Assembly: GCF_000021945.1 (NCBI RefSeq)
Contig: NC_011831.1
Span: forward strand, 1-64,000
Source of the DNA: Chloroflexus aggregans DSM 9485
GTDB taxonomy: Bacteria > Chloroflexota > Chloroflexia > Chloroflexales > Chloroflexaceae
Length of the DNA stretch: 64,000 nt
Reading direction: 5' to 3'
Part shown: in pieces, positions 1-64,000 of the stretch
Position numbering within the stretch: position 1 is the first letter of the stretch
How the letters are laid out: every line of letters begins with the position of its first letter
Program-made: the position numbers and the translations under genes
The notes under the pieces: model-generated
The model's input: only the letters and a program-made list of their open reading frames with translations
Database searches by the model: none
Told to the model about the DNA's origin: nothing

Positions 1-35
1 TAAGAAACGTTTATAGATTACCCGCATTATGTTGC

Positions 36-64
36 TTGAAATATGAGAACAGATCGAGTATGAT
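36..64 (+). promoter_or_regulatory. dnaA promoter, sigma70-like
   Basis: TTGAAA at 36-41 and TATGAT at 59-64 are separated by exactly 17 bases, a near-consensus housekeeping promoter reading toward dnaA. It leaves a leader of about 135 bases before the GTG start at 208. A 6-bp GC hairpin (CCCGCG 141-146 with CGCGGG 153-158) lies in that leader and could influence expression. I saw no DnaA boxes (TTATNCACA) in the leader. Confidence 0.6.
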
Positions 65-207
65 GACGCCACATCAATTGAAGACTTGCTGCCCGCGCTG
101 ACCATAAGCGCACCGCGCAGACTCAGGTATGGCAACCGATCCCGCGTTTTGGCGCGGGTCGTTCATTGTGTGCGGAGGGGTTGGCGTGGCTTGCAAGGAG
201 GCGCAGC

Positions 208-1644
208 GTGAACCTGACTCACATTTGGAAAACGACACTTTCTGCTCTACAATCGCAAACCTCTCGTCACGACTACGAGGCACTATTGCGACCGGCAATG
301 TTGTTGTCGCTAGACAACGGCATAGCTCGGATTGGGGTCTCCTCACCTATCCAGAAGGAGGGGTTGGAGAATCGATTGTTGATGCCGCTGCGCAATGCGC
401 TGACCCGTGTGGTTGGCTATCCGGTGCAAGTACAGGTACTGATCGCTAATCAAGCGTTACGACCCGAAGTGACAGCGGCGCCCCGCAACGGTACGCATGT
501 GGCATTAGAGCCAGAGCCATTCGTGACCGAGCCACCGACGCCGGCCTTCACATCTGGTAATGGCAACGGTGAACGTGCGGTACAGCTCGATCTCGCCAGT
601 GCAATGCGTTCGGGCATGCTCAACCCACGCTATACCTTTGCCAGCTTTATTGTCGGTTCGAGCAACCGGCTCGCTCACGCCGCTTGTCTCGCCGTGGCCG
701 ATAACCCCGGTCAGGCTTACAATCCGCTCTTCCTTTATGGCGGTGTTGGTTTGGGTAAGACCCACTTGCTTCACGCGATCGGTAATCGCGTGCTCGATCG
801 CGATCCTGAAATTAATGTGTTGTACGTCTCATCAGAAAAGTTTACGAACGATTTGATTAATGCGATACGTCGCCAGCAGACCGAAGAGTTTCGGATGCGT
901 TACCGGAATATCGATGTGCTGCTGATCGATGATATTCAATTTATCGCCGGAAAAGATGCAACACAGGAAGAGTTTTTTCACACGTTTAATACGCTTCATT
1001 CCGCAGCTAAACATATTGTGATAAGTTCCGATCGCCCACCGAAGGCTATCTTGACCCTCGAAGAGCGGTTACGCTCACGATTTGAATGGGGTTTGATCGT
1101 TGATGTCCAGCCACCCGATCTCGAAACGCGCACGGCTATTTTGCGCGCTAAAGCCGAGCAGATGAGCGTACATGTGCCTGACGAAGTGATCGATTTTCTG
1201 GCGCACAAGATTCAGAGTAATATCCGTGAGCTTGAGGGTAGTCTTAATCGAGTGGCTGCCTACGCCGAACTCAATCGGTTGCCCATAACGATTGATACCG
1301 CGACGGCGGCACTCGCCGATTTGCTCGGTAATCAGCGACGCCGGCGGATTAGCGCTGAAGCGATTTTACAGATCGTAAGCGAACATTACGGGATTGAGGT
1401 AGAACAATTGCGCGCCCGTAACCGTTCACGTCACGTAGTCGTACCACGCCAGGTGGCGATGTATCTGTTGCGGGAAGAGACCGAGAGTTCGCTGGTCGAC
1501 ATCGGCAACCTGCTTGGTGGACGCGACCATACCACCGTTATGTACGGCTGCGAGAAGATCGCCGAGGAAATCAATACCGATAGTCATTTGCGCAGCGAGG
1601 TAATGGCCATCCGTGAACGCATCCAAATGATGCGCGGCCTGTAA
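208..1644 (+). CDS. dnaA: Chromosomal replication initiator DnaA
   Basis: AAA+ ATPase that binds DnaA boxes and melts the chromosomal origin. The GTG at 208 is chosen because AAGGAGG lies at 195-201, six bases upstream; it gives 478 residues. An upstream GTG at 166 in the same frame lacks such a site. Domain I occupies about the first 90 residues and is followed by a short linker. The AAA+ core has Walker A (GGVGLGKTH) and Walker B (LLIDDIQF). Domain IV carries the DNA-binding signature ([11 protein letters not shown]) near the C-terminus. The length is normal for the family. dnaN does not follow it, as it does in many bacteria, but lies 28 kb downstream; the next gene is a convergent S41 peptidase. 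Confidence 0.97.
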
Positions 1645-1648
1645 CGCC

Positions 1649-1740
1649 GCACGGCGTGCGGCGCGTGGATGCACGGCGTGCGGCGCGTGGATGCACGGCG
1701 TGCGGTGCGAGCGGGCGGGCGGCATGCGGCGCGTGGGCAG
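1649..1740 (+). repeat. GC-rich 22-bp tandem repeat behind dnaA
   Basis: Two identical 22-base units (1649-1670 and 1671-1692, beginning GCACGGCGTGCGGCGCG) are followed by a third diverged copy (1693-1714) and a fourth partial one (1715-1740). The array starts five bases after the dnaA stop and fills most of the space to the convergent S41 gene. Each unit contains the near-palindrome GCACGGCGTGC, so it could fold as a multi-hairpin terminator or serve as a protein-binding array. Confidence 0.75.
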
Positions 1741-1766
1741 AGACGGCCCCCCACAGCAGTGTGAGT

Positions 1767-3164
1767 CTACGATGGTTTTTGAATAATGGCTAGTGCGGCT
1801 TGCAGTTGTGGGTCTTGTTCACGCGGGAAGCGCCACCATTCCGCTTCGATCAGGACATCAGGGACAACACCGGTTCCCTCGATCAGGGTACCGTCGGGAA
1901 GTTGGTAGGCGACTTCAGCCAGGAGAAGCCGTGAGCCATCATCGAAGTTGTAGCCGTACAGGTTTTCGGTATTCCCCGCCGATGGTACACCAACAATCGT
2001 CGCTTGACACAAAACCCGCATCCCGGCGGCAAACATCTCGGCGGCACTGGCCGTCTCTTCACTGATAAGTACTACAATCGGGATGTCGATCAGACCCGCG
2101 ATCGTTTTTCCACGTGGAATGCGCTGTTCTTCACGCTCGTTACGACCTACCGACGTGCCGATACTGCCTCCGTCGTGAAAGAGGGCGATAATGTTGCGCA
2201 TGATATGAATATAGCCGCCACTGTTATCACGGACATCAATAATCATCCCGCGTACCGGCCCCGCTGCTAACAGATTAGTCAGGGCGTCACGTGCCTGGCT
2301 GTCGGCATTGTCGACGTAGAAGCTAGGGATGGTGAGCAAGCCAACGTCACCGGCGAGCCGTTCGACAGTAACTCGATTGAACACGGCAATGTCGATTACC
2401 GCTCGGACAACTTCAATCTCTCGTAACGGCTCGTTGCCGCGCTTTATCGTCAGCCGGACACTCGTACCGGGAATGCCACGGACTGCCCCAATTGCACCAT
2501 CTGGACCGAATGCGTTGGGATCGTTGAACGGAATGCCATTAACGGCCACAATAATATCGCGCGTAAGAATACCAGCCTGGTCTGCCGGCCCACCGGGCAC
2601 CACGCGGGTGATGAGGCCGCCTTCATCAATGGTTCGCACACTCACACCAATGCCGCCGTATTGTAGTTGACCACTGGCCTCGGCAAGCTGGGCAGCAACT
2701 TCTTGCGGAGACTCGAAGCGCGAGTGGTCGTCACCCAACCGGGCAATCATCTCGCGCATGATGCTGTAGAACTCTTCCGGGGTTACAGCAGCAGCAACTT
2801 TTGGTCGTAGCTCTTCCCGAATTGCCTGCCAGTCTAGTCCGTTGTAGTCAGGGTACACATAGTTGTCGCGTACCTTTTCCCAGACTTGCTGAAAGATTTG
2901 CAGACGTTGTTCACGACTGAGTGGAGCCAGTGTTGGTGTAGGAACAATCGTTCCAATCGGAGGTGTAGGGGTTGGTGTCCGCGCGAGATCTGATGCTGTA
3001 GGAGCCGGCGTGGCACTTGGTAAAGGGCTTGGTAAAGGAATACGAGTTGCCGGTGCTGCCGGTCGAGCACCGGTAAGGGCAGGTTCTGCGGGGTTCTGCC
3101 CAAAGGTACAGCCGCTCATAATGATCGCGGCCAATAGCATGAGGAGAATATGTCTATGACGCAT
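1767..3164 (-). CDS. S41 family peptidase lipoprotein (CtpA/tricorn-like)
   Basis: Predicted secreted, lipid-anchored protease of 465 residues. The N-terminus is a lipoprotein signal (hydrophobic stretch, then MSGC with Cys19) followed by a Pro/Thr-rich linker (about 25-80). A helical segment with LGDDHSRF comes next, then a PDZ domain (about 175-255) and the S41 core. The serine is in TASAAE (Ser373). The lysine that C-terminal processing proteases carry about 25 residues later (usually GK) is absent: the sequence there is VGVPSAGNTEN. The histidine in DDHS suggests a Ser-His mechanism as in the tricorn/S41B branch. Convergent with dnaA, with the tandem repeat between them. Confidence 0.85.
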   Translation of the reverse strand: MRHRHILLMLLAAIIMSGCTFGQNPAEPALTGARPAAPATRIPLPSPLPSATPAPTASDLARTPTPTPPIGTIVPTPTLAPLSREQRLQIFQQVWEKVRDNYVYPDYNGLDWQAIREELRPKVAAAVTPEEFYSIMREMIARLGDDHSRFESPQEVAAQLAEASGQLQYGGIGVSVRTIDEGGLITRVVPGGPADQAGILTRDIIVAVNGIPFNDPNAFGPDGAIGAVRGIPGTSVRLTIKRGNEPLREIEVVRAVIDIAVFNRVTVERLAGDVGLLTIPSFYVDNADSQARDALTNLLAAGPVRGMIIDVRDNSGGYIHIMRNIIALFHDGGSIGTSVGRNEREEQRIPRGKTIAGLIDIPIVVLISEETASAAEMFAAGMRVLCQATIVGVPSAGNTENLYGYNFDDGSRLLLAEVAYQLPDGTLIEGTGVVPDVLIEAEWWRFPREQDPQLQAALAIIQKPS

Positions 3165-3283
3165 AGTTTGTCTGATCTGTCGGTATGTAGGCTACTACTC
3201 AACTGTATGATACCATTAGCGTAGGCTTATCACGGTGAGAGCTTGCTGAGGAATTGTCACCTTTCCATCAAAGAGCAGACCAT

Positions 3284-4420
3284 ATGCTACCGGACATCCA
3301 ATTTTTTCAGCGACCGGGCATGATCGAATTCGGTTGGGGCCATTTAGCAGCCGATCTTCTGCCAGGCGATGAGCTGTTGCGGGCTGCAACGCATACGTTA
3401 ACACACGATGCACCGGCAGCATTGACTTACGGCTTTGCACAAGGGCCGGGTCGGTTGTTACACCTACTCGCTACCCGGCTGTCTGTGTCAGAGGACGAGA
3501 TAATGATTACCGGTGGCACCTCGCAAGTGCTCGATATGCTTTGTAAGTTATTGACAAAGCCGGGTGATGTCGTACTCGTTGAAGCGCCTACGTACCATTT
3601 GGCACTCCGGATCTTTCGTGATTACGGCTTACGCTTTGTCACGGTGCCGAGTGATCTGCATGGATTGCACGTCACGGCGGTAGCAACGTTAGTTAAGCTG
3701 CTACGCAGTCGGGGTGAACGGATTGCCTTTCTCTATCTCGTTCCTACCTACAATAATCCAAATGGAGTCACCTTACGTGCCGAGCGTCGGGCTGAATTAG
3801 CGCGATTGGCAACAGCCCTTGAGCTAACTGTGATCGAAGATGAAGCTTATGCCGAGTTGTGGTACGATGCGCCGCATCCACCACCGATTACCAGTTTTGC
3901 CCCCGGTGGTCCGCTCATCCGCTTGGGAAGTTTTTCTAAGGTATTAGCTCCCGGTCTGCGTATAGGATGGATGCAAGCGCCGGCTGCCATTGTGCAACGT
4001 TGTACGCAAACCGGTATGCTCGATAGCGGTGGTGGCGTTAATCATTTCACCGCTCATGTCGTGTTGGCTCTGTTACAGGCCGGTGAGTTTGAACCACACC
4101 TACTTCGTCTCCGCGCGGCATTGCGTGAGCGACGCGATACGTTGCTGTCGGCGTTAGCACGGACGATGCCGACAGGGGTGACGTGGCGTCCACCGCTCGG
4201 TGGTTTCTTTGTCTGGCTCCGTACTCCACCCGATGTCGATACTACGGCTTTGCTCGTCCAAGCCGAAGCTGCCGGTGTCTCGTTTATTCCCGGTACGCGA
4301 TTCTACGCCAATGGCGGTGGTCGAAATGAGTTGCGCCTGGCGTTCTCGCTCTTACCCGCGGCTGAACTGATCGAAGGCGCGCGCCGATTGGGTCGGGTGG
4401 TAAAGCAGGCGATTGGGTAG
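3284..4420 (+). CDS. PLP-dependent aminotransferase class I/II (MocR/LysN-like)
   Basis: Fold-type I aminotransferase, likely acting on a 2-oxo acid/amino acid pair such as 2-aminoadipate or an aromatic or branched-chain amino acid; the substrate cannot be read from sequence. The PLP lysine is in RLGSFSKVLAPGLRIGW. Upstream lie the YNNPNG and IEDEAYAEL motifs, which hold the cofactor, and near the end ELRLAFS with the carboxylate-binding arginine. It lacks the N-terminal GntR DNA-binding domain of true MocR regulators. The ATG at 3284 gives 378 residues. A TTG at 3254 in frame is possible but has its AGG only two bases away. The 3' end overlaps the next gene's region, suggesting a two-gene unit. 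Confidence 0.88.
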   Translation: MLPDIQFFQRPGMIEFGWGHLAADLLPGDELLRAATHTLTHDAPAALTYGFAQGPGRLLHLLATRLSVSEDEIMITGGTSQVLDMLCKLLTKPGDVVLVEAPTYHLALRIFRDYGLRFVTVPSDLHGLHVTAVATLVKLLRSRGERIAFLYLVPTYNNPNGVTLRAERRAELARLATALELTVIEDEAYAELWYDAPHPPPITSFAPGGPLIRLGSFSKVLAPGLRIGWMQAPAAIVQRCTQTGMLDSGGGVNHFTAHVVLALLQAGEFEPHLLRLRAALRERRDTLLSALARTMPTGVTWRPPLGGFFVWLRTPPDVDTTALLVQAEAAGVSFIPGTRFYANGGGRNELRLAFSLLPAAELIEGARRLGRVVKQAIG

Positions 4421-4427
4421 CACGTTT

Positions 4428-5351
4428 GTGTCGTCAGCGATTATCTCACTTATTGTAACTGAACCTGAGGCCGGCCTATCACTTGGCGCCATTGTCGCCA
4501 ACCGGTTTGGTGAACGTGGTCGTCAGGCAGCCATCCGTGGTGGGTTGTGGCAACATGGGCGCCGCGTATCTGCCGACACCCCAGCACGTGCTGGGGAAAC
4601 CCTCTTGGTGCGTTTACCGCCGGTCGGTGGCTACCGCGATGCTCCTCTCACCTTGAACCATATCATCTACGAAGACGATGATCTGCTCGTGATCAATAAA
4701 CCACCTGCCTGTTACACCGGCGACACACCATGGGATACGCAAGGCAGTGTGTTGGCCGTGGCAAGGCGTCTGCTGACCGAGCGTGATGGTTTGGTACCTA
4801 CGTTGCATCTCGCTCACCAACTTGATGCTGGTACCTCTGGTATATTGGTCATCAGTAAACACCCTCGCGCAAACGCACCTCTGCAAGCCGCTTTCAACCA
4901 TGGGCAAGTAGACAAACGTTACCTTGCCCTCTGTGCCGGGCATCCACCGACTGCCACTGAGCTGATTACCGGTCATGGCCGTGCCGCTGCCGGGCGCTGG
5001 CGATTGTACGAGCAGGCTGAGATCGGAAAGGTGTTACCCAACGGTCAGCGGGTCAAGCGCGCTCATACCCAAATCGAGTTACGCCGTCAGTATGGCGACG
5101 TTGCTCTGGTATGGGCTAAGCCGCTTACCGGTCGCACCCACCAAATTCGTTTGCACCTCGTCGCCCTCGGCTGCCCATTGCTTGGCGATGAACGCTATGG
5201 TGGGCCGACAACGGTTGCCGGTATGCTAATACCGCATCCGCTTCTTCACGCCGCCGAATTGGCCCTTCCGCATCCACGCAGTGGTCGGTTACTTAACATC
5301 TTTTGTCCGCCACCATCAATCTTTACCGGTGTACTGAAGTGTTTTGGCTAA
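4428..5351 (+). CDS. RluA-family RNA pseudouridine synthase
   Basis: Isomerises uridine to pseudouridine in rRNA or tRNA; the target base is not predictable. An N-terminal S4-like RNA-binding segment (about residues 10-65) precedes the catalytic domain. Motif II reads HQLDAGTSGIL, holding the catalytic aspartate, with Gln where most relatives have Arg (HRLD). KRYLAL and GRTHQIRLHL are the other family signatures. The GTG at 4428 is preferred (about 307 residues); a TTG at 4413 overlapping the aminotransferase stop codon is the alternative. Neither start has a strong ribosome binding site, which suggests translational coupling to the preceding gene. Confidence 0.9.
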   Translation: MSSAIISLIVTEPEAGLSLGAIVANRFGERGRQAAIRGGLWQHGRRVSADTPARAGETLLVRLPPVGGYRDAPLTLNHIIYEDDDLLVINKPPACYTGDTPWDTQGSVLAVARRLLTERDGLVPTLHLAHQLDAGTSGILVISKHPRANAPLQAAFNHGQVDKRYLALCAGHPPTATELITGHGRAAAGRWRLYEQAEIGKVLPNGQRVKRAHTQIELRRQYGDVALVWAKPLTGRTHQIRLHLVALGCPLLGDERYGGPTTVAGMLIPHPLLHAAELALPHPRSGRLLNIFCPPPSIFTGVLKCFG

Positions 5352-5440
5352 TATTCTGTATCAGAAAAGTCAAACGTAAGGTTTAGTCTGCTCATAATGT
5401 TATAATAATTGTTAAGAACACTTTAGCCTAGCGATGTTCT

Positions 5441-6976
5441 ATGCAAATGGACAACAATTCCCAACTAATCGCCGCTATTACTGCCATCGTGACTGCGTTG
5501 CAGAATCAGGCTCAGGTTGATGCTTCCTTGCGTCATCATCTGCGGGTGCTCGGTGAAGCACTGCTGGCAATGGCCGACGATGCATCTGCCACAGCGGTGT
5601 CCGAGCCGGTACAGCTCGAATACGACGAGCCATCTGCATCTGCGACCGTTGCCGGCGAGGAAGCGGTTGCCACCGCACCTGAATTACCACAGGCCACCTT
5701 ACCACGCGCTACCGAAGCAGATTTATTACGCTTAGTCGATCACTTTTCCGGGAATAAAGCCCACGTACCTCCCCCCGCACCGGTCGCGAAGTCGGCACCC
5801 ACAGATGCTAATGAGGTGGAGCTGCTCACCAACCTTAGTACGTGTTTATTTAACAAGGCTGCGTATATCAGGCAAGTGCTTGACGAACCGGAATCGGCAC
5901 TCGACAAAACTGAACCGTGTACGGCGTGGATTGTCAATCAACTCAAACAAACGCTTACAAAACGACGCGACGATTGGGCGGTGTTGGCCGGTTCGTGCGA
6001 AGTGGCAGCTATCGTTGTTGATGCGCTCAGTGAAATCGTTGACAATCCGTCCTTCAAACAGGAGCTGAAGGAAGGGTTAGCCCTTGCCGCTGAAGCTCAA
6101 TCGGCGCTATTTGTGGCAGTTCAACGGTTGCGTAAGAAACCCGATCCGACGCAATTACAGCTCTTTGAGTGGTTGCAACGGCGTACTAAGCAAGATGGTA
6201 TCTACCTTGAGCGCTATATGCGACGTGCCGATCAGGCCGATCCGACCCAATGGCAAACACGACGAGCACGGGTGGAAGAATGGCGTGCGGCCCTTGATCA
6301 GGCGATCTATCGCCGCCGGCGGCAACGTAAACTCCTAAATAAATTGCGTTATCAGCTCGATCAAGTTCAACGCGGTGACGATGAGCAGTGGCCTAAGGCG
6401 CTCCAAACAGTTATCACCCTGGTTGATCTTGGCATACCGCCGAGTGATCGTACCCTGCGCCGCTTACTCCTCCCATTTCGTGAACGACTGCATACGGTAA
6501 GCGAGGAGGCGCGTCAGTTGGCGTGGGTTGTGCGTGAGTTAGACCGTGCCGCGCCGGCGTTGCCTGATGATGAAGAGGGGGCAGTTATCGAAGAGGTTCG
6601 TGATAACCCATTGGTGAAGCAGGTGGCTGAGCTGTTGCAGAACAAAAGCGTCGTCTTGATCGGTGGTGATGAGCGCCCGCAGATCAAACAGATGATCGAG
6701 GAAGAGTTCAAGCTACGTGAACTGATCTGGTGTGATACGCGACCGCATCATAGTTATGTCTTCACCGAACCATCCATTGCCCGGCCAGAAGTCGCCGTGG
6801 TCTTGCTTGCCATCCGCTGGGCCAGTCACGGGTTAGGTTCCGTCAAAGACTTTTGTGATCGATACAATAAACCACTGGTCCGCCTACCCGCCGGCTACAG
6901 TGTGAGTCAGATTGCCTACCAAATCTGGGAGCAAGCGAGTAGCCGCCTCCGCGATGGTTTAAGTGCAGATAGATAA
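5441..6976 (+). CDS. Hypothetical protein, coiled/helical with DUF2325-like C-terminus
   Basis: Not recognised as a characterised protein. It has 511 residues: an N-terminal helical part, an acidic/Ala-Pro-rich stretch (about 45-125), a long Arg/Lys- and Gln-rich helical middle (about 130-400), and a small alpha/beta C-terminal domain (about 410-500). The last resembles DUF2325: a strand ending in GGDE, then a second strand with LIWCDTRPHHS, then VVLLAIRWASHG. DUF2325 domains are thought to be nucleotide- or metal-binding-like, but the assignment is by eye. ATGs at 5441 and 5447 are both possible. TATAAT at 5402-5407 may be the -10 element. It stands alone between rluA-like and a convergent membrane-protein gene. 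Confidence 0.75.
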   Translation: MQMDNNSQLIAAITAIVTALQNQAQVDASLRHHLRVLGEALLAMADDASATAVSEPVQLEYDEPSASATVAGEEAVATAPELPQATLPRATEADLLRLVDHFSGNKAHVPPPAPVAKSAPTDANEVELLTNLSTCLFNKAAYIRQVLDEPESALDKTEPCTAWIVNQLKQTLTKRRDDWAVLAGSCEVAAIVVDALSEIVDNPSFKQELKEGLALAAEAQSALFVAVQRLRKKPDPTQLQLFEWLQRRTKQDGIYLERYMRRADQADPTQWQTRRARVEEWRAALDQAIYRRRRQRKLLNKLRYQLDQVQRGDDEQWPKALQTVITLVDLGIPPSDRTLRRLLLPFRERLHTVSEEARQLAWVVRELDRAAPALPDDEEGAVIEEVRDNPLVKQVAELLQNKSVVLIGGDERPQIKQMIEEEFKLRELIWCDTRPHHSYVFTEPSIARPEVAVVLLAIRWASHGLGSVKDFCDRYNKPLVRLPAGYSVSQIAYQIWEQASSRLRDGLSADR

Positions 6977-6980
6977 TACG

Positions 6981-7364
6981 CTAACCGATTTTCGATGTCT
7001 TATGCATCCGTCCGGCTATTGCTCCGCCTAACGCACCGAGGATGCATCCCAGCACCTGCCCCAGCAGAAGCAATCGCGGTACCTCAATGCCCACGTTGGC
7101 TAATGCGGCCACCAAAACCCCGACGACCCCGACCAGCAGCCCGTGAATGGTGAACGCATTGTCGGTCAGCCAACCGGCGACAAAGCCGCCCAGACCGGTA
7201 AGGCTAGCGCCACAGAGGATTAAGAGCACATGGATCGGATTTTGCCACGACGGCTCGGTAAATACTGCACTTTGGCCGGTAGCGATAATCATCACCTGTA
7301 AGATGATGGTCAGCGCAAAATCGGCCATAAACCCAGAAATAACCGCCGTCCAACGAATGTTCAC
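6981..7364 (-). CDS. Small four-helix membrane protein
   Basis: 127 residues with four evident hydrophobic segments (about 8-30, 43-65, 72-92, 98-118) separated by short loops and ending in a basic tail (GRMHKTSK). It starts with GTG; AAGG lies about seven bases upstream. The glycine-rich third and fourth helices are typical of small integral membrane proteins of unknown function. It ends four bases from the convergent 5441-6976 gene. No family is assigned. Confidence 0.7.
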   Translation of the reverse strand: MNIRWTAVISGFMADFALTIILQVMIIATGQSAVFTEPSWQNPIHVLLILCGASLTGLGGFVAGWLTDNAFTIHGLLVGVVGVLVAALANVGIEVPRLLLLGQVLGCILGALGGAIAGRMHKTSKIG

Positions 7365-7396
7365 GCCGATACCTTATCTACATCGGGTGCAGCGTT

Positions 7397-7654
7397 TTAG
7401 CCGGCCATGTGCCACACAAAGAGGAAGACAAGCAGTGACACTTGTAATGCGTGGGCCACATCATACCGTGCCGCGCTCCAGAATTCCTCTTGACCAAGCC
7501 ACCACCAAATCCGACTCAGGCCAGAACGCACTCGAATGTTACTCTCCCAACGGTGAAGATGGGAGACCCGTGCCAGGCGCAGTAGACGACGAAAGCCGTT
7601 GATGAGCGTAAACATCCACGCTCCCGCAACCAATAGTTGCAGTAGCACCTCCAT
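7397..7654 (-). CDS. Small membrane protein, 85 residues
   Basis: Short open frame with a hydrophobic N-terminal segment (about 3-20), a basic, Trp-rich middle (FRRLLRLARVSHLHRW, then RIWWWLG) and a hydrophobic C-terminal segment (about 68-83). A good ribosome binding site (AAAGGAG, about eight bases before the ATG) argues that it is real. It precedes the 6981-7364 membrane protein on the same strand, 32 bases away, so the two probably form a unit. Function unknown. Confidence 0.6.
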   Translation of the reverse strand: MEVLLQLLVAGAWMFTLINGFRRLLRLARVSHLHRWESNIRVRSGLSRIWWWLGQEEFWSAARYDVAHALQVSLLVFLFVWHMAG

Positions 7655-7805
7655 GTAGCGCGCTCCTTTGATGAATGTGATGATGAGAAGACGGGTTCAT
7701 GAGCGCCGGCGCTGGCGCGGAGTGACAGCATGATCACCCTTTTATAGTATGCACCGAGTTTGCTCGAAAGCGCAAGGGTGGAGTATGAAAAATTTCCCAA
7801 CGACG

Positions 7806-7840
7806 AAGTGAAGTATCTCCCAATCGGAGATACTTCACTT
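7806..7840. repeat. Perfect 15-bp inverted repeat, 5-base loop
   Basis: AAGTGAAGTATCTCC (7806-7820) is followed by CAATC and then its exact reverse complement (7826-7840). It sits in the roughly 300-base gap 7655-7956, between two minus-strand genes. It lacks a U-tract on either strand, so it is either an atypical terminator for the 7957-8355 gene or an operator. Nothing else in the gap looks like a gene. Confidence 0.7.
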
Positions 7841-7956
7841 GTTCGCTGCATGTTCGTATAGTGGAGCGAGACGACAGATGAGGCGGGGTTTGCGGCAGAT
7901 GAACACGATGAGTTAACGTCGTCTACCCGCATGACGACCTCATCGCGACCTTCCCC

Positions 7957-8355
7957 TCATCGATCATCATCGTTACCGGCGATTCGTCGCATCTGCGCGG
8001 CAATCGCTGCTGCACCGAGCAAGGCGAGTGTTGAACTGCACATTATCAGCATGAGCCAGGTTGCATAGCGACTCAGCAATGTGCCAATCAGCCCCATCAG
8101 CGATGGCTCTGGTTCTTGAACGAGGCGAGCCAGGGATGTATCGGTAATCGTCCATGACGTGTAATGAGGCAGCGCAGATGATAAACGGGTGTTGACTGCG
8201 CCGGTTGGCGTTATGAAGACCATCACGACGATAGCACTGACGAGCAGAAGATGGCTCAGATAGTACTGCAACATACCGTAGAATCCCCCGCGTAGCAGTT
8301 CTACGGGCCTATGATACCATGTGCAGCTCGCCAGGCGATCACAGCCCACACTCAT
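7957..8355 (-). CDS. Small membrane protein coupled to ABC ATPase
   Basis: Two transmembrane segments flank an external loop of about 45 residues (rich in Ser/Thr/Leu). No FtsX/MacB permease signature is present. The ATG at 8353-8355 overlaps the upstream ATPase stop as ATGA, implying translational coupling and a 132-residue product. A second ATG at 8274, with GGGGGA upstream and a hydrophobic start ([11 protein letters not shown]), would give 105 residues and may be the true start. Function unknown; it may tether or regulate the ATPase. Confidence 0.6.
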
Positions 8356-9080
8356 CCTGTTGCCAGCTCACGCCACGCAATCGTGCGGTTCGTTACCGGT
8401 CGGTCATCGGCGATCAGACCATCTCGCACGCTAATAATCCGCTCGGCGTGTTGAGCTACATCGTGCTCGTGTGTCACGAGAATGACGGTGATGCCCTGTT
8501 CAGCATTGAGCCGCTGAAAAATACCCATGATCTCGGCGCCGGTACGTGAGTCAAGCGCACCGGTCGGCTCATCGGCCATAATGATTCGCGGCTCATTGAC
8601 CAATGCTCGCGCAATCGCCACGCGCTGTTGTTGCCCACCTGACAGCTCATTGGGCCGGTGGTGCAGTCGGTCTCCCATACCCACCGCTTCCAAAGCGCGC
8701 CGTGCCCGCTCTTGTCGATCTGGCCGTCCCCGTCCGTACAGCATCGGCAGCTCGACATTTCGCAGAGCGGTAGTTCGTTGTAACAGCATGTACTGCTGAA
8801 ACACAAAGCCGATCTTCTCATTACGGATGATCGCCAGCTCATCGTCACTCAGTTCACCAACATTCACCCCTTCCAGCAAGTATTCACCTGACGTTGGCCG
8901 GTCGAGACAGCCGATGATGTTCATCAACGTACTCTTGCCGCTCCCCGACGGTCCCATAATCGCTACCATCTCCCCTTGGTTGATGGTAAGCGATATGCCG
9001 CGTAAAGCGTGTACTTCCGTCTCGCCCATGACATAGACTTTCGTAATATTGTTCAGTTGAATCAGAGGTGGTGTCATCAC
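8352..9080 (-). CDS. ABC transporter ATP-binding protein, LolD/MacB type
   Basis: ATPase subunit of 242 residues, belonging by sequence to the type VII (MacB/LolD/FtsE) group. Walker A is GPSGSGKST, the signature is [15 protein letters not shown], Walker B is [12 protein letters not shown], and the H-loop is VTHEHD. Members power FtsX-like permeases that handle lipoproteins, drugs or peptides from the periplasmic side. No such permease is next to it. The only linked gene is the small membrane protein that begins within its stop codon. Divergent from valS. Confidence 0.9.
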
Positions 9081-9224
9081 CGGTTTACTCCTTATATACG
9101 GTCAAAGTTGCTCGTTGAGCCTAACCTGCTCAACGTTGATCGGTCGCTCTATCACTGTACATACCTCATAATCATTGTACCTGACATTCATCTGCCTCTT
9201 CCGCCATCATTGCACCAAAAAGAC

Positions 9225-9233
9225 TGGTATAAT
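9225..9233 (+). promoter_or_regulatory. Extended -10 promoter of valS
   Basis: TGGTATAAT is a perfect -10 box (9228-9233) with the TGn extension. No good -35 lies 16-18 bases upstream, as expected for extended -10 promoters. The valS ATG is 45 bases downstream. Confidence 0.55.
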
Positions 9234-9277
9234 AGTGCAGATATGACGTTCGTTTGTGTGATTTTGTTGAGGAATCT

Positions 9278-12046
9278 ATGACCGATCCGACTGCTGCCCG
9301 CCCACTTGAGATGGCCAAAGCCTATGAACATCGCCTCGTCGAGCAGCGGCTTTACGATTGGTGGGAACGTAGTGGCCTTTTCGCGCCGCGTGATGATGCT
9401 CCCCGACCACCGTTTGTTATTTCGATACCACCCCCCAACGTCACCGGTGAATTGCATCTCGGCCACGCGATGTTTGTCGCGATTGAGGATCTCATGATCC
9501 GCTGGCGTCGCATGCAAGGCTATCAGACGCTATGGGTGCCTGGTACTGACCACGCCGGGATTGCGACCCAGACGCAGGTCGAAAAGTTGCTCGAACGTGA
9601 AGGTACGTCGCGGCAGGCAGTAGGGCGTGAAGAGTTTCTACGCCGCACGTGGGAGTGGAAAGAGAAGTACGGTGGCGAGATTACTCGTCAGTTACGTCGG
9701 TTAGGTGCGTCGTGTGATTGGTCGCGCGAACGCTTTACTCTTGACCCCGGCCTCTCGCGTGCGGTCCATACCGCTTTTAAGCGCCTGTATGACGACGGCC
9801 TGATCTATCGTGGTATCTATCTCGTCAATTGGTCGCCCAAGCTGCAAACGGCGGTGAGCGACCTTGAGGTCGAATACGAAGAGCGTAATGTCTCGATCTG
9901 GTACGTGTGTTACCCTATCCGTACCGCTACGTGGACCGGTCCGACTGCGCCGTGGGGATCGGGTCAGTGGGCTGCCGGTGCTACCGAGTTTATAACCGTT
10001 GCCACTACTCGCCCTGAAACGATTCTAGGCGATACCGCTGTGGCCGTCTCACCCGGTGATGCGCGTTATGCCCATCTTGTCGGCAAGGAAGCGATCTTGC
10101 CGGCTTTGGGTCGTCCTATTCCGATCATCGCCGATGAATATGTCGATCCGGAGTTCGGTTCGGGTGCGGTCAAGATTACGCCCGGTCACGACAAGAATGA
10201 CTATGAGGTCGGCAAACGCCATAATTTGCCGATGATTAACATCATGAATCCCGATGCGACCATTAACGAAGCAGGTGGTCCTTACGTCGGGCTTGATCGC
10301 TTTGCGTGTCGTAAGGCGATTCTGGCCGATCTTGAACGCGAAGGCTTGCTGGTCAAGACCGAACCACACAAGATGAACGTCGGGATTAGTCAGCGTGGTG
10401 GTGAGATCATCGAACCGCTCCTCTCTGAGCAGTGGTTTGTCCGCACCAAACCGCTCGCCGAGTTGGCCATCGCTGCGGTACGGGATGGCCGCGTGCGGAT
10501 CGTTCCTGAACGATTCGAGAAGGTTTATTTTCACTGGCTCGAACATATCGAAGACTGGTGTATTTCGCGCCAGCTCTGGTGGGGCCATCGGATTCCGGTC
10601 TGGTATCTACCCGATGGCTCTATCGTGGTGCCCGGATCTGACGAGCCACCGCCTGCCGAAGGTGTCCAAGACCCAGATGTACTCGATACATGGTTCAGCT
10701 CCGGTCTGTGGCCGTTTAGTACGCTCGGTTGGCCTGACGATACCGACGATTACCGCCGGTTCTATCCGACCAGCGTGATGGAGACCGGCTACGATATCTT
10801 GTTCTTCTGGGTGGCGCGGATGATGATGATGGGTTGCTACCTTACCGGTCAGCCACCATTCCATACCGTCTATCTGCACGGCCTCGTGCGTGACGAACAC
10901 GGACGCAAGATGTCGAAGTCGTTCGGGAACGTCGTCAATCCGCTTGAGGTCGTCGAGCAGTACGGCTCTGATGCGCTGCGCTACACCTTGGTAACGAGTG
11001 GTACGCCTGGCCAAGATGTTAATCTCAACCCACAACGGATTGAAGCGGCGCGTAATTTTGCCAACAAGATTTGGAATATTACGCGGTTTGTGATCGGTAA
11101 ATTGGGCGATCTGCCCCGTACCGACAGTGTGAAGATTACGCCAGAGATACTGCACCGCGAGGAGTTTACCCTTGCCGATCGCTGGATTCTCTCGCGCTAT
11201 GCCTATCTGGTAGCCGAGGTGGATCGGTTGATGGAAGGGTACAACTTTGGTGAAGCCGGTCGTCAAATGCACGATTTCCTGTGGGGTGAGTTTGCCGACT
11301 GGTATGTCGAGATTGCTAAGGTGCAGCTTGAAGGTGATGCCCAACGGGCTAACCTCACCCGGCGCGTGCTCTTTACCGTGCTTGATGGTAGCTTACGACT
11401 GCTCCATCCCTTTATGCCCTTCGTGACCGAGGAGGTGTGGCAGTATCTCACCGAAGCCTACCAACAGCCCGATCCTACTCCCACCACGCCCTACGCCGAA
11501 TTGGGTCGGCGTACCCTCAGCTACGCAGCTTATCCAACACCGCTTGCAGGAATGCACGACGAAGCGGTTGAGGCCGATTGGGCGTTGGTGCAAGAGCTGA
11601 TTGTGGCCATTCGGAATGTGCGCAGTGAGTACAAAGTTGAACCGGCGAAGTGGATTGCGGCTATAGTTGTAGCAGGCGAACGCGCTGATCTGTTCCGCAC
11701 TCAGACCCCGTTGATCAGCCGGTTGGCCCGCGTTGCTGCCGACAAACTCACCATCGTCACCGATCTTGCCGAACGTCCACGTCAAGCCGCGTCGATTGTG
11801 ATCGGCGCTGTCGAATGTTTCCTACCACTGGCCGGTCTCATCGATATTGTCGCAGAACGCGACCGTCTCCAAAAAGAACTGGCCCAAGCCGAAGCAGACG
11901 TTGCCCGTCGTAGCGCTCGGCTTGCCAACGAGAGCTTTGTCGGCAAAGCTCCACCACACGTTGTCCAAAAAGAGCGTGAAGCGCTTGCCGCGGCAGAGGC
12001 AGCGGTAGCCCGTCTGCGCGAGCGGATTGCCGAGCTTGAGGCGTAG
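9278..12046 (+). CDS. valS: Valyl-tRNA synthetase
   Basis: Class Ia synthetase charging tRNA-Val. The ATG at 9278 has GAGG at 9269-9272 and gives 922 residues, the usual length. The Rossmann core contains the ValRS-type HIGH motif (PPPNVTGELHLGHAM, about residue 45-60) and KMSKS (GRKMSKSFGN, about residue 545). The editing (CP1) domain lies between them, with TTRPETILGDTAVAV. The anticodon-binding helical domain (WGEFADWYVEIAK) and a C-terminal coiled coil (from about residue 855, Arg/Glu/Ala heptads) are all present. A monocistronic gene, closed by a strong hairpin and convergent with the hydrolase gene. Confidence 0.98.
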   Translation: MTDPTAARPLEMAKAYEHRLVEQRLYDWWERSGLFAPRDDAPRPPFVISIPPPNVTGELHLGHAMFVAIEDLMIRWRRMQGYQTLWVPGTDHAGIATQTQVEKLLEREGTSRQAVGREEFLRRTWEWKEKYGGEITRQLRRLGASCDWSRERFTLDPGLSRAVHTAFKRLYDDGLIYRGIYLVNWSPKLQTAVSDLEVEYEERNVSIWYVCYPIRTATWTGPTAPWGSGQWAAGATEFITVATTRPETILGDTAVAVSPGDARYAHLVGKEAILPALGRPIPIIADEYVDPEFGSGAVKITPGHDKNDYEVGKRHNLPMINIMNPDATINEAGGPYVGLDRFACRKAILADLEREGLLVKTEPHKMNVGISQRGGEIIEPLLSEQWFVRTKPLAELAIAAVRDGRVRIVPERFEKVYFHWLEHIEDWCISRQLWWGHRIPVWYLPDGSIVVPGSDEPPPAEGVQDPDVLDTWFSSGLWPFSTLGWPDDTDDYRRFYPTSVMETGYDILFFWVARMMMMGCYLTGQPPFHTVYLHGLVRDEHGRKMSKSFGNVVNPLEVVEQYGSDALRYTLVTSGTPGQDVNLNPQRIEAARNFANKIWNITRFVIGKLGDLPRTDSVKITPEILHREEFTLADRWILSRYAYLVAEVDRLMEGYNFGEAGRQMHDFLWGEFADWYVEIAKVQLEGDAQRANLTRRVLFTVLDGSLRLLHPFMPFVTEEVWQYLTEAYQQPDPTPTTPYAELGRRTLSYAAYPTPLAGMHDEAVEADWALVQELIVAIRNVRSEYKVEPAKWIAAIVVAGERADLFRTQTPLISRLARVAADKLTIVTDLAERPRQAASIVIGAVECFLPLAGLIDIVAERDRLQKELAQAEADVARRSARLANESFVGKAPPHVVQKEREALAAAEAAVARLRERIAELEA

Positions 12047-12058
12047 TGCATGCACAAC

Positions 12059-12093
12059 ATTGCAGCGACGTTGCCCGGCAACGTCGCTGCAAT
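12059..12093. terminator. 17-bp palindromic hairpin between convergent genes
   Basis: ATTGCAGCGACGTTGCC (12059-12075), one central base, then its exact reverse complement (12077-12093). It lies 12 bases after the valS stop and 22 bases before the stop of the convergent hydrolase gene, so it could terminate both. There is no U-tract on either side. Confidence 0.65.
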
Positions 12094-12115
12094 AGTGTTC
12101 TCCTCTTAGCATCCG

Positions 12116-12952
12116 CTACAGATACTCACGTTGATTTACCCGTCGCCGCCACTCTTCTTTTATTTCAATCGCCGTCCCCTGTGAAACCAAGAAATCAAGT
12201 AACATTCGACCAAACGTATTAGCCTGCTCGAGGAAGGGGAAGTGGCTAGCTTTCGGTAACACCAGCAACTGAATTGGGCGCTCGGCCAGCTCGTTGAGAA
12301 ATGCGGCGTGCGCCGGATTGACAATCGGATCTTTGCCACCGTATACCGCCAGCAATGGGGTCTGTAACGAAATAATGTGAGGGCGCAGGTCCGTCTCGAG
12401 CAACGACTCGTGAACCCGGTTCAACACATGTTCGCTCAAGCTGATCGTGTCTTCCTCAATCTCCTGCTGAATCTCGGTATCCGCTACCTGTAATGAGCGT
12501 ACCATCCGCGCCCAACCGTTCTGGCTGGTGTTCATGCCCAGCAAACGAGAGAGCGTCCCCGGCTTGATATGTTGGGCCAACACTTGGCCGTGGAGGGGCG
12601 TAGCGACGGTCAGCAATCGATTGAACCGCTCTGGATGTTGGTGAGCAGCGATAATCGCCACCATCCCGCCCATACCATGTCCCACCAACGTCGCTCGGGC
12701 AATGCCCAGCCGGTCCATAAATTGCATCAGCATCGCAACATATGTCGGTACCGAAAACTGATCACCGCGCCGGTCGCTCTCGCCAAAACCCCAGAAATCG
12801 AACGCATAGGCGCGGTACCGTTCGGAAGCAAGATCCATGATCGGCACCCAATACCGCCACGAGCCGATCCAGCTATGCAGAAAGATGATCGGCTGACCGC
12901 GCCCGAATACTTCGTAGTGGGCGAGCCGATTGTCGAGGTGGATAACGCTCAT
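12116..12952 (-). CDS. Alpha/beta hydrolase-fold protein, nucleophile Ser replaced by Gly
   Basis: 278 residues with the hydrolase fold: an oxyanion segment (FLHSWIGSW), the DFWGFGES turn, and a nucleophile elbow at residues 91-96 reading GHGMGG where active relatives have GHSMGG. The codon is GGT, one base from AGT (Ser). The other triad members look intact: Asp in YGGKDPIV and His in KASHFPF. It is therefore probably inactive as a serine hydrolase and may bind a ligand or protein. Its ATG overlaps the stop of the giant kinase (ATGA), so the two are translationally coupled. RsbQ-RsbP of Bacillus is a known case of a hydrolase paired with a sensor, but RsbQ keeps its serine. Confidence 0.88.
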   Translation of the reverse strand: MSVIHLDNRLAHYEVFGRGQPIIFLHSWIGSWRYWVPIMDLASERYRAYAFDFWGFGESDRRGDQFSVPTYVAMLMQFMDRLGIARATLVGHGMGGMVAIIAAHQHPERFNRLLTVATPLHGQVLAQHIKPGTLSRLLGMNTSQNGWARMVRSLQVADTEIQQEIEEDTISLSEHVLNRVHESLLETDLRPHIISLQTPLLAVYGGKDPIVNPAHAAFLNELAERPIQLLVLPKASHFPFLEQANTFGRMLLDFLVSQGTAIEIKEEWRRRVNQREYL

Positions 12953-15900
12953 ACCTCCACCTCCTCGTCGTTGTCGGTGCTCTTCGTTTGCTGGAGCGGG
13001 ATGGCAAACGAGAACGTACTGCCTTTACCTAGCTCGCTGGTCACCCAGATCTCGCCACCATGCATCTCTACCAGTTGCTTGGCGATACTCAGACCCAAAC
13101 CGGTACCACCGGCAATATCACGCAGCGGGTTGTCGGCGCGGTAGAAGGGGCGGAAGAGTTTCTTCAACTGCTCCGGTGACATTCCAACACCGGTGTCTTC
13201 CACTTCAATTTGCATCATGTTCGCTCGATTAACGAACGCTCGAACGGTAATCGAGCCACCTTCGTAGGTGTATTTCACCGCGTTCGAGAAGAGGTTGAAG
13301 ATAATCTGACTAACCCGTTTCTGGTCGGCGATAACCGGTGGCAGCGACGGCGAGGTATCGATCCGCACCTTCATCCCCTTACGCTCGTATTCCAACCGCA
13401 ACGACTGCACTACTTCCTCGATCACCGTTGGAATATCAACTTGCGTAAAAGTCAGTTTCTTCTTCGAGTCGGGCCGTGAGAACTCGAGAATGTCTTCGAT
13501 AAGGGCGCGGAGTCGGTTAGTGTTATTCTTGATAATGTTCAGATAACTGAGCTGATCCGGCGTCAGGTTCAGACTGGCCGTAAGCAGCAGGACATCGACA
13601 TACCCTTTGATCGCCGTCAACGGTGTACGTAGCTCGTGGCTGACGTCCGAGATAAACTGACGTTTCTCCTTATCTGCCTCAATTTCGCGGGTAATATCGC
13701 GCAACACAGCCACGGTGCCGTAATCGGTGTCAAGGCCGCGAACCGGCGCGATATTCACCGCGATCACCTGTGTCGGATCGGTTAAGTCAATTGATGTGCT
13801 AAAGATACCCTGGGTCTCGCGCATCCGGCGTAGGCCGTGCAAAATCCCTTGGTAGATCGTCTGCCCACGTCGGCGGCTGATGTCGTCGTTCCCAACCTCG
13901 GCTAAATGAGCGAGGGGTTGACCGAGAACAAGGTCAGCCGCAATATCGAGCATCTGTTCCGCAGCCGGGTTGAACAGCGTAATCTGATTCGTCGTATCGA
14001 GCACAATAACACCTTCCGTCATCGAGCGGAAGATAGCGGCACTCTTCGACGACTCGGCACGCTGCTCTTCGAGGAGCACTGCATTGCGGAGCGCCAGATC
14101 GTTCACGAAACCGTAAAGCTGGGCATTGTAGACGGCAGCAGCGATCACACTCGCAATTGTGCCGAGCAGATTCATTTGCGAATCGCTGAAGTAATTAGGT
14201 TGCGGGCTAGACAGAATGATCACACCAATTGCAGTATCACCCGTCTGCAATGGGACACCGGCAACCGAACGAACCGTATCGGCACGACCCGATTCCTGAA
14301 CCCAGCGCGGATCATGCGTAACGTCACGGATGTTCACCGGTTCTTGGTGCTGCATAATCCAGCCTGCCAAGCCCTCGGTATTGTTCGCGAATCGTAGCGG
14401 CACATTGGCTGCTTGCACCTGCCCACGACCGTGCAACACTGCGCGGCAGATTAACGCTCCACTTTCCACATCACGCAACATGAGCGACCCGCGATCCACT
14501 TGCAGACTGTCGGAGATCAATGCAAGCGCCCGCTGAATGATCAAGTCGAGATCGAGTTGAGTCGTCAGTTCTAGGGCAATGCGGTTGACTGCCTCGAGGC
14601 GTTCCTTCTCTTCCGACAGCAACTGGGTCGCTTGTTCGAGTTCGGCGGTGCGTTCGCGCACACGCGCATCGAGATCGGCGGCGAGATTGCTAATTTGATC
14701 GAACAGACGCGCATTCTGGATGGCTTGGCTTGCTTGGCTGGCGATAGTAAATACAACCGCTAATGCCTCTTCATCGTAGGCAGCCGGTTCGATATTGTGA
14801 ACCGTCAAGACACCCACGAGTTCGTTATCAACCAGCAGCGGCGCTCCGATCCACGCACCATCACACCAGCCCAGTCGGCGTAGTTCGTGAAAGCGCGGAT
14901 CGCGATACGTATCGGCGATCAGGATCGGCTGATGCTCAATCGCCATCGATTGGAAGAGACTACTATTTTCGAGGATCAAGGTGCTATTAACCGGTAGGGT
15001 ACACGTTGTGCCACGCACCTCGACTACTCGTAGATCACCGTACCCCTCATCACGCAGGAGCATTGCTGCGCTATCGTAGGGTACGATCTGCTGCAACTGC
15101 TCGAGGACCAGTGTCTGAATTTCGCGCAACGCAAGGGTCGACGTAAACGACTGAGCTATCTCACGCAACATATCCGCCTGTCGTCGCCGTTTTTGCTCGA
15201 CGGCGAAGAGTTGCGCACTCTTCAGGGCTTGTGCCGCTTGGTTGGCCAAGATCGAGAGCAGCGAAATTTGGTGCTGGGTCCATTCAAAAGGTGTCCGCAT
15301 GCCAACCCAGATCACGGCGAGGCGTTCTTCGATTGGGCCAACCGCAATGCCCAGTGCGCTACGTACACCGAGCTTCAATGCATGGTGATCACCGCCATCG
15401 AACTCGGCTAAATCGCTAATCGCAATCGGCTGATCGCGTCGTAACAAGGCGGTAGTCAAGCCATCGCGCCGAAAATCAATACGAATATCTTCACGGAATT
15501 CAAGGCCATCGATGAGGATCTGGCGCTCAATATTCCCACGCCGGTCGAGCCGAAGTACTGCTCCCAGTTCGGCACGAAGCAAGCGCACCGCTGCATCCGC
15601 GATAAGCATCTGAATTGTGTCAGGTTCGAGTGTGCCCGATAAGCTCTGCGACACCTCGAACAGGGTACTCATCTCATTCGCATTTTGGCGGGTTTCGGCA
15701 AACAGGCGGGCGTTGTTTAATGCAACAGCCGCCTGATTCGTTACTGTCATGACGAAACGCAGATCGTTCTCGTCGAAGGCATGTTGCGTATAGCTCTGGA
15801 TATTAATCACACCCAGTACCTGATTGCCGTAGATAATGGGAACGACCAGATACGACTCCTCGATAGCCGATGTATCGCCGATCCGCCCCTCGTCGATCAG

Positions 15901-18900
15901 CAGACCCATCGCACGGGCGGCAGACGCTGTGCCGAGTAGGAGCGGACGACGGTTTCGGATGACCCATCCATTTGTTCCATAGCCAAGTGGTTGCGACTCA
16001 AGCGTAACTCGTTGACCGCGGTCGTAGGCAATTGGATAGCTAATCGTGTTGGTCGCTTCATCGTAGAGAGCGATCAGCGACGTGCTAGTATCGATAATTT
16101 CACCGATCCCGGCGTGCAATCGTTCGATCAGTTCAATAACATCGAGCGAAGCGTTTACTTCAGCACTAATCCGGTTAATAATAGTCAGCTCGTTGATACG
16201 TCGCTCACGCTCCTCAAACAGGCGCGCATTCTCCAGTGCTGTTGCCGCCTGATTGGCCAGACCGGACAGCAACACCATCTCATCGTTCGTAAAGCGACGT
16301 CGGTAATTGGTCATCACACTAAGCACACCGATGATCTGCTCGCGGTAGATGACCGGTACACCCATAAATGAGATGAGATTATTGCGCTGCTGGTAGTTGG
16401 GGTAGAGCGATCCGCCCTCTTCATTCACATCTTCGATGATCAGGGGCTGACCGGTCTCGGCTACTCGTCCGGTGAAGCCCTGACCGATAGGTACGCGCAT
16501 CCTGCGCCCCTGCTCAGACGGGATACCATCGAGGGCTGCCGGTGTGAGGACATTGCCTTCGCTGATCGTCCATAGTGCTACCGTCGTGACATTAAACTGA
16601 CGGCTGACCAATTCCATCAGTTTATTGAGCACCTCTTGCGGGCGGAGCAGCGACGACAAGATCCGAGCAGCGTCGAGCAGCGTTGATAGTTCGCTGACCT
16701 TCTGCCGGGTCGCCTCAGCACTCCGTTGCGCTTCAGCCGTTGCACGGGCGCGTGCAATGGCGGTACTCGTCTGGTTGGCCAGGGTCTGGCACAACTCGAG
16801 GACCTGTGGCGAGAACGTACCTGTTCGTCCGACAAAGTCAAGCCCGACTGCGCCGATCACTTCATCATTCAAGATGATCGGGATGATACCAATGGAACGA
16901 ATATCAAGTGCCCGGAATATCTCATGCGACGGCGCAAACAGTGGATCGTTTTGCGCATCTTCTGAAACCAGCGGTCGTTTCTCGCGATCGAGCCAAGTAA
17001 CCGAAGGATTGTCGAAGAGTTGGATGCGCAGTTGATCGAGCAGTCCACTATCGACAAACTCGGCGACGGCCGGTGCATAGCCGCTTTCACGGTCGTAGAT
17101 CACCATCCGTGCCTGATCAACCCCCGTCGCGGTCGCCATTGCATTGACGATCTCTTGGTAAATGGCTTTGAGATCGGTCAGTGCATTGGTTTTGGCTGCA
17201 ACCCGGTTAATCAATGCCAGTTGCTCAACTTGCGTTTGTGCGCGCTCGAGGAGGCGAGCATTCTGAACGCCGAGCGCTAATTGGCTGGCAACCGTCGTCA
17301 GGAAAGCGCGCTCCCGCTCGTGGTAGATACCGGGAGTATAGCTCATCACTGCCAGTACGCCAACGACCGTCTGGTCCCCGATCAGCAATGGCACGCCGAG
17401 CCATGCTGCCGAGGGACGTTCACTCCCAAAACGTACCGGCTGAAAACCGGCTTGGGCAGCCTCGATGCTAAGATCGGTAAATTGTAAAGGCTGGCGGGTC
17501 TGAATAATTCGTTCGGTTAGGCTCCCCGGTGTAGGTGGTTGACGATGCTCGGTAAATGACTCAACCCCTTCGTCGACTTCGTAACACAACGTCATCTCGC
17601 CACTTTCCGGTTCGTACAAAAATGCGACGAAAGAGTCGAGGGGAAGGAAGTGGCGTAACTGCTCGTACACATCGCGCAGCATTTGCCGTTGATCGAGCGT
17701 TGCAGCGATGATTTGCCCGATTCGGTTGATAATGTTCAGCTCGCGAATCTGTTGTTCGCGATCGGCGAAGAGACGAGCATTTTCAAGCGCGATGGCGAGT
17801 TGGTTGGCCAGCGCGGCTAAAAAGCGTAATGTGCGTTCAGAAAATGCGGCGGCGGTTTCACTCTGTAACGATAAAACGCCGATCACCGCTCCTTGGCTGA
17901 TCAGCGGCACACCGATCCACGAACGTACCTGCCGACCCTCATCAACTAACAAGAACAACTGATTACGCAGATCGTTTGCTTGCAAAAGGTCATCGATCCG
18001 AAGCGGCTTGCCCTCATCAATAATCTTAGCAGTTAGTCCTTGCTTCGGTGTGACACGCTTATGGTATGCAGGAACCGTTACACCATGTTGTTTAAATAGC
18101 TCGAAGCGTATCGTTTCTTGCTCGGCATTGTAGCTAGCGATGTAGAAGAAATCCGGTATGCCGAGGAAAGCTACTATCTCTTGATAGACACGCTCAAGTA
18201 AGATGTCGAGGTCGGTTGTCGAGGTTGCTGCGGCACCAACCTGGAAGAGTGCCGCCATTTCTTCGGCCCGGTCGCGAGCTTCCTGCAACAGCAGATGGTT
18301 TTCAATCGCAATAGCAGCTTGATCAGCAAAAATCTCAAGTGGTTCGACCATCCGTGCTGTTGGCCGTTGCCGATCTTCGGTGTCACTGGCGAAGATCATG
18401 CCCAACAACATCCCGTTGGTCGAATAAAGTGGTACGCACAGCCGGTCATTCAGTTGCCATTCGTGCTCAGCCCGCTCATCGCTGAATGGGTGATAGTCAA
18501 ATATTCTCGTGTCAAACCCAGCTTCCAGTAAGCGAGCCTCGGCAGCCGGCACAAAGTATGTTCGTCCGAGCCGGAAGCGTGGGTCAAGATAGCGCGTCGC
18601 CAGTGTTAACGCCAATGGATGTTCGGCCAAGCGCGCTTGTTCCGATAAAGGAATACCGGCAGCCGCCTCCAGATAGAGGCGATTCGGATCATCGGGCTGA
18701 ACAAGGCAGAACATGACGGTCCGCAGGCCGAGCGCTTCAATGATGCTATACCCGATCTGCTCAAGCACACTCGGCAGCGACTGATCGGCGCGCAGGGCCT
18801 GCCCAATCTCTAACACGTCGTTGAGAATATCGGCTCGCCGCTGGAGCATTTTGGCCATATGCTCAAGCTCGAAGTAGTGCTGAGCATTCCCGATCCCAAT

Positions 18901-21339
18901 TGCCGCCTGGTGAGTGAGGGCACGGAGAAATTCAGCCGCGTCGTGGTCGAAGTAGTGTGGTTGTTCCGCGAGCAACAGCACTACTCCGTACACACTACCT
19001 TGGTAGAAGATGGGTGCTGCCAGCGCTGAACTGGCGTTCGGGCAAAGTAATGCACTGCGCTCATCTTCACTGAGGTAGTCACCGATTGCAATCTCCCGAC
19101 GAACGATTGACTCTTGGGCAGTATGTACATCTTGATCAATCGCGCTGCCGAGCAGTCGGGTACGTAGTTGCGGTGCGTAGCCAATGACTTCGACAATCAC
19201 AAATGCACCGTCTTCACTATCAAGGTCGGTGGTCAGTGATCGGTGCAACAATTCGGTCATTGAGCGGCCACCATTGGTCGCCTCCGAGGAATTTACTCGT
19301 AATGCGATCAAACCGTGACTTGCACCGGTAGCGCGTAGTGCTTGCTCAAGTACAAAGGCAAGAATCTCGTTTTGGTTGAGGGTAATCGCTAACTGACTAC
19401 CGATCCGTTGGAGCGCGCGCAGTTGTTCGATGCGCAGGCGCAAGCTGCTATCAACTTGTGCAAATCGGTTAGCATTGGCGATGGCACGTGCCGATTGACC
19501 GGCAATAATGCTCAACAACCGCTCATCTTCGGCGCTAAAGGCTCCCGCTTGCGTCGAAACAAGCTCCAATGCACCCAAGAGCGTGTTGCCACTCCGCAAC
19601 GGCATGCCCAAATAACTTTGGGCAGGCATATCGTTAACGAGGATCAGAATGCAGGCATTATCAAGTGCCCCCAACCACACCGGCGGTTGGGAAAGATTAC
19701 CGATCCGCAGCGGTCGTTGATGGCGTGCGATCCACGAACTCAGGAAATCACCCTCCTCACCGACCTGACACCGCAATCCATGCTGGAAAGCGATACGCAT
19801 CGTCTGGTAGCGTTCGTCGTACAGGGTGATCCGAGCACCGCTGAATCGGACGAGCTTAGCAACACCGGCTATCGTCGACTCTAGTGTCTCATCGAGCGAG
19901 AGGTCAGCAGCGAGCGACTCACTAATCTCTTGTAGTCGTTCCAGTTCACCGGCACGCTGTTGAGCTGCATCGTACAACCGCCGGTGTTGTACGGTAGTCG
20001 CGATCTGTGCGCTCAACACCTGTAACAGGTTGCGCTCAATCTGATCGAGCATATAGCTCGAGGCGGCGTAGCCCATCGCCAAGAATCCAATAACCTGCTC
20101 TTTGCTCCGTAACGGTGTCAACCAGAGACTTTGGCAACCAAACATCGTTGCGTGAGCGGCTATCGGATTATCTTGCGCCGTCAGTGGCGTGTTGGCTATC
20201 AGAACCGGTTCACTTTGCTCCATGAACCTTTGGAGCGTTGCGGTAAGGGGTATGGTATCAAAGCCGCGCACGCCACTGAGATGTTCGCTATGCACAGCAA
20301 TCGTCTGTGCTTGATATGGCCGGTTCGGATCGATCAAGTACACCGCCCCAAAATCGGCATTGAGCGCTAATGCCATGTTCTCGGTTGCCCGTGCAATGGT
20401 CTCTTCGATGACCAATCCCGATCCGATCTCAAGACTGTTCTCGTACAATACAAACAGTTCGCGCGCGTGCCGACTTTCGTGTTGTTGTAACAATGTGGCG
20501 TGCAGCAAGAGCGCAAGCGGACGAGCCAACGACAGGATGGTGATCGCCGCATCAGGTCCGGGATCGATCAGGATCAGTAATCCAACTAACTCAACGCCAA
20601 CACTGAGTGGTTCAACCAGCATCGGCCACTCAGTCGGTATGTCACGGCGCGACAAATGATATTGCCAGGTACCATGCTGACCGGTCTGAAACGTGATCGC
20701 TTCGGCAATAGCTTCATTATCCTCAATCGCCAGTCGTGAGGGGAAAACCGTACTGCCTGCACTACTTACTGCCCGTAAAAGGGTCTGATCATTGAAGTTA
20801 ATCCAGTACAGGGCGAGTGCTTTCGCCGGCAACAAGCTGCATGCTTCACGACACAGTTGCTCAAGTGCAGCCGTCATATCACCAAGGCCAGCATGCTCTA
20901 AGGTTGTGTAGCCTAGAGCCCGCAATCGTTCGATGCGCTCGGCCAGTTGGGATCGTTGCCAGATACTGAGGAGAGTAGTAATTTGAGCAGTCAGTGCATT
21001 AGTAAATGCCGAATCGAAGGTCGCCGCTAAGGTAAGCCGGCCATAATGATGGTTCGCGTCGCGGAGATCGAAAGCATAGCCATTCGTTGGCGCATCACCC
21101 CATGCCACGCTGACCAGCTCGTGCTCGCCGGCCAATAACGTCAAGCGACCGCCGACGCCAAGGTGCCGTTCGAGTAACTCGCCGATCAGGCGGCACAACG
21201 CTTCCGGCTCGGTAGTACCGAGTGGTTGTTGACTATGTAGGGCCAATTGGGTCAGGAGTTCCCAACCTTGTGTTGGTGCCCTGGTGACCGTCGTATCCAT
21301 GGCCTCGCTCTTGCTTTTGCTAACCGGTTGGGGCCGCAT
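12949..21339 (-). CDS. Giant multi-GAF sensor histidine kinase (2796 residues)
   Basis: Predicted cytoplasmic: I see no transmembrane segment. From about residue 140 to 2390 it consists of some 13 GAF domains in tandem, each opening with a helix of the type L-x-x-I-N-R-I-x-x-x-L and joined by short coiled linkers; the first 140 residues look like another, degenerate GAF. A longer coiled coil precedes the last GAF. A PAS domain (IFRSMTEGVIVLD) follows, then HisKA with the phospho-acceptor in DVSHELRTPL (His2568), then HATPase_c with DTGVGM and GGTGLGLS. The start may instead be the ATG at 21300 (13 residues shorter). The response-regulator gene lies 60 bases upstream and the coupled hydrolase downstream. 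The ligands of the GAFs are unknown. Confidence 0.93.
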   Translation of the reverse strand: MRPQPVSKSKSEAMDTTVTRAPTQGWELLTQLALHSQQPLGTTEPEALCRLIGELLERHLGVGGRLTLLAGEHELVSVAWGDAPTNGYAFDLRDANHHYGRLTLAATFDSAFTNALTAQITTLLSIWQRSQLAERIERLRALGYTTLEHAGLGDMTAALEQLCREACSLLPAKALALYWINFNDQTLLRAVSSAGSTVFPSRLAIEDNEAIAEAITFQTGQHGTWQYHLSRRDIPTEWPMLVEPLSVGVELVGLLILIDPGPDAAITILSLARPLALLLHATLLQQHESRHARELFVLYENSLEIGSGLVIEETIARATENMALALNADFGAVYLIDPNRPYQAQTIAVHSEHLSGVRGFDTIPLTATLQRFMEQSEPVLIANTPLTAQDNPIAAHATMFGCQSLWLTPLRSKEQVIGFLAMGYAASSYMLDQIERNLLQVLSAQIATTVQHRRLYDAAQQRAGELERLQEISESLAADLSLDETLESTIAGVAKLVRFSGARITLYDERYQTMRIAFQHGLRCQVGEEGDFLSSWIARHQRPLRIGNLSQPPVWLGALDNACILILVNDMPAQSYLGMPLRSGNTLLGALELVSTQAGAFSAEDERLLSIIAGQSARAIANANRFAQVDSSLRLRIEQLRALQRIGSQLAITLNQNEILAFVLEQALRATGASHGLIALRVNSSEATNGGRSMTELLHRSLTTDLDSEDGAFVIVEVIGYAPQLRTRLLGSAIDQDVHTAQESIVRREIAIGDYLSEDERSALLCPNASSALAAPIFYQGSVYGVVLLLAEQPHYFDHDAAEFLRALTHQAAIGIGNAQHYFELEHMAKMLQRRADILNDVLEIGQALRADQSLPSVLEQIGYSIIEALGLRTVMFCLVQPDDPNRLYLEAAAGIPLSEQARLAEHPLALTLATRYLDPRFRLGRTYFVPAAEARLLEAGFDTRIFDYHPFSDERAEHEWQLNDRLCVPLYSTNGMLLGMIFASDTEDRQRPTARMVEPLEIFADQAAIAIENHLLLQEARDRAEEMAALFQVGAAATSTTDLDILLERVYQEIVAFLGIPDFFYIASYNAEQETIRFELFKQHGVTVPAYHKRVTPKQGLTAKIIDEGKPLRIDDLLQANDLRNQLFLLVDEGRQVRSWIGVPLISQGAVIGVLSLQSETAAAFSERTLRFLAALANQLAIALENARLFADREQQIRELNIINRIGQIIAATLDQRQMLRDVYEQLRHFLPLDSFVAFLYEPESGEMTLCYEVDEGVESFTEHRQPPTPGSLTERIIQTRQPLQFTDLSIEAAQAGFQPVRFGSERPSAAWLGVPLLIGDQTVVGVLAVMSYTPGIYHERERAFLTTVASQLALGVQNARLLERAQTQVEQLALINRVAAKTNALTDLKAIYQEIVNAMATATGVDQARMVIYDRESGYAPAVAEFVDSGLLDQLRIQLFDNPSVTWLDREKRPLVSEDAQNDPLFAPSHEIFRALDIRSIGIIPIILNDEVIGAVGLDFVGRTGTFSPQVLELCQTLANQTSTAIARARATAEAQRSAEATRQKVSELSTLLDAARILSSLLRPQEVLNKLMELVSRQFNVTTVALWTISEGNVLTPAALDGIPSEQGRRMRVPIGQGFTGRVAETGQPLIIEDVNEEGGSLYPNYQQRNNLISFMGVPVIYREQIIGVLSVMTNYRRRFTNDEMVLLSGLANQAATALENARLFEERERRINELTIINRISAEVNASLDVIELIERLHAGIGEIIDTSTSLIALYDEATNTISYPIAYDRGQRVTLESQPLGYGTNGWVIRNRRPLLLGTASAARAMGLLIDEGRIGDTSAIEESYLVVPIIYGNQVLGVINIQSYTQHAFDENDLRFVMTVTNQAAVALNNARLFAETRQNANEMSTLFEVSQSLSGTLEPDTIQMLIADAAVRLLRAELGAVLRLDRRGNIERQILIDGLEFREDIRIDFRRDGLTTALLRRDQPIAISDLAEFDGGDHHALKLGVRSALGIAVGPIEERLAVIWVGMRTPFEWTQHQISLLSILANQAAQALKSAQLFAVEQKRRRQADMLREIAQSFTSTLALREIQTLVLEQLQQIVPYDSAAMLLRDEGYGDLRVVEVRGTTCTLPVNSTLILENSSLFQSMAIEHQPILIADTYRDPRFHELRRLGWCDGAWIGAPLLVDNELVGVLTVHNIEPAAYDEEALAVVFTIASQASQAIQNARLFDQISNLAADLDARVRERTAELEQATQLLSEEKERLEAVNRIALELTTQLDLDLIIQRALALISDSLQVDRGSLMLRDVESGALICRAVLHGRGQVQAANVPLRFANNTEGLAGWIMQHQEPVNIRDVTHDPRWVQESGRADTVRSVAGVPLQTGDTAIGVIILSSPQPNYFSDSQMNLLGTIASVIAAAVYNAQLYGFVNDLALRNAVLLEEQRAESSKSAAIFRSMTEGVIVLDTTNQITLFNPAAEQMLDIAADLVLGQPLAHLAEVGNDDISRRRGQTIYQGILHGLRRMRETQGIFSTSIDLTDPTQVIAVNIAPVRGLDTDYGTVAVLRDITREIEADKEKRQFISDVSHELRTPLTAIKGYVDVLLLTASLNLTPDQLSYLNIIKNNTNRLRALIEDILEFSRPDSKKKLTFTQVDIPTVIEEVVQSLRLEYERKGMKVRIDTSPSLPPVIADQKRVSQIIFNLFSNAVKYTYEGGSITVRAFVNRANMMQIEVEDTGVGMSPEQLKKLFRPFYRADNPLRDIAGGTGLGLSIAKQLVEMHGGEIWVTSELGKGSTFSFAIPLQQTKSTDNDEEVEV

Positions 21340-21399
21340 TGGCTGCTACGTATACCTAAACGAATGCAGGGCGCTGTTTTACAGATTCCAAACCGTCCA

Positions 21400-22344
21400 T
21401 CAAGAGCGGCCATACACTACGAAACTACGTTTACCCTGTTCACGTGCCTGTACCAATGCACGCTGACGTACCTCCTCTGCTACCTCACTCAGCTCACGAA
21501 TATCGGCAAAGGGGCCATCGTTGTGCGTCAGGACACCAATAGAGAGCGACATGAGTGGAGCCTGTCGTGTTTCACCGGTGTCATCAATAAACTCGATATA
21601 GCCTTGTTTCCGATGACGGTAGTTGTAGTGTAGGCCAATCTCGTCATCAAATCGGGCAATAATCCGTTCACAGATGGCTTGTGCCCGTTCGGGAAGAGTC
21701 GTGATCAAGAATGACTGCCCAACCGATTGCTGACCGACAAACTCCTCATTGCCGCCCAGTTCACTCACCACTTCATTGAGCATGAGCGCGACAAAACGTA
21801 ACACATCTTCGCCAACAACAGCACCGTAGACATTGGTAAAGGTCTCAAACCCGTTAATATGCACATTAATGAGTGCCCAATGTGATGCAGTGAGAAGTTG
21901 CCGGAGCTGATCATTGAGTAACTCAGCGGTTGGCAAATTCGTGACGGGGTGCAGTTGATTGCGTCGGCGAGCTTCTTCAAGCTGATTCTTGACAATCGTG
22001 TGAACCTCTTCAATATCGAACGGTTTCACGATGTAATATTGCGCCTGAACTTCACCCAACCCGATCAGCCGGTCACGCCGTTCACCGCGTGCGGTCAGAA
22101 AAATAATCGGAATATGACGAGTGCGCGGGCTTGCCCGCAAGGCTCGTCCCACATCGTATCCCTCCATATCGGGGAGGTTCACATCGAGCAGGGCCAGATT
22201 TGGGGGTGTTTTGCTGCAAATCTCTAGGGCCTGTTGACCACGTAAGGCTGTGTAGACCTCATACCCCTGTGCGGTGAAGTAGATCTTCAGCAGGCTTGAG
22301 ATGTCTGGCTGGTCCTCAACCACGAGGATACGCTCCTTGCTCAC
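21400..22344 (-). CDS. Response regulator with degenerate GGDEF domain
   Basis: 314 residues. The receiver domain (1-120) is complete: acidic pair Glu10/Asp11, phospho-acceptor Asp54 in LLDVNLPD, and the lysine in YYIVKPFD. A linker helix leads to a GGDEF-fold domain (about 150-310) in which the GGDEF motif reads FVGQQSVGQSF and the metal-binding Asp motif reads INVHINGFETF. It is therefore not expected to make cyclic di-GMP. The GTG start has AGGAGA seven bases upstream. It directly precedes the giant kinase and is presumably its partner; the degenerate domain may be a protein-interaction or nucleotide-sensing output. Confidence 0.88.
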   Translation of the reverse strand: MSKERILVVEDQPDISSLLKIYFTAQGYEVYTALRGQQALEICSKTPPNLALLDVNLPDMEGYDVGRALRASPRTRHIPIIFLTARGERRDRLIGLGEVQAQYYIVKPFDIEEVHTIVKNQLEEARRRNQLHPVTNLPTAELLNDQLRQLLTASHWALINVHINGFETFTNVYGAVVGEDVLRFVALMLNEVVSELGGNEEFVGQQSVGQSFLITTLPERAQAICERIIARFDDEIGLHYNYRHRKQGYIEFIDDTGETRQAPLMSLSIGVLTHNDGPFADIRELSEVAEEVRQRALVQAREQGKRSFVVYGRS

Positions 22345-22370
22345 AGTTGGTTCTCCTTGCGATACGGCGG

Positions 22371-23867
22371 CTATGACCGCTGGCTCGCACTAATATGCTC
22401 GGGTAGGCGACCATTTCCGGTAGGTTGACTTGAACGAAATGTGCTCATCTGAACCGGTGGCTCGCTATCGGTGGGCGAGCCAGGATTGGGGTGAGCCGGA
22501 TCGTAGTAGACGTTCGGCCAGTGGTAGATAATGCGCCGTGGTTCACCGGTTGCTTCATCGACATCGTTCAGATTGTGTCCGGATACCGTCTTTCGTATCA
22601 GATTCATCTCATTATTAAAGATGATCACTGCATTTGATTCTATCATACGTCCGGGGTATACTACAAATCCACTGCCGAGTTTTACGTTGTGACCAACCGC
22701 CGAACCCAACACCGGCATATTAACTTCCATCGGAACACCGTCATGAATAATCTTGATCGGTTCACCTTGCAAGTTGAAATCGGTGAAGACGTTATTTGCG
22801 CCGATGAAGGTATTACGGCCAACCACACAGAGTTGGAGCGTACTATTCTGGGCCACCATGCTATTTTCCATCAGTACCGTCATAAATAGGCCGGCGTTGA
22901 ACGGCAAAAAGCAGCGGTCACTTACCACACTCAGCATAATTTGTGACCCTTGCATAATATTGACGTTGTTGCCGATATAGCTATTGGCAATGACTACTCC
23001 CGGCCCGATGTAGACATCATCACCGATTACCGTAGGCCCGTGGATGATCGCCGTCGGATCGATAGAACAGCGCTTCCCGACTTTTACCAACGCACGCGAG
23101 GCGAGAAAGTGATTACGCCACTGCTCTTCAAGGGGGTTAATCTTCTCCCAAAATGCCTTCAGCGCGAAGGCGATTTTGCCCGGGAATAAGCGCCAATCTT
23201 CCGCCGTCCACTTGGGAAGGTTCTTCAACCGGGCCTTGCTCATCCGCACGTCAAGCGCGGCCGCCCACGAAAAGACCCCCATCAATATATTAGCCATTAA
23301 GACGTGGAGCCAGCTCTCAATCGAAATAAAGGCCCGAATCGGAATCTGATAGGTCAGATCCCCTTTGTGCGCCATATAGCTGGGGATGCGGTAGTATCCC
23401 ATCTCGTGGCTGAGTGTGTCGATGACGAGCGGCTGTGCCTGCGTAAGATCTTTCACACCGGCAGGGAGATAGTAGAGGTCGGCAACATAATAATCACCGA
23501 CCCGCCGAATATGGCGCGAGAGCTGTGTTGCGTGACGCTCAATGCTCGGATCGCCTTTCTGACCGGTAGCCGGGTTACTAGCTTTGAACGCAATCTGTGC
23601 TGCTGTCCCCCGTTTACGCGCTTCATGAATAAAGGTGTCGATCAGTTCAGCATTGAAAAAGAGATTATCACGGTATACGATGCGCTCATCGTGAGCCGGT
23701 AACTCAGAGACCTCAGCTAATCGGTCGATTTCAACTGTACTCTTACTGTACGCCTTCAACAGATCGCGCTGCAAAAGCCAGAGCGGCTTGTTGAGGATGC
23801 GCAGTTCACGGGCAGGCTCAGCGAAGGGCGGGATGAGTTTTGGGTCGCGTAGAATAATCCGCTCCAT
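22371..23867 (-). CDS. Left-handed beta-helix (hexapeptide) protein, sugar nucleotidyl/acyltransferase-like
   Basis: 498 residues from the ATG at 23867 (AAAGGA about eight bases upstream); an ATG at 23909 in the same frame lacks a site. The N-terminal half has no clear match, though ERIVYRDNLFF and the alpha/beta pattern recall the sugar-nucleotidyltransferase-like proteins that carry C-terminal beta-helices. A hydrophobic segment (WLHVLMANILMGVFSW) at about 200-225 may sit in or on the membrane. From about 275 to 430 there are imperfect hexapeptide turns (IDPTAI, VIGDDV, YIGNNV, TFIGAN), the LbetaH fold of acyltransferases. It lies 26 bases upstream of the response regulator and so probably heads the signalling operon. 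Confidence 0.7.
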   Translation of the reverse strand: MERIILRDPKLIPPFAEPARELRILNKPLWLLQRDLLKAYSKSTVEIDRLAEVSELPAHDERIVYRDNLFFNAELIDTFIHEARKRGTAAQIAFKASNPATGQKGDPSIERHATQLSRHIRRVGDYYVADLYYLPAGVKDLTQAQPLVIDTLSHEMGYYRIPSYMAHKGDLTYQIPIRAFISIESWLHVLMANILMGVFSWAAALDVRMSKARLKNLPKWTAEDWRLFPGKIAFALKAFWEKINPLEEQWRNHFLASRALVKVGKRCSIDPTAIIHGPTVIGDDVYIGPGVVIANSYIGNNVNIMQGSQIMLSVVSDRCFLPFNAGLFMTVLMENSMVAQNSTLQLCVVGRNTFIGANNVFTDFNLQGEPIKIIHDGVPMEVNMPVLGSAVGHNVKLGSGFVVYPGRMIESNAVIIFNNEMNLIRKTVSGHNLNDVDEATGEPRRIIYHWPNVYYDPAHPNPGSPTDSEPPVQMSTFRSSQPTGNGRLPEHISASQRS

Positions 23868-23980
23868 CGGACGAGTCCTTTCTGCCGTTGTCGGCGCGGA
23901 ATAGTTCAATCATCTGTTGGTACTATAGGCTGTAGCTCCTAGAGACTCAAGGCGTACAGATTACATTCGGATTACCACGT

Positions 23981-26836
23981 TTATCGCATCAATGCGCGAT
24001 ATAGGCGATTTTTCAGATACGGACCGGTTGCCGATTCGGCCAGCATAGCAATAGTTTCGGGTGGGCCGGTGCCGATCAGGTACCCGCCGTTGTCGCCGCC
24101 TTCAGGGCCGAGTTCGATCACCCAGTCGGCAGCGGCGATCAGATCAATGTGATGTTCAACCATGAGTACCGTATTGCCCGCCTCAACGAGACGTTGTAAG
24201 ACGGTTACCAATCGTTCGATGTCGGCGAAGTGTAGGCCGGTCGTTGGCTCATCGAGAATGTAGAGCGTCCGTCCGCTACTCCGCCGGCTCAGTTCGGCGG
24301 CCAGTTTGATCCGCTGTGCCTCGCCACCGCTCAGTGTCGGCGCCGGCTGACCGAGTTTGAGATAGCCAAGGCCGACATCGTAAAGTGCTTGCAACCGTTC
24401 GGCAATAGCCGGTACACGCGCGAAGAAGTCAAGTGCTTCTGCTACCGTTAGTTCTAATACTTCGGCAATATTGAGACCACGGTAACGAATATCTAACGTC
24501 TCTCGATTATACCGCGTTCCGCCGCAAATATCACATGGTACGAAAATATCGGGGAGAAACTGCATTTCGACCCGCATCAACCCTTCACCGGCGCAGTGCT
24601 CACACCGACCGCCCTTGATGTTAAAGCTGAAGCGCGAGGCATCATACCCGCGAGCTTTGGCTTCATTGGTCGCAGCGAATAAGTTGCGAATGGGATCGAA
24701 AATCCGACAGTAGGTAGCCGGGTTCGAGCGTGGCGTGCGTCCGATCGGGGTTTGATCGACGACGATCACTCGTTCAAGATGCTCAACACCAAGAATGGCA
24801 TCGTGATCGCCGGCGCGGATGTTGCCGCCATGCAGCAACTGCATTAAGCGCGGCGCAAGCGTGTCTCCGATGAGACTACTCTTGCCACTACCACTGACAC
24901 CACTCACTGCGACAAAGCAGCCAAGAGGAATACGCACATCGATATTCTTGAGATTATTGGCCCGGCATCCGCGCAGTTCGAGCCATGGCCCGTTGGCCGG
25001 ACGGCGCCGGTCGGGAATCGGGATCTGGCGCTTTCCACTCAGATATTGCCCGGTCAGCGAACGTGGGCAGGCGACGATGTCGTTCAACGTTCCGCTTGCC
25101 AATACTTCGCCACCGTGCGGCCCAGCTCCCGGCCCAATATCAACCAGCCAATCGGCAGCACGGATAGTTGCTTCGTCGTGTTCGACCACAATCACACTGT
25201 TACCGAGATCGCGTAATTGCAGTAACGTAGTGAGCAGGCGATCGTGATCACGTGAATGTAAACCGCTGCTCGGTTCGTCGAGCACGTAAAGAACACCAGA
25301 TAGGCCGGCGCCTACTTGCGTAGCCAATCGCACGCGCTGCATCTCACCGCCGCTGAGGGTCATTGCTGTGCGATCCAGCGTGAGATAAGATAGTCCAACT
25401 TCACATAAAAATCGCAAACGCTGGGTAATCTCACGCACGATTGGGCGCGCAATGGTTCGTTCCCGTTCGCTCAATTCGCGGTCTGCGAGCAGAGCACTGG
25501 CCCATGCCAACGCATCGGCGACGGTCATCCGGTGAATGTCGGCAATCGATGCCCCGGCTACCGTGACGGCGCGAGCAGCGGGGCGCAGGCGGGTGCCACC
25601 ACAGTCAGGGCAGGGGCGTGGTGAAGTGTACTGCTCAAGTGGCGATGGGTCGTTGCCGTTACGCTGTTCGTTGAGACGGCGGCGTAGATTGGGGATGATA
25701 CCCTCAAATTCAGTTTCAACACTATGGACTCGCCCCTGATGGTGGTACTGCAAGGTAATCGGTTCACCACCGGTACCGTACAGTAACGCACTTAAGACTT
25801 CGGGCGACAGTACATTGATCGGTGTGAGTGGGTCAATGCCGAAGTGAGCAGCAAAAGATCGCAACACGTCTTGATAGTAGCGCTGGGCGGTACTATCTCC
25901 TTCTCGCCACGGTGCAATCGCTTCGAGGAGTGGTAAGCGGCGGTCAGGCACAACGAGGGTAGGATCGATTTCGGGTACAACACCCAGGCCATCGCAGGTT
26001 GGACAAGCCCCGTGCGGGTTGTTGAACGAAAAATCGCGCGGTGCAAGCTCACCTAAGTCAATCGAACCGTGTTGCGGACAAACAAACCGTTCACTGAGCA
26101 GCCACTCATCGCCGTCGATGACTTGCACGATCAGTTGACCACCACTCAACTTCAGGGCCGTCTCAACCGAATCGGCGACCCGCACACGGTCAAGTGCTGG
26201 AGTTCCGTCGGCGGTACGACGAACGATCAATCGGTCGACAACCGCTTCGATCAGTGGCTTTCGGTACTTATCTAACCGGATCGGCTCATCAAGTTCATGC
26301 ACCACACCGTCGATCCGAGCACGAACGAAACCGCGTCGCCGCAGCTCGGCCAGCACTGCTTCAGCATCACCGGTCAGCGGGGCAAGGAGCTGTACCCGTT
26401 GGTCGGCCGGCAGTTCAACGATAAAATCAACCATCTGCTGCGGCGTATAGCGACGGAGCGGTGTAGCGCAGTGTGGGCAGTGTGGTTGACCGATACGGGC
26501 AAAGAGCAAGCGCAAAAAATCATACACTTCGGTGACTGTACCAACGGTGGAACGGGGGTTACGGGCGGCGCCTTTTTGATCAATCGCAATCGCCGGTGAT
26601 AGACCTTCGATCAGGTCTACATCGGGCTTTTCGAGTTGACCGAGCAGTTGACGAGCGTACACCGATAAGCTCTCGACATAACGGCGTTGCCCTTCGGCAA
26701 AGATGGTATCGAAGGCGAGTGAACTCTTCCCCGATCCCGAAACGCCGGTCATCACGACCAATTTACCGCGTGGGATGTCGAGATCGATCTGTTTGAGATT
26801 GTGAGTGCGTGCGCCGCGGATCCGTATCCATTCCAT
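23981..26836 (-). CDS. uvrA: Excinuclease ABC subunit A
   Basis: DNA damage recognition ATPase of nucleotide excision repair, acting with UvrB. It is 951 residues, normal for the family. Two ABC modules are present, each with a [10 protein letters not shown] Walker A (about residues 31 and 645) and an LSGGE signature ([31 protein letters not shown]). Zinc-finger cysteines occur in the first module ([12 protein letters not shown]) and in the second ([18 protein letters not shown]). It is monocistronic, with uvrB and uvrC not in the window. A CTAGA-TGC-TCTAG inverted repeat (about 26868-26880) sits upstream, but I cannot call it a LexA site. Confidence 0.98.
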
Positions 26837-26926
26837 GGTGCTGCATTGCTCATGTTGGTACGAGGGCTAGATGCTCTAGACCGTTCTTCTATGGTACCAC
26901 ACGTTAATAACCAGTTTGAAAAACCT

Positions 26927-26964
26927 GAGGCCTACTCCGATGACGAATCATCGAAGTAGGCCTC
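26927..26964 (-). terminator. Rho-independent terminator of tRNA-Thr
   Basis: On the minus strand a 17-base stem (one G-U type mismatch) closes a UUCG tetraloop and is followed three bases later by TTTTT. It lies 22 bases past the tRNA 3' end. This is the most canonical intrinsic terminator in the window. Confidence 0.88.
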
Positions 26965-26986
26965 TGCGATGCGATAGCGCAACGAG

Positions 26987-27062
26987 TGGAGCCAATGGCC
27001 GGACTCGAACCGGCGACCGGCTGTTTACGAAACAGCTGCTCTACCGACTGAGCTACATTGGC
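26987..27062 (-). tRNA. tRNA-Thr (anticodon CGT)
   Basis: A 76-base cloverleaf on the minus strand. The acceptor stem pairs GCCAATG with CATTGGC, the D arm contains GCTCAGTCGGTAGAGC, and the anticodon stem GCTGT/ACAGC closes the loop TTCGTAA, giving anticodon CGT (reads ACG, Thr). The T arm has GGTTCGAGTCC. Discriminator base T and an encoded CCA (26987-26989) complete the 3' end. It has its own promoter and terminator. Confidence 0.96.
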
Positions 27063-27077
27063 AAGATACCGTAGACG

Positions 27078-27106
27078 ATTGTAGCTGAAGTAGACCGGTT
27101 TGTCAA
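27078..27106 (-). promoter_or_regulatory. Consensus promoter of tRNA-Thr
   Basis: On the minus strand, TTGACA (27101-27106), a 17-base spacer, then TACAAT (27078-27083). This is a perfect -35 and a 5/6 -10. Transcription would begin about seven bases further on, just before the tRNA 5' end at 27062. Confidence 0.85.
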
Positions 27107-27128
27107 GGTATGGTGTTGTGGGAAAGGT

Positions 27129-27149
27129 AGGTGAGGCAACGCCTCACCT
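27129..27149 (-). terminator. Hairpin terminator after the pterin operon
   Basis: AGGTGAGGC, a three-base loop, then GCCTCACCT: a perfect 9-bp stem 21 bases after the SDR stop codon. On the minus strand ACCTTTCCC follows, a weak U-run. Confidence 0.6.
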
Positions 27150-27169
27150 TGACACTCGGAGGACGCGAA

Positions 27170-27865
27170 CTATAGTCGTCCGACGACATGCCCAATCGTG
27201 AGGTCTTCCACCGTCACGTATGGCGGTAGCGCGACAACGGCAGCGATTGCCGCCGCAACATCGGCCGGTTGCAACATATTATCTCGTGCCCACTCACCGG
27301 GAATAGCGTCCCAGATTGCAGTATTGGTAGCGGCGGGCAAAATTGAACAGACACGGATCCCACGTGGGCGCAGTTCTTCCCGGATGGCGGCGGCAAAACC
27401 GAGCGCACCGTGTTTGGCTGCGACATACGCCGACCAGCCGGGAAATGCCTGACGCGCGGCAACCGAGGCAATATTGATCAATAAACCACCGCGATCCATG
27501 CGGGAAACCGCCATCTGTGCCACCAGGAAAAGACTGGTAAGCTGGGTCCGCAGGTGCGCTTCCCATTCGGCCAGACTCAGGGCCTCTAGCGGTGCAACGA
27601 GCGCGCCGCCGACACTGTGGACCACGACATCAAGCCGGCCGGCGTCGGCAGCGATTGCCACCGTTTCATTCACCTGTACCGGATCGGTGACATCGCACGG
27701 AGCAACGATGCATTCAGCGCCGGTAGCGGTGACCTGTGCGGCTACAGTTTCTAACGCCGATCGGTTACGTGCCGCCAGGGTGAGACGGGTACCGGGTTTA
27801 GCCAGTGCCAAAGCGGTCGCTGCGCCAATGCCACGCGAAGCGCCGGTAATGAGGATCGATTGCAT
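27170..27865 (-). CDS. Short-chain dehydrogenase/reductase, possible sepiapterin-type reductase
   Basis: 231-residue SDR. The NAD(P)-binding motif TGASRGIG is at the N-terminus. An arginine rather than an acidic residue follows the second strand (LAARNRS), which favours NADPH. The catalytic Ser is in NIASVAARQ and the Tyr/Lys pair in YVAAK. It is third in an operon after a double PTPS protein and FolE, 68 bases downstream of folE. In tetrahydrobiopterin synthesis the step after PTPS is done by an SDR, sepiapterin reductase, so I infer a pterin role. On sequence alone it could equally be a generic SDR. Confidence 0.85.
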   Translation of the reverse strand: MQSILITGASRGIGAATALALAKPGTRLTLAARNRSALETVAAQVTATGAECIVAPCDVTDPVQVNETVAIAADAGRLDVVVHSVGGALVAPLEALSLAEWEAHLRTQLTSLFLVAQMAVSRMDRGGLLINIASVAARQAFPGWSAYVAAKHGALGFAAAIREELRPRGIRVCSILPAATNTAIWDAIPGEWARDNMLQPADVAAAIAAVVALPPYVTVEDLTIGHVVGRL

Positions 27866-27933
27866 AAACGTTCTCTTGGCAATGATGAAAGATACGTGTA
27901 CACAACTTGATCGGTCGTGTACACGTGCTTTAC

Positions 27934-28608
27934 CTAATCCTGGCGACTACTTGCCCGATTGACATGGGCCATAAACTCGGCACGAGTTTTCGGGTCCTCA
28001 CGGAAAGCACCGCGCATCGCCGAGGTCACCATACGGGCATTGGCCTTTTTGACCCCTCGCATCACCCCGCACATATGAATCCCCTCGGCCACGACGGCCA
28101 CTCCTGCCGGCTCAAGGGTTTCGTTGATGAAATCGGCAATTTGCACGGTCATCCGCTCCTGGACTTGGAGGCGACGGGCAAACATCTCGACGATCCGAGG
28201 AATCTTACTTAATCCGACCACTTTGCCGTTGGGAATGTAGGCGACGTGAACTTGCCCAAAGAACGGCAACATATGGTGCTCGCACAAGCTGTAGTAGTCG
28301 ATATTGGTCACCAGCACCATCTCGTCGTAGGCAACACTGAAGACGGCGCCGTTGATCAAAGCTTGTGGATCGATATGATAACCGGCGGTTAGCTCGGCGT
28401 ACATCTTTGCCACCCGTGATGGCGTCTTCTGCAAACCCTCACGCTCTGGGATTTCACCAATTGCAGTGAGGATTGTATGAACAGCGTCTTCGATCCGTGG
28501 ATCTGATGAAAACGTCATCCCTTCGAGTTTGCCGCGGCCGGGAATGATCAGGTGTTCGTAGTGGTCTTCGTCGAGATCGTGAGTTGGATGATAGTCATTA
28601 GTAGACAT
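27934..28608 (-). CDS. folE: GTP cyclohydrolase I
   Basis: Converts GTP to 7,8-dihydroneopterin triphosphate, the entry step to folate and biopterin. The ATG at 28608 is chosen (GGAG about ten bases upstream; 224 residues); the open frame extends upstream without a better start. The diagnostic stretches are present: [15 protein letters not shown], the zinc-site [33 protein letters not shown], and MCGVMRG with the second zinc cysteine. It lies between the double PTPS gene and the SDR gene on the same strand. Confidence 0.97.
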
Positions 28609-28684
28609 AATATTGATACTCCGTTGCAAAAACGCACAGTGCGACCGTCGCACTGCAAAAAGGCGCGCTACCCACCTTGACAAG

Positions 28685-29509
28685 CTAAGCGGGGATCGAT
28701 GCCGGACCGGCGTAGCTAAAGATATTTTTGCGCGTCTCCCATAGGCGCAGCAGGGCTAGCCGGCCCTTTAGTTTAGGAGCCAGCTCGTTCCACAGATAGA
28801 CGATAATATTTTCGGCGGTCGAAGGTCGCTCGGCGAAGGCCGGAATTTCCCGGTCAAGGTGGTGGAGATGGAGCAGATCGATCACCGAATGTACCGTCTG
28901 ATCGAGCCAGGCCAGATCGACGAGCATACCGGTGGCGGGGTCAATCTCACCCTGGACGGTAACTTCCAACGTGTAGTTATGACCGTGGCCATTTGGATTG
29001 TTGCACTTACCGTAGATCGCGAGATTTTCTTCATCGCTGAGCGCCGGTGCATGTAACCGATGAGCAGCGGCAAAGGTGTATAAGCGGGCAAATTGGGTTT
29101 CACCAACACCGTCGTAGTCGACCCAGAGGTCAGGCTGTTCGTATAACCGGAGATGAGCGAGCCGCGCATGAGCCGGTATGCGCGCTGCGATCAGTCGCCA
29201 GAGCACACGAACGAAGTTTTCGGTCGTCGGGATCTGATCGCGGAAATACGGTGTGTCGAGGTTGAGATGCTTGTGATCGAACTCTTCGAGCACCTCATTG
29301 ACGATTGCCTTGAGTTCGGTCATATTCATAACCATGCCGGTCCGCTCATCTAGCTCACCGGTGATGCTCACATCAAGGGTATAATTGTGCCCATGTCCAT
29401 ACGGGCTTGTATATGGCCCAAAGACTCGCTCATTTTCGGCGGCGCTCCAGTCATCGCGCCAATACCGGTGTGCAGCAGAGAATTCAAATCGGCGCGTAGC
29501 GACTACCAT
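28685..29509 (-). CDS. Tandem (fused) 6-pyruvoyltetrahydropterin synthase/QueD-like protein
   Basis: 274 residues from the ATG at 29509 (AAGGGA upstream), twice the normal family length. It holds two complete PTPS folds. Each has the three zinc histidines: domain 1 in FSAAHRY and [10 protein letters not shown], domain 2 in FAAAHRL and [10 protein letters not shown]. Each ends with the Glu-containing strand (RLYEQ, RLWET). Only domain 2 has the catalytic cysteine ([12 protein letters not shown]); domain 1 has [12 protein letters not shown] instead. Known family reactions are 6-pyruvoyl-tetrahydropterin formation (biopterin) and 6-carboxy-tetrahydropterin formation (queuosine). FolE and an SDR downstream, with no queC/queE here, favour the first. 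It heads the operon, divergent from dnaN. Confidence 0.93.
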
Positions 29510-29689
29510 ACTTAAATCCCTTCTGATTGTTGACCATCGCCGAGTCAACCATCGCAATTTAAAATCTTCTTCCCTATAAAACGGTACCACGGCTCTGAAA
29601 AAAGTCAAGGTCTCTGTTCATACAATGCACACTCTCTGCACGGTTATCTTGCATGCGCACCGGTCATGCTGCCGGCGATTGCGGCAATA

Positions 29690-29698
29690 TGCTATAAT
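29690..29698 (+). promoter_or_regulatory. Extended -10 promoter of dnaN
   Basis: TGCTATAAT: a perfect TATAAT (29693-29698) with TGn extension and no clear -35. The dnaN ATG is 67 bases downstream. It has the same architecture as the valS promoter. Confidence 0.6.
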
Positions 29699-29764
29699 GC
29701 GCCACACCCGGATGGTGAGCAGCGCTTGCTGCTGCTCGTGAGGTTGTCTCTTCAAGGAGCCACG

Positions 29765-30901
29765 ATGAAGCTCACATGCATGCAAGATGATCTGAAGCGC
29801 GGTTTGGCGGCGATAAGCCATGCCGTTGCCGGTAAAAGCGCAACATTGCCGGTATTGGCGAATGTGTTACTTGCTACTGATAATGGCCGGCTCAAACTGA
29901 CAGCCACCAATCTTGAGGTCGGAATTAATCGTTGGATTGGTGCGAACATAGCGCAAGCAGGGGCAGTGGCTGTTCCGGCCAAGCTGTTGGCCGATGTCGT
30001 GGGTGGTCTACCGAACGATACCGTAACCCTCACTCTCGATCCCAAGACCCAAACGTTGCGGGTTGAATGTGGCCGCTTCGTAAGCAATATCAAAGGCGTT
30101 GATGCAGACGAATTTCCTTCATTGCCGGCTGTAAATACGCGGGCGCCGCTCGTGTCGTTGCCGGCGGTGCTCTGGCGTGAGGCTATTGAACAGGTAGCGT
30201 TTGCCGCCGCGACCGATGAGTCGCGCCCGATTTTGACCGGTGTGTTGGTCCGAACGCGCGATCGGCAATTGACGCTCGTGGCCGCCGATGGCTTTCGGCT
30301 GGCAATGCGTACAATTCCGTTGGCCGAAACGGTTGCGCACGCGGTCGATTGCTTAATTCCGGCACGCATGCTCGCCGAGTTGGCCCGCATTATCGGCGAT
30401 ATTGAGGGTGATGTGGCGATGGTGTACACACCCGGTGGTAGTCATGTTCTCTTCCACACTGAAAATACCGAGGTTGTCTCACGTTTAATCGAGGGAAGGT
30501 TCCCTGATTTTGAGCGGATCATTCCGCAACAATATCTGACGCGAACGGTGCTCGATAGTACTGAGTTGGCAAAAGCAGTGAAGCTTGCATCGTTCTTCGC
30601 CAGTGCGAGCCAAAATGTGGTCAAATTAAAGATCGAGCCGGCCGGTGAGATGGGGCCGGGGAGGATTGTGCTGAGTGCCAATTCCGCCGAATTGGGTGAC
30701 AATACGAGTGAGCTAGACGGGAGCGTCACCGGTGACGGTGGGGTCATTGCGCTCAATGTTAAGTTTTTGGCCGATGCGATTGCTGCGGTTGGTTCAAACC
30801 AAATCGCGTTTGAAATGCAGAGTGCGCAAAGCCCTGCGGTGTTTAAGCCGGTGGGGCACGATGGCTATATTCACATCGTGATGCCGATGAGTATGCGATA
30901 A
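29765..30901 (+). CDS. dnaN: DNA polymerase III beta subunit (sliding clamp)
   Basis: Ring-shaped processivity clamp. The ATG at 29765, with AAGGAG at 29754-29759, gives 378 residues, the standard length; the open frame extends 33 codons upstream without a comparable site. N-terminal MKLTCMQDDLKRGL and the repeated clamp-fold motifs (TDESRPILTGV; EGRFPDFERIIP) are typical. The C-terminus ends in YIHIVMPMSMR, the conserved P-M-R/L tail. It is not linked to dnaA, recF or gyrB here. A regulator gene follows after 90 bases. Confidence 0.97.
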   Translation: MKLTCMQDDLKRGLAAISHAVAGKSATLPVLANVLLATDNGRLKLTATNLEVGINRWIGANIAQAGAVAVPAKLLADVVGGLPNDTVTLTLDPKTQTLRVECGRFVSNIKGVDADEFPSLPAVNTRAPLVSLPAVLWREAIEQVAFAAATDESRPILTGVLVRTRDRQLTLVAADGFRLAMRTIPLAETVAHAVDCLIPARMLAELARIIGDIEGDVAMVYTPGGSHVLFHTENTEVVSRLIEGRFPDFERIIPQQYLTRTVLDSTELAKAVKLASFFASASQNVVKLKIEPAGEMGPGRIVLSANSAELGDNTSELDGSVTGDGGVIALNVKFLADAIAAVGSNQIAFEMQSAQSPAVFKPVGHDGYIHIVMPMSMR

Positions 30902-30912
30902 GCAGTGGCATG

Positions 30913-30943
30913 CCTTGTGCTTGCCGGTAGGGTGGGCACAAGG
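30913..30943 (+). terminator. Possible terminator after dnaN
   Basis: CCTTGTGC (30913-30920) and GCACAAGG (30936-30943) form a perfect 8-bp stem with a 15-base loop, 12 bases past the dnaN stop. There is no U-tract. Confidence 0.45.
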
Positions 30944-30990
30944 TCCGTACCCGTCTTACGTCAGATCACCTGCTGGGGGAGGAGTTACCT

Positions 30991-31680
30991 GTGAGTGTGA
31001 CAACGCTGATCATCGTGCATACTGTTTCGCTCTTTCGCGACGGTTTGCGCTATGCTTTGTCGTCAACACCGGAATATCGAGTGATCGGTGAGGCGAGTAA
31101 TGGTCAGCAGGCGATCCAGTTGGTCGATCAAGCCGATCCCGATCTGGTTGTGATGGACATTGATCTGCCCGGTGTCCACGGGTTAGAAGTCGCACGTGTG
31201 ATCAAGCGTAGTCATCCGCATATTGGTATCATCCTGTTTGGGCCAACCAATGATGGTGCGACGGTCGTCAAGGCGATCCGAGCCGGTGTGTCGGCAATGG
31301 TTCCACCCAATATTGAATTTGTCGATTTGCTAGCGACGCTTCACCAAGTGCGCCGTGGTGAGTATCCGATTAACGATCTCGTGCTCACTTCGCCAGAAGT
31401 TGCCGCAACCGTGCTGGAAGCCTTTCGTCAGATGGTCGGTGATGATGATGTTCAGACGGTCTTTTCTCCGCTCTCGGCACGTGAGTTAGAAGTGTTGGAA
31501 TTGGTCGCTGCTGGGCGAACGAACCGCGAAATTGCGGCTCAGCTCGATATTAGTAACCAGACGGTGAAGAATCACATTTCGTCAATTTTGCGTAAATTGG
31601 CCGTTAACGATCGTACACAGGCCGTCGTGTATGCGATGCGACGTGGCTGGATTAAGGTCGTTCTGCCCGACGGTTTGTAA
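30991..31680 (+). CDS. NarL/LuxR-type response regulator with degenerate receiver
   Basis: 229 residues, GTG start behind GGGGGAGGAG. The receiver-like domain (1-120) keeps Asp56 (VVMDIDLP), but its first strand reads LIIVHTVSL instead of ending in the acidic pair that binds Mg2+, and the lysine position reads SAMVPP. It may therefore work without phosphorylation. The C-terminal LuxR-type helix-turn-helix is intact (LSARELEVLELVAAGRTNREIA, then VKNHISSILRKL). No kinase gene is adjacent; a lipoprotein gene follows at 60 bases and may be co-transcribed. Confidence 0.9.
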   Translation: MSVTTLIIVHTVSLFRDGLRYALSSTPEYRVIGEASNGQQAIQLVDQADPDLVVMDIDLPGVHGLEVARVIKRSHPHIGIILFGPTNDGATVVKAIRAGVSAMVPPNIEFVDLLATLHQVRRGEYPINDLVLTSPEVAATVLEAFRQMVGDDDVQTVFSPLSARELEVLELVAAGRTNREIAAQLDISNQTVKNHISSILRKLAVNDRTQAVVYAMRRGWIKVVLPDGL

Positions 31681-31739
31681 ATTGCCTGAGGTTTTGTCAG
31701 CGTTGCTTCCGGCTGCGGGGGCAACACGAGGAGACGTTT

Positions 31740-33794
31740 GTGAGGCGTTTCCGTTTTGTCTACTGCTACCTGACCGTGCTCCTGGCTGTCGCGTTGGTTG
31801 GATGTGACCTTATCCCATCCGGCCCAGAAGAACCGATCGCGAATATCGAAACTATCATTGCCGGTACGCCATCGGCAACACCGACGGCGACGGCCACGGC
31901 GACGGCCACGGCAACCCCAACCGCTACTCCTACGTTTGGGCCTTCACCGACACCAACGGCGACGGCGACGCCCACCGCTACACCCTTGCCACCGACACCA
32001 ACACCTAATCCGGCATTGGCCGGTTTTGGCTACTGTACGCAGACGGCTGGCTTTATCGCCGGTCGCTTTTCGGCCGCATTGCAAGAGGTGCAGACGAGTG
32101 GGAACCCGGCATTCGAGCAGCTCGACCTGCTGTTTGATCTGAGTCCCGGTTCTCCCCCGCTTAGCGCAACGGTGAGTTGTTTAGCCATTGCTGATGCGCT
32201 GCTGGTGCCGGCACCGGCAGCGCTGAACGCACCGTATGCGCTGCGAATTGAGTTGGCCGGCTGGATTCGCGATGACCGGTTTGCGAATTCGATTACCCCG
32301 ACGATTTCGTTCACCGGTACCCGCACCCTCTCTCAGGCGTTGATGCTGGTTGACCCACAAGCTGATGTCGGTGCGACGATCCTGTTGCCGCTGGCCGAGC
32401 CGGTCCCGTTCCGCGTGACCCTTGCTCCCAACCGATTGTCGGTAGCGGTTGCTCGCTCGCCAACGTTGGGAGTAGCGAGTGATACCTTGCGGATGCCGGC
32501 CGGCTCACCACCAGGCCGGTTGGAGCCACTCTATATGCTGTTCGATGGCGATGTCTGGCAAGTGAGACCACAGACGACTATCGCCGGACCGGGGATGGTA
32601 GGGCTAGCTGCCGGTGCTGTCAATCTGACCAATTCTGCCGAGACCGAAACGTATCTGGCGGTCAGTCCGCGTGGCGATTACCTTGCTTTCTGCCGGGCTG
32701 AACCAGGGCTTGATCCGGCTGATGCGGTTCTGCCGGTACCTTCAACTCTTTGGCTATTGCCGGTGAACGGTGGTGAGGCACGTCCGTTGGCCCAGCCTGG
32801 CGTGAGTTGCGCTGAGCCGGTGTTTAGCCCGGATGGTTCGGCCATTGCCTTTTCCGTTGATGAGACCGGTGCAATACCAACGCAATGGGCGATTTACACG
32901 GTGTCGGTTGATGGTGGTGAACCGATACGGATTGAGGCTGCACTGGATGAGTGGAGTCGTTTTAGACCACAGTGGTTGAGCGGTGGCCGCTTGATCTATC
33001 GGGTTGAATCCCCTGATGGACGGAGTTCGCTGTTTTTGCGTCTACCAACCGGTGAAGTGCTTGATGTGGGCGCCGATCTCCTTACCGATGCGCGTCTTGT
33101 CGTCCGTTATCGCGGTTTTGGCGAGTTGGTGGCCAGTCCGAACGGTGATTACGTGGCAGTGGAAGCGCTTCGTGCCGATGATCCCGGTGCCGACTTATTG
33201 ATTCTCAACAGTGCCGGTCAATTGGTGGAGCGGATTGGCGAGCAACGGGTAACTCTACCCATCCCTACCGCCACACCAACGGCAACTGCAACCGCGACGC
33301 CGACGCCCACGCCCACCCTAACCCCAACTCCCGATGGGACGACGACCGCGACGGCGGTAGTACCGACGGCAACGGCAACATCAACGGCGACACCAACCGT
33401 TATTCCAAGTGCTACGCCAGAATCGTTACCGTTACTTCCGTTGCGCGAAGGCCCATTCTGGACACGCCCGCTTGGTTGGGATGGTGATGGGCAGTTGCTG
33501 TACCTTACCACGCTCTGTGCCGGTGATCTGGTGCAAGATTACCGGCTTTATCGTTGGCGAGGCTTGCAACGGAGTGAGTTGTTGGCGACCGGACAAAGTT
33601 TGGGTAGTTTTGGCTCGGCGACGGTGCGCGGTCGTCAACTCTTCTACACGACAGTTGATGGTGGTGATGAGGGACCACGCGGTTCACAGACGCAGAGTCA
33701 GCGCTACCCAACGACACTCTGGGTGTGGGATTTCGAGAGCGGTGGCCGGGCTGCGTTGATCGAGCTGGTACGTGGCGTGCGGATGGTACGGTAG
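31740..33794 (+). CDS. Lipoprotein with Thr/Pro linkers and TolB-like beta-propeller
   Basis: 684 residues, GTG start with GGAGA upstream. The lipoprotein signal ends in ALVGC (Cys22). A Thr/Ala/Pro-rich linker (about 44-95) is followed by a domain of unknown type (about 100-280). A propeller-like region comes next with TolB/PD40-style blades (SPRGDYLAFCRA; SPDGSAIAFSV, about 300-500). A second Thr/Pro linker (about 508-560) is inserted before the last propeller-like part. Substrate and partner are unknown; it is likely an extracytoplasmic anchored protein. The two linkers are encoded by simple-sequence DNA. Confidence 0.85.
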   Translation: MRRFRFVYCYLTVLLAVALVGCDLIPSGPEEPIANIETIIAGTPSATPTATATATATATPTATPTFGPSPTPTATATPTATPLPPTPTPNPALAGFGYCTQTAGFIAGRFSAALQEVQTSGNPAFEQLDLLFDLSPGSPPLSATVSCLAIADALLVPAPAALNAPYALRIELAGWIRDDRFANSITPTISFTGTRTLSQALMLVDPQADVGATILLPLAEPVPFRVTLAPNRLSVAVARSPTLGVASDTLRMPAGSPPGRLEPLYMLFDGDVWQVRPQTTIAGPGMVGLAAGAVNLTNSAETETYLAVSPRGDYLAFCRAEPGLDPADAVLPVPSTLWLLPVNGGEARPLAQPGVSCAEPVFSPDGSAIAFSVDETGAIPTQWAIYTVSVDGGEPIRIEAALDEWSRFRPQWLSGGRLIYRVESPDGRSSLFLRLPTGEVLDVGADLLTDARLVVRYRGFGELVASPNGDYVAVEALRADDPGADLLILNSAGQLVERIGEQRVTLPIPTATPTATATATPTPTPTLTPTPDGTTTATAVVPTATATSTATPTVIPSATPESLPLLPLREGPFWTRPLGWDGDGQLLYLTTLCAGDLVQDYRLYRWRGLQRSELLATGQSLGSFGSATVRGRQLFYTTVDGGDEGPRGSQTQSQRYPTTLWVWDFESGGRAALIELVRGVRMVR
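31868..31990 (+). repeat. Simple-sequence tract coding a Thr/Ala/Pro linker
   Basis: Short imperfect repeats of the type ACGGCGACGGCC with CCAACCGC, in frame, encoding T-A-T-A-T-P repeats. Such tracts can change length by slippage. Confidence 0.7.
33260..33415 (+). repeat. Second simple-sequence tract in the same gene
   Basis: In-frame imperfect repeats (ACGGCAACTGCAACC-like, then ACGCCGACGCCCACG) encoding T-A-T-P-T repeats. It resembles the first tract but separates two halves of the propeller region. Confidence 0.65.
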
Positions 33795-33834
33795 ACGGTA
33801 TTACCTCTCCTTTGGTAACATCGGTATGAAGCAG

Positions 33835-33863
33835 ACACCCCACCCGCCGGAGCGGTAGGGTGT
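33835..33863 (+). terminator. Terminator after the lipoprotein gene
   Basis: ACACCC-C-ACC pairs with GGT-A-GGGTGT: nine base pairs with one internal mismatch and a 9-base loop, followed by TT and GG. It lies 40 bases past the stop codon. Confidence 0.5.
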
Positions 33864-33945
33864 TTGGTGTGATAATCGTCTCTTGAGACGTATATTGTCT
33901 GCCCGTGATCGGGTCATGGGTTGGTGTCACACGCTGCATCGTGAA

Positions 33946-34653
33946 TTAGCGTTCTAATTTCCACCAGATAACGAACAGATCGCGCCCAAACAATACGAGA
34001 CGGGCAAGAAAGTAGATCAGTCGGTAAAGCCAGTTGCGACGTACCTCGTCGTAGTCGATTAGTATCAGGCGTGGTGGTTGTTCATCGGTAAGCATGAGGT
34101 TTTGCGACTGTAAAATGGTGCGCTTAACCAAGAAGCTCCATATGCGTTCAGGTAGATAGTGCCACTGTTTCCGACGTTTGCGTTCGGTAGTACTGGTGCT
34201 GACCCGGCCGTAGAGATCGGGGAGATGACCGGTGCGGAACAAACAACCTACAGCGCGGGCGATCATGTGTCGCAGATCACGCCCAATCTGTCGACGCCGA
34301 ACTGCATCAACCGATTGCCAGTCAATGCCGGCCAAAACACGCGCATTAGCGAGATATGGCTGGATCGCCAACGCATGCACAAACCCTTCGCTATCGCAGC
34401 TAAGAAGAAAATAGGTTGGAATTGTGTGGCGTGATCCGAGACAGGCGGCAAACCGCCGGGCCACCTGTTGCATTCGGCGGGCGTCAGCCAATATTGCTAC
34501 AGTGTCGCGGCTAGCTAATTCGCCTTTGAGTTTGACGACGAAGCGGCGATCATCGCTGCGGTAGACTTCAGTCTCGTTACCGCCGGCTACACGTTCCATC
34601 ACATGATCGATGTCGATCGGCGCAAACACATCATTATAGTGTTGTTCCGTCAT
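33946..34653 (-). CDS. Kinase-fold-like protein of unknown function
   Basis: 235 residues, not recognised with confidence. The pattern suggests a small protein-kinase-like fold: GNETEVYRSDDRRFVVKLK looks like a glycine-loop strand plus the ATP-binding lysine, and QNLMLTDEQPPRLILIDYDEV resembles the catalytic-loop Asn and metal Asp of atypical kinases. A hydrophobic, aromatic C-terminus (about 205-230) might touch the membrane. A conventional HRD motif is not visible. It lies downstream of the secreted protease gene on the same strand, 190 bases away, with a hairpin between. Confidence 0.65.
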   Translation of the reverse strand: MTEQHYNDVFAPIDIDHVMERVAGGNETEVYRSDDRRFVVKLKGELASRDTVAILADARRMQQVARRFAACLGSRHTIPTYFLLSCDSEGFVHALAIQPYLANARVLAGIDWQSVDAVRRRQIGRDLRHMIARAVGCLFRTGHLPDLYGRVSTSTTERKRRKQWHYLPERIWSFLVKRTILQSQNLMLTDEQPPRLILIDYDEVRRNWLYRLIYFLARLVLFGRDLFVIWWKLER

Positions 34654-34755
34654 TGGTTGGGTTACTACCGCTTGAAGTAATGCTTCACCACAGCCACGTT
34701 TCCCGACAAAGGCGACGACTTCCCTGTGCTCTCAAGACGGTACATGAACTAGACA

Positions 34756-34787
34756 CAGCGGCTGTTCAACAATGCTATCAGCCGCTG
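34756..34787 (-). terminator. Hairpin upstream of the kinase-like gene
   Basis: CAGCGGCTG (34756-34764) and CAGCCGCTG (34779-34787) form a perfect 9-bp stem with a 14-base loop, 55 bases past the protease stop on the minus strand. There is no U-tract. Confidence 0.45.
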
Positions 34788-34842
34788 CGAGACCCTTTAC
34801 CGTTAAAAATGATGACGCTATTCGATGACACAATGTTGCAGA

Positions 34843-37800
34843 TTACCGGAATACGAACGGAATGAACACTTGATAGGGCGCAGGGGTACCTTCGTTCAGT
34901 TGGACACGTACAGTGGCAACCGGTTTCTGCGGATCGTTACTGCGAATCTGCACTCGTGCCTGTGAGGTCGTATACATAGGGCCGACCCATCGCGCAGTGA
35001 GTGGGATATCCGTCTGACTGGAAGCGGCTAGTGTGCCACTGTCACCGGACACTATATTGAGCCATGCCCGTGGATTGATCTGAGGTCGCAGCTCGATGAC
35101 CAACCCATCGCTCAGATCGAGTGGCAGTTCATCCCCAGCATCACAAGCTACATGCTGGCTTTGATCGTCAAACTGGAGGCCAATTGTAGCCTGATCGGTG
35201 GGCTGCAAATCGGCTACATTCCGGTAATGGAAGCGAATAACACCATTGGGTTGCAAGAGTGCCTGCACACTAAGCCGGCGGGTCGTACCGTACAGCGGAA
35301 CATCATCCCACGTGATCAGTGCGCCACTACTCACTTGAGCGAAGCTAATCTCACCGCCATCAAGACTATTAAAATCGACGTGAAGTGGGCTAATCGCCGC
35401 CGAGGTAGTTTCAGATAATGGAAAGCATGATGGAATGAAGTAGCTGGTCGTGAAGGGTGCGAAGGCAATAATCCCATTTGCTCCAATGTAGACTTGGCGG
35501 TAAAACGTGCTGCCAAACGGAAAATCAAAGCCGAGATCGAGAGCATCACTATTCCCATCATCATCCAGGTTGAGCACCTGTCTACCGGTCGGTGGATCGA
35601 TCCAACCACCGCTCGGCCCGTCCGGTTCGTCACTTCGCCAGACACCATAAGGCTCGTTGTCAATCTGGACGGTGTAGGCGAGGGGGGCATTGCCATCGTT
35701 ACGCAACGACAAATTGAGCGTGACGGTTTGCTGAAAATCAACGGTAGCCGGTATCACATCTTGCAATGTGGTCAAGCGGGGGCGAATCGGATCGAGCGCA
35801 AAGTTGAGGGTTGACGTACTCCCATTGCTTGGCGTGATCGTTTGGGTTTGCGTAACAAAGCCAACGGCAGCAGCGGTCACGTGTTGGGTAGAACTGCCGG
35901 GTACCGTCAAGCTATATGTTCCGGTGGGGCTGGTCATCAGTCGCACACCGTCAGTCGTTGTAATCGTCGCCGGTAATGGCCGACCGGTCTCACTATCGGT
36001 CACCGTACCGGTAATCGTCGCGTGTGTAGGTCGTGGTGGCACGGTCATTGTTATCGGGACGGCCAGCGGTGGGTCGGTCAGATTGTTGGCGTAGATCAAC
36101 AGACGTGCCGAGTAGACACCCGGTCCGGGAACTTTGCGGGCATCGAGTGTGATAGACAGTGTTGTATTGCCGCTACTTGTTAGGGTTGCCGTCGGTGTTG
36201 GCGGAAGAGTCAGCCATGGAATATCAACCTTAGCCGCCGCTACCGCAGCAAAGGCATCGAGCCGCCCATAACCGTAAATGTTGTTCGGGACACCAATAGG
36301 ACGGCAGGCGCTATGGGTTGATCCCATAAACGTGGTGTCCCCGGTAATTGGGAATGCTGTATTCGTGAGAAGGGCATACGTCCCATCATAATCGCCGATC
36401 AATTGCGGATTAGCCGACCAAAGCAGGGCAACTGTCCCGGCTACGTGCGGGGCAGCCATTGAGGTACCGCTGAGCGCTATGTAGCCCGTTGAAGCATCGG
36501 TTGAGTAGATGCCTACTCCTGGCGCAACCAGATCGGGTTTGATGCGACCGTCACCGGTCGGGCCAATAGCACTGAAAGGGGCCAGTCGATCATCTTGCTT
36601 GATGGCGCCAACTGCAACGACATCGGCGTAGTCACCGGGTGAGGCGATCGTACTACACGTTGTATTACCGGTATTGCCGGCGGCAAAAGTTGTAAAAATG
36701 CCGGCAGCTTTCCAGGCTGCGGTATAACCGGTATAGATCGGGTTACCACCACTGCTAAATGCCCACGAATTATTGAGGATATGCGGACGACGACTCGGTT
36801 GCGGATTGTTACCGTTAAGATCGGTTGGCGCCAACACCCATTGTGCCGCAGCGATGATGTTGCTATCGGTACAGTTGAGCGTATCACAGGCTCGGGCTGC
36901 GATCCAACGGGCACCCGGAGCTACACCCATGGCCGGTTGGTCGGGTGGGTTAGACACCATGGTACCCATCACGTGGGTACCGTGACTACCCGATGCGGTT
37001 GGTGCGGTTGTGTTACCGACCGGGTCGAACCAGTTATAATTGTGGTCAAACACACCACCGCCAAGGTTGCCACGGTATTGACCAACAAGCGCCGGATGGG
37101 TATACGCAACGCCGCTATCGATATTTGCGACGGTGATCCCCTCACCGGTGACACCGAACTCGCGCCAGACGCGGTCGGCTCTGATCCGATCAATATTCCA
37201 GCAAACGTTATTTGCAGATGGACTGCAACTAACAGCTGTTGTCAATGCCGACGGAGCTACTTGCAGCTCGTGGTCGGCGCTTAGCATAGCAACGTCGGCG
37301 TGGTCAGCGAGGGCTTGGGCCAGGGTTGCATCTCCTTCAACCAGCAAGGCGTTGACGATCCAGAGCGGAGTATAGCGAATACCGGCGGCATCGAGCATCG
37401 CACGCACAGCACGTTGGCTGCGTTCGGCATGTTCGGTCAAAGTGTGGTAAACGTACTCACCGCGTGCTGCCCAATCACGAATCAACAACGCTGCGCCGAG
37501 GTCGGGTCGGTCGGCGAAGAAGACGAGGAAGCGAGTTGGGCCATGCGCCAGTTCGGTTTGTAAAGCGGGATCGATCCGCTCGGCTTGTTGTGGTAGTGGC
37601 ACCGGCAGTGATGGTAGCGCCATACGCGCCGGGCTGGCGGTTGGTGGATAGCCAGCATAGAGGAGGAGAGTTAATGAATTGCTGCTGGTATTGGTGATGG
37701 TAAGGGAGAGGGTGGCCGTATCGCCAAGCTCGACAGTTGCTGCAAGGCTGGTTGGGGTAGCGGAGAGTGTAGCCGGATCGGCCTGCACTGGAGTACTCGG

Positions 37801-37869
37801 CGTGAATACCAGTACGCTGACCAAGTAAGCAATGATGAAGAGGATAAGTGAGGTAGATCGTCTCATCAT
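34843..37869 (-). CDS. Secreted subtilisin-like serine protease (S8)
   Basis: 1008-residue exported protease. The signal peptide spans about 1-31 (ending near PVQA). A propeptide-like region (about 80-210) is followed by the S8 catalytic domain with Asp in VANIDSGVAYTHP, His in GSHGTHVMGT and Ser in LSGTSMAAPHVAGT. Beyond it come a beta-sandwich, a carboxypeptidase-regulatory-like domain (TITGTVTDSETGRPLP, about 640-710), and a C-terminal beta-rich region. The protein ends YQVFIPFVFR, close to the tail of the beta-helix protein at 52563-54338. It is probably translocated by Sec and displayed on or released from the cell surface. Confidence 0.95.
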   Translation of the reverse strand: MMRRSTSLILFIIAYLVSVLVFTPSTPVQADPATLSATPTSLAATVELGDTATLSLTITNTSSNSLTLLLYAGYPPTASPARMALPSLPVPLPQQAERIDPALQTELAHGPTRFLVFFADRPDLGAALLIRDWAARGEYVYHTLTEHAERSQRAVRAMLDAAGIRYTPLWIVNALLVEGDATLAQALADHADVAMLSADHELQVAPSALTTAVSCSPSANNVCWNIDRIRADRVWREFGVTGEGITVANIDSGVAYTHPALVGQYRGNLGGGVFDHNYNWFDPVGNTTAPTASGSHGTHVMGTMVSNPPDQPAMGVAPGARWIAARACDTLNCTDSNIIAAAQWVLAPTDLNGNNPQPSRRPHILNNSWAFSSGGNPIYTGYTAAWKAAGIFTTFAAGNTGNTTCSTIASPGDYADVVAVGAIKQDDRLAPFSAIGPTGDGRIKPDLVAPGVGIYSTDASTGYIALSGTSMAAPHVAGTVALLWSANPQLIGDYDGTYALLTNTAFPITGDTTFMGSTHSACRPIGVPNNIYGYGRLDAFAAVAAAKVDIPWLTLPPTPTATLTSSGNTTLSITLDARKVPGPGVYSARLLIYANNLTDPPLAVPITMTVPPRPTHATITGTVTDSETGRPLPATITTTDGVRLMTSPTGTYSLTVPGSSTQHVTAAAVGFVTQTQTITPSNGSTSTLNFALDPIRPRLTTLQDVIPATVDFQQTVTLNLSLRNDGNAPLAYTVQIDNEPYGVWRSDEPDGPSGGWIDPPTGRQVLNLDDDGNSDALDLGFDFPFGSTFYRQVYIGANGIIAFAPFTTSYFIPSCFPLSETTSAAISPLHVDFNSLDGGEISFAQVSSGALITWDDVPLYGTTRRLSVQALLQPNGVIRFHYRNVADLQPTDQATIGLQFDDQSQHVACDAGDELPLDLSDGLVIELRPQINPRAWLNIVSGDSGTLAASSQTDIPLTARWVGPMYTTSQARVQIRSNDPQKPVATVRVQLNEGTPAPYQVFIPFVFR

Positions 37870-38705
37870 AGTGAAATATGAGATGGTGCAAAGTCGTCTT
37901 TCGCTATCATAACACAGCCGGCATAAACACTATTTTACAGTTTTGTCATACTATCGAGCGGCTTATTCAACCACCAACGCTGATATGTCCGGATCGGCTG
38001 GATTGTAATGTACTTTGACGGTTTTGAGCCGGTGATAATGGGAGCGGAGGGAACCATCGATCACTTGTGCTTGACGCAGACGGTACTGACCAATCGTGCC
38101 GGGAATGATGAGTTACCAGGCGATTACTGTTGGTTCTTCCTCAGCATTAGATTCAGTCCATATATCGATGATCGGTGTTTCAACGATGGTGGTTGTTTGG
38201 CATAGTTGGTGATGAAAGTGAAAACGATGATGGCTTTCAATCAACCGTCTAATACTATGTATGATAAAACAGTGAAATGATGAAGTAGAAAGGCACCAGA
38301 TCGAATCGAACGAATAGATCGTCGACTATCCAAAAGTCGACCATTGCAAAGATCATAAGGATGAGGCTGCCGGTGAGTGTGCTTATACCATTGTAACGAT
38401 GACGAAGTGCTGCTTTGACGAGTGTTTGACATTCGTATGCTGATAGTTTGGGGGAAGGGAGCTGAGCATACGTATCTCCGCTGTTGAACCGCTCATTGGG
38501 ATTGCATTGTAACTGTAGCACAAGATATTACACACTACAAACGGGTATAGCTAAAGTGTGGCTTGGTGAAAAGAGCGGGGTGGCAAGGTACGGGCGTAAA
38601 CCCGTGCTGAGGCCGTAGCAGCCTCAGCCCCAACTTGTGGTGACACGTATGATCCTTTCGTCCATATCCCAAGCGTATAAGAGGGTAAGACAGGGAATGC
38701 AACCC
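37870..38705. other. 836-base stretch with no convincing gene
   Basis: Frames of 65 codons (38008-38205, plus) and 88 codons (38255-38521, minus) exist. The second ends in two hydrophobic stretches, but neither has a ribosome binding site or recognisable motif. The sequence is more A+T-rich than its neighbours. Its left end must hold the promoter of the protease gene. The right end holds two hairpins behind the formate-THF ligase gene. Confidence 0.5.
38592..38628 (-). terminator. Twin hairpins behind formate-THF ligase
   Basis: Two adjacent stems: GCTGAGGC/GCCTCAGC (38606-38613 with 38621-38628, 7-base loop) and CGGG/CCCG around GTAAA (about 38591-38604). They lie 78 bases past the fhs stop on the minus strand, without a U-tract. 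Confidence 0.45.
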
Positions 38706-40424
38706 TTAAAATAAACCCACGATGTTACCATCATCGTCAATGTCAACCTGATGGGCTGCCGGATGCGCGCCCAAGCCCGGCATAGTCACGGTTGTGCCGG
38801 CAATGGGTAAAATGAACCCGGCACCGGCGCTAATCCGCACCTCACGAATAGGAAAAATGAAACCTGCTGGTGCCCCGCGCAGTTTGGGATCGTGGCTGAG
38901 GCTGAGATGGGTCTTCACCATACAGATAGGCAAGTTGCCAAACCCGGCTTCCGTCAAGGTTGCCAGTTGCGCAGCAGCCGTCGCGCTCAGCTCAATGCCG
39001 GCTGCACCATAGATGCGGCGAGCGATCACTTCTATCTTCTCGGCTAATGGCATTTCGAGCGGGTAGAGATATTTCGGTTCGCGCGGGCCGGGTCGTTCGG
39101 TGACACGGGCCACCAGTTTAGCCAATTCGACACCTCCCGCTCCACCTGCAGCGTAAACGTTGCTCACGGCCATACCGACAGCACCGGCTGCGGTAGCGAT
39201 CTGGGCGACGGCTTCGATCTCTGTCGCAGTATCTTCGGGATAGGTGTTCAGCGCGACAACGACCGGCACACCGAATTGGGTGATGTTAGCGATTTGTCGG
39301 CGGAGGTTATCACCACCCGCGAAGACATCGTCGGGATTTTCTTGGAGTAACGCTACCGGCAGTGGTTTGCCGGCGACGATCTCATACTTGCCGCTGTGAG
39401 CTTTGAGCGCGCGAACGGTGGCTACAATGACCGCAGCGTCAGGCCAGAGACCACCGGCTCGGCATTTGAGATTGAAGAATTTTTCTGCTCCGATATCGGC
39501 GCCGAAACCGGCCTCGGTAATGGTATACTCGGCACAACGGAGCGCCACGAGATCGGCCAGAATGGAAGAGTTGCCCTGTGCGATGTTGGCAAAGGGTCCG
39601 GCGTGGATCAAGGCCGGTGTGTTTTCGATGGTCTGCATCAGGTTGGGCTTCAGCGCCTCGCGCATCAGCACCGTTGCTGCACCCGCCCCACGTACATCCT
39701 CGGCTGTTACCGGTGTACCGTCGCGGCGAAAGGCCACCACCATCCGGCCGATACGGGCGCGCAGCTCGCGGAGCGCGGCTTTTGCGCCTGCTCCACTGAC
39801 CATCGCGAGGATCGCCATGAGTTCACTGGCGACGCTAATGTCGAAGCCGGTCTGGCGCGGAAAACCGTTTTGCTTGCCACCTAACCCGATCATGACCTGT
39901 CGCAAAAAGCGATCGTTGACATCCACAACACGCCGAATCTCGATCCGATCGGGATCGATGTCGAGAGGGTTGCCGTGATACCAACTGTTGTCGGTAAGGG
40001 CCGCCAACTGGTTGTGCGCTTGTGAGACGGCGTGAATATCACCGTTGAGATGCAGTATGCTCTCGGCTAATGGGACGATTTGACTATAGCCACCACCCGC
40101 GCCACCGCCTTTAATGCCAAACACCGGTCCTAGTGATGATTGACGTAACGTAACGACGGCGCGTTTACCGATCCGGTTGAGAGCCATCGCCAACCCAATG
40201 GCAGTGGTTGTTTTCCCTTCACCAAGCGGAGTCGGCGTAATGGCGCTAACCAGAATATAGCGACCACGTGGACGATTGGCGTGATCGTCGAGAAACGTAA
40301 GATCGATCTTGCCGCGGTAGCGCCCATACGGTTCGAGATACTCGGTGGGCAGACCGAGTCGTTCGGCGATGACACCGATCGGTTCGAGGTGGGCTTCGGC
40401 AGCGATTTGCAGGCTGGTTTTCAT
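38706..40424 (-). CDS. fhs: Formate-tetrahydrofolate ligase
   Basis: ATP-dependent activation of formate to 10-formyl-THF in one-carbon metabolism. The ATG at 40424 (MKTSLQIA) is chosen: GAGGAA lies about eight bases upstream and the product is 572 residues, the family length. The longer frame to 40604 overlaps the upstream gene. The P-loop TPLGEGKTTT is at about residue 70, and the family segments RLVARVTERPG-like, PGLGAHPAA and the conserved C-terminus are all visible. It begins four bases after the stop of the M20 peptidase gene, so they are one operon. Confidence 0.96.
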   Translation of the reverse strand: MKTSLQIAAEAHLEPIGVIAERLGLPTEYLEPYGRYRGKIDLTFLDDHANRPRGRYILVSAITPTPLGEGKTTTAIGLAMALNRIGKRAVVTLRQSSLGPVFGIKGGGAGGGYSQIVPLAESILHLNGDIHAVSQAHNQLAALTDNSWYHGNPLDIDPDRIEIRRVVDVNDRFLRQVMIGLGGKQNGFPRQTGFDISVASELMAILAMVSGAGAKAALRELRARIGRMVVAFRRDGTPVTAEDVRGAGAATVLMREALKPNLMQTIENTPALIHAGPFANIAQGNSSILADLVALRCAEYTITEAGFGADIGAEKFFNLKCRAGGLWPDAAVIVATVRALKAHSGKYEIVAGKPLPVALLQENPDDVFAGGDNLRRQIANITQFGVPVVVALNTYPEDTATEIEAVAQIATAAGAVGMAVSNVYAAGGAGGVELAKLVARVTERPGPREPKYLYPLEMPLAEKIEVIARRIYGAAGIELSATAAAQLATLTEAGFGNLPICMVKTHLSLSHDPKLRGAPAGFIFPIREVRISAGAGFILPIAGTTVTMPGLGAHPAAHQVDIDDDGNIVGLF

Positions 40425-40428
40425 CTCA

Positions 40429-41718
40429 TTATTCCTCATCGTAACCACAGAAACGGAGCGCAGTGAGGGCAAAGACGCGGGTTGCGGCGAGCAGATCATC
40501 AATCGCAACCGATTCGTTTGGACGATGGGCATCGCGTACATCACCCGGTCCATACAAGACGGTAGGAATACCGGCGACATTGCTGAGAAGCCGCATATCG
40601 GCACCGTAGGTCATTCCTTCAAAGACCGGTGGTGTGCCACGCACGGTTTGGTTACACATGGCGAGCGTTTGCACAATGGGGGCATCGAGCGGTGTGCTGG
40701 CCGGATCAAAGCGGCCGCCCCACCATTCCAACTGCGGAGGATGATCGCGTAGCCATGGATCGTTGGTCGCCGCCGCCATGATCGTCTGTACAAGCTCGGT
40801 GCGAGCCATATCCGGATCTTCGCCCACACCGATCCCGTAACGGCCTTCGGCAATGAGTTGCTCGGCTTCAGACGAAGCCCACTCACCGGCGCGCACAATA
40901 CCGATACAGATGGCGTTGGGGGTGCGATAACGAGCAAACAGACCGGTTGGATCGTTCAGGCGCAACCGTTCGTTGCGGGTACGCTCAAGAGCCAGTATCG
41001 CTTGGTGAAGCGGAATAAACTTCTCGATAGCACTAACACCTTCTTCACGCACACAGCCGTGAGCAGCGGCACCGAAGACGGTCAGGCGAAAATTGTGTGC
41101 GCCGGCTTGGGCCGGTGCAATGTTGAGTTCAGTTGGTTCGGCAACAATCGCGGCATCGGCGGTATGGCCGCGCAGAATCGTCGCGAGTGTCCCTAACCCA
41201 CCATCTTCCTCACCGATCACGCTCTGAATAAGCAACCGACCACGCAGACGTACTCCGGCAGCGGCGATGGCACGTGCGGCAAAGATGGCGCAGCACAAGC
41301 CACCTTTCATATCCAGCGCGCCTCGCCCATATACCCGACCATCAATAACGGTCGCTTGCCACGGATCGCTGCGCCAGTACCGTCGGTCACCTGCCGGTAC
41401 GACATCGACATGACCGTTGAAGATCAAGCTCCGCCCACCCCGATCGGCGCCAAGGCTACCGACCACGCCAAGCCCACGTTCGCGCGGTACTTCCCAGCTA
41501 CATGCAGGGTGAGCGGACAACGCCGGCAGATCGATCTCCCAACGATCGACGGTCATTCCTTGAGCAGTCAAAAGCTCGGCGACAACCTCTTGTGCTTCGT
41601 TCTCGGCGGCAGTGCCGTCAAGACTAGGGATGCTGACCGGTCGCGCCAGCGTCTCTAACAAGCCAGCCTCGTCGATGGCAGCGAGCACTCGTTGCTCGGT
41701 ATGATTGAGGTGGTGCAT
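40429..41718 (-). CDS. M20 family metallopeptidase (ArgE/DapE/ACY1 type)
   Basis: Dinuclear zinc amidohydrolase of 429 residues. Metal and catalytic residues: His/Asp in NGHVDVVPAGD, Asp in YGRGALDMKGG, the Glu pair in VIGEEDGG, Glu in AIVAEPTE, and a C-terminal His in GDVRDAHRPNE. The dimerisation domain is between about 205 and 320. The substrate could be an N-acyl amino acid or dipeptide. It sits between an M19 dipeptidase (nine bases upstream) and fhs (four bases downstream), suggesting peptide or N-acyl amino acid scavenging feeding one-carbon metabolism. Confidence 0.92.
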   Translation of the reverse strand: MHHLNHTEQRVLAAIDEAGLLETLARPVSIPSLDGTAAENEAQEVVAELLTAQGMTVDRWEIDLPALSAHPACSWEVPRERGLGVVGSLGADRGGRSLIFNGHVDVVPAGDRRYWRSDPWQATVIDGRVYGRGALDMKGGLCCAIFAARAIAAAGVRLRGRLLIQSVIGEEDGGLGTLATILRGHTADAAIVAEPTELNIAPAQAGAHNFRLTVFGAAAHGCVREEGVSAIEKFIPLHQAILALERTRNERLRLNDPTGLFARYRTPNAICIGIVRAGEWASSEAEQLIAEGRYGIGVGEDPDMARTELVQTIMAAATNDPWLRDHPPQLEWWGGRFDPASTPLDAPIVQTLAMCNQTVRGTPPVFEGMTYGADMRLLSNVAGIPTVLYGPGDVRDAHRPNESVAIDDLLAATRVFALTALRFCGYDEE

Positions 41719-41727
41719 ATCCGTTGT

Positions 41728-42792
41728 CTATTCTCCCCACGTTAATCGCAAAACACGCAACCAGTTTTCATAAGCTAGCTTTCGTATCTCGGCAGAGGTA
41801 AAGCCGGCGTCGGTCAGGGCCTGCAACAGACGAGGCAAGCCACGTACATCACCGATCTCCTTCGGTATCAGTGCGCCATCGAAATCGGAGCCAAAACCAA
41901 CGTGATCGATCCCCAACCGCTCGACAAGATAGCTGATCTGCTGCACCATCACGCTGAGTGGCATCGTTGCATCACGCTTACCATCGGGGCGCAGAAAGGT
42001 GACGCCGAAATTCAACCCGACCATCCCACCAGAATCGCGGATCGCGTCAAGCTGTCGGTCGGTCAGATTACGGCTGCTCGGGCAGATGGCGTGCGCATTG
42101 GAATGGGTGGCTACCAACGGTGCGTCGCTCAAACGGGCCACATCCCAAAAACCGGCCTCGTTAAGGTGCGAGAGGTCGATCATGATACGCAGCCGATTGC
42201 ACGCCTTCACCAATGCCTTGCCGGCCTCGGTGAGGCCAGGGCCGATGTCAGGTGAGGCAGGGAAGGCAAACGGTACGCCATACCCAAAGATATTGGGACG
42301 ACTCCAGACCGGGCCGAGCGAACGCAGGCCGGCCTGATAGAGCACTTCAAGCTCGTCGAGGTCGGGGCCGATGGCTTCCGCGCCTTCGATGTGGAAGATT
42401 GCAGCAATGATGTTGTTGGCGAGGCAATCGGCAATGTCGCCGGCAGTCCGACAGACGCGCAGCGCCCCTTGGGATTCGGCTTCAATCCGAAACAGGCGAG
42501 CTGCCATTGCGAGGGTCGTGCGCAGGGCGTAGGTCGGATCGAGGGCAGGAGGAAGGGGCAAATGATACGGTGGTTCGGGGAGGCGATCGACCGTCGGCGA
42601 AGAAGTAGGTGGTGGGACGTAGACCGCAAAGAAGCCACCGCCGAAACCGCCGACCCGGGCGCGGGGGAGATCGAGATGCCCATGCGGACTAGGATGAAAG
42701 AAATCGCGTTCTTTACCTGGTTGTGGCCGATAGAGTTCGAGAATGACGTCATTGTGACCATCAAAGATGAGGGGCCAAGCAGCGGTTGTCAT
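41728..42792 (-). CDS. M19 membrane dipeptidase (renal dipeptidase family)
   Basis: 354-residue zinc dipeptidase. Metal ligands: the His-x-Asp of DGHNDV at the N-terminus, the Glu in FHIEGAEAIG, His residues in DLSHLNEAGF and ATHSNAHAI, and the Asp of GFGSDFDGA. There is no signal peptide, so it is probably cytoplasmic, unlike the anchored mammalian enzyme. AAGGAA lies seven bases before the ATG. First gene of the M19-M20-fhs operon. Confidence 0.92.
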   Translation of the reverse strand: MTTAAWPLIFDGHNDVILELYRPQPGKERDFFHPSPHGHLDLPRARVGGFGGGFFAVYVPPPTSSPTVDRLPEPPYHLPLPPALDPTYALRTTLAMAARLFRIEAESQGALRVCRTAGDIADCLANNIIAAIFHIEGAEAIGPDLDELEVLYQAGLRSLGPVWSRPNIFGYGVPFAFPASPDIGPGLTEAGKALVKACNRLRIMIDLSHLNEAGFWDVARLSDAPLVATHSNAHAICPSSRNLTDRQLDAIRDSGGMVGLNFGVTFLRPDGKRDATMPLSVMVQQISYLVERLGIDHVGFGSDFDGALIPKEIGDVRGLPRLLQALTDAGFTSAEIRKLAYENWLRVLRLTWGE

Positions 42793-42949
42793 ACAAGTTT
42801 CCTTGGTTGTTTTCAGCCCTGCCTCTGGTGAGTGTGATGTGCTCCGTTCGCGAGTCGTGGTTCTATCGTGGTGAGCTGCATTGCGACGTGATTGCCTTCG
42901 GATCGGGCTACGTCCTCACCGGCGGAGCGACCGGTTCATTAACCGTGAG

Positions 42950-43984
42950 CTACTCCGTCAGCAATGCGCGGATCTGATTGGCGGCACGCCAACCACTTTC
43001 AATCGCCAGATGAACCCTTCCCTGTCCGGCAACCATGTCGCCGGCGATGACGAGTCGATCAATACCGGTCAGTGGGGTGGCCATATCGGGAAGGGCGTAA
43101 CGCCAACGTTGCAGGTTCACCCACAACGGTTCGCCGAGATCACCGACGAGATGCCGGATGGCAGTGAGCACCTCACTGACAGGCGATGGTAGCGGTTCGG
43201 TCGGCATCAGCGTACCCTTCTGCACCGCATCCCAGTGCATCGTCGCCCAAGTATCGCTCATTTGGGCGATCAAGACACCGCAACCGGCGGGGGCGCGGCC
43301 CGGTTTGTCGTGTTCACATGCCAACCAACTGATCGAGTGTTGGCGATCAGCATTGACCAGTGCATACCATGGTACGGCTGGGCGACGGGGATAGGCCACG
43401 GTGATGCTGATCGAACGCCGATACCGAACGGTCTGTAGACTTGCGCAGAGGGTAGCGACCTGCGGCGGTAGATCGCCGGCGGCAAGGATTGCGACCGTCT
43501 GAGGTGCAGGGGCAGTCAGTAAGACCGCCGCGAAGCAGCCAAGATCACGGCCATCAGCAGCCGTCAGTCGGTAGTCATCGTCGCAGACATCAATACGGGC
43601 AACAGTCGTCTCCAACTGTACGGTCAGGCCATCGGCAAGGTGTTTCGCCAAGCGCGTAATCCCGCTTGGCCACGTCCATTTTTCCTCATCGGCGTGCGAT
43701 GGGTCACCGGGCGTAATCTGATCGGTCGAAGTCAACACCCACACCGGGCGATCGATTGTCACCGCGTCGCCGGTTGCGACGATCAGGTCGCGGAGTGGTT
43801 GGGTAGGCGTTTTCACATATTGAGCGCCGTGATCAAAACGTATATCGCCGATACGGCGGGTGGCAGCACGTCCACCGACGCCCCGACTCTTCTCGAACAC
43901 AACCGGCGTAAAGTCGGCAGTCGCCAATGCACGGGCGGCTGCTAATCCGGCCATGCCGGCACCGACAATCGCAACAGACTTCAT
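42950..43984 (-). CDS. FAD-dependent amine-oxidase/renalase-like oxidoreductase
   Basis: About 344 residues. The N-terminal Rossmann motif is VAIVGAGMAGLAAARAL, followed by the flavin-binding EKSRGVGGRAATRR and DHGAQYVKT. The C-terminus has DRLVIAGDMVAGQGRVHLAIESG, the second FAD motif. This layout matches renalase-like NAD(P)/FAD proteins rather than polyamine oxidases; the substrate is unknown. The ATG at 43984 is chosen, but a TTG at 43990 sits better from GAGGAG. That site overlaps the end of the M16 protease gene (GAGGAGTAA), so translation is coupled. Confidence 0.88.
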   Translation of the reverse strand: MKSVAIVGAGMAGLAAARALATADFTPVVFEKSRGVGGRAATRRIGDIRFDHGAQYVKTPTQPLRDLIVATGDAVTIDRPVWVLTSTDQITPGDPSHADEEKWTWPSGITRLAKHLADGLTVQLETTVARIDVCDDDYRLTAADGRDLGCFAAVLLTAPAPQTVAILAAGDLPPQVATLCASLQTVRYRRSISITVAYPRRPAVPWYALVNADRQHSISWLACEHDKPGRAPAGCGVLIAQMSDTWATMHWDAVQKGTLMPTEPLPSPVSEVLTAIRHLVGDLGEPLWVNLQRWRYALPDMATPLTGIDRLVIAGDMVAGQGRVHLAIESGWRAANQIRALLTE

Positions 43985-43992
43985 CGTCAAAC

Positions 43993-45264
43993 TTACTCCT
44001 CTAACAAGGCTTGCAGATCGGCCTCGTCATCCTCGGCGTATGGGCCAACCACTGCCAACCATTGTTGATTGGTGGATAGTAAACGATGCGCGGCGCGCTG
44101 GAGATCGGCAAGGGTCAAGGCATCGATCTCGGCGATAATCTGTTCAACCGATGGCACTGTTTGGTAGCGGAGCAGGCTGGTTGCGTTTCGTGAGGCGATA
44201 GCCCAGGTATCCTCGAGCGAGAGCAACAAACTCCCTTTAAGCTGCTCCTTCACGGTTGTGAGTTCTTGATCGGTAGGACCGTGCTCAACCACATCGCGGA
44301 TGATAGCTCGCGTCATTGCGACGGCATCACGTAACGCATCAGGTTCGACCCCGGCATAGATTACCCACATACCGGTATCGGCAAACTCGTTGTGATAGGA
44401 ACCGATGTTGTAGCTCAAACCGTGCTCTTCACGAATCGTCTGAAACAATCGCGACGACATCCCACCACCGAGAAGCGCATCAAGGGCCTGCACCGCACGC
44501 CGATCGGGGTCGTGATAGGATACACCGGGGAGACCGAGGCAGAAGTTGCCCTGTTCGATATCACGTGGCAAGAGATTGAGGCGGTGTTCGATGGGTAAGG
44601 AAGGTGCAGGGAGGGCAATTGGGCGCTGACCGGCCGGTACATCGGCAAATGCTTGCTCGATAGCCGGGATCGCCTGTTCGGCCCTGATATTACCGGCAAC
44701 CGAGATCACCAGCGTACCGGCATGATAGCCTTGGGCAAAAAACTGTAACAGCTCGTGGCGAGCAATTGCACTAACGGTATCGATTCGCCCGGCAATATCG
44801 CGACCAAACGGGTGATCGCCCCACATCGTCTGTTGCAACAACTCATGCACGAGTTCGGTAGGGTTATCTTGAATCCCACGGATCTCTTCGATGATGACCC
44901 GTCGTTCTTTTTCCAGTTCATGAGCTTCAAACAGCGGTCGTTGTACCATTTCGCTCAACACATGCAATGCACGGTTGAAGTGAATAGCAGCAACCTTCGC
45001 ATAAAATGCCGTGGTCTCATAGCCGGTAGAGGCGTTCAAATAACCACCCACCCCTTCAATTGCCAGCGAGATCGCGTGGGCAGTTGGGTAGGCGCCGGTG
45101 CCTTTAAACAGCATATGTTCGATAAAATGAGCCGCACCGGCAATCTCGGCTGTTTCATAGCGCGCACCGATGTCGATAAAACAGCCAATCGCTATTGAGT
45201 GCGTATGGGGTAATTCCTCGACTAAAATACGAATGCCGTTACGAGTTGTGTGCAAGTATGGCAT
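43993..45264 (-). CDS. M16 family zinc protease (processing-peptidase/PqqL-like)
   Basis: 423-residue peptidase. The inverted zinc motif HFIEH is at residues 46-50, with the third ligand Glu in IIEEIRGIQDNP at about 125. The second, inactive half of the fold carries the R/Y pair region GGMSSRLFQTIREEHGLSYNIGS. The length is that of single-subunit bacterial homologues of mitochondrial processing peptidase. No signal peptide. It lies between a GAF/PAS protein (30 bases upstream) and the flavoprotein, both on the same strand. Confidence 0.94.
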   Translation of the reverse strand: MPYLHTTRNGIRILVEELPHTHSIAIGCFIDIGARYETAEIAGAAHFIEHMLFKGTGAYPTAHAISLAIEGVGGYLNASTGYETTAFYAKVAAIHFNRALHVLSEMVQRPLFEAHELEKERRVIIEEIRGIQDNPTELVHELLQQTMWGDHPFGRDIAGRIDTVSAIARHELLQFFAQGYHAGTLVISVAGNIRAEQAIPAIEQAFADVPAGQRPIALPAPSLPIEHRLNLLPRDIEQGNFCLGLPGVSYHDPDRRAVQALDALLGGGMSSRLFQTIREEHGLSYNIGSYHNEFADTGMWVIYAGVEPDALRDAVAMTRAIIRDVVEHGPTDQELTTVKEQLKGSLLLSLEDTWAIASRNATSLLRYQTVPSVEQIIAEIDALTLADLQRAAHRLLSTNQQWLAVVGPYAEDDEADLQALLEE

Positions 45265-45294
45265 GGAACGTTCATCACCTTTTCCAAAACACGA

Positions 45295-46800
45295 TTACGA
45301 CTCGCGTCGCCAAAATTCAAGCCGCGACGCCGGCTGACCTTGTGAAGACGGTATCCCCATTCGTTCGATCAGAAAGCTGCGTTCACCGTCGGCTAACCGC
45401 TGTCGCAGTCGTAATTGCTGGCGACCGGAACGAGCCTCGGGCACCAATTCGATCGTTGTTGGCGCAGCCCGCTCGATCATACGCAAGAGGTGAGCATACG
45501 TCTTGCCAACCAGATCACGAGGATGGCGACCGACGATTTGGTTCGCGAAGACCGTATTGACGGCGGCCAGTCGCTCGCTTTCATCGAGTAAGACCACGCC
45601 TTCCGGTAAGCTGTCAAACACCATGCGTAACACGTCACGCGAACGTTGCAATTGATCGGTACGCTCGGTAACCAGTTCTTCGAGGAGTTGCGCCTGTTCG
45701 TGTAGCCGTTGCACCAATTGTAAGGTTGCACAGACCGTTGCAGTCTGGCTGGCAAACAATTCGAGCAGGTTCCAATCGAGACCACCGGGTGATGGACGCT
45801 GACCGGTAAACCCAAGTGCCAGGCCGCCAATTGTCGTACCATCGTGGGTCAACGGTAAGGCAAGACAGGTCACGTCATCACCCAGCGCAACGGTCACAAC
45901 ATGTTGACTCTCGGCAGCAAGCTGAGCGGCGCCACCGATAGCAGTTATCGGGACATCGACGGCAAGGTTAGCCGGTTCAATCCAAGCGAGCGGTGCTTGC
46001 GGCGCCGGATACAAGAACAGCAAACCCCAGCGCGCAGCGAACGTTTCGATAGCGATTGTATAACATCGTGCAGCAACGTCACCGACAGTATGGCCGGCAG
46101 TAGCCAACTGACCGAGGTTGAGCAAGTTGAGAAATCGATGTTGGCGGAGACGATACTGCTGTGATAGCTGTACGGCACCGAGTGCGACGCTCAGTTGGGT
46201 AGCAATGCTTTCGATCAAGATCAGTTCGTTACTGCTAAACGCATTCGTCGCCAGACGGTAGACGATCAAGACGCCGGTAGTGGCTGTAGGTTGTCGGATT
46301 GGTGTAGCAATCAGACTGCCGCCGGTTTGTAATTCACGGAGCTGGAAGCGTCGCACGTCGTTGGCTAGATCGAGGAGGACAATACTGCTACCTTGACGCA
46401 ACGCCCAACCGGCACTCCCCTGACCGATCAGTTCGGCTGCGCGCTCAGGTGGCAGCAGACGTGGCGCACCGAGAGCTACGGTCAAGGCTTGGGATGGTTG
46501 CCGATCGGGACCGATCAATACAACCGTTGCCTCATCGGCGGGCAAGTCAACGGTCACCGCCTGCAAGGTCTGCTGGATCAACCCCATTGGTTCGAGATCG
46601 TCACGAAACTCGATACCGAGACGGGCAAGCAGTGCGGTTTGTCGGATGAGTTCACCGGCCAATGCGTGCGCAGCGAGCGGTGGACCGACGGGATGCAACT
46701 GTCGGCGTAATTGGGCATTGGCAGCGCGTAATTCGCGTACTTGTTCTACCAGTTCAGCAACGGTCAGAGCGGCAAGGTCTTCAGTATCGGGCATAGTCAT
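45295..46800 (-). CDS. GAF-GAF-PAS sensor protein lacking an output domain
   Basis: About 501 residues from the ATG at 46800 (another ATG at 46794 is better spaced from GGGA). A short coiled coil (about 10-40) leads to GAF 1 (about 60-215), GAF 2 (about 230-370), a second coiled coil and a PAS domain (about 395-485, opening VFDSLPEGVVLLDE). The protein ends 10-15 residues after the PAS fold. There is no kinase, GGDEF, phosphatase or DNA-binding domain, and no membrane segment. It may signal by binding a partner. First gene of a three-gene unit with the M16 protease. Confidence 0.85.
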   Translation of the reverse strand: MTMPDTEDLAALTVAELVEQVRELRAANAQLRRQLHPVGPPLAAHALAGELIRQTALLARLGIEFRDDLEPMGLIQQTLQAVTVDLPADEATVVLIGPDRQPSQALTVALGAPRLLPPERAAELIGQGSAGWALRQGSSIVLLDLANDVRRFQLRELQTGGSLIATPIRQPTATTGVLIVYRLATNAFSSNELILIESIATQLSVALGAVQLSQQYRLRQHRFLNLLNLGQLATAGHTVGDVAARCYTIAIETFAARWGLLFLYPAPQAPLAWIEPANLAVDVPITAIGGAAQLAAESQHVVTVALGDDVTCLALPLTHDGTTIGGLALGFTGQRPSPGGLDWNLLELFASQTATVCATLQLVQRLHEQAQLLEELVTERTDQLQRSRDVLRMVFDSLPEGVVLLDESERLAAVNTVFANQIVGRHPRDLVGKTYAHLLRMIERAAPTTIELVPEARSGRQQLRLRQRLADGERSFLIERMGIPSSQGQPASRLEFWRRES

Positions 46801-46830
46801 TCCCGGCGACAACTGAGCGGTTGGCTATTT

Positions 46831-46839
46831 AGTATACCA
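46831..46839 (-). promoter_or_regulatory. Extended -10 promoter of the GAF/PAS operon
   Basis: On the minus strand TGGTATACT: a -10 box (46831-46836) with TGn extension, about 30 bases before the start codon. Confidence 0.5.
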
Positions 46840-46870
46840 CGATAGGCGTTGGGGAAGCGTAGCGCAATGA

Positions 46871-46901
46871 GGCAGGCGCAGGTATGCGACCCACGCCTGC
46901 C
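46871..46901 (-). terminator. Hairpin after the cysteine hydrolase gene
   Basis: GGCAGGCG (46871-46878) with CGCCTGCC (46894-46901): perfect 8-bp stem, 15-base loop, 32 bases past the stop codon on the minus strand. There is no U-tract. Confidence 0.45.
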
Positions 46902-46932
46902 GGTTGGGGGCCGGCGAAAGCGATAGCGCATA

Positions 46933-47646
46933 CTACACGATATTCATGACCTCAACCCCATTTTGGGCCATGTGGTGCAAAAACATGACGTGATGCAGAT
47001 CGCCATCGTGCGCATAAATACCCAACTCGCGTGCGACCGTTACCGGCGTGTCGAAGGTATCAACGGCATTAGCGGCAACGATCACACGCCGCTTGAGGTT
47101 AAGCGCATTCGCCTCCAGGCGCAAATGCATTGCCGCCGTGTACACGCAGAGATCGGTGCAATCACCAACCAGCACGAAGGTATCGATCTGGGGATGCTCA
47201 GACAACCATGCCCCGAACCGTGTGCCGATGTGTGAACTAAGCGAGTTCTTCTCGATGACGGTAATCTGATCGGCAAACGGTAACTCGGCAAGTTCACGGA
47301 TCGTCTGACTCTCGGCGGTGCCGGCAACGCAGTGCGGTGGGTATGAGGCAAATTCCGGTGTTGCCGGATCGTGGGTGTCTTGCGTCAGCACAAAAGCGCG
47401 TACTCCGAGCGCGTAGGCGCGGTTGAAGAGCTGCACAACCGGCTCGACCAGCGCACCGACTCGTGGCCCGGCTAACGGTCCCTCTTTACAGAAACCGTTG
47501 ATCATATCAATCGAGCAGAGAGCCACCCGTTCAGGGGCATCGCCGACAATGGTTGCCAACTCAACTTGCGGCAGATTGCGATACCACTGCTCCAGATAGT
47601 GTAGGAAAGATACACTGCGCGTTGCCAGATCGTGAATTGCAGGCAT
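46933..47646 (-). CDS. Isochorismatase-like cysteine hydrolase (nicotinamidase type)
   Basis: 237 residues from the ATG at 47646, which has AAAGGAGG six bases upstream. The catalytic triad of the family is visible: Asp in LCSIDMINGF, Lys in TVIEKNSLSS and Cys in VGDCTDLCV, with the cis-peptide region before it. Nicotinamidase, which returns nicotinamide to NAD synthesis, is one candidate; N-carbamoyl hydrolases share the fold. It stands alone with its own promoter. Confidence 0.88.
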   Translation of the reverse strand: MPAIHDLATRSVSFLHYLEQWYRNLPQVELATIVGDAPERVALCSIDMINGFCKEGPLAGPRVGALVEPVVQLFNRAYALGVRAFVLTQDTHDPATPEFASYPPHCVAGTAESQTIRELAELPFADQITVIEKNSLSSHIGTRFGAWLSEHPQIDTFVLVGDCTDLCVYTAAMHLRLEANALNLKRRVIVAANAVDTFDTPVTVARELGIYAHDGDLHHVMFLHHMAQNGVEVMNIV

Positions 47647-47681
47647 CACCGGCCTCCTTTCTGTAGTGTAAAACTGACACT

Positions 47682-47710
47682 ATTTTATCACGCTCTCTTG
47701 GGTGCGTCAA
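47682..47710 (-). promoter_or_regulatory. Promoter of the cysteine hydrolase gene
   Basis: On the minus strand, TTGACG (47705-47710), a 17-base spacer and TAAAAT (47682-47687), both 5/6 matches, 36 bases before the ATG. Confidence 0.7.
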
Positions 47711-47797
47711 GGGGTAACGGAATTGCATCAACAATACGTTTACCAATTCATCTATCAGATTTTGCAAGTTCTTAACCTATTCTATCGATGTTTCAAG

Positions 47798-47803
47798 TAT
47801 AAT
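47798..47803 (+). promoter_or_regulatory. Possible -10 box of phoU
   Basis: A perfect TATAAT 84 bases before the phoU start. No convincing -35 at the expected distance, so support is weak. Confidence 0.35.
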
Positions 47804-47886
47804 GACACAAATATTGTCCGTATCTTTGGATGAATGGGAAGTAAGAGACTGGCGGCTGCGTCCGTGTAGATAAGGAGGATTCATCA

Positions 47887-48546
47887 ATGGTACGCGAGCG
47901 TTATATTCGCCAGATCAGCTCTCTCCGTGAAGATCTGTTGCGAATGTTTAGTATGGTGGAGCAGCAGTTGTTACGTGCAATTCGCTGTCTTGAGTCGTGG
48001 GATACCATAGCCGCAGCCCAAATTATCCACGATGATCAGCAGATCGATGAGGCTTGGCGGGCATTAGAAGAGAGTGTTATTCACGTATTGGCGACCCAAC
48101 AGCCGGTCGTGGCATCTGATTTACGATTGACGAGTGTCGTAACGGCAATTGCCGGTGAGCTAGAACGGATCGGGGATTACGCCAACAGTATTGCCAAGCG
48201 AGTACGCCGTGCCTCGCGTCGGTCGTCATTTATCGCACCACCGCCCCAGATTCATGAGATGGCCCAACTGGTCTTGCACATGGTTAATACCAGTCTAGAG
48301 GCATTTCTCCACCAAGATGTCGAGTTGGCCCGTTCCCTGACCGATCACGATGAGCGAGTTGATGAACTCGAAGATACGCTGCGTGCCTTGATTATTAGCG
48401 AAGCCCGCCAGGATCCCGACCGCTTTGAGGCAGCAGTTGATCTGCTCGATATGGTGCATGCCCTTGAGCGAACCGCCGACCGTGCAACGAATATCGGCGA
48501 GCGGGTGATCTATTTGGCAACGAGCAGCCAGACAACACTCAATTAA
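47887..48546 (+). CDS. phoU: Phosphate transport regulator PhoU
   Basis: 219-residue all-helical protein with two PhoU repeats. The metal-binding helix motif E-R-I-G-D-Y-A-N is in repeat 1 and its counterpart ERTADRATNIGER in repeat 2. In known systems PhoU couples the Pst phosphate transporter to a sensor kinase and damps uptake. AAGGAGG lies eight bases before the ATG. No pst or phoR/phoB gene is adjacent, so it is an orphan in this window. Confidence 0.94.
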   Translation: MVRERYIRQISSLREDLLRMFSMVEQQLLRAIRCLESWDTIAAAQIIHDDQQIDEAWRALEESVIHVLATQQPVVASDLRLTSVVTAIAGELERIGDYANSIAKRVRRASRRSSFIAPPPQIHEMAQLVLHMVNTSLEAFLHQDVELARSLTDHDERVDELEDTLRALIISEARQDPDRFEAAVDLLDMVHALERTADRATNIGERVIYLATSSQTTLN

Positions 48547-48562
48547 TGTGCCGCACGTTTCG

Positions 48563-48591
48563 TTGCACGGTAGCGAGATTTTTCGTATATT
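48563..48591 (+). promoter_or_regulatory. Promoter of metH
   Basis: TTGCAC (48563-48568), 17-base spacer, TATATT (48586-48591). It gives a leader of about 85 bases that contains the hairpin at 48610-48643. Confidence 0.5.
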
Positions 48592-48609
48592 ATTGCTTAT
48601 GAAAGCGAG

Positions 48610-48643
48610 AGCGCCGGTGCTGTTGTGCATTGACACCGGCGCT
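48610..48643 (+). promoter_or_regulatory. Leader hairpin before metH
   Basis: AGCGCCGGTG (48610-48619) and CACCGGCGCT (48634-48643) form a perfect 10-bp stem with a 14-base loop. It lies 43 bases before the metH start and 63 bases after phoU. With the promoter above, it would be inside the metH leader; otherwise it ends phoU. No SAM or cobalamin riboswitch signature is visible. Confidence 0.45.
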
Positions 48644-48685
48644 TGTCTGTGATGGTAACCATATCGTGATCGAAACGAGGTAGCC

Positions 48686-51600
48686 GTGACGCGACCAACC
48701 TATTTGCAAGCATTGGCTGAACGGGTGTTAGTCTACGATGGTGCGATGGGCACGTCCATCGATACCTTCGATCTTACCGCCGAGGATTACGGAGGTGAGG
48801 CAACGTTTGGTTGCCGTGATTATCTGGTGATCACGCGGCCCGATGTCATTGAGTCGATCCATACCTCGTTCCTTGAAGCCGGCTGCGATGTTATCGAGAC
48901 GTGTACGTTTCAGAGCACACGCCTCCGGTTGGCCGAATGGGGTCTTGGTGATCGTACCATCGAGATTAACCGTGCTGCTGCTGCGTTAGCCCGTCGCGTT
49001 GCCGACCGGTTCGCGGCCCGTGATGGTCGTCCCCGCTACGTCGCCGGGTCAATCGGCCCAACCGGCAAGCTACCATCGTCAGACGATCCGGAACTGAGTA
49101 ATATCACTTTTGCCGAGTTGTCGGATATCTTCCGCGAGCAGGCGATTGGCTTGATTGAGGGTGGGGTTGATCTGCTGTTGGTCGAGACGAGTGTCGATAT
49201 TCTTGAAGTCAAAGCTGCGCTCGATGGTATCCGACGGGCAAAGATCGATCTGAACCGACCGGATATTGCGGTGCAAGCACAAGTCTTTCTCGATCTGTCG
49301 GGCCGTATGCTACTCGGAACCGATGTGCCGGCTATGATCGCGACCCTTGAGGCGATGCCGGTCGATGTGATCGGTCTGAATTGCGGTACCGGCCCGGAAC
49401 ATATGCGTGCCGCTATCCAGTATCTGACGGCTCATTCGCGTAAACCGATTTCATGCATTCCCAACGCCGGTTTGCCGCTTGAAGTCGAGGGGCGTACCGT
49501 CTATCCAATGGAACCGGAGCCATTCGCGGAGGTACTGGCCGAGTTTGTTCGCGATTACGGTGTAGCGGTGGTCGGCGGCTGCTGCGGTACTCGTCCGGCA
49601 CATATTGCTCGCTTGCGCCAATTGCTCGGCAATGATCCAACTCCGAAAGTGCGGCAGGTCGAGTATATTCCGAGTGTTAGTTCGGGGATCCGTGCCACGG
49701 CGCTGCGCCAGGATGCTACGCTCACAATGATCGGCGAGCGACTGAATACGCTCGGTTCACGGAAAGTGAAACGGCTGCTGCTGCGTGACGACTACGACGG
49801 TGCGTTAGAAGTGGCCCGTGAACAGGTCGAAAGTGGTGCGCACATGCTCGATGTTTGCGTGGCAATGACCGAACGCAGCGATGAGCGTGAGCAAATGACC
49901 CGCTTGATCAAGAAGCTGACGCTGAATATCGAGTTGCCGCTGGTGATCGATACCACTGAGGCTGAAGTTCTCGAGGCGGCACTGTCGATCTATCCCGGTC
50001 GGGCATTGATCAATTCGGTCTCGCTTGAGGGCGGACGTGGCGCGAAGATCGATAAGGTGTTGCCGTTGGCGGCGCGCTACGGTGCCGCTGTGATCGCGAT
50101 GACAATCGACGAAGAGGGTATGGCGCACACCGCCGAGCGAAAAGTGGCCATTGCCGAGCGAATTGCTCAGATTGCCCGCGATGAGTATGGATTGCCCGCC
50201 GAAGCGCTGGTGTTCGATGTGCTGACCTTCCCGATTACGACCGGTCAGGAAGAGTTGCGTTATTCGGCTATCGAGACGCTCGAAGGTATCCGCTTGGTCA
50301 AGCAACGTATCCCCGGTTGTTTCACGACGCTTGGGGTGAGTAACCTCAGCTTCGGTGTTGCTCCGCATGCCCGCGCCGCGCTTAACTCGGTGTTTCTCTA
50401 CCACGCGGTAGCAGCCGGCCTCGATACGGCCATTATCAATCCGGCTCATATTACTCCCTACGCCGAGATCGATCCGGTGCAGCGCGAGTTGTGTGAAGAT
50501 CTGATCTTTGCCCGTCGTGACGATGCGTTGGCGCGTTTCATCGCCTATTTCGAGCAGCATACCGCAAGTAGTGATAACGAGCGCGAAGATCCCACCGCCA
50601 GCATGACGGTCGATCAGCGGCTACACTGGAAGATTTTGCACCGCAAGAAAGAGGGTATTGAGGACGATATTGATCAAGCGGTTGATGAGCGATTGCAAGC
50701 CATTGGACTGCGCCTGAGCGATCCGGCGGCAGCAGTGCGCGATGATCAAGGGGCATCACCCCAGGGCCGCGCGGCAGTTGAGGTGCTGAACAACGTCTTA
50801 CTACCGGCAATGAAGGAGGTTGGCGATCTCTTCGGTGCCGGTCAACTCATTCTCCCGTTTGTGTTGCAAAGTGCTGAAGCGATGAAGAAGGCGGTTGCCC
50901 GCCTCGAACGGTACCTCGACCGGGTAGAAGGGACCAGTAAAGCCAAAGTCGTGTTGGCGACGGTGTACGGCGATGTCCACGACATCGGCAAGAATCTGGT
51001 TAACACGATTCTCTCCAACAACGGCTATACGGTCTACGATCTCGGCAAACAGGTGCCGATCAATACGATTGTCGAGAAGGCGCTAGAGGTGCAGGCCGAC
51101 GCGATCGGTCTCTCGGCGTTGCTGGTCAGTACAAGCAAACAGATGCCCCTCTGTGTGCAAGAGTTGCATCGGCGTGGATTGCGGATTCCGGTGTTGGTTG
51201 GTGGGGCTGCGATCAATCGCCAGTATGGTCAGCGTATCACCTTTGTCGATGATGAAGAACCGTATCCCGCCGGTGTCTTTTATTGCAAAGACGCCTTCGA
51301 GGGGCTTGAGACAATGGATCGGCTGAGTAATCCGGCAACTCGTGATCAATTTATCGAGCAGACCATCCGTGAGGCAGCGAATGTGCTGCACCGACGAATG
51401 ACCGGGCGGGTGGCATTGGCCGATCTGGGTGAGGCGGCGAGTGCGACGGCTGCCGGAGTACGTTCGGCGGTGCGGACCGATGTACCGGTGCCCGTACCTC
51501 CGTTTTGGGGGTGGCGAGCGACGAGCCGAATTCGGCTGCGCGACGTGGTCGAATGTCTTGACCGCAATAGCCTTTACCGTTTGCAATGGGGTGCCAAAAA

Positions 51601-52276
51601 TGCAAAGGGTGAAGAGTGGGAACGATTGCGGGCAGAGTTCGATCAAAAGGTGCGCGAATTGATCGCTGAAGCCGAGCGTGATGGTTGGTTGCAGCCGAAG
51701 GTGATCTACGGCTACTTCCCGGTGCAGAGTGATGGTCTTGAACTGATCGTCTATGATCCGGTCAATCGCTCACGTGAATTGACCCGTTTTGTCTTTCCCC
51801 GTCAACCGGCCCGTGAACGTCTCTGCATTAGCGATTATTTCCGCAGTGTCGATAGCGGTGAGTATGATGTCGCCGCTTTCCAGATTGTTACGATAGGGAG
51901 CACAGTTGACGAATTAGTTGATACGTTACAGCAGCGTGGTGATTATAGTCGCAGCTACTATATCCACGGACTTGGCGTCAGCCTCGCCGAGGCGTTGGCC
52001 GAATATACCAACCGTATTATCCGACAGGGGCTAGGTCTCGATGAGCGACGCGGTAAGCGCTATTCGTGGGGCTACCCGGCCTGCCCCGATCTCTCCGAGC
52101 ATGCTAAGCTGTGGCAAATCCTTCCCGGTGAAGAGATCGGTGTGACGTTGACTGAGGCGTTCCAGTTGGTGCCCGAACAAAGCACGGCGGCGATTGTGGT
52201 GCATCACCCCGAAGCAAAATATTTCAGCATCGGCAGCGCCGTCGAACGCGCTGAAACCGACGTTCAGAACCAATAA
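48686..52276 (+). CDS. metH: Cobalamin-dependent methionine synthase
   Basis: 1196 residues from the GTG at 48686, the full four-module enzyme transferring methyl from methyl-THF via cobalamin to homocysteine. The homocysteine domain (1-310) has zinc cysteines in GLNCGTG and GGCCGTRP. The pterin-binding domain (about 340-620) contains GERLNTLGSRK. A cap domain (about 640-740) precedes the B12 domain, with the cobalt-ligating His765 in GDVHDIGKN. The C-terminal activation domain (about 890-1185) has GYFPV and the SAM-binding GRRYSWGYPA-like region (RGKRYSWGYPACPD). The enzyme therefore expects reductive reactivation with SAM. Confidence 0.98.
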   Translation: MTRPTYLQALAERVLVYDGAMGTSIDTFDLTAEDYGGEATFGCRDYLVITRPDVIESIHTSFLEAGCDVIETCTFQSTRLRLAEWGLGDRTIEINRAAAALARRVADRFAARDGRPRYVAGSIGPTGKLPSSDDPELSNITFAELSDIFREQAIGLIEGGVDLLLVETSVDILEVKAALDGIRRAKIDLNRPDIAVQAQVFLDLSGRMLLGTDVPAMIATLEAMPVDVIGLNCGTGPEHMRAAIQYLTAHSRKPISCIPNAGLPLEVEGRTVYPMEPEPFAEVLAEFVRDYGVAVVGGCCGTRPAHIARLRQLLGNDPTPKVRQVEYIPSVSSGIRATALRQDATLTMIGERLNTLGSRKVKRLLLRDDYDGALEVAREQVESGAHMLDVCVAMTERSDEREQMTRLIKKLTLNIELPLVIDTTEAEVLEAALSIYPGRALINSVSLEGGRGAKIDKVLPLAARYGAAVIAMTIDEEGMAHTAERKVAIAERIAQIARDEYGLPAEALVFDVLTFPITTGQEELRYSAIETLEGIRLVKQRIPGCFTTLGVSNLSFGVAPHARAALNSVFLYHAVAAGLDTAIINPAHITPYAEIDPVQRELCEDLIFARRDDALARFIAYFEQHTASSDNEREDPTASMTVDQRLHWKILHRKKEGIEDDIDQAVDERLQAIGLRLSDPAAAVRDDQGASPQGRAAVEVLNNVLLPAMKEVGDLFGAGQLILPFVLQSAEAMKKAVARLERYLDRVEGTSKAKVVLATVYGDVHDIGKNLVNTILSNNGYTVYDLGKQVPINTIVEKALEVQADAIGLSALLVSTSKQMPLCVQELHRRGLRIPVLVGGAAINRQYGQRITFVDDEEPYPAGVFYCKDAFEGLETMDRLSNPATRDQFIEQTIREAANVLHRRMTGRVALADLGEAASATAAGVRSAVRTDVPVPVPPFWGWRATSRIRLRDVVECLDRNSLYRLQWGAKNAKGEEWERLRAEFDQKVRELIAEAERDGWLQPKVIYGYFPVQSDGLELIVYDPVNRSRELTRFVFPRQPARERLCISDYFRSVDSGEYDVAAFQIVTIGSTVDELVDTLQQRGDYSRSYYIHGLGVSLAEALAEYTNRIIRQGLGLDERRGKRYSWGYPACPDLSEHAKLWQILPGEEIGVTLTEAFQLVPEQSTAAIVVHHPEAKYFSIGSAVERAETDVQNQ

Positions 52277-52286
52277 CGATCGTTGT

Positions 52287-52310
52287 GGGGGCACACGTTC
52301 GTGTGTCCCC
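52287..52310 (+). terminator. Terminator after metH
   Basis: GGGGGCACACG pairs with CGTGTGTCCCC (11 bp, one G-U) around TT, ten bases past the metH stop. The following bases are TGCTCAATGT, not a U-tract. The rest of the gap to 52562 holds the leader of the next gene; no other element is clear. Confidence 0.6.
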
Positions 52311-52562
52311 TGCTCAATGTCCCCTATACTGAGCACTGCAAAGCTCTGCCTGTATCAGCCCAGGCTTTGATCTCCATTGACTAGCGCACCTCTGCGCATA
52401 TGCCCCTACGATATGACAATTTTTTAATTCACAACCAGTACCTTTCGCGCCCAGTCCTATCTTCATATATAGCCAAAAAGTCATGTAGACCGATAACCTG
52501 TCGTTTGATTACTGTCAAGATGACGAAGCTGTCATCGAAGCACGGTCAAACGAGGTTATTGT

Positions 52563-54338
52563 ATGAACAATTTGTCATCTTCGGTGCGCTGGCTGATCGT
52601 GATCGGTATCGTACTTGTCTGCACCGCACCCCCCGTTCGCGCTGCCGGTGTGGTCGGAAACGGCACGCCGGCAAGCTGCACCGAAACCGCTCTCCGCGCT
52701 GCTGTTGCCGGTGGTGGGCGCGTAACGTTCAATTGTGGTCCGCAACCCGTGACGATTACCCTTTCCGGTCAATTGGAATTGCGCCAAGATACCGAACTTG
52801 ACGGTGGTGGTCCCCAGCAAGGTGGGCGTGTCACCCTGAGTGGTAATGGTCGTACACGCCTGATCTGGGTGTACGATGCTACGCTCACGATCCGCAACTT
52901 GACCTTGATCAACGGTCGTAGTGTGGAAGGCGGGGCTATCCGTGCGGCCGGTCTGAATACGCGAGTGTTTATCTACAACAGCATCTTCCGCAATAACGAT
53001 AGTACCGCCGGCAAGGATGAAGAAGGCGGTGGCGCGATTTCAATGCATTTTGGGCAGCTCCATATCGAAGATAGTGTATTCGAGAACAACCGCGGTATTA
53101 ACGGCGGTGCTATTTACAATCTGCGTTGCCCGATCACCGTCCTCCGCTCGATCTTCCGCAATAACGATAGCTCTTATGGTGGCGTTGTCGCCAATTTCGG
53201 GTTTGGCGGTGCTATCTATAACGATGGCGCCGGCCCGGCAGGGACGGGTGGTCAGATCGTAATCCGCGATAGCATGTTTATCGGGAATAAAGCACGTAAT
53301 TTCGGTGGAGCCGTCTACTCGTATCTCTACTACCCCGACCGTTCTGAAATCGAGCGTAGTTTCTTTGCGGATAATATTGTCTATCTCAACAGCAACAATC
53401 GCGCAAGCGGTGGTGCGCTGATGCATCACAACGGCCCACTGACGCTGCGCGACTCTACCTTCGTAAGCAACCGCTCGGAAGATGCTGGCGGTGCCATCGT
53501 TGTTGCCCAAACGACACTTACGTCGGGGTGGAATCGTTCGACTCTCACCAATCTTACCGTGGTTGGCAATCGGGCTGATGCGGCTACTGCCGATCGCGGG
53601 AATGGTGGTGGTCTCTACTTCAACGGTGGGCAGGCAACTGTCACGAATGTTACAGTTGCTTACAATTATGCCGACCGGCTCGGTGGTGGTATATACAATA
53701 CCTCAACCAACGCGGCAGATGTTGAACTACGCAATACGATCATCGCCGGAAACTTCCTCGGTAGTACGCACGACTCGGTACAGTGTTTTGGCAGCTTGCG
53801 CGGCAGTCACAATCTGCAAAGTCCGGTGGGGCGTGCCTGTGTTAGCGGGATTGCGCAAGCCGATCCTCGCCTGGAGAATGCCATTGGTTATCACGGTGGA
53901 ATATTGCCGACGCTTGCCCTCCAGGCCGGTAGTCCGGCGATCAACGCCGGTGTCGATTGTCCTCTGCTCGATCAACGGGGGGCAGTGCGGGTTGGCGCAT
54001 GCGATCTCGGCGCCTTCGAGTATGGTGGCGTAGCACCGGCTGCGCAGCTCGATCCGCCGGTGTTGGTGAGTGTAACTGCTGTGAATGGTGGCCCGCTGGT
54101 GCAACTGACCTTCAATCCGGTCGCCGGTGCCGGACGCTACGAGCTTGAAGTTCAACGTGAGGGAAGTTCGTCGTGGGTGCAGTTGTTGACCGATAACACG
54201 GTAGTCCTCGATGTCGGTCAGTATATCTTGCGATTGCGTGCCTGTAATGATGTTGTCTGTGGTACTTTTGGGAATGAATTGAGTGTGGTTGTGACCCAAA
54301 CACCGCGGAAATCATTTATCCCCTTCGTCGGACGATAG
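52563..54338 (+). CDS. Secreted right-handed beta-helix protein (choice-of-anchor Q-like)
   Basis: 591 residues. The signal peptide is about 1-27 (ending PVRA). The segment SCTETALRAAVAGGGRVTFNCGP matches the opening of polymorphic-outer-membrane-type, CSLREAI-like beta-helices. Through about residue 470 there are many turns with repeating GGAI/GGGI and NN/R motifs (EGGAIRAAG, GGGAISMHF, NGGAIYN). A fibronectin-like domain (about 490-580) follows and the protein ends FIPFVGR. It probably binds or degrades polysaccharide, or acts as an adhesin; no catalytic site is identified. It overlaps the convergent cyclase gene by 27 bases. Confidence 0.85.
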   Translation: MNNLSSSVRWLIVIGIVLVCTAPPVRAAGVVGNGTPASCTETALRAAVAGGGRVTFNCGPQPVTITLSGQLELRQDTELDGGGPQQGGRVTLSGNGRTRLIWVYDATLTIRNLTLINGRSVEGGAIRAAGLNTRVFIYNSIFRNNDSTAGKDEEGGGAISMHFGQLHIEDSVFENNRGINGGAIYNLRCPITVLRSIFRNNDSSYGGVVANFGFGGAIYNDGAGPAGTGGQIVIRDSMFIGNKARNFGGAVYSYLYYPDRSEIERSFFADNIVYLNSNNRASGGALMHHNGPLTLRDSTFVSNRSEDAGGAIVVAQTTLTSGWNRSTLTNLTVVGNRADAATADRGNGGGLYFNGGQATVTNVTVAYNYADRLGGGIYNTSTNAADVELRNTIIAGNFLGSTHDSVQCFGSLRGSHNLQSPVGRACVSGIAQADPRLENAIGYHGGILPTLALQAGSPAINAGVDCPLLDQRGAVRVGACDLGAFEYGGVAPAAQLDPPVLVSVTAVNGGPLVQLTFNPVAGAGRYELEVQREGSSSWVQLLTDNTVVLDVGQYILRLRACNDVVCGTFGNELSVVVTQTPRKSFIPFVGR

Positions 54339-56498
54339 TGTTGGCAGATTGCTAAAATCGATCACCCGATTGCGCCCGCTACGTTTCGCCGCGTAGAGGG
54401 CTGCATCGGCACGTTGAAGGAGAATGTGTGGCTCAATCTCCTCTTTTTCGCAGGTGAAATAGCCGATTGAGATGGTAATTGGACGTAATGGTGCGCCGGC
54501 AAAGATAATTTGTCGCTGTTGCACGACCTCACGGAGGTGTTGCAGCCGTGTCTGTGCGGTTGCCTGATTGACGCCCGGCAGGATTAATACAAACTCCTCG
54601 CCCCCAAAACGACAGGCCAGATCACTCTGGCGTAAGTGTTCGCGAAAGATGACCGCGAGTTCGCGCAAGAGGGTGTCGCCCGCATCGTGTCCATACTGGT
54701 CGTTAAACTGCTTGAAATGATCGATATCGATCATTGCGACCGTTAACGGAATTTGTTCGCGTTGGGCGCGATGCAATTCACGAGACAGACTTGTTTCCAG
54801 ATAGCGCCGATTGTAAAGACCGGTGAGCGGGTCGATGATGGCTTGTTCACGTAGCGTGGCGCGCAAGGCAAGATTCGAGAGGGCCAATTTAATGGTGTCA
54901 CCGGTCATCACGATGAGTTCACTCCGTGGCAGTTCCTCACCGGCAATGTACAGTAAGCCGAAAATATCGCCCTGTACCACGAGGGGGATGCAGCACGTAC
55001 AATGATGTTCGTTGGGTGAGATATGAGCGCAACGAATGCTTTCGTGCGGGCAGGTACGGTGAATCAGACCACGTCGTAAAGCCCAGCACTGATCGATCGT
55101 TATCATTGCCGGTGCGTCGGTCCCATCACCCCACTGCGCCAGCAATGTCAAATTGGCCGTACCGGCTTGCCGTACCATCACGTATCCGTACTGACGCGGA
55201 AACAGACGTTCTAACCCGAAGGCGACCACTTCGGCTGCTTCGGCGAAGGTATGGCAAACTTGCAAAAGATCGTGTAATTCGTTGACCAGCAAGATTTCGG
55301 CGGCCTGTCGCCGTGCGTCGATAATCGCTTGTTCGAGCCGCTGATTGGCTTTCATAAGTAACTGCTCGAAGTGTCGTCGTTCGCTAATATCACGGTTGAC
55401 CGCGACGATCCCGGTCGGGGTGCCGTTTTCATCCCGGCTCAACACAACGACGGCATGGATCGGGACGATCTGACCATCGCGTCGTTGCTGCTCGACTTCA
55501 CCTTCCCAGCACCCGGTTTGGTGTAAGACCAGTGCAGCTTCTTCCATCGTGGTGTTGGTGTATTGGGTTTTTAGAAACGAACCTAACGGTTTTCCGATCA
55601 CTTCTTCGGCTGACCAACCGTAAATGCGTTCAGCTCCACGATTCCAACCGGTGATGACGTAGTTTAAATCGGTGGCAATCACCGCGTCGGCAATCTGATC
55701 AAGAAGCGCAGCTTGTTGGCGAATTCGATGCTCGATCTGGTATTGGGCGGTGATGTCGCGCCAGCTTGCGACAAAACCGTCGTTGAACTTGCCGGCATGG
55801 ACTTCAAACGTTCGTGGCGTACCGCTCCTATCAGAGATGGTCGTAATCCGCCGTACCGGTTCTCCCGTTTTCAGCAGTTGTTGCAGATCGGCAAAGGTAC
55901 CGTCTTCGTGGTAATGGGGAAAGAGATCAAGGAGCCGTTGACCGATGAGTTCATGCTGTTGATAACCGGTAATTTGGCAGAAAGCACTATTTACCGCCAC
56001 GATTTGAAAATCGATAAGCTTCCCGGAGCGGTTGCGGAGCGCGGTGTATATGCCAAATGGGTCGGGCATCGCCTCAATTGCGAGGTTGAGGGTGGTGTCT
56101 TGCACGGTACAAACCAAGACGCCCTTACCAAAGTGTTTGATCGTGACCGGCTGAAAGTAGTACGTTATACCATCAATGGTAGAGATGCGGTGTTCGCCTT
56201 GCACGGCATGTGCATACTGTTGTTGCCAATGGTCTCGACACTTGGGTAATGAATCATCTGGTAACATACACTCACCGGCCTGTGGTGTTGCCGGCATACA
56301 CGTCGGCCTGGCACGTTGATAGGTAGTGTTTGCAACGACGAGTCGGTACTGTTCATCGACAATCCAAACCGCGATTGGTAAACAATTGAGGATGGTGGCC
56401 GCAATAAGTGGGTCAATGTCTAGCCAGGGTGTCTCTTGCTGGTCTAACGAGATGTGTGAGGCAGCCATTGCATTTTTCTCAGCTATCTTTATCTTCAT
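54312..56498 (-). CDS. Diguanylate cyclase, PAS-PAS-PAS-GAF-GGDEF
   Basis: 728 residues from the ATG at 56498 (AGGA seven bases upstream); the open frame continues to a TTG at 56522. Three PAS domains (about 30-130, 135-255, 260-380) are followed by a helix and a GAF domain (about 405-550). The GAF carries a Cys/His-rich insert (CPHESIRCAHISPNEHHCTCC) after CWALRRG. The GGDEF domain (about 565-725) is intact: GGEEF, with an RxxD inhibitory site (RQSD) five residues before it. It should synthesise cyclic di-GMP with product feedback. No membrane segment is seen, so the sensing is presumably cytoplasmic. Confidence 0.94.
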   Translation of the reverse strand: MKIKIAEKNAMAASHISLDQQETPWLDIDPLIAATILNCLPIAVWIVDEQYRLVVANTTYQRARPTCMPATPQAGECMLPDDSLPKCRDHWQQQYAHAVQGEHRISTIDGITYYFQPVTIKHFGKGVLVCTVQDTTLNLAIEAMPDPFGIYTALRNRSGKLIDFQIVAVNSAFCQITGYQQHELIGQRLLDLFPHYHEDGTFADLQQLLKTGEPVRRITTISDRSGTPRTFEVHAGKFNDGFVASWRDITAQYQIEHRIRQQAALLDQIADAVIATDLNYVITGWNRGAERIYGWSAEEVIGKPLGSFLKTQYTNTTMEEAALVLHQTGCWEGEVEQQRRDGQIVPIHAVVVLSRDENGTPTGIVAVNRDISERRHFEQLLMKANQRLEQAIIDARRQAAEILLVNELHDLLQVCHTFAEAAEVVAFGLERLFPRQYGYVMVRQAGTANLTLLAQWGDGTDAPAMITIDQCWALRRGLIHRTCPHESIRCAHISPNEHHCTCCIPLVVQGDIFGLLYIAGEELPRSELIVMTGDTIKLALSNLALRATLREQAIIDPLTGLYNRRYLETSLSRELHRAQREQIPLTVAMIDIDHFKQFNDQYGHDAGDTLLRELAVIFREHLRQSDLACRFGGEEFVLILPGVNQATAQTRLQHLREVVQQRQIIFAGAPLRPITISIGYFTCEKEEIEPHILLQRADAALYAAKRSGRNRVIDFSNLPTLSSDEGDK

Positions 56499-56601
56499 AT
56501 CATATCCTATCAGATTGAACAAAAAGATGTTCTGACATAATGATGAGTATTCTCAACCGGATTATCGCAGAGATCGAAGCGAGATATTTGTGATTGGTAG
56601 G

Positions 56602-58008
56602 CTATTCGAGGACAACATGCGATTCGATCTGATCTGTAATACTGCTCACTCGCCAAGTGGTCGGTTCGCGTAGCCAGTTGAGCAACACGCCACTGAGAAT
56701 GAACGCTTCGATGGCACTGCTGGCAACGGTCGCTACCGGAACGGCCAAGACACCGATCAGCGGCCAGCACACGGTTGCTACAATGATCCGGCTAACCAAC
56801 TGTGCCGTGTTCGCCAGCAGAGGTGTACGGGCATCACCGAGCGCGACCAGTGCGCGACCTGTAATCTCAACCATGACGTACAACGGCAGACCGAGGACGA
56901 AAATCAGCAGAATTGCAAACGTCAGATCACCGGCGGTCTGATCGAATGCACCACGCTCGAACAAGAGCGCAATAAGCCATCGTCCGCCGAGCGCCAGCGC
57001 TAAACTGCTCAAGGTTGCCAACCCAATAGCCACACCGGTAGCCGCCATCCAGCGCTGTCTGAAGAGGTGGCGGTTGCGGGTAATGGCCGCGACAGCGAGA
57101 TGCGGAAACGCAGCTTGACCAATAGCCGTACCACACAGGCGTTGGGGAAGGTGGCCAAGCAAAAGTGCGTTGTGCATCGCTCCTAAGCCGGCAGCCTGTG
57201 CGCCAAGACTGGCGATTGCCGTATCAACGACGGCGTTGCCGTAATTGATGGTACTTGATATAGCGCCGGGAATGACTAATTGCAGGGTACCTTGTACCAA
57301 CGGATCACGCCATTGCCGACTCAGACGAAGGTGTAGGCGGTGATGAATGAGTCCCGGTATGAGGATGAGAAGTTGAATTACCGAATCGCCTAACGAGCCG
57401 ATGGCAGCGGTTATGATCGTCGCTTGGGGGAGTAACAAGCTGACAATGATAAGCGTATTGCGCAGAGCAATCCCCAAAGCCGGTAAGAAAAATTGCCCAC
57501 GTGCGATCAGAACTGCACTCAGTACACCATTCGTGATTTGTAACACTATCTCGGTGGCTAAGATGCGGGTGAGGAGCGTCGCCAGTTCTTGGGTGGCCTG
57601 ATCGAGGCCGGGTGCGATGATCCAGCGCAAGAGCCATGGTGCAGTTATGACGAGCAAAAGGGTTACCAGAAGAGCAACAACCAGCATAAGGCTCAACATA
57701 CGACTGATGAGTAGTGAGACCGCAGTATGCCCTTTACGCGCTGCTAATAGTACATAAGGCGTCAGTGCATTGGTTAATACTCCACCGGCAATGAGTGTAC
57801 TCACCGTCTCTGACAGGCGAAACGCGGCATAGAGTGCTGCCGCCTCTTCCCCGATGCCAAATCGTGCATTAAACAATATTTGCCGCACGACGCCCATCGC
57901 CGCTGAGATGATGAACGCTCCCATAAACAAAACCGACCCTTCTCCGGTGGAAAGTGAAAGGGTTGGCCACAGACGTGGTGGGTATCGGAGGAGACGAATA
58001 AATGTCAT
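56602..58008 (-). CDS. MurJ/MviN-family lipid II flippase-like protein
   Basis: About 468 residues with 12-14 hydrophobic segments, matching the MOP/MurJ family. The opening (AAMGVVRQILFNARFG, then ALYAAFRLSETVSTLIAGGVLTNALTP) contains the conserved first-helix and second-helix motifs of MurJ, which moves peptidoglycan or polysaccharide lipid precursors across the membrane. The ATG at 58008 is used, but a TTG at 58035 is possible; neither has a good ribosome binding site. Divergent from the DUF58 gene. Whether it is the essential MurJ or an exopolysaccharide flippase is open. Confidence 0.9.
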   Translation of the reverse strand: MTFIRLLRYPPRLWPTLSLSTGEGSVLFMGAFIISAAMGVVRQILFNARFGIGEEAAALYAAFRLSETVSTLIAGGVLTNALTPYVLLAARKGHTAVSLLISRMLSLMLVVALLVTLLLVITAPWLLRWIIAPGLDQATQELATLLTRILATEIVLQITNGVLSAVLIARGQFFLPALGIALRNTLIIVSLLLPQATIITAAIGSLGDSVIQLLILIPGLIHHRLHLRLSRQWRDPLVQGTLQLVIPGAISSTINYGNAVVDTAIASLGAQAAGLGAMHNALLLGHLPQRLCGTAIGQAAFPHLAVAAITRNRHLFRQRWMAATGVAIGLATLSSLALALGGRWLIALLFERGAFDQTAGDLTFAILLIFVLGLPLYVMVEITGRALVALGDARTPLLANTAQLVSRIIVATVCWPLIGVLAVPVATVASSAIEAFILSGVLLNWLREPTTWRVSSITDQIESHVVLE

Positions 58009-58127
58009 GGGTGTGCTTGCTTGGGTGATGGCCAAGGCATTCCGTGACAGGCAACGTATCCTGTTCAGCTCACGATTACGCAGAATGTCGGCAATATCAT
58101 CTGCTCATCATCGGACACCGAATCGAT

Positions 58128-58133
58128 TATAAT
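58128..58133 (+). promoter_or_regulatory. Possible -10 box of the DUF58-M14 operon
   Basis: TATAAT preceded by GAT, 80 bases before the ATG at 58214. The -35 position reads TCATCA, a poor match. Confidence 0.35.
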
Positions 58134-58213
58134 GCAGAAACGTTAGGGGCGTACACCGCAATTCGTTCATCGCCACTACGCTGCGCACTATCACGAGGTC
58201 TCGCTAAAGATAT

Positions 58214-59548
58214 ATGCTACCAACACCACGCCTGCTATTCCTTGTCTTACTCGCTGCCCCCCTTATCGCCGGTACCGCATTTGCGCCATGGCTGAGCTGG
58301 GCAGCAGCTATCTACTTGATCCTCGTAGGAGGGGTGGTGATAAGCGATATGCTCCTCTCACCTGATCCCAAGGATATCGAAGTCGAACGCTTGTGTGAGA
58401 AGCGACTATCCCTTGGGGCAGCGAACCTCGTCACAATCCTCATTACCAACGCTTCAGCACGTGTGTTGCGGTTTGAACTGCGTGATGAATATCCGGTAGA
58501 GATACCGGTCGATACCGACCGGCTCAGCGGTGTTGCCGAGCCGTTTGGTGTGTGTGCGGTTCGTTACCACTTACGGCCACAGCGGCGTGGTGATTATCAC
58601 TTTGGCGACATCGTCATGCGCTACGACGGTGTGCTTGGGTGCCACCGTCGCCAGGTACGCTTTGCCGCAGCCCGTACCGTGCAGGTGTATCCCAATCTGC
58701 TCGCAGCACGTAAATACGATCTCCTTATCCGTCGTGGTCAGTTGCGTACTATCGGGATACGTTCAATTCGCCAACTCGGTAAGGGGGGCGAGTTTGAGCA
58801 TCTGCGTGAATATACGCCGGACGATGAATACCGCCGGATCAATTGGAAGGCGACGGCTCGGCGCGGAAAACCGATTGTTGCCGAAATCGAAGCGGAACGG
58901 AGTCAGCAGATTATCTGTGTGATCGACGCCGGACGGCTGATGGCAACGCCGGTGGCCGATCCACTCCAACCCGATGATCCCGGTCTTACTCGGCTCGATT
59001 ATGTCGTTAATACGGCATTAATGCTGAGTTATGTCGTCATTGGTAAAGGCGATCAAGCCGGTATGCTTACCTTTGCCGGTACCGTCGAGAACTTTATCCC
59101 ACCACGCAAGGGAAAGGCTCAATTCCAACGCTTGCTTGAGGCATTGTACAATGTACAGGCACAGCCGGTTGAAGCCGACATTGCTGCGGCCTTGGCTTAT
59201 CTCGATCAGCGGCAGTCACGGCGCGCACTGATCGTTATCTTTACCGATATTACCAATCCGGCAGCCGTACAACCGTTGATCGGTCTTCTCCAACGGCTCG
59301 CACGCCACCACTTGCCGCTCTGTGTGACGATTAGCGATCCGAATATCGTTAATGTTGCCGGTCGTCCGGTTACTGATAGCCATGGGCTGTTTCGCCGTTT
59401 GGTCGCCGAACAGTTGGCCAATGAGCGCCGGGCTTTACTCGATCAGATTCAACGCAGTGGTGCGCTAACGCTCGATGTGCCCGCAACTTCCCTGACGGTA
59501 GCGGTGGTAAACACCTATTTGCGCTTGAAAGAAGAGGCTCGGCTGTAA
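58214..59548 (+). CDS. DUF58 domain protein
   Basis: 444 residues. Two hydrophobic segments at the N-terminus (about 5-22 and 24-44) anchor a beta-rich domain (about 60-180) and the DUF58 core. The core has the signature LREYTPDDEYRRINWKATAR at about 195-215 and a von Willebrand A-like fold (VIDAGRLM; IVIFTDITNP). DUF58 proteins usually accompany a MoxR ATPase and transglutaminase-like genes; none is present here. No strong ribosome binding site. Six bases separate it from the next gene, so they are co-translated. Confidence 0.92.
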   Translation: MLPTPRLLFLVLLAAPLIAGTAFAPWLSWAAAIYLILVGGVVISDMLLSPDPKDIEVERLCEKRLSLGAANLVTILITNASARVLRFELRDEYPVEIPVDTDRLSGVAEPFGVCAVRYHLRPQRRGDYHFGDIVMRYDGVLGCHRRQVRFAAARTVQVYPNLLAARKYDLLIRRGQLRTIGIRSIRQLGKGGEFEHLREYTPDDEYRRINWKATARRGKPIVAEIEAERSQQIICVIDAGRLMATPVADPLQPDDPGLTRLDYVVNTALMLSYVVIGKGDQAGMLTFAGTVENFIPPRKGKAQFQRLLEALYNVQAQPVEADIAAALAYLDQRQSRRALIVIFTDITNPAAVQPLIGLLQRLARHHLPLCVTISDPNIVNVAGRPVTDSHGLFRRLVAEQLANERRALLDQIQRSGALTLDVPATSLTVAVVNTYLRLKEEARL

Positions 59549-59554
59549 CAATCT

Positions 59555-60853
59555 ATGCTACACGTGTTGTTAACGTTTCTCCTGATCATAGCAACCGGGC
59601 TACATTGGTTATCCCCGGCCCAAGCTGCTCCTGTTCGCACCGTTGAAATTGGGCGTTCTGCGGAGGGTCGTCCGATCGAAGCGGTGATCTTCGGTGATGG
59701 GCCTCGCAAGCTGGTGGTTATCGGGGCTACCCATGGTGAACCTGAAGCGAATACCTACCGCCTGGCCCTTGCCTTGATCGAATACTTCCGGACCAATCCT
59801 ACTGCAGTACCACCCGATGTGCGGCTCGTCATTATCCCGGTCATTAATCCAGACGGTTTGGCCCGTGGATGGCGCTTTGATGCTGCCGGTGTCGATCTCA
59901 ACCGCAATATGGATACCAGCCTCGATGCTTGTCCCGACAATGATTGGCAGCAACGGGTACAAGGCGCGCGTGGTATTGTCTCAGATACCGGTGGCCCCTA
60001 TCCAGACTCGCAAATCGAGAGTCGCTTGTTGCGCGCCTTCTTACTCGATGCCGCCGGCGCAATTTTTCTTCATTCCAATGCCGGTGTCGTCTTTCCGGCC
60101 AGTTGTGAACACCAGTCATCCATTGCGATGGCCCAAACGTATGCTGCGGCTGCCGGCTACGAATATACCCGGTTTTGGGATCGCTACACGATTACCGGTG
60201 GAATGCACGATTGGGCTGCCGGCTTGGGCATTGCCGCCATTACCCCCGAACTTGTCACCGGTAACCAGCCTGAAGTGGCCGAGAATCTAGCCGGATTGCA
60301 GGCAGTACTGGCGAATGCCGATGAACTGTTACCCTTGCCTACACCAGGGGTGCTCAACGACATCGAAGTGCCGGCTGTTATATATCGCTTTTGGCGCGCA
60401 CTCGGTGGCGAGACACGGTTTGGCCTGCCATTAGCGCCGGCGGAAGTCACACCTCGTGGGATGCGTCAAGCATTTACTCGCACGGTGATCGAAGTCGATG
60501 AGGCGCAACGTGATACGACTGCTTACGTCCGCATGGCATCACTCGGTGCGGAAGCTGCCACGGCCCGTGCGTATGGTGGCGAAACGGCAATGGGAATGCC
60601 GGAGAGTTGGCCATCCGGCCCTTTCGCTGCTTACTGGCAGCGCGGTGGGGCGCAGATGGTCTTCGGGCTGCCGCTCAGTGTCCCTTTCACCACCCAGTTA
60701 GCCGATGGTAGTCGGCGTACTGCGCAATATTTCGAGCGCGCCGTATTGTTGCTCGACCCTACCGATGGTCATATCGAACTAGCCCCGTTAGGTAGTTGGG
60801 ATATAGCACGTCACCGGCTAACTGTTCCACTTACCCCTCACACGATTCGCTGA
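59555..60853 (+). CDS. Secreted M14 zinc carboxypeptidase-like protein
   Basis: 432 residues. A signal peptide (about 1-24, ending AQA) precedes an M14 domain (about 30-265). Zinc ligands: the His of GATHGEPEANT with Glu four residues on (spacing of the HGGYE-type branch rather than HxxE), and the third ligand in FLHSN. The catalytic Glu is in ITPELVTG. The C-terminal 150 residues contain repeats of the type FGLPL and QYFERA, found in exported proteins of related bacteria and thought to bind the cell wall. It may trim peptidoglycan peptides. Translationally linked to the DUF58 gene. Confidence 0.88.
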   Translation: MLHVLLTFLLIIATGLHWLSPAQAAPVRTVEIGRSAEGRPIEAVIFGDGPRKLVVIGATHGEPEANTYRLALALIEYFRTNPTAVPPDVRLVIIPVINPDGLARGWRFDAAGVDLNRNMDTSLDACPDNDWQQRVQGARGIVSDTGGPYPDSQIESRLLRAFLLDAAGAIFLHSNAGVVFPASCEHQSSIAMAQTYAAAAGYEYTRFWDRYTITGGMHDWAAGLGIAAITPELVTGNQPEVAENLAGLQAVLANADELLPLPTPGVLNDIEVPAVIYRFWRALGGETRFGLPLAPAEVTPRGMRQAFTRTVIEVDEAQRDTTAYVRMASLGAEAATARAYGGETAMGMPESWPSGPFAAYWQRGGAQMVFGLPLSVPFTTQLADGSRRTAQYFERAVLLLDPTDGHIELAPLGSWDIARHRLTVPLTPHTIR

Positions 60854-60903
60854 TTCCACGAAAGGTTACGGGGTGAAGACGATCCACGGCGGTGTCTTTT
60901 TGC

Positions 60904-61494
60904 CTACGTATTGCTCCCTACCAATGTTACCCGTCCGCAGGCCGGGCAGGTACGTTCCTCGCCGGTCGTAACTGGGCCGCCGGGCAGTCGCACACCACAC
61001 GGACACACATAACCGACTAATCGGGCCGGGTTGCCCATCACCAACCCGTAATCAGGCACGTTGCGCGTCACCACCGCACCGGCGGCTACCATTGCAAAGC
61101 GGCCAATCGTTACCCCGCACACGATCGTCGCATTCGCACCGATACTCGCACCGTAACGTACCAACGTTGGTGTCACCGTCCAATCGTCAATCCCTTTCAG
61201 CGTACCGTCGGGGTTGATAGCGCGTGGCGTTTTATCATTCGTAAAGCAGACGTGCGGCCCGACAAAGACACCATCTTCAATGCTCACCCCCCGAAACACC
61301 GACACGTTACTCTGAATTTTCACTCGATTACCGACGCTAACCCCGGCATCAAAATAACATCCTTTACCGATGATCGACTCACTCCCGATACGCACATCTT
61401 CACGAATTTGCGTCCAATGCCAAATGCGCGTGTGTTCGCCGATCTGGGCGCGCGGATCAACTGTAGCAGTAGGGTGGATGATGGTCTGATTCAT
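60904..61494 (-). CDS. Hexapeptide N-acetyltransferase with zinc ribbon
   Basis: 196 residues. Left-handed beta-helix turns run from about 5 to 150 (VDPRAQIG, RIGSES, VSVGNRV, ASIGANATIV, VTIGRF), the fold of nucleotide-amino-sugar N-acetyltransferases such as WlbB/FdtC. The loop with FTNDKTPRA matches that group. The C-terminus adds a zinc ribbon (CPCG, then CPACG). The product likely feeds surface polysaccharide. AAGGAG lies before the ATG. It follows the split kinase gene on the same strand by 25 bases. Confidence 0.9.
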   Translation of the reverse strand: MNQTIIHPTATVDPRAQIGEHTRIWHWTQIREDVRIGSESIIGKGCYFDAGVSVGNRVKIQSNVSVFRGVSIEDGVFVGPHVCFTNDKTPRAINPDGTLKGIDDWTVTPTLVRYGASIGANATIVCGVTIGRFAMVAAGAVVTRNVPDYGLVMGNPARLVGYVCPCGVRLPGGPVTTGEERTCPACGRVTLVGSNT

Positions 61495-62009
61495 AATGTG
61501 CTCCTTGCGTGTGCGGGCCTCAGGAGAGTGTCAAAATCACGTATCCGGCGTATTCAAGATGCGTTTTAACCCACGCTAGAATCGTAGACAAGTCAATCTG
61601 CTCAGGGATGGTCGTGTCGATGGTGAGTAACGGTCCGCCAATCGGGAGTGGTTCAATCGGGCCTCGTGTGCGCACGGTAGCGAGGTCGGTCGGCGATACA
61701 TCATCGCAATGACCGGGGTGGCGCTGACCTGAGGCAAGCCGTCGCAGAATTCGCTCAACCAGCACCTCACCATCGGCTACACAGCGTATCTGTACCGGGC
61801 GAAACGGAGCCTTAGCGTGGAGATTCTGCATCCGCGTTGTATCAAGATCAACGCGAAAATTGCTCTCCATAATCAGTGACTGCCCACTGCTTAGGATGGT
61901 CGCTGCCGTATGGTAGATAATGGTAATCGCTGTAGCACCAACCTGCCGCGACCATGCCCGATCCGACCAGCCTAACCCATCGAACATCAACTCCTTATAG
62001 GCATCTTTA

Positions 62010-62223
62010 CAAAACAGGCGCGCGAAAGCTCACACCCTTTAGGGGTGGGATGAAGCGCGATACTGATGTGGAGATACACATTGCACATCCACACAACATC
62101 ATCGACACAATCTATGATATACTGTATCCTAAAGAAAGGCGAGGGCACCGCCTTCGGGGAGGCTCAGCCGTTAGGCGGGCCGCAGAACCGAGAACCCCAC
62201 AGGCTTTAGCCGTGGGCGTGTCA
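62010..62223 (+). mobile_element. Non-autonomous IS200/IS605-like element (214 bp)
   Basis: The boundaries are inferred from the split kinase frame: deleting 62010-62223 (or one base left) restores it exactly, with no target duplication, as for IS200/IS605 transposition. The left end has an imperfect hairpin with a TTTA loop (CACACCC/GGGGTGGG, about 62030-62050). The right end has CCCAC-GGC/GCC-GTGGG (62196-62216, one bulged A) with a TTTA loop, seven bases from the boundary. Subterminal hairpins of this type are typical of the family. No transposase or TnpB frame is present, so it must be mobilised in trans. Confidence 0.75.
62129..62223 (+). ncRNA. Possible omega-RNA-like transcript of the element
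   Basis: An extended -10 box (TGATATACT, 62115-62123) inside the element points toward its right end. The roughly 95 bases that follow contain several GC hairpins and end in the right-end stem-loop. This is the layout of TnpB/IscB guide (omega) RNAs, which end at the element boundary. No TnpB gene is in the window, so this is a structural resemblance only. Confidence 0.3.
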
Positions 62224-62324
62224 GTTAACAACGGTAAGCACAGGCTGGTAGCCAGCGCTTGTGAAATGGTTGTTTTACCGGTAGCCGGATGCCCGGTGAT
62301 AATGATCAACGTTGGTGTTTGCAC

Positions 62325-62560
62325 AGTTGTATATTATACTTCCTCTCTTTGCGATCGGAGAGGAGCCGATCATTGTTTACCAGGCTCTACTGCGTGGTGG
62401 TTGGGGAAGAGGAAAAAAGTGTACGTACCAAAAGCCATGAAACAACTCATCCCTCGCTTCCTGGTTATCGGGCGAGGGGTGAGGGGCAAACGGACAAGAG
62501 GTGAGAACTCCTGCCCCTCTTCCACCTACGGGAAAAGGGGCATGGCATGAGGGATCAAAT
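62325..62560. other. 236-base gap between split kinase and isocitrate lyase
   Basis: It holds a minus-strand TATAAT (62334-62339) close to the kinase GTG. Two weak stems follow: CCCTCGC/GCGAGGG (62451-62478) and TGCCCCT/AGGGGCA (62512-62542). The second lies 19 bases past the isocitrate lyase stop and may be its terminator. No gene is seen. Confidence 0.45.
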
Positions 62561-63841
62561 CTAATGGAACTGCTCTTCCTCGGTGCTTCCGGTCAGTGCC
62601 GTGGTACTGATCTCACCACCGGCGATCACCTGCGCTACCTCGTCGAAGTAACCGGTACCGACCTCCCGCTGATGGCGGGTGGCTGTGTAGCCGAACGCTT
62701 CAGCGGCAAACTCCGCTTGCTGCAACTCACTGTACGCCGCCATACCGTGATCACGATACTTCCGGGCCAAATCAAACATGCTATAGTTAAGCGTATGGAA
62801 GCCGGCCAGCGTCACAAACTGGAACTTGTAGCCCATTGCGCCCAGCTCACGCTGGAATGCAGCAATCGTTGCATCGTCGAGCTTCTTCTTCCAGTTGAAC
62901 GAAGGCGAGCAGTTGTACGCTAGCAGCTTGCCCGGGAATTGAGCATGAATTGCCTCGGCGAAGCGTCGTGCCTCTTCGAGGTTTGGCTCGCTCGTCTCGC
63001 ACCAGATCATATCGGCGTAAGGTGCATAGGCTAAGCCGCGTGCAATTGCCTGATCAAGGCCGGCCCGTACTCGATAGAAGCCTTCGCTGGTTCGCTCACC
63101 GGTGCAGAAGGGCCGGTCGCGCTCATCAATATCGCTCGTCAGCAAGGTTGCCGCATTAGCATCGGTACGCGCGATAATAAGGGTCGGCACCCCCATCACA
63201 TCGGCGGCCAAACGGGCAGCCACCAAATTGCGGATCGCAGCTTGGGTTGGGATCAACACTTTCCCACCCATATGCCCACATTTCTTTTCGGACGCAAGCT
63301 GATCTTCAAAGTGTACGCCCGCCGCACCGGCTTCGATGTACGCCTTCATAATCTCGAAGACATTGAGCGGGCCACCGAACCCGGCCTCAGCATCGGCAAC
63401 GATCGGCGCAAACCAGTAAATATCGTTGCGTCCTTCACTGTGGTAAATCTGATCGGCGCGTCGTAGCGCGTTGTTGATAGCCCGTACCAATTGTGGGCCT
63501 GAATTTGCCGGATAGAGGCTCTGGTCAGGGTACATTTGGCCGGCGAGGTTAGCGTCAGCCGCAACCTGCCATCCGCTCAAGTAGATCGCCTTCAATCCGG
63601 CCTTCACCTGCTGCATCGCCTGATTACCGGTCAGCGCGCCTAAGGCATTGATATACGGCTCGGTGTGCAGCAGATCCCACAAGCGCTCGGCACCCATCCG
63701 CGCCAGAGTGTATTCGATCTGTACCGAACCACGCAAACGATAGACATCTTCGGCAGTGTACGGACGCACAATACCGGCAAAGCGAGGTGTGTTCCAACTG
63801 TCTGCAATTTGTTTGATTTGTGCGGCACGATCCATGTGCAT
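62561..63841 (-). CDS. aceA: Isocitrate lyase
   Basis: 426 residues; cleaves isocitrate to glyoxylate and succinate in the glyoxylate cycle. The catalytic signature KKCGHMGGK is at about 187-195. Other family segments are visible: [34 protein letters not shown] and [12 protein letters not shown]. The ATG at 63841 or the one six bases on could start it; GAGG and GGAG lie upstream. A further gene ends 121 bases upstream on the same strand. The enzyme fits acetate growth, and in Chloroflexus glyoxylate also arises in the 3-hydroxypropionate cycle. Confidence 0.97.
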
Positions 63842-63962
63842 TCTCCGGTTTCCTCATTGAACGTGACAGGCACGGTCAACTATTTCGATAGATAGGATGC
63901 ATTGTAATATCGGTCGTTACATCATAGTTACACGATTGTGAAAGGAAGTGCGACTAACCGAA

Positions 63963-64000
63963 TTATCCTTCCCACGTGCGTCCGTAGTTTTCGGCCAGTT
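63963..64000 (-). CDS. C-terminal fragment of an unidentified gene (runs off the window)
   Basis: On the minus strand the last bases read LAENYGRTWEG followed by TAA (63963-63965), an open frame to the window edge. It is upstream of aceA in the same direction. Malate synthase would be the natural neighbour of isocitrate lyase, but eleven residues cannot identify it. Confidence 0.35.
   Translation of the reverse strand, partial: LAENYGRTWEG

Follow-up and report, generated by a model that had tools for sequence, protein, structure and literature searches.

A minus-strand gene for a P-loop kinase-like protein is cut in two by a 214-bp insert, and we consider it very likely (with a probability of about 0.9) that this insert is a non-autonomous, ends-only (PATE- or MITE-like) derivative of a resident IS608-type element of the IS200/IS605 family. 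The mini-element, which occupies positions 62011..62224 of the plus strand, consists of the fused left and right ends of such an element, and a core of the TnpB-associated omegaRNA (reRNA) is recognised in its right part. The genome examined is a single contig of 4,684,931 bases, 99.99% complete, and the window, that is the whole stretch of DNA that was analysed, covers its bases 1-64000. An earlier note on this window had already proposed that a kinase gene is split here by an insert of 214 bp, and both the split and the length were borne out.

The 5' part of the kinase gene (62225..62324, minus strand) begins with a GTG start codon and encodes the Walker A motif GHPATGKT, the 3' part lies at 61520..62010 of the same strand, and a serine codon is split by the insertion (62009-62010 plus 62225). 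The joined protein matches the Pfam family AAA_33 with an E value of 3e-10, above its cut-off, and also Zeta_toxin (E 1.5e-7). Orthologues of the gene are unsplit in all seven other genomes of the genus. Alignment to homologues, which had been suggested as a check, was carried out with tblastn, and each of the seven congeneric orthologues aligned across the join at 74.6-78.9% identity, none of them naturally containing a segment there; among the eight genus genomes examined, the insertion is present only in this species. A search for solved structures at E ≤ 0.01 yielded a single relative, chain A of PDB entry 2rhm (a putative kinase; E 1.6e-97), whose alignment across the join is gap-free. 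At E ≤ 0.001, the own genome yielded no second copy of the kinase, the sole two matches being the two halves themselves. A TGA was marked in one of the kinase matches (L040, in genome G007), the first 190 codons of which are open, and it is most likely the gene's own stop codon, because other orthologues end at that length too.

Neither half of the interrupted gene contains a stop codon or a frameshift. The dN/dS values of the kinase against six relatives (0.083-0.136) lie within the range given by 21 pairs of relatives (0.036-0.216), although dS is saturated in these comparisons and one of the seven was not computable. The undecayed halves, taken together with dN/dS, fit a recent insertion or, less economically, a gene which is still used after excision.

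To place the boundaries, the insert was compared with family sequences from 14 of the 15 places that they occupy in the own genome, a diverged remnant being left out. Left ends were found in 12 of the 14 sequences, every one of them directly preceded by TTAC, and right ends could be read in all 14, each closing with TCAG. Therefore, the element spans 62011-62224; it begins directly 3' of a TTAC that is kept (62007..62010, plus strand), which is both the target and the left cleavage site, and it ends in TCAG (62221..62224, plus strand), the right cleavage site. By analogy to ISDra2, the same TTAC would also be expected to act as the TAM of TnpB. The correct join is thus 62010|62225, where the empty site reads LPLLSKDAYKEL and the protein LPLLS-KDAYKEL. 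The earlier note had joined 62008 to 62223, thereby removing 62009-62222 and restoring LPLLT-KDAYKEL; the length of this segment was right, but its position was 2 bp off, and the threonine at the join has to be replaced by serine, the residue found there in all seven congeneric orthologues and in 2rhm_A. More distant homologues vary at this residue, one having Ser, another Thr and the others neither. With the join moved to 62010|62225, the exact restoration of the frame that had been claimed, with no base gained or lost and no target duplication, stands. At the orthologous empty site, TTAC is present in three of the seven congeneric relatives and TTGC in four, and one of these relatives (L043) is identical to the joined site over TTACTTAACAACGG.

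When the own genome was searched with the insert and its short flanks, 25 matches were obtained in 15 places, which comprise two mini copies, ten two-ended copies (20 matches), two copies of which only the right end was matched, and one diverged remnant. The two-ended copies are 1475-1673 bp long, their ends lying about 1.5-1.7 kb apart, and they encode a Y1 transposase, which may be complete or truncated, and behind it a TnpB of at most 380 aa; OrfB_IS605, Cas12f1-like_TNB and HTH_OrfB_IS605 domains were found in the TnpB of one copy (L061). The genome gives 16 Y1_Tnp matches in all, some of which come from outside the insert's parent family. In the insert itself, ~115 bp from the left end of a gene-bearing copy are fused to ~100 bp from its right end. 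An insertion of the single-strand IS200/IS605 type, as had been proposed from the window alone, agrees with the TTAC/TCAG ends, the exact empty site and the presence of TnpA and TnpB copies in the genome. The second mini copy (3052659-3052871, 213 bp) is 96% identical to the first and has the same deletion junction; therefore, one deletion derivative has occupied two sites, and past mobility of it is likely, since the two related copies lie at different sites.

Searches of the seven other genus genomes with the insert gave no match at E ≤ 0.001, and a plasmid search with it gave no match either. A phylum-wide search with TnpB gave matches at E ≤ 1e-60 in 38 of 400 genomes, one of which is the own genome, and a contig scan with TnpB returned only three loci, at 36% identity. 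The diverged remnant (G000:C1:756456-756540, in L069) derives from a right end; it is 79% identical and covers positions 17-95 of the omegaRNA model described below, the match being without the terminal TCAG. The possibility that the insert is a coding sequence was considered and rejected, as it holds only short mechanical ORFs. Rfam, applied to the whole window at the gathering threshold, reported a single tRNA only.

Among the 12 gene-bearing copies, the HUH motif of TnpA reads HLH in four (L057, L062, L063 and L066) and HLP in the other eight, the Tyr region is missing from L063, L065 and L067 according to a motif search, and a nine-residue RuvC-I segment with its aspartate is deleted from three of 12 tnpB copies (L059, L063 and L068). 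With HLP in eight tnpA copies and RuvC-I lost from three tnpB copies, active enzyme may be scarce. The HLP copies have dispersed nonetheless, which suggests that the family is driven in trans by a small number of HLH copies. In three copies (L057, L062 and L066) none of the motif regions examined is missing, neither the HUH pair and the Tyr region of TnpA nor any of the three RuvC motifs of TnpB; TnpB is open at 380 aa in L062 and L066, and that of L057 ends at 338 aa. As for the RuvC-I deletion in L059, L063 and L068, it is in-frame and common to all three, the rest of TnpB being open. These three proteins are predicted from their sequence to be nuclease-dead, and they may possibly be left with DNA binding only. 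A further peculiarity was observed in L068 (332-1732, minus strand), where the TnpB frame is without its usual stop at the right end and reads into the host sequence, which gives a 466-aa ORF with flank-encoded residues.

The transposition signals of an IS608-type element can be recognised at both ends of the mini-element. On the left, a candidate guide tetranucleotide, AAAG (62025..62028, plus strand), identical to the left guide of IS608, is located 5' of an imperfect hairpin, which with its foot extends over 62019..62059 of the plus strand (DNA fold z -2.93 vs 200 shuffles). On the right, the guide GAAC (62192..62195, plus strand) is found at an imperfect hairpin (62194..62219, plus strand; DNA fold z -2.08), and its fourth base is the Watson-Crick complement of that of the right cleavage site. 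The guide/cleavage pairs are therefore AAAG/TTAC on the left and GAAC/TCAG on the right, and the window copy obeys the pairing rule. This rule could be followed among 26 relatives, hand-picked from 69 as a single RNA class because their first stems share one pattern; they come from a script-made list of 31 loci, from which two spurious rows of output were discarded and five loci of a different stem class were left out (L099, L103, L106, L116 and L140). The fourth bases of right guide and cleavage site form a Watson-Crick pair in 25 of the 26 (17 T-A, 6 G-C and 2 C-G, with one T-C). When labels were shuffled, the mean was 13.5 Watson-Crick pairs and none of 20000 shufflings reached 25, a procedure which ignores the relatedness of the sequences. 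A looser, mechanical parse of all 69 relatives, with some evident misparses on both sides, gave Watson-Crick pairs in 59 of the 66 that could be parsed (3 remained unparsed). Such covariation of the right guide and cleavage site (GAAT/TCAA, GAAG/TCAC, GAAC/TCAG) helps to fix the ends of an element to the base from sequence alone.

With respect to classification, the fixed short target without duplication and the subterminal hairpins with matching guides are those of an IS608-type element. The Y1 HUH TnpA is absent from the 214-bp copy and present in the parent copies, and the former is therefore filed as an ends-only derivative and not as an autonomous member. It has near-terminal palindromes, no coding capacity, both ends in common with an IS605 element and a second copy in the genome, as is characteristic of PATEs and other ends-only IS605 derivatives.

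The right part of the mini-element carries more than transposition signals. An alignment of the stretch between the last conserved part of TnpB and the end of the element, built from these 26 phylum relatives with none from the own genome, yielded an omegaRNA consensus of 24 pairs; for 19 of them, at least one relative has both bases replaced with the pairing preserved. The resulting R1 covariance model is matched by the window copy over all 103 positions (62124..62224, plus strand; 62.2 bits, E 7.6e-18), and by the second mini copy also over all 103 positions (58.7 bits); scores of 51.1-70.8 bits were obtained for the 12 gene-bearing copies. When the own genome was scanned with this model, 150 of 1421 candidates being scored, there were 15 matches, and these are the 15 known places. 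Of the 24 consensus pairs, 22 can form in the window copy, 23 in the second mini copy, and 23 (nine copies) or 22 (three copies) in the gene-bearing ones; a loop-closing pair of stem I, kept by all 12 gene-bearing copies, is lost in the window copy. The minimum-energy RNA fold of the window copy gives the consensus stems, but it surpasses shuffled sequences by a modest margin only (z -1.58), 13 of 200 shuffles being at least as good. In the loop of the first stem, GGCA (62144..62147, plus strand) can pair with UGUC at 62219-62222 into a pseudoknot; all four pairs are possible in 25 of the 26 relatives and in the window copy, and one mismatch occurs in the second mini copy (tail UUUC, not UGUC). 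By analogy, this pseudoknot would be equivalent to that of ISDra2. Thus, a conserved fold which ends at the right end and includes a pseudoknot, as in a TnpB omegaRNA, is present in an element of 214 bp.

In ISDra2 the guide is taken from the flank, and the corresponding ~16 nt here would be 62225..62240 (plus strand), which is kinase coding sequence. When TTAC plus this putative guide was searched in the own genome with up to three mismatches, only the element's own right junction matched, and the predicted target (TTAC followed by the flank) is exactly the empty kinase site. The mini-element would then be, by the same analogy, a near-minimal guide-RNA unit whose guide is the kinase sequence from 62225 onwards. 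The indication of a promoter for its RNA is weak: the stretch 61900-62400 (501 bases) contains two promoter-like sites vs 0.5 expected, and only one of them is located within the insert. We also looked for stand-alone omegaRNAs among relatives. Among the loci listed (at least 30), 28 had a TnpB sequence nearby and two (L197 and L198) had none, and the latter are uninformative because the contig ends within 40 bases upstream of the RNA. At one locus of another Chloroflexota genome (L182), the omegaRNA match is preceded by a TnpB from which a large inner portion is missing (query residues 2-76, then 299-358), and judging from its sequence this may be an intermediate towards a mini-element.

Mobilisation in trans (past as well as future), excision, transcription of the RNA, its loading into TnpB and cleavage are steps that we infer, and the course of events that we propose is the following. 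TnpA supplied in trans by gene-bearing copies would have inserted the mini-element, in single-stranded form, 3' of TTAC in the kinase gene, and it could also excise it exactly. Since the omegaRNA core is kept and the right flank would serve as its guide, TnpB from the gene-bearing copies would be expected to cut the TTAC-adjacent empty kinase allele, which would promote renewed copying of the element. With a working guide RNA, an allele freed by excision is predicted to be cut and re-filled, so that the default state would be a stably interrupted gene. That the mini-element is indeed a working stand-alone guide-RNA gene, whose RNA is transcribed in the absence of a protein gene, loaded by TnpB of other copies and used to cut the empty allele, which would keep the gene interrupted, is a tentative idea which we hold to be possible, though doubtful.

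Several other explanations of the interrupted gene have to be weighed against these. It is quite possible, though still short of probable, that the insertion is dead, i.e., an inert relic in which the RNA core is a mere passenger of the right end. In these elements the omegaRNA overlaps with the right end, so that some of it must persist in every ends-only derivative, and the pseudoknot mismatch of the second mini copy, as well as the stem I pair missing from the window copy, are what one might expect of such a relic. However, about 100 nt of the right end were kept, whereas the transposase, by analogy to IS608, should need only the terminal 33 nt with guide, hairpin and cleavage site. Moreover, both mini copies have their deletion junction immediately 5' of the first conserved stem, and both match the omegaRNA model over its full length. 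An unlikely alternative is a reversible switch, as the earlier note suggested, in which TnpA acting in trans excises the mini-element often enough to maintain a subpopulation with an intact kinase. Both ends, the guides and the cleavage tetranucleotides are intact, a full-length TnpA with HUH pair and Tyr region is encoded by L057, L062 and L066, and the kinase halves show neither stop nor frameshift and have dN/dS values inside the range of their relatives. Nevertheless, a recent insertion accounts equally well for an undecayed kinase, dS is saturated, and a TnpB-omegaRNA complex would target the very allele that excision restores.

A third possibility, that we are not dealing with a transposon but with a natural insertion or an intein- or intron-like segment of the kinase family, might be suggested by the exact frame obtained on removal. 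It is refuted by the absence of the segment from all seven congeneric orthologues, by the gap-free alignment of 2rhm and by the occurrence of the same ends at many loci, and its probability is practically negligible. We retain the reading of the insert as an ends-only derivative of the resident IS608-type family. If its RNA works as proposed, non-autonomous IS605 derivatives would be full beneficiaries of RNA-guided retention in trans. Whether ends-only IS605 derivatives keep and use the guide RNA of their parents is a clean, testable question, and several features converge at this locus: two mini copies, apparently intact TnpA and TnpB copies, an empty site in seven relatives and a solved relative of the kinase.

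IS608 of Helicobacter pylori pairs TTAC with AAAG on the left and TCAA with GAAT on the right (PMC5934647). The element studied here resembles it in the TTAC kept on the left, the AAAG left guide, the subterminal hairpins and the lack of target duplication, and also, in its parent copies, in the combination of a Y1 TnpA with TnpB (PMC5934647, PMC8612924). It differs from IS608 in its right pair, GAAC/TCAG instead of GAAT/TCAA, which is a compensated change, and in that the window copy is gene-less. In ISDra2, the reRNA is a right-end RNA whose 3' end is formed by ~16 nt of flank, and the TAM is the transposition target (PMC8612924); the 3' end of the RNA forms a pseudoknot with a 5' segment, and what lies upstream of -116 is dispensable (PMC10097598, PMC8612924). 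A right-end RNA with a flank-derived guide, a pseudoknot at the 3' end and a TAM equal to the target would be shared with our element (PMC8612924, PMC10097598). The difference is that here the RNA lies in an element without tnpB and would act with TnpB made elsewhere in the genome.

Elements reduced to their ends have been described before. Some PATEs of Haloquadratum apparently arose from IS605-type elements by deletion of the core (PMC3119063), and one example of an ends-only IS605 sequence comes from Halanaerobium (PMC7290912). In the largely open-access literature that was searched, we found no description of a complete omegaRNA in an ends-only IS605 element, and mini-element terms had no match in the available text of PMC12558985. 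Like PATEs, the mini-element has near-terminal palindromes, is devoid of inverted terminal repeats and target duplication, and is too short to encode a transposase (PMC3119063). Unlike them, it comes from another phylum. The ends-only copy described here can moreover be seen to contain a complete omegaRNA core, a feature not discussed in the cited passages on those elements. Ends-only IS605 elements as such are thus already known in the form of PATEs, and what is added here is one that has kept the whole omegaRNA core.
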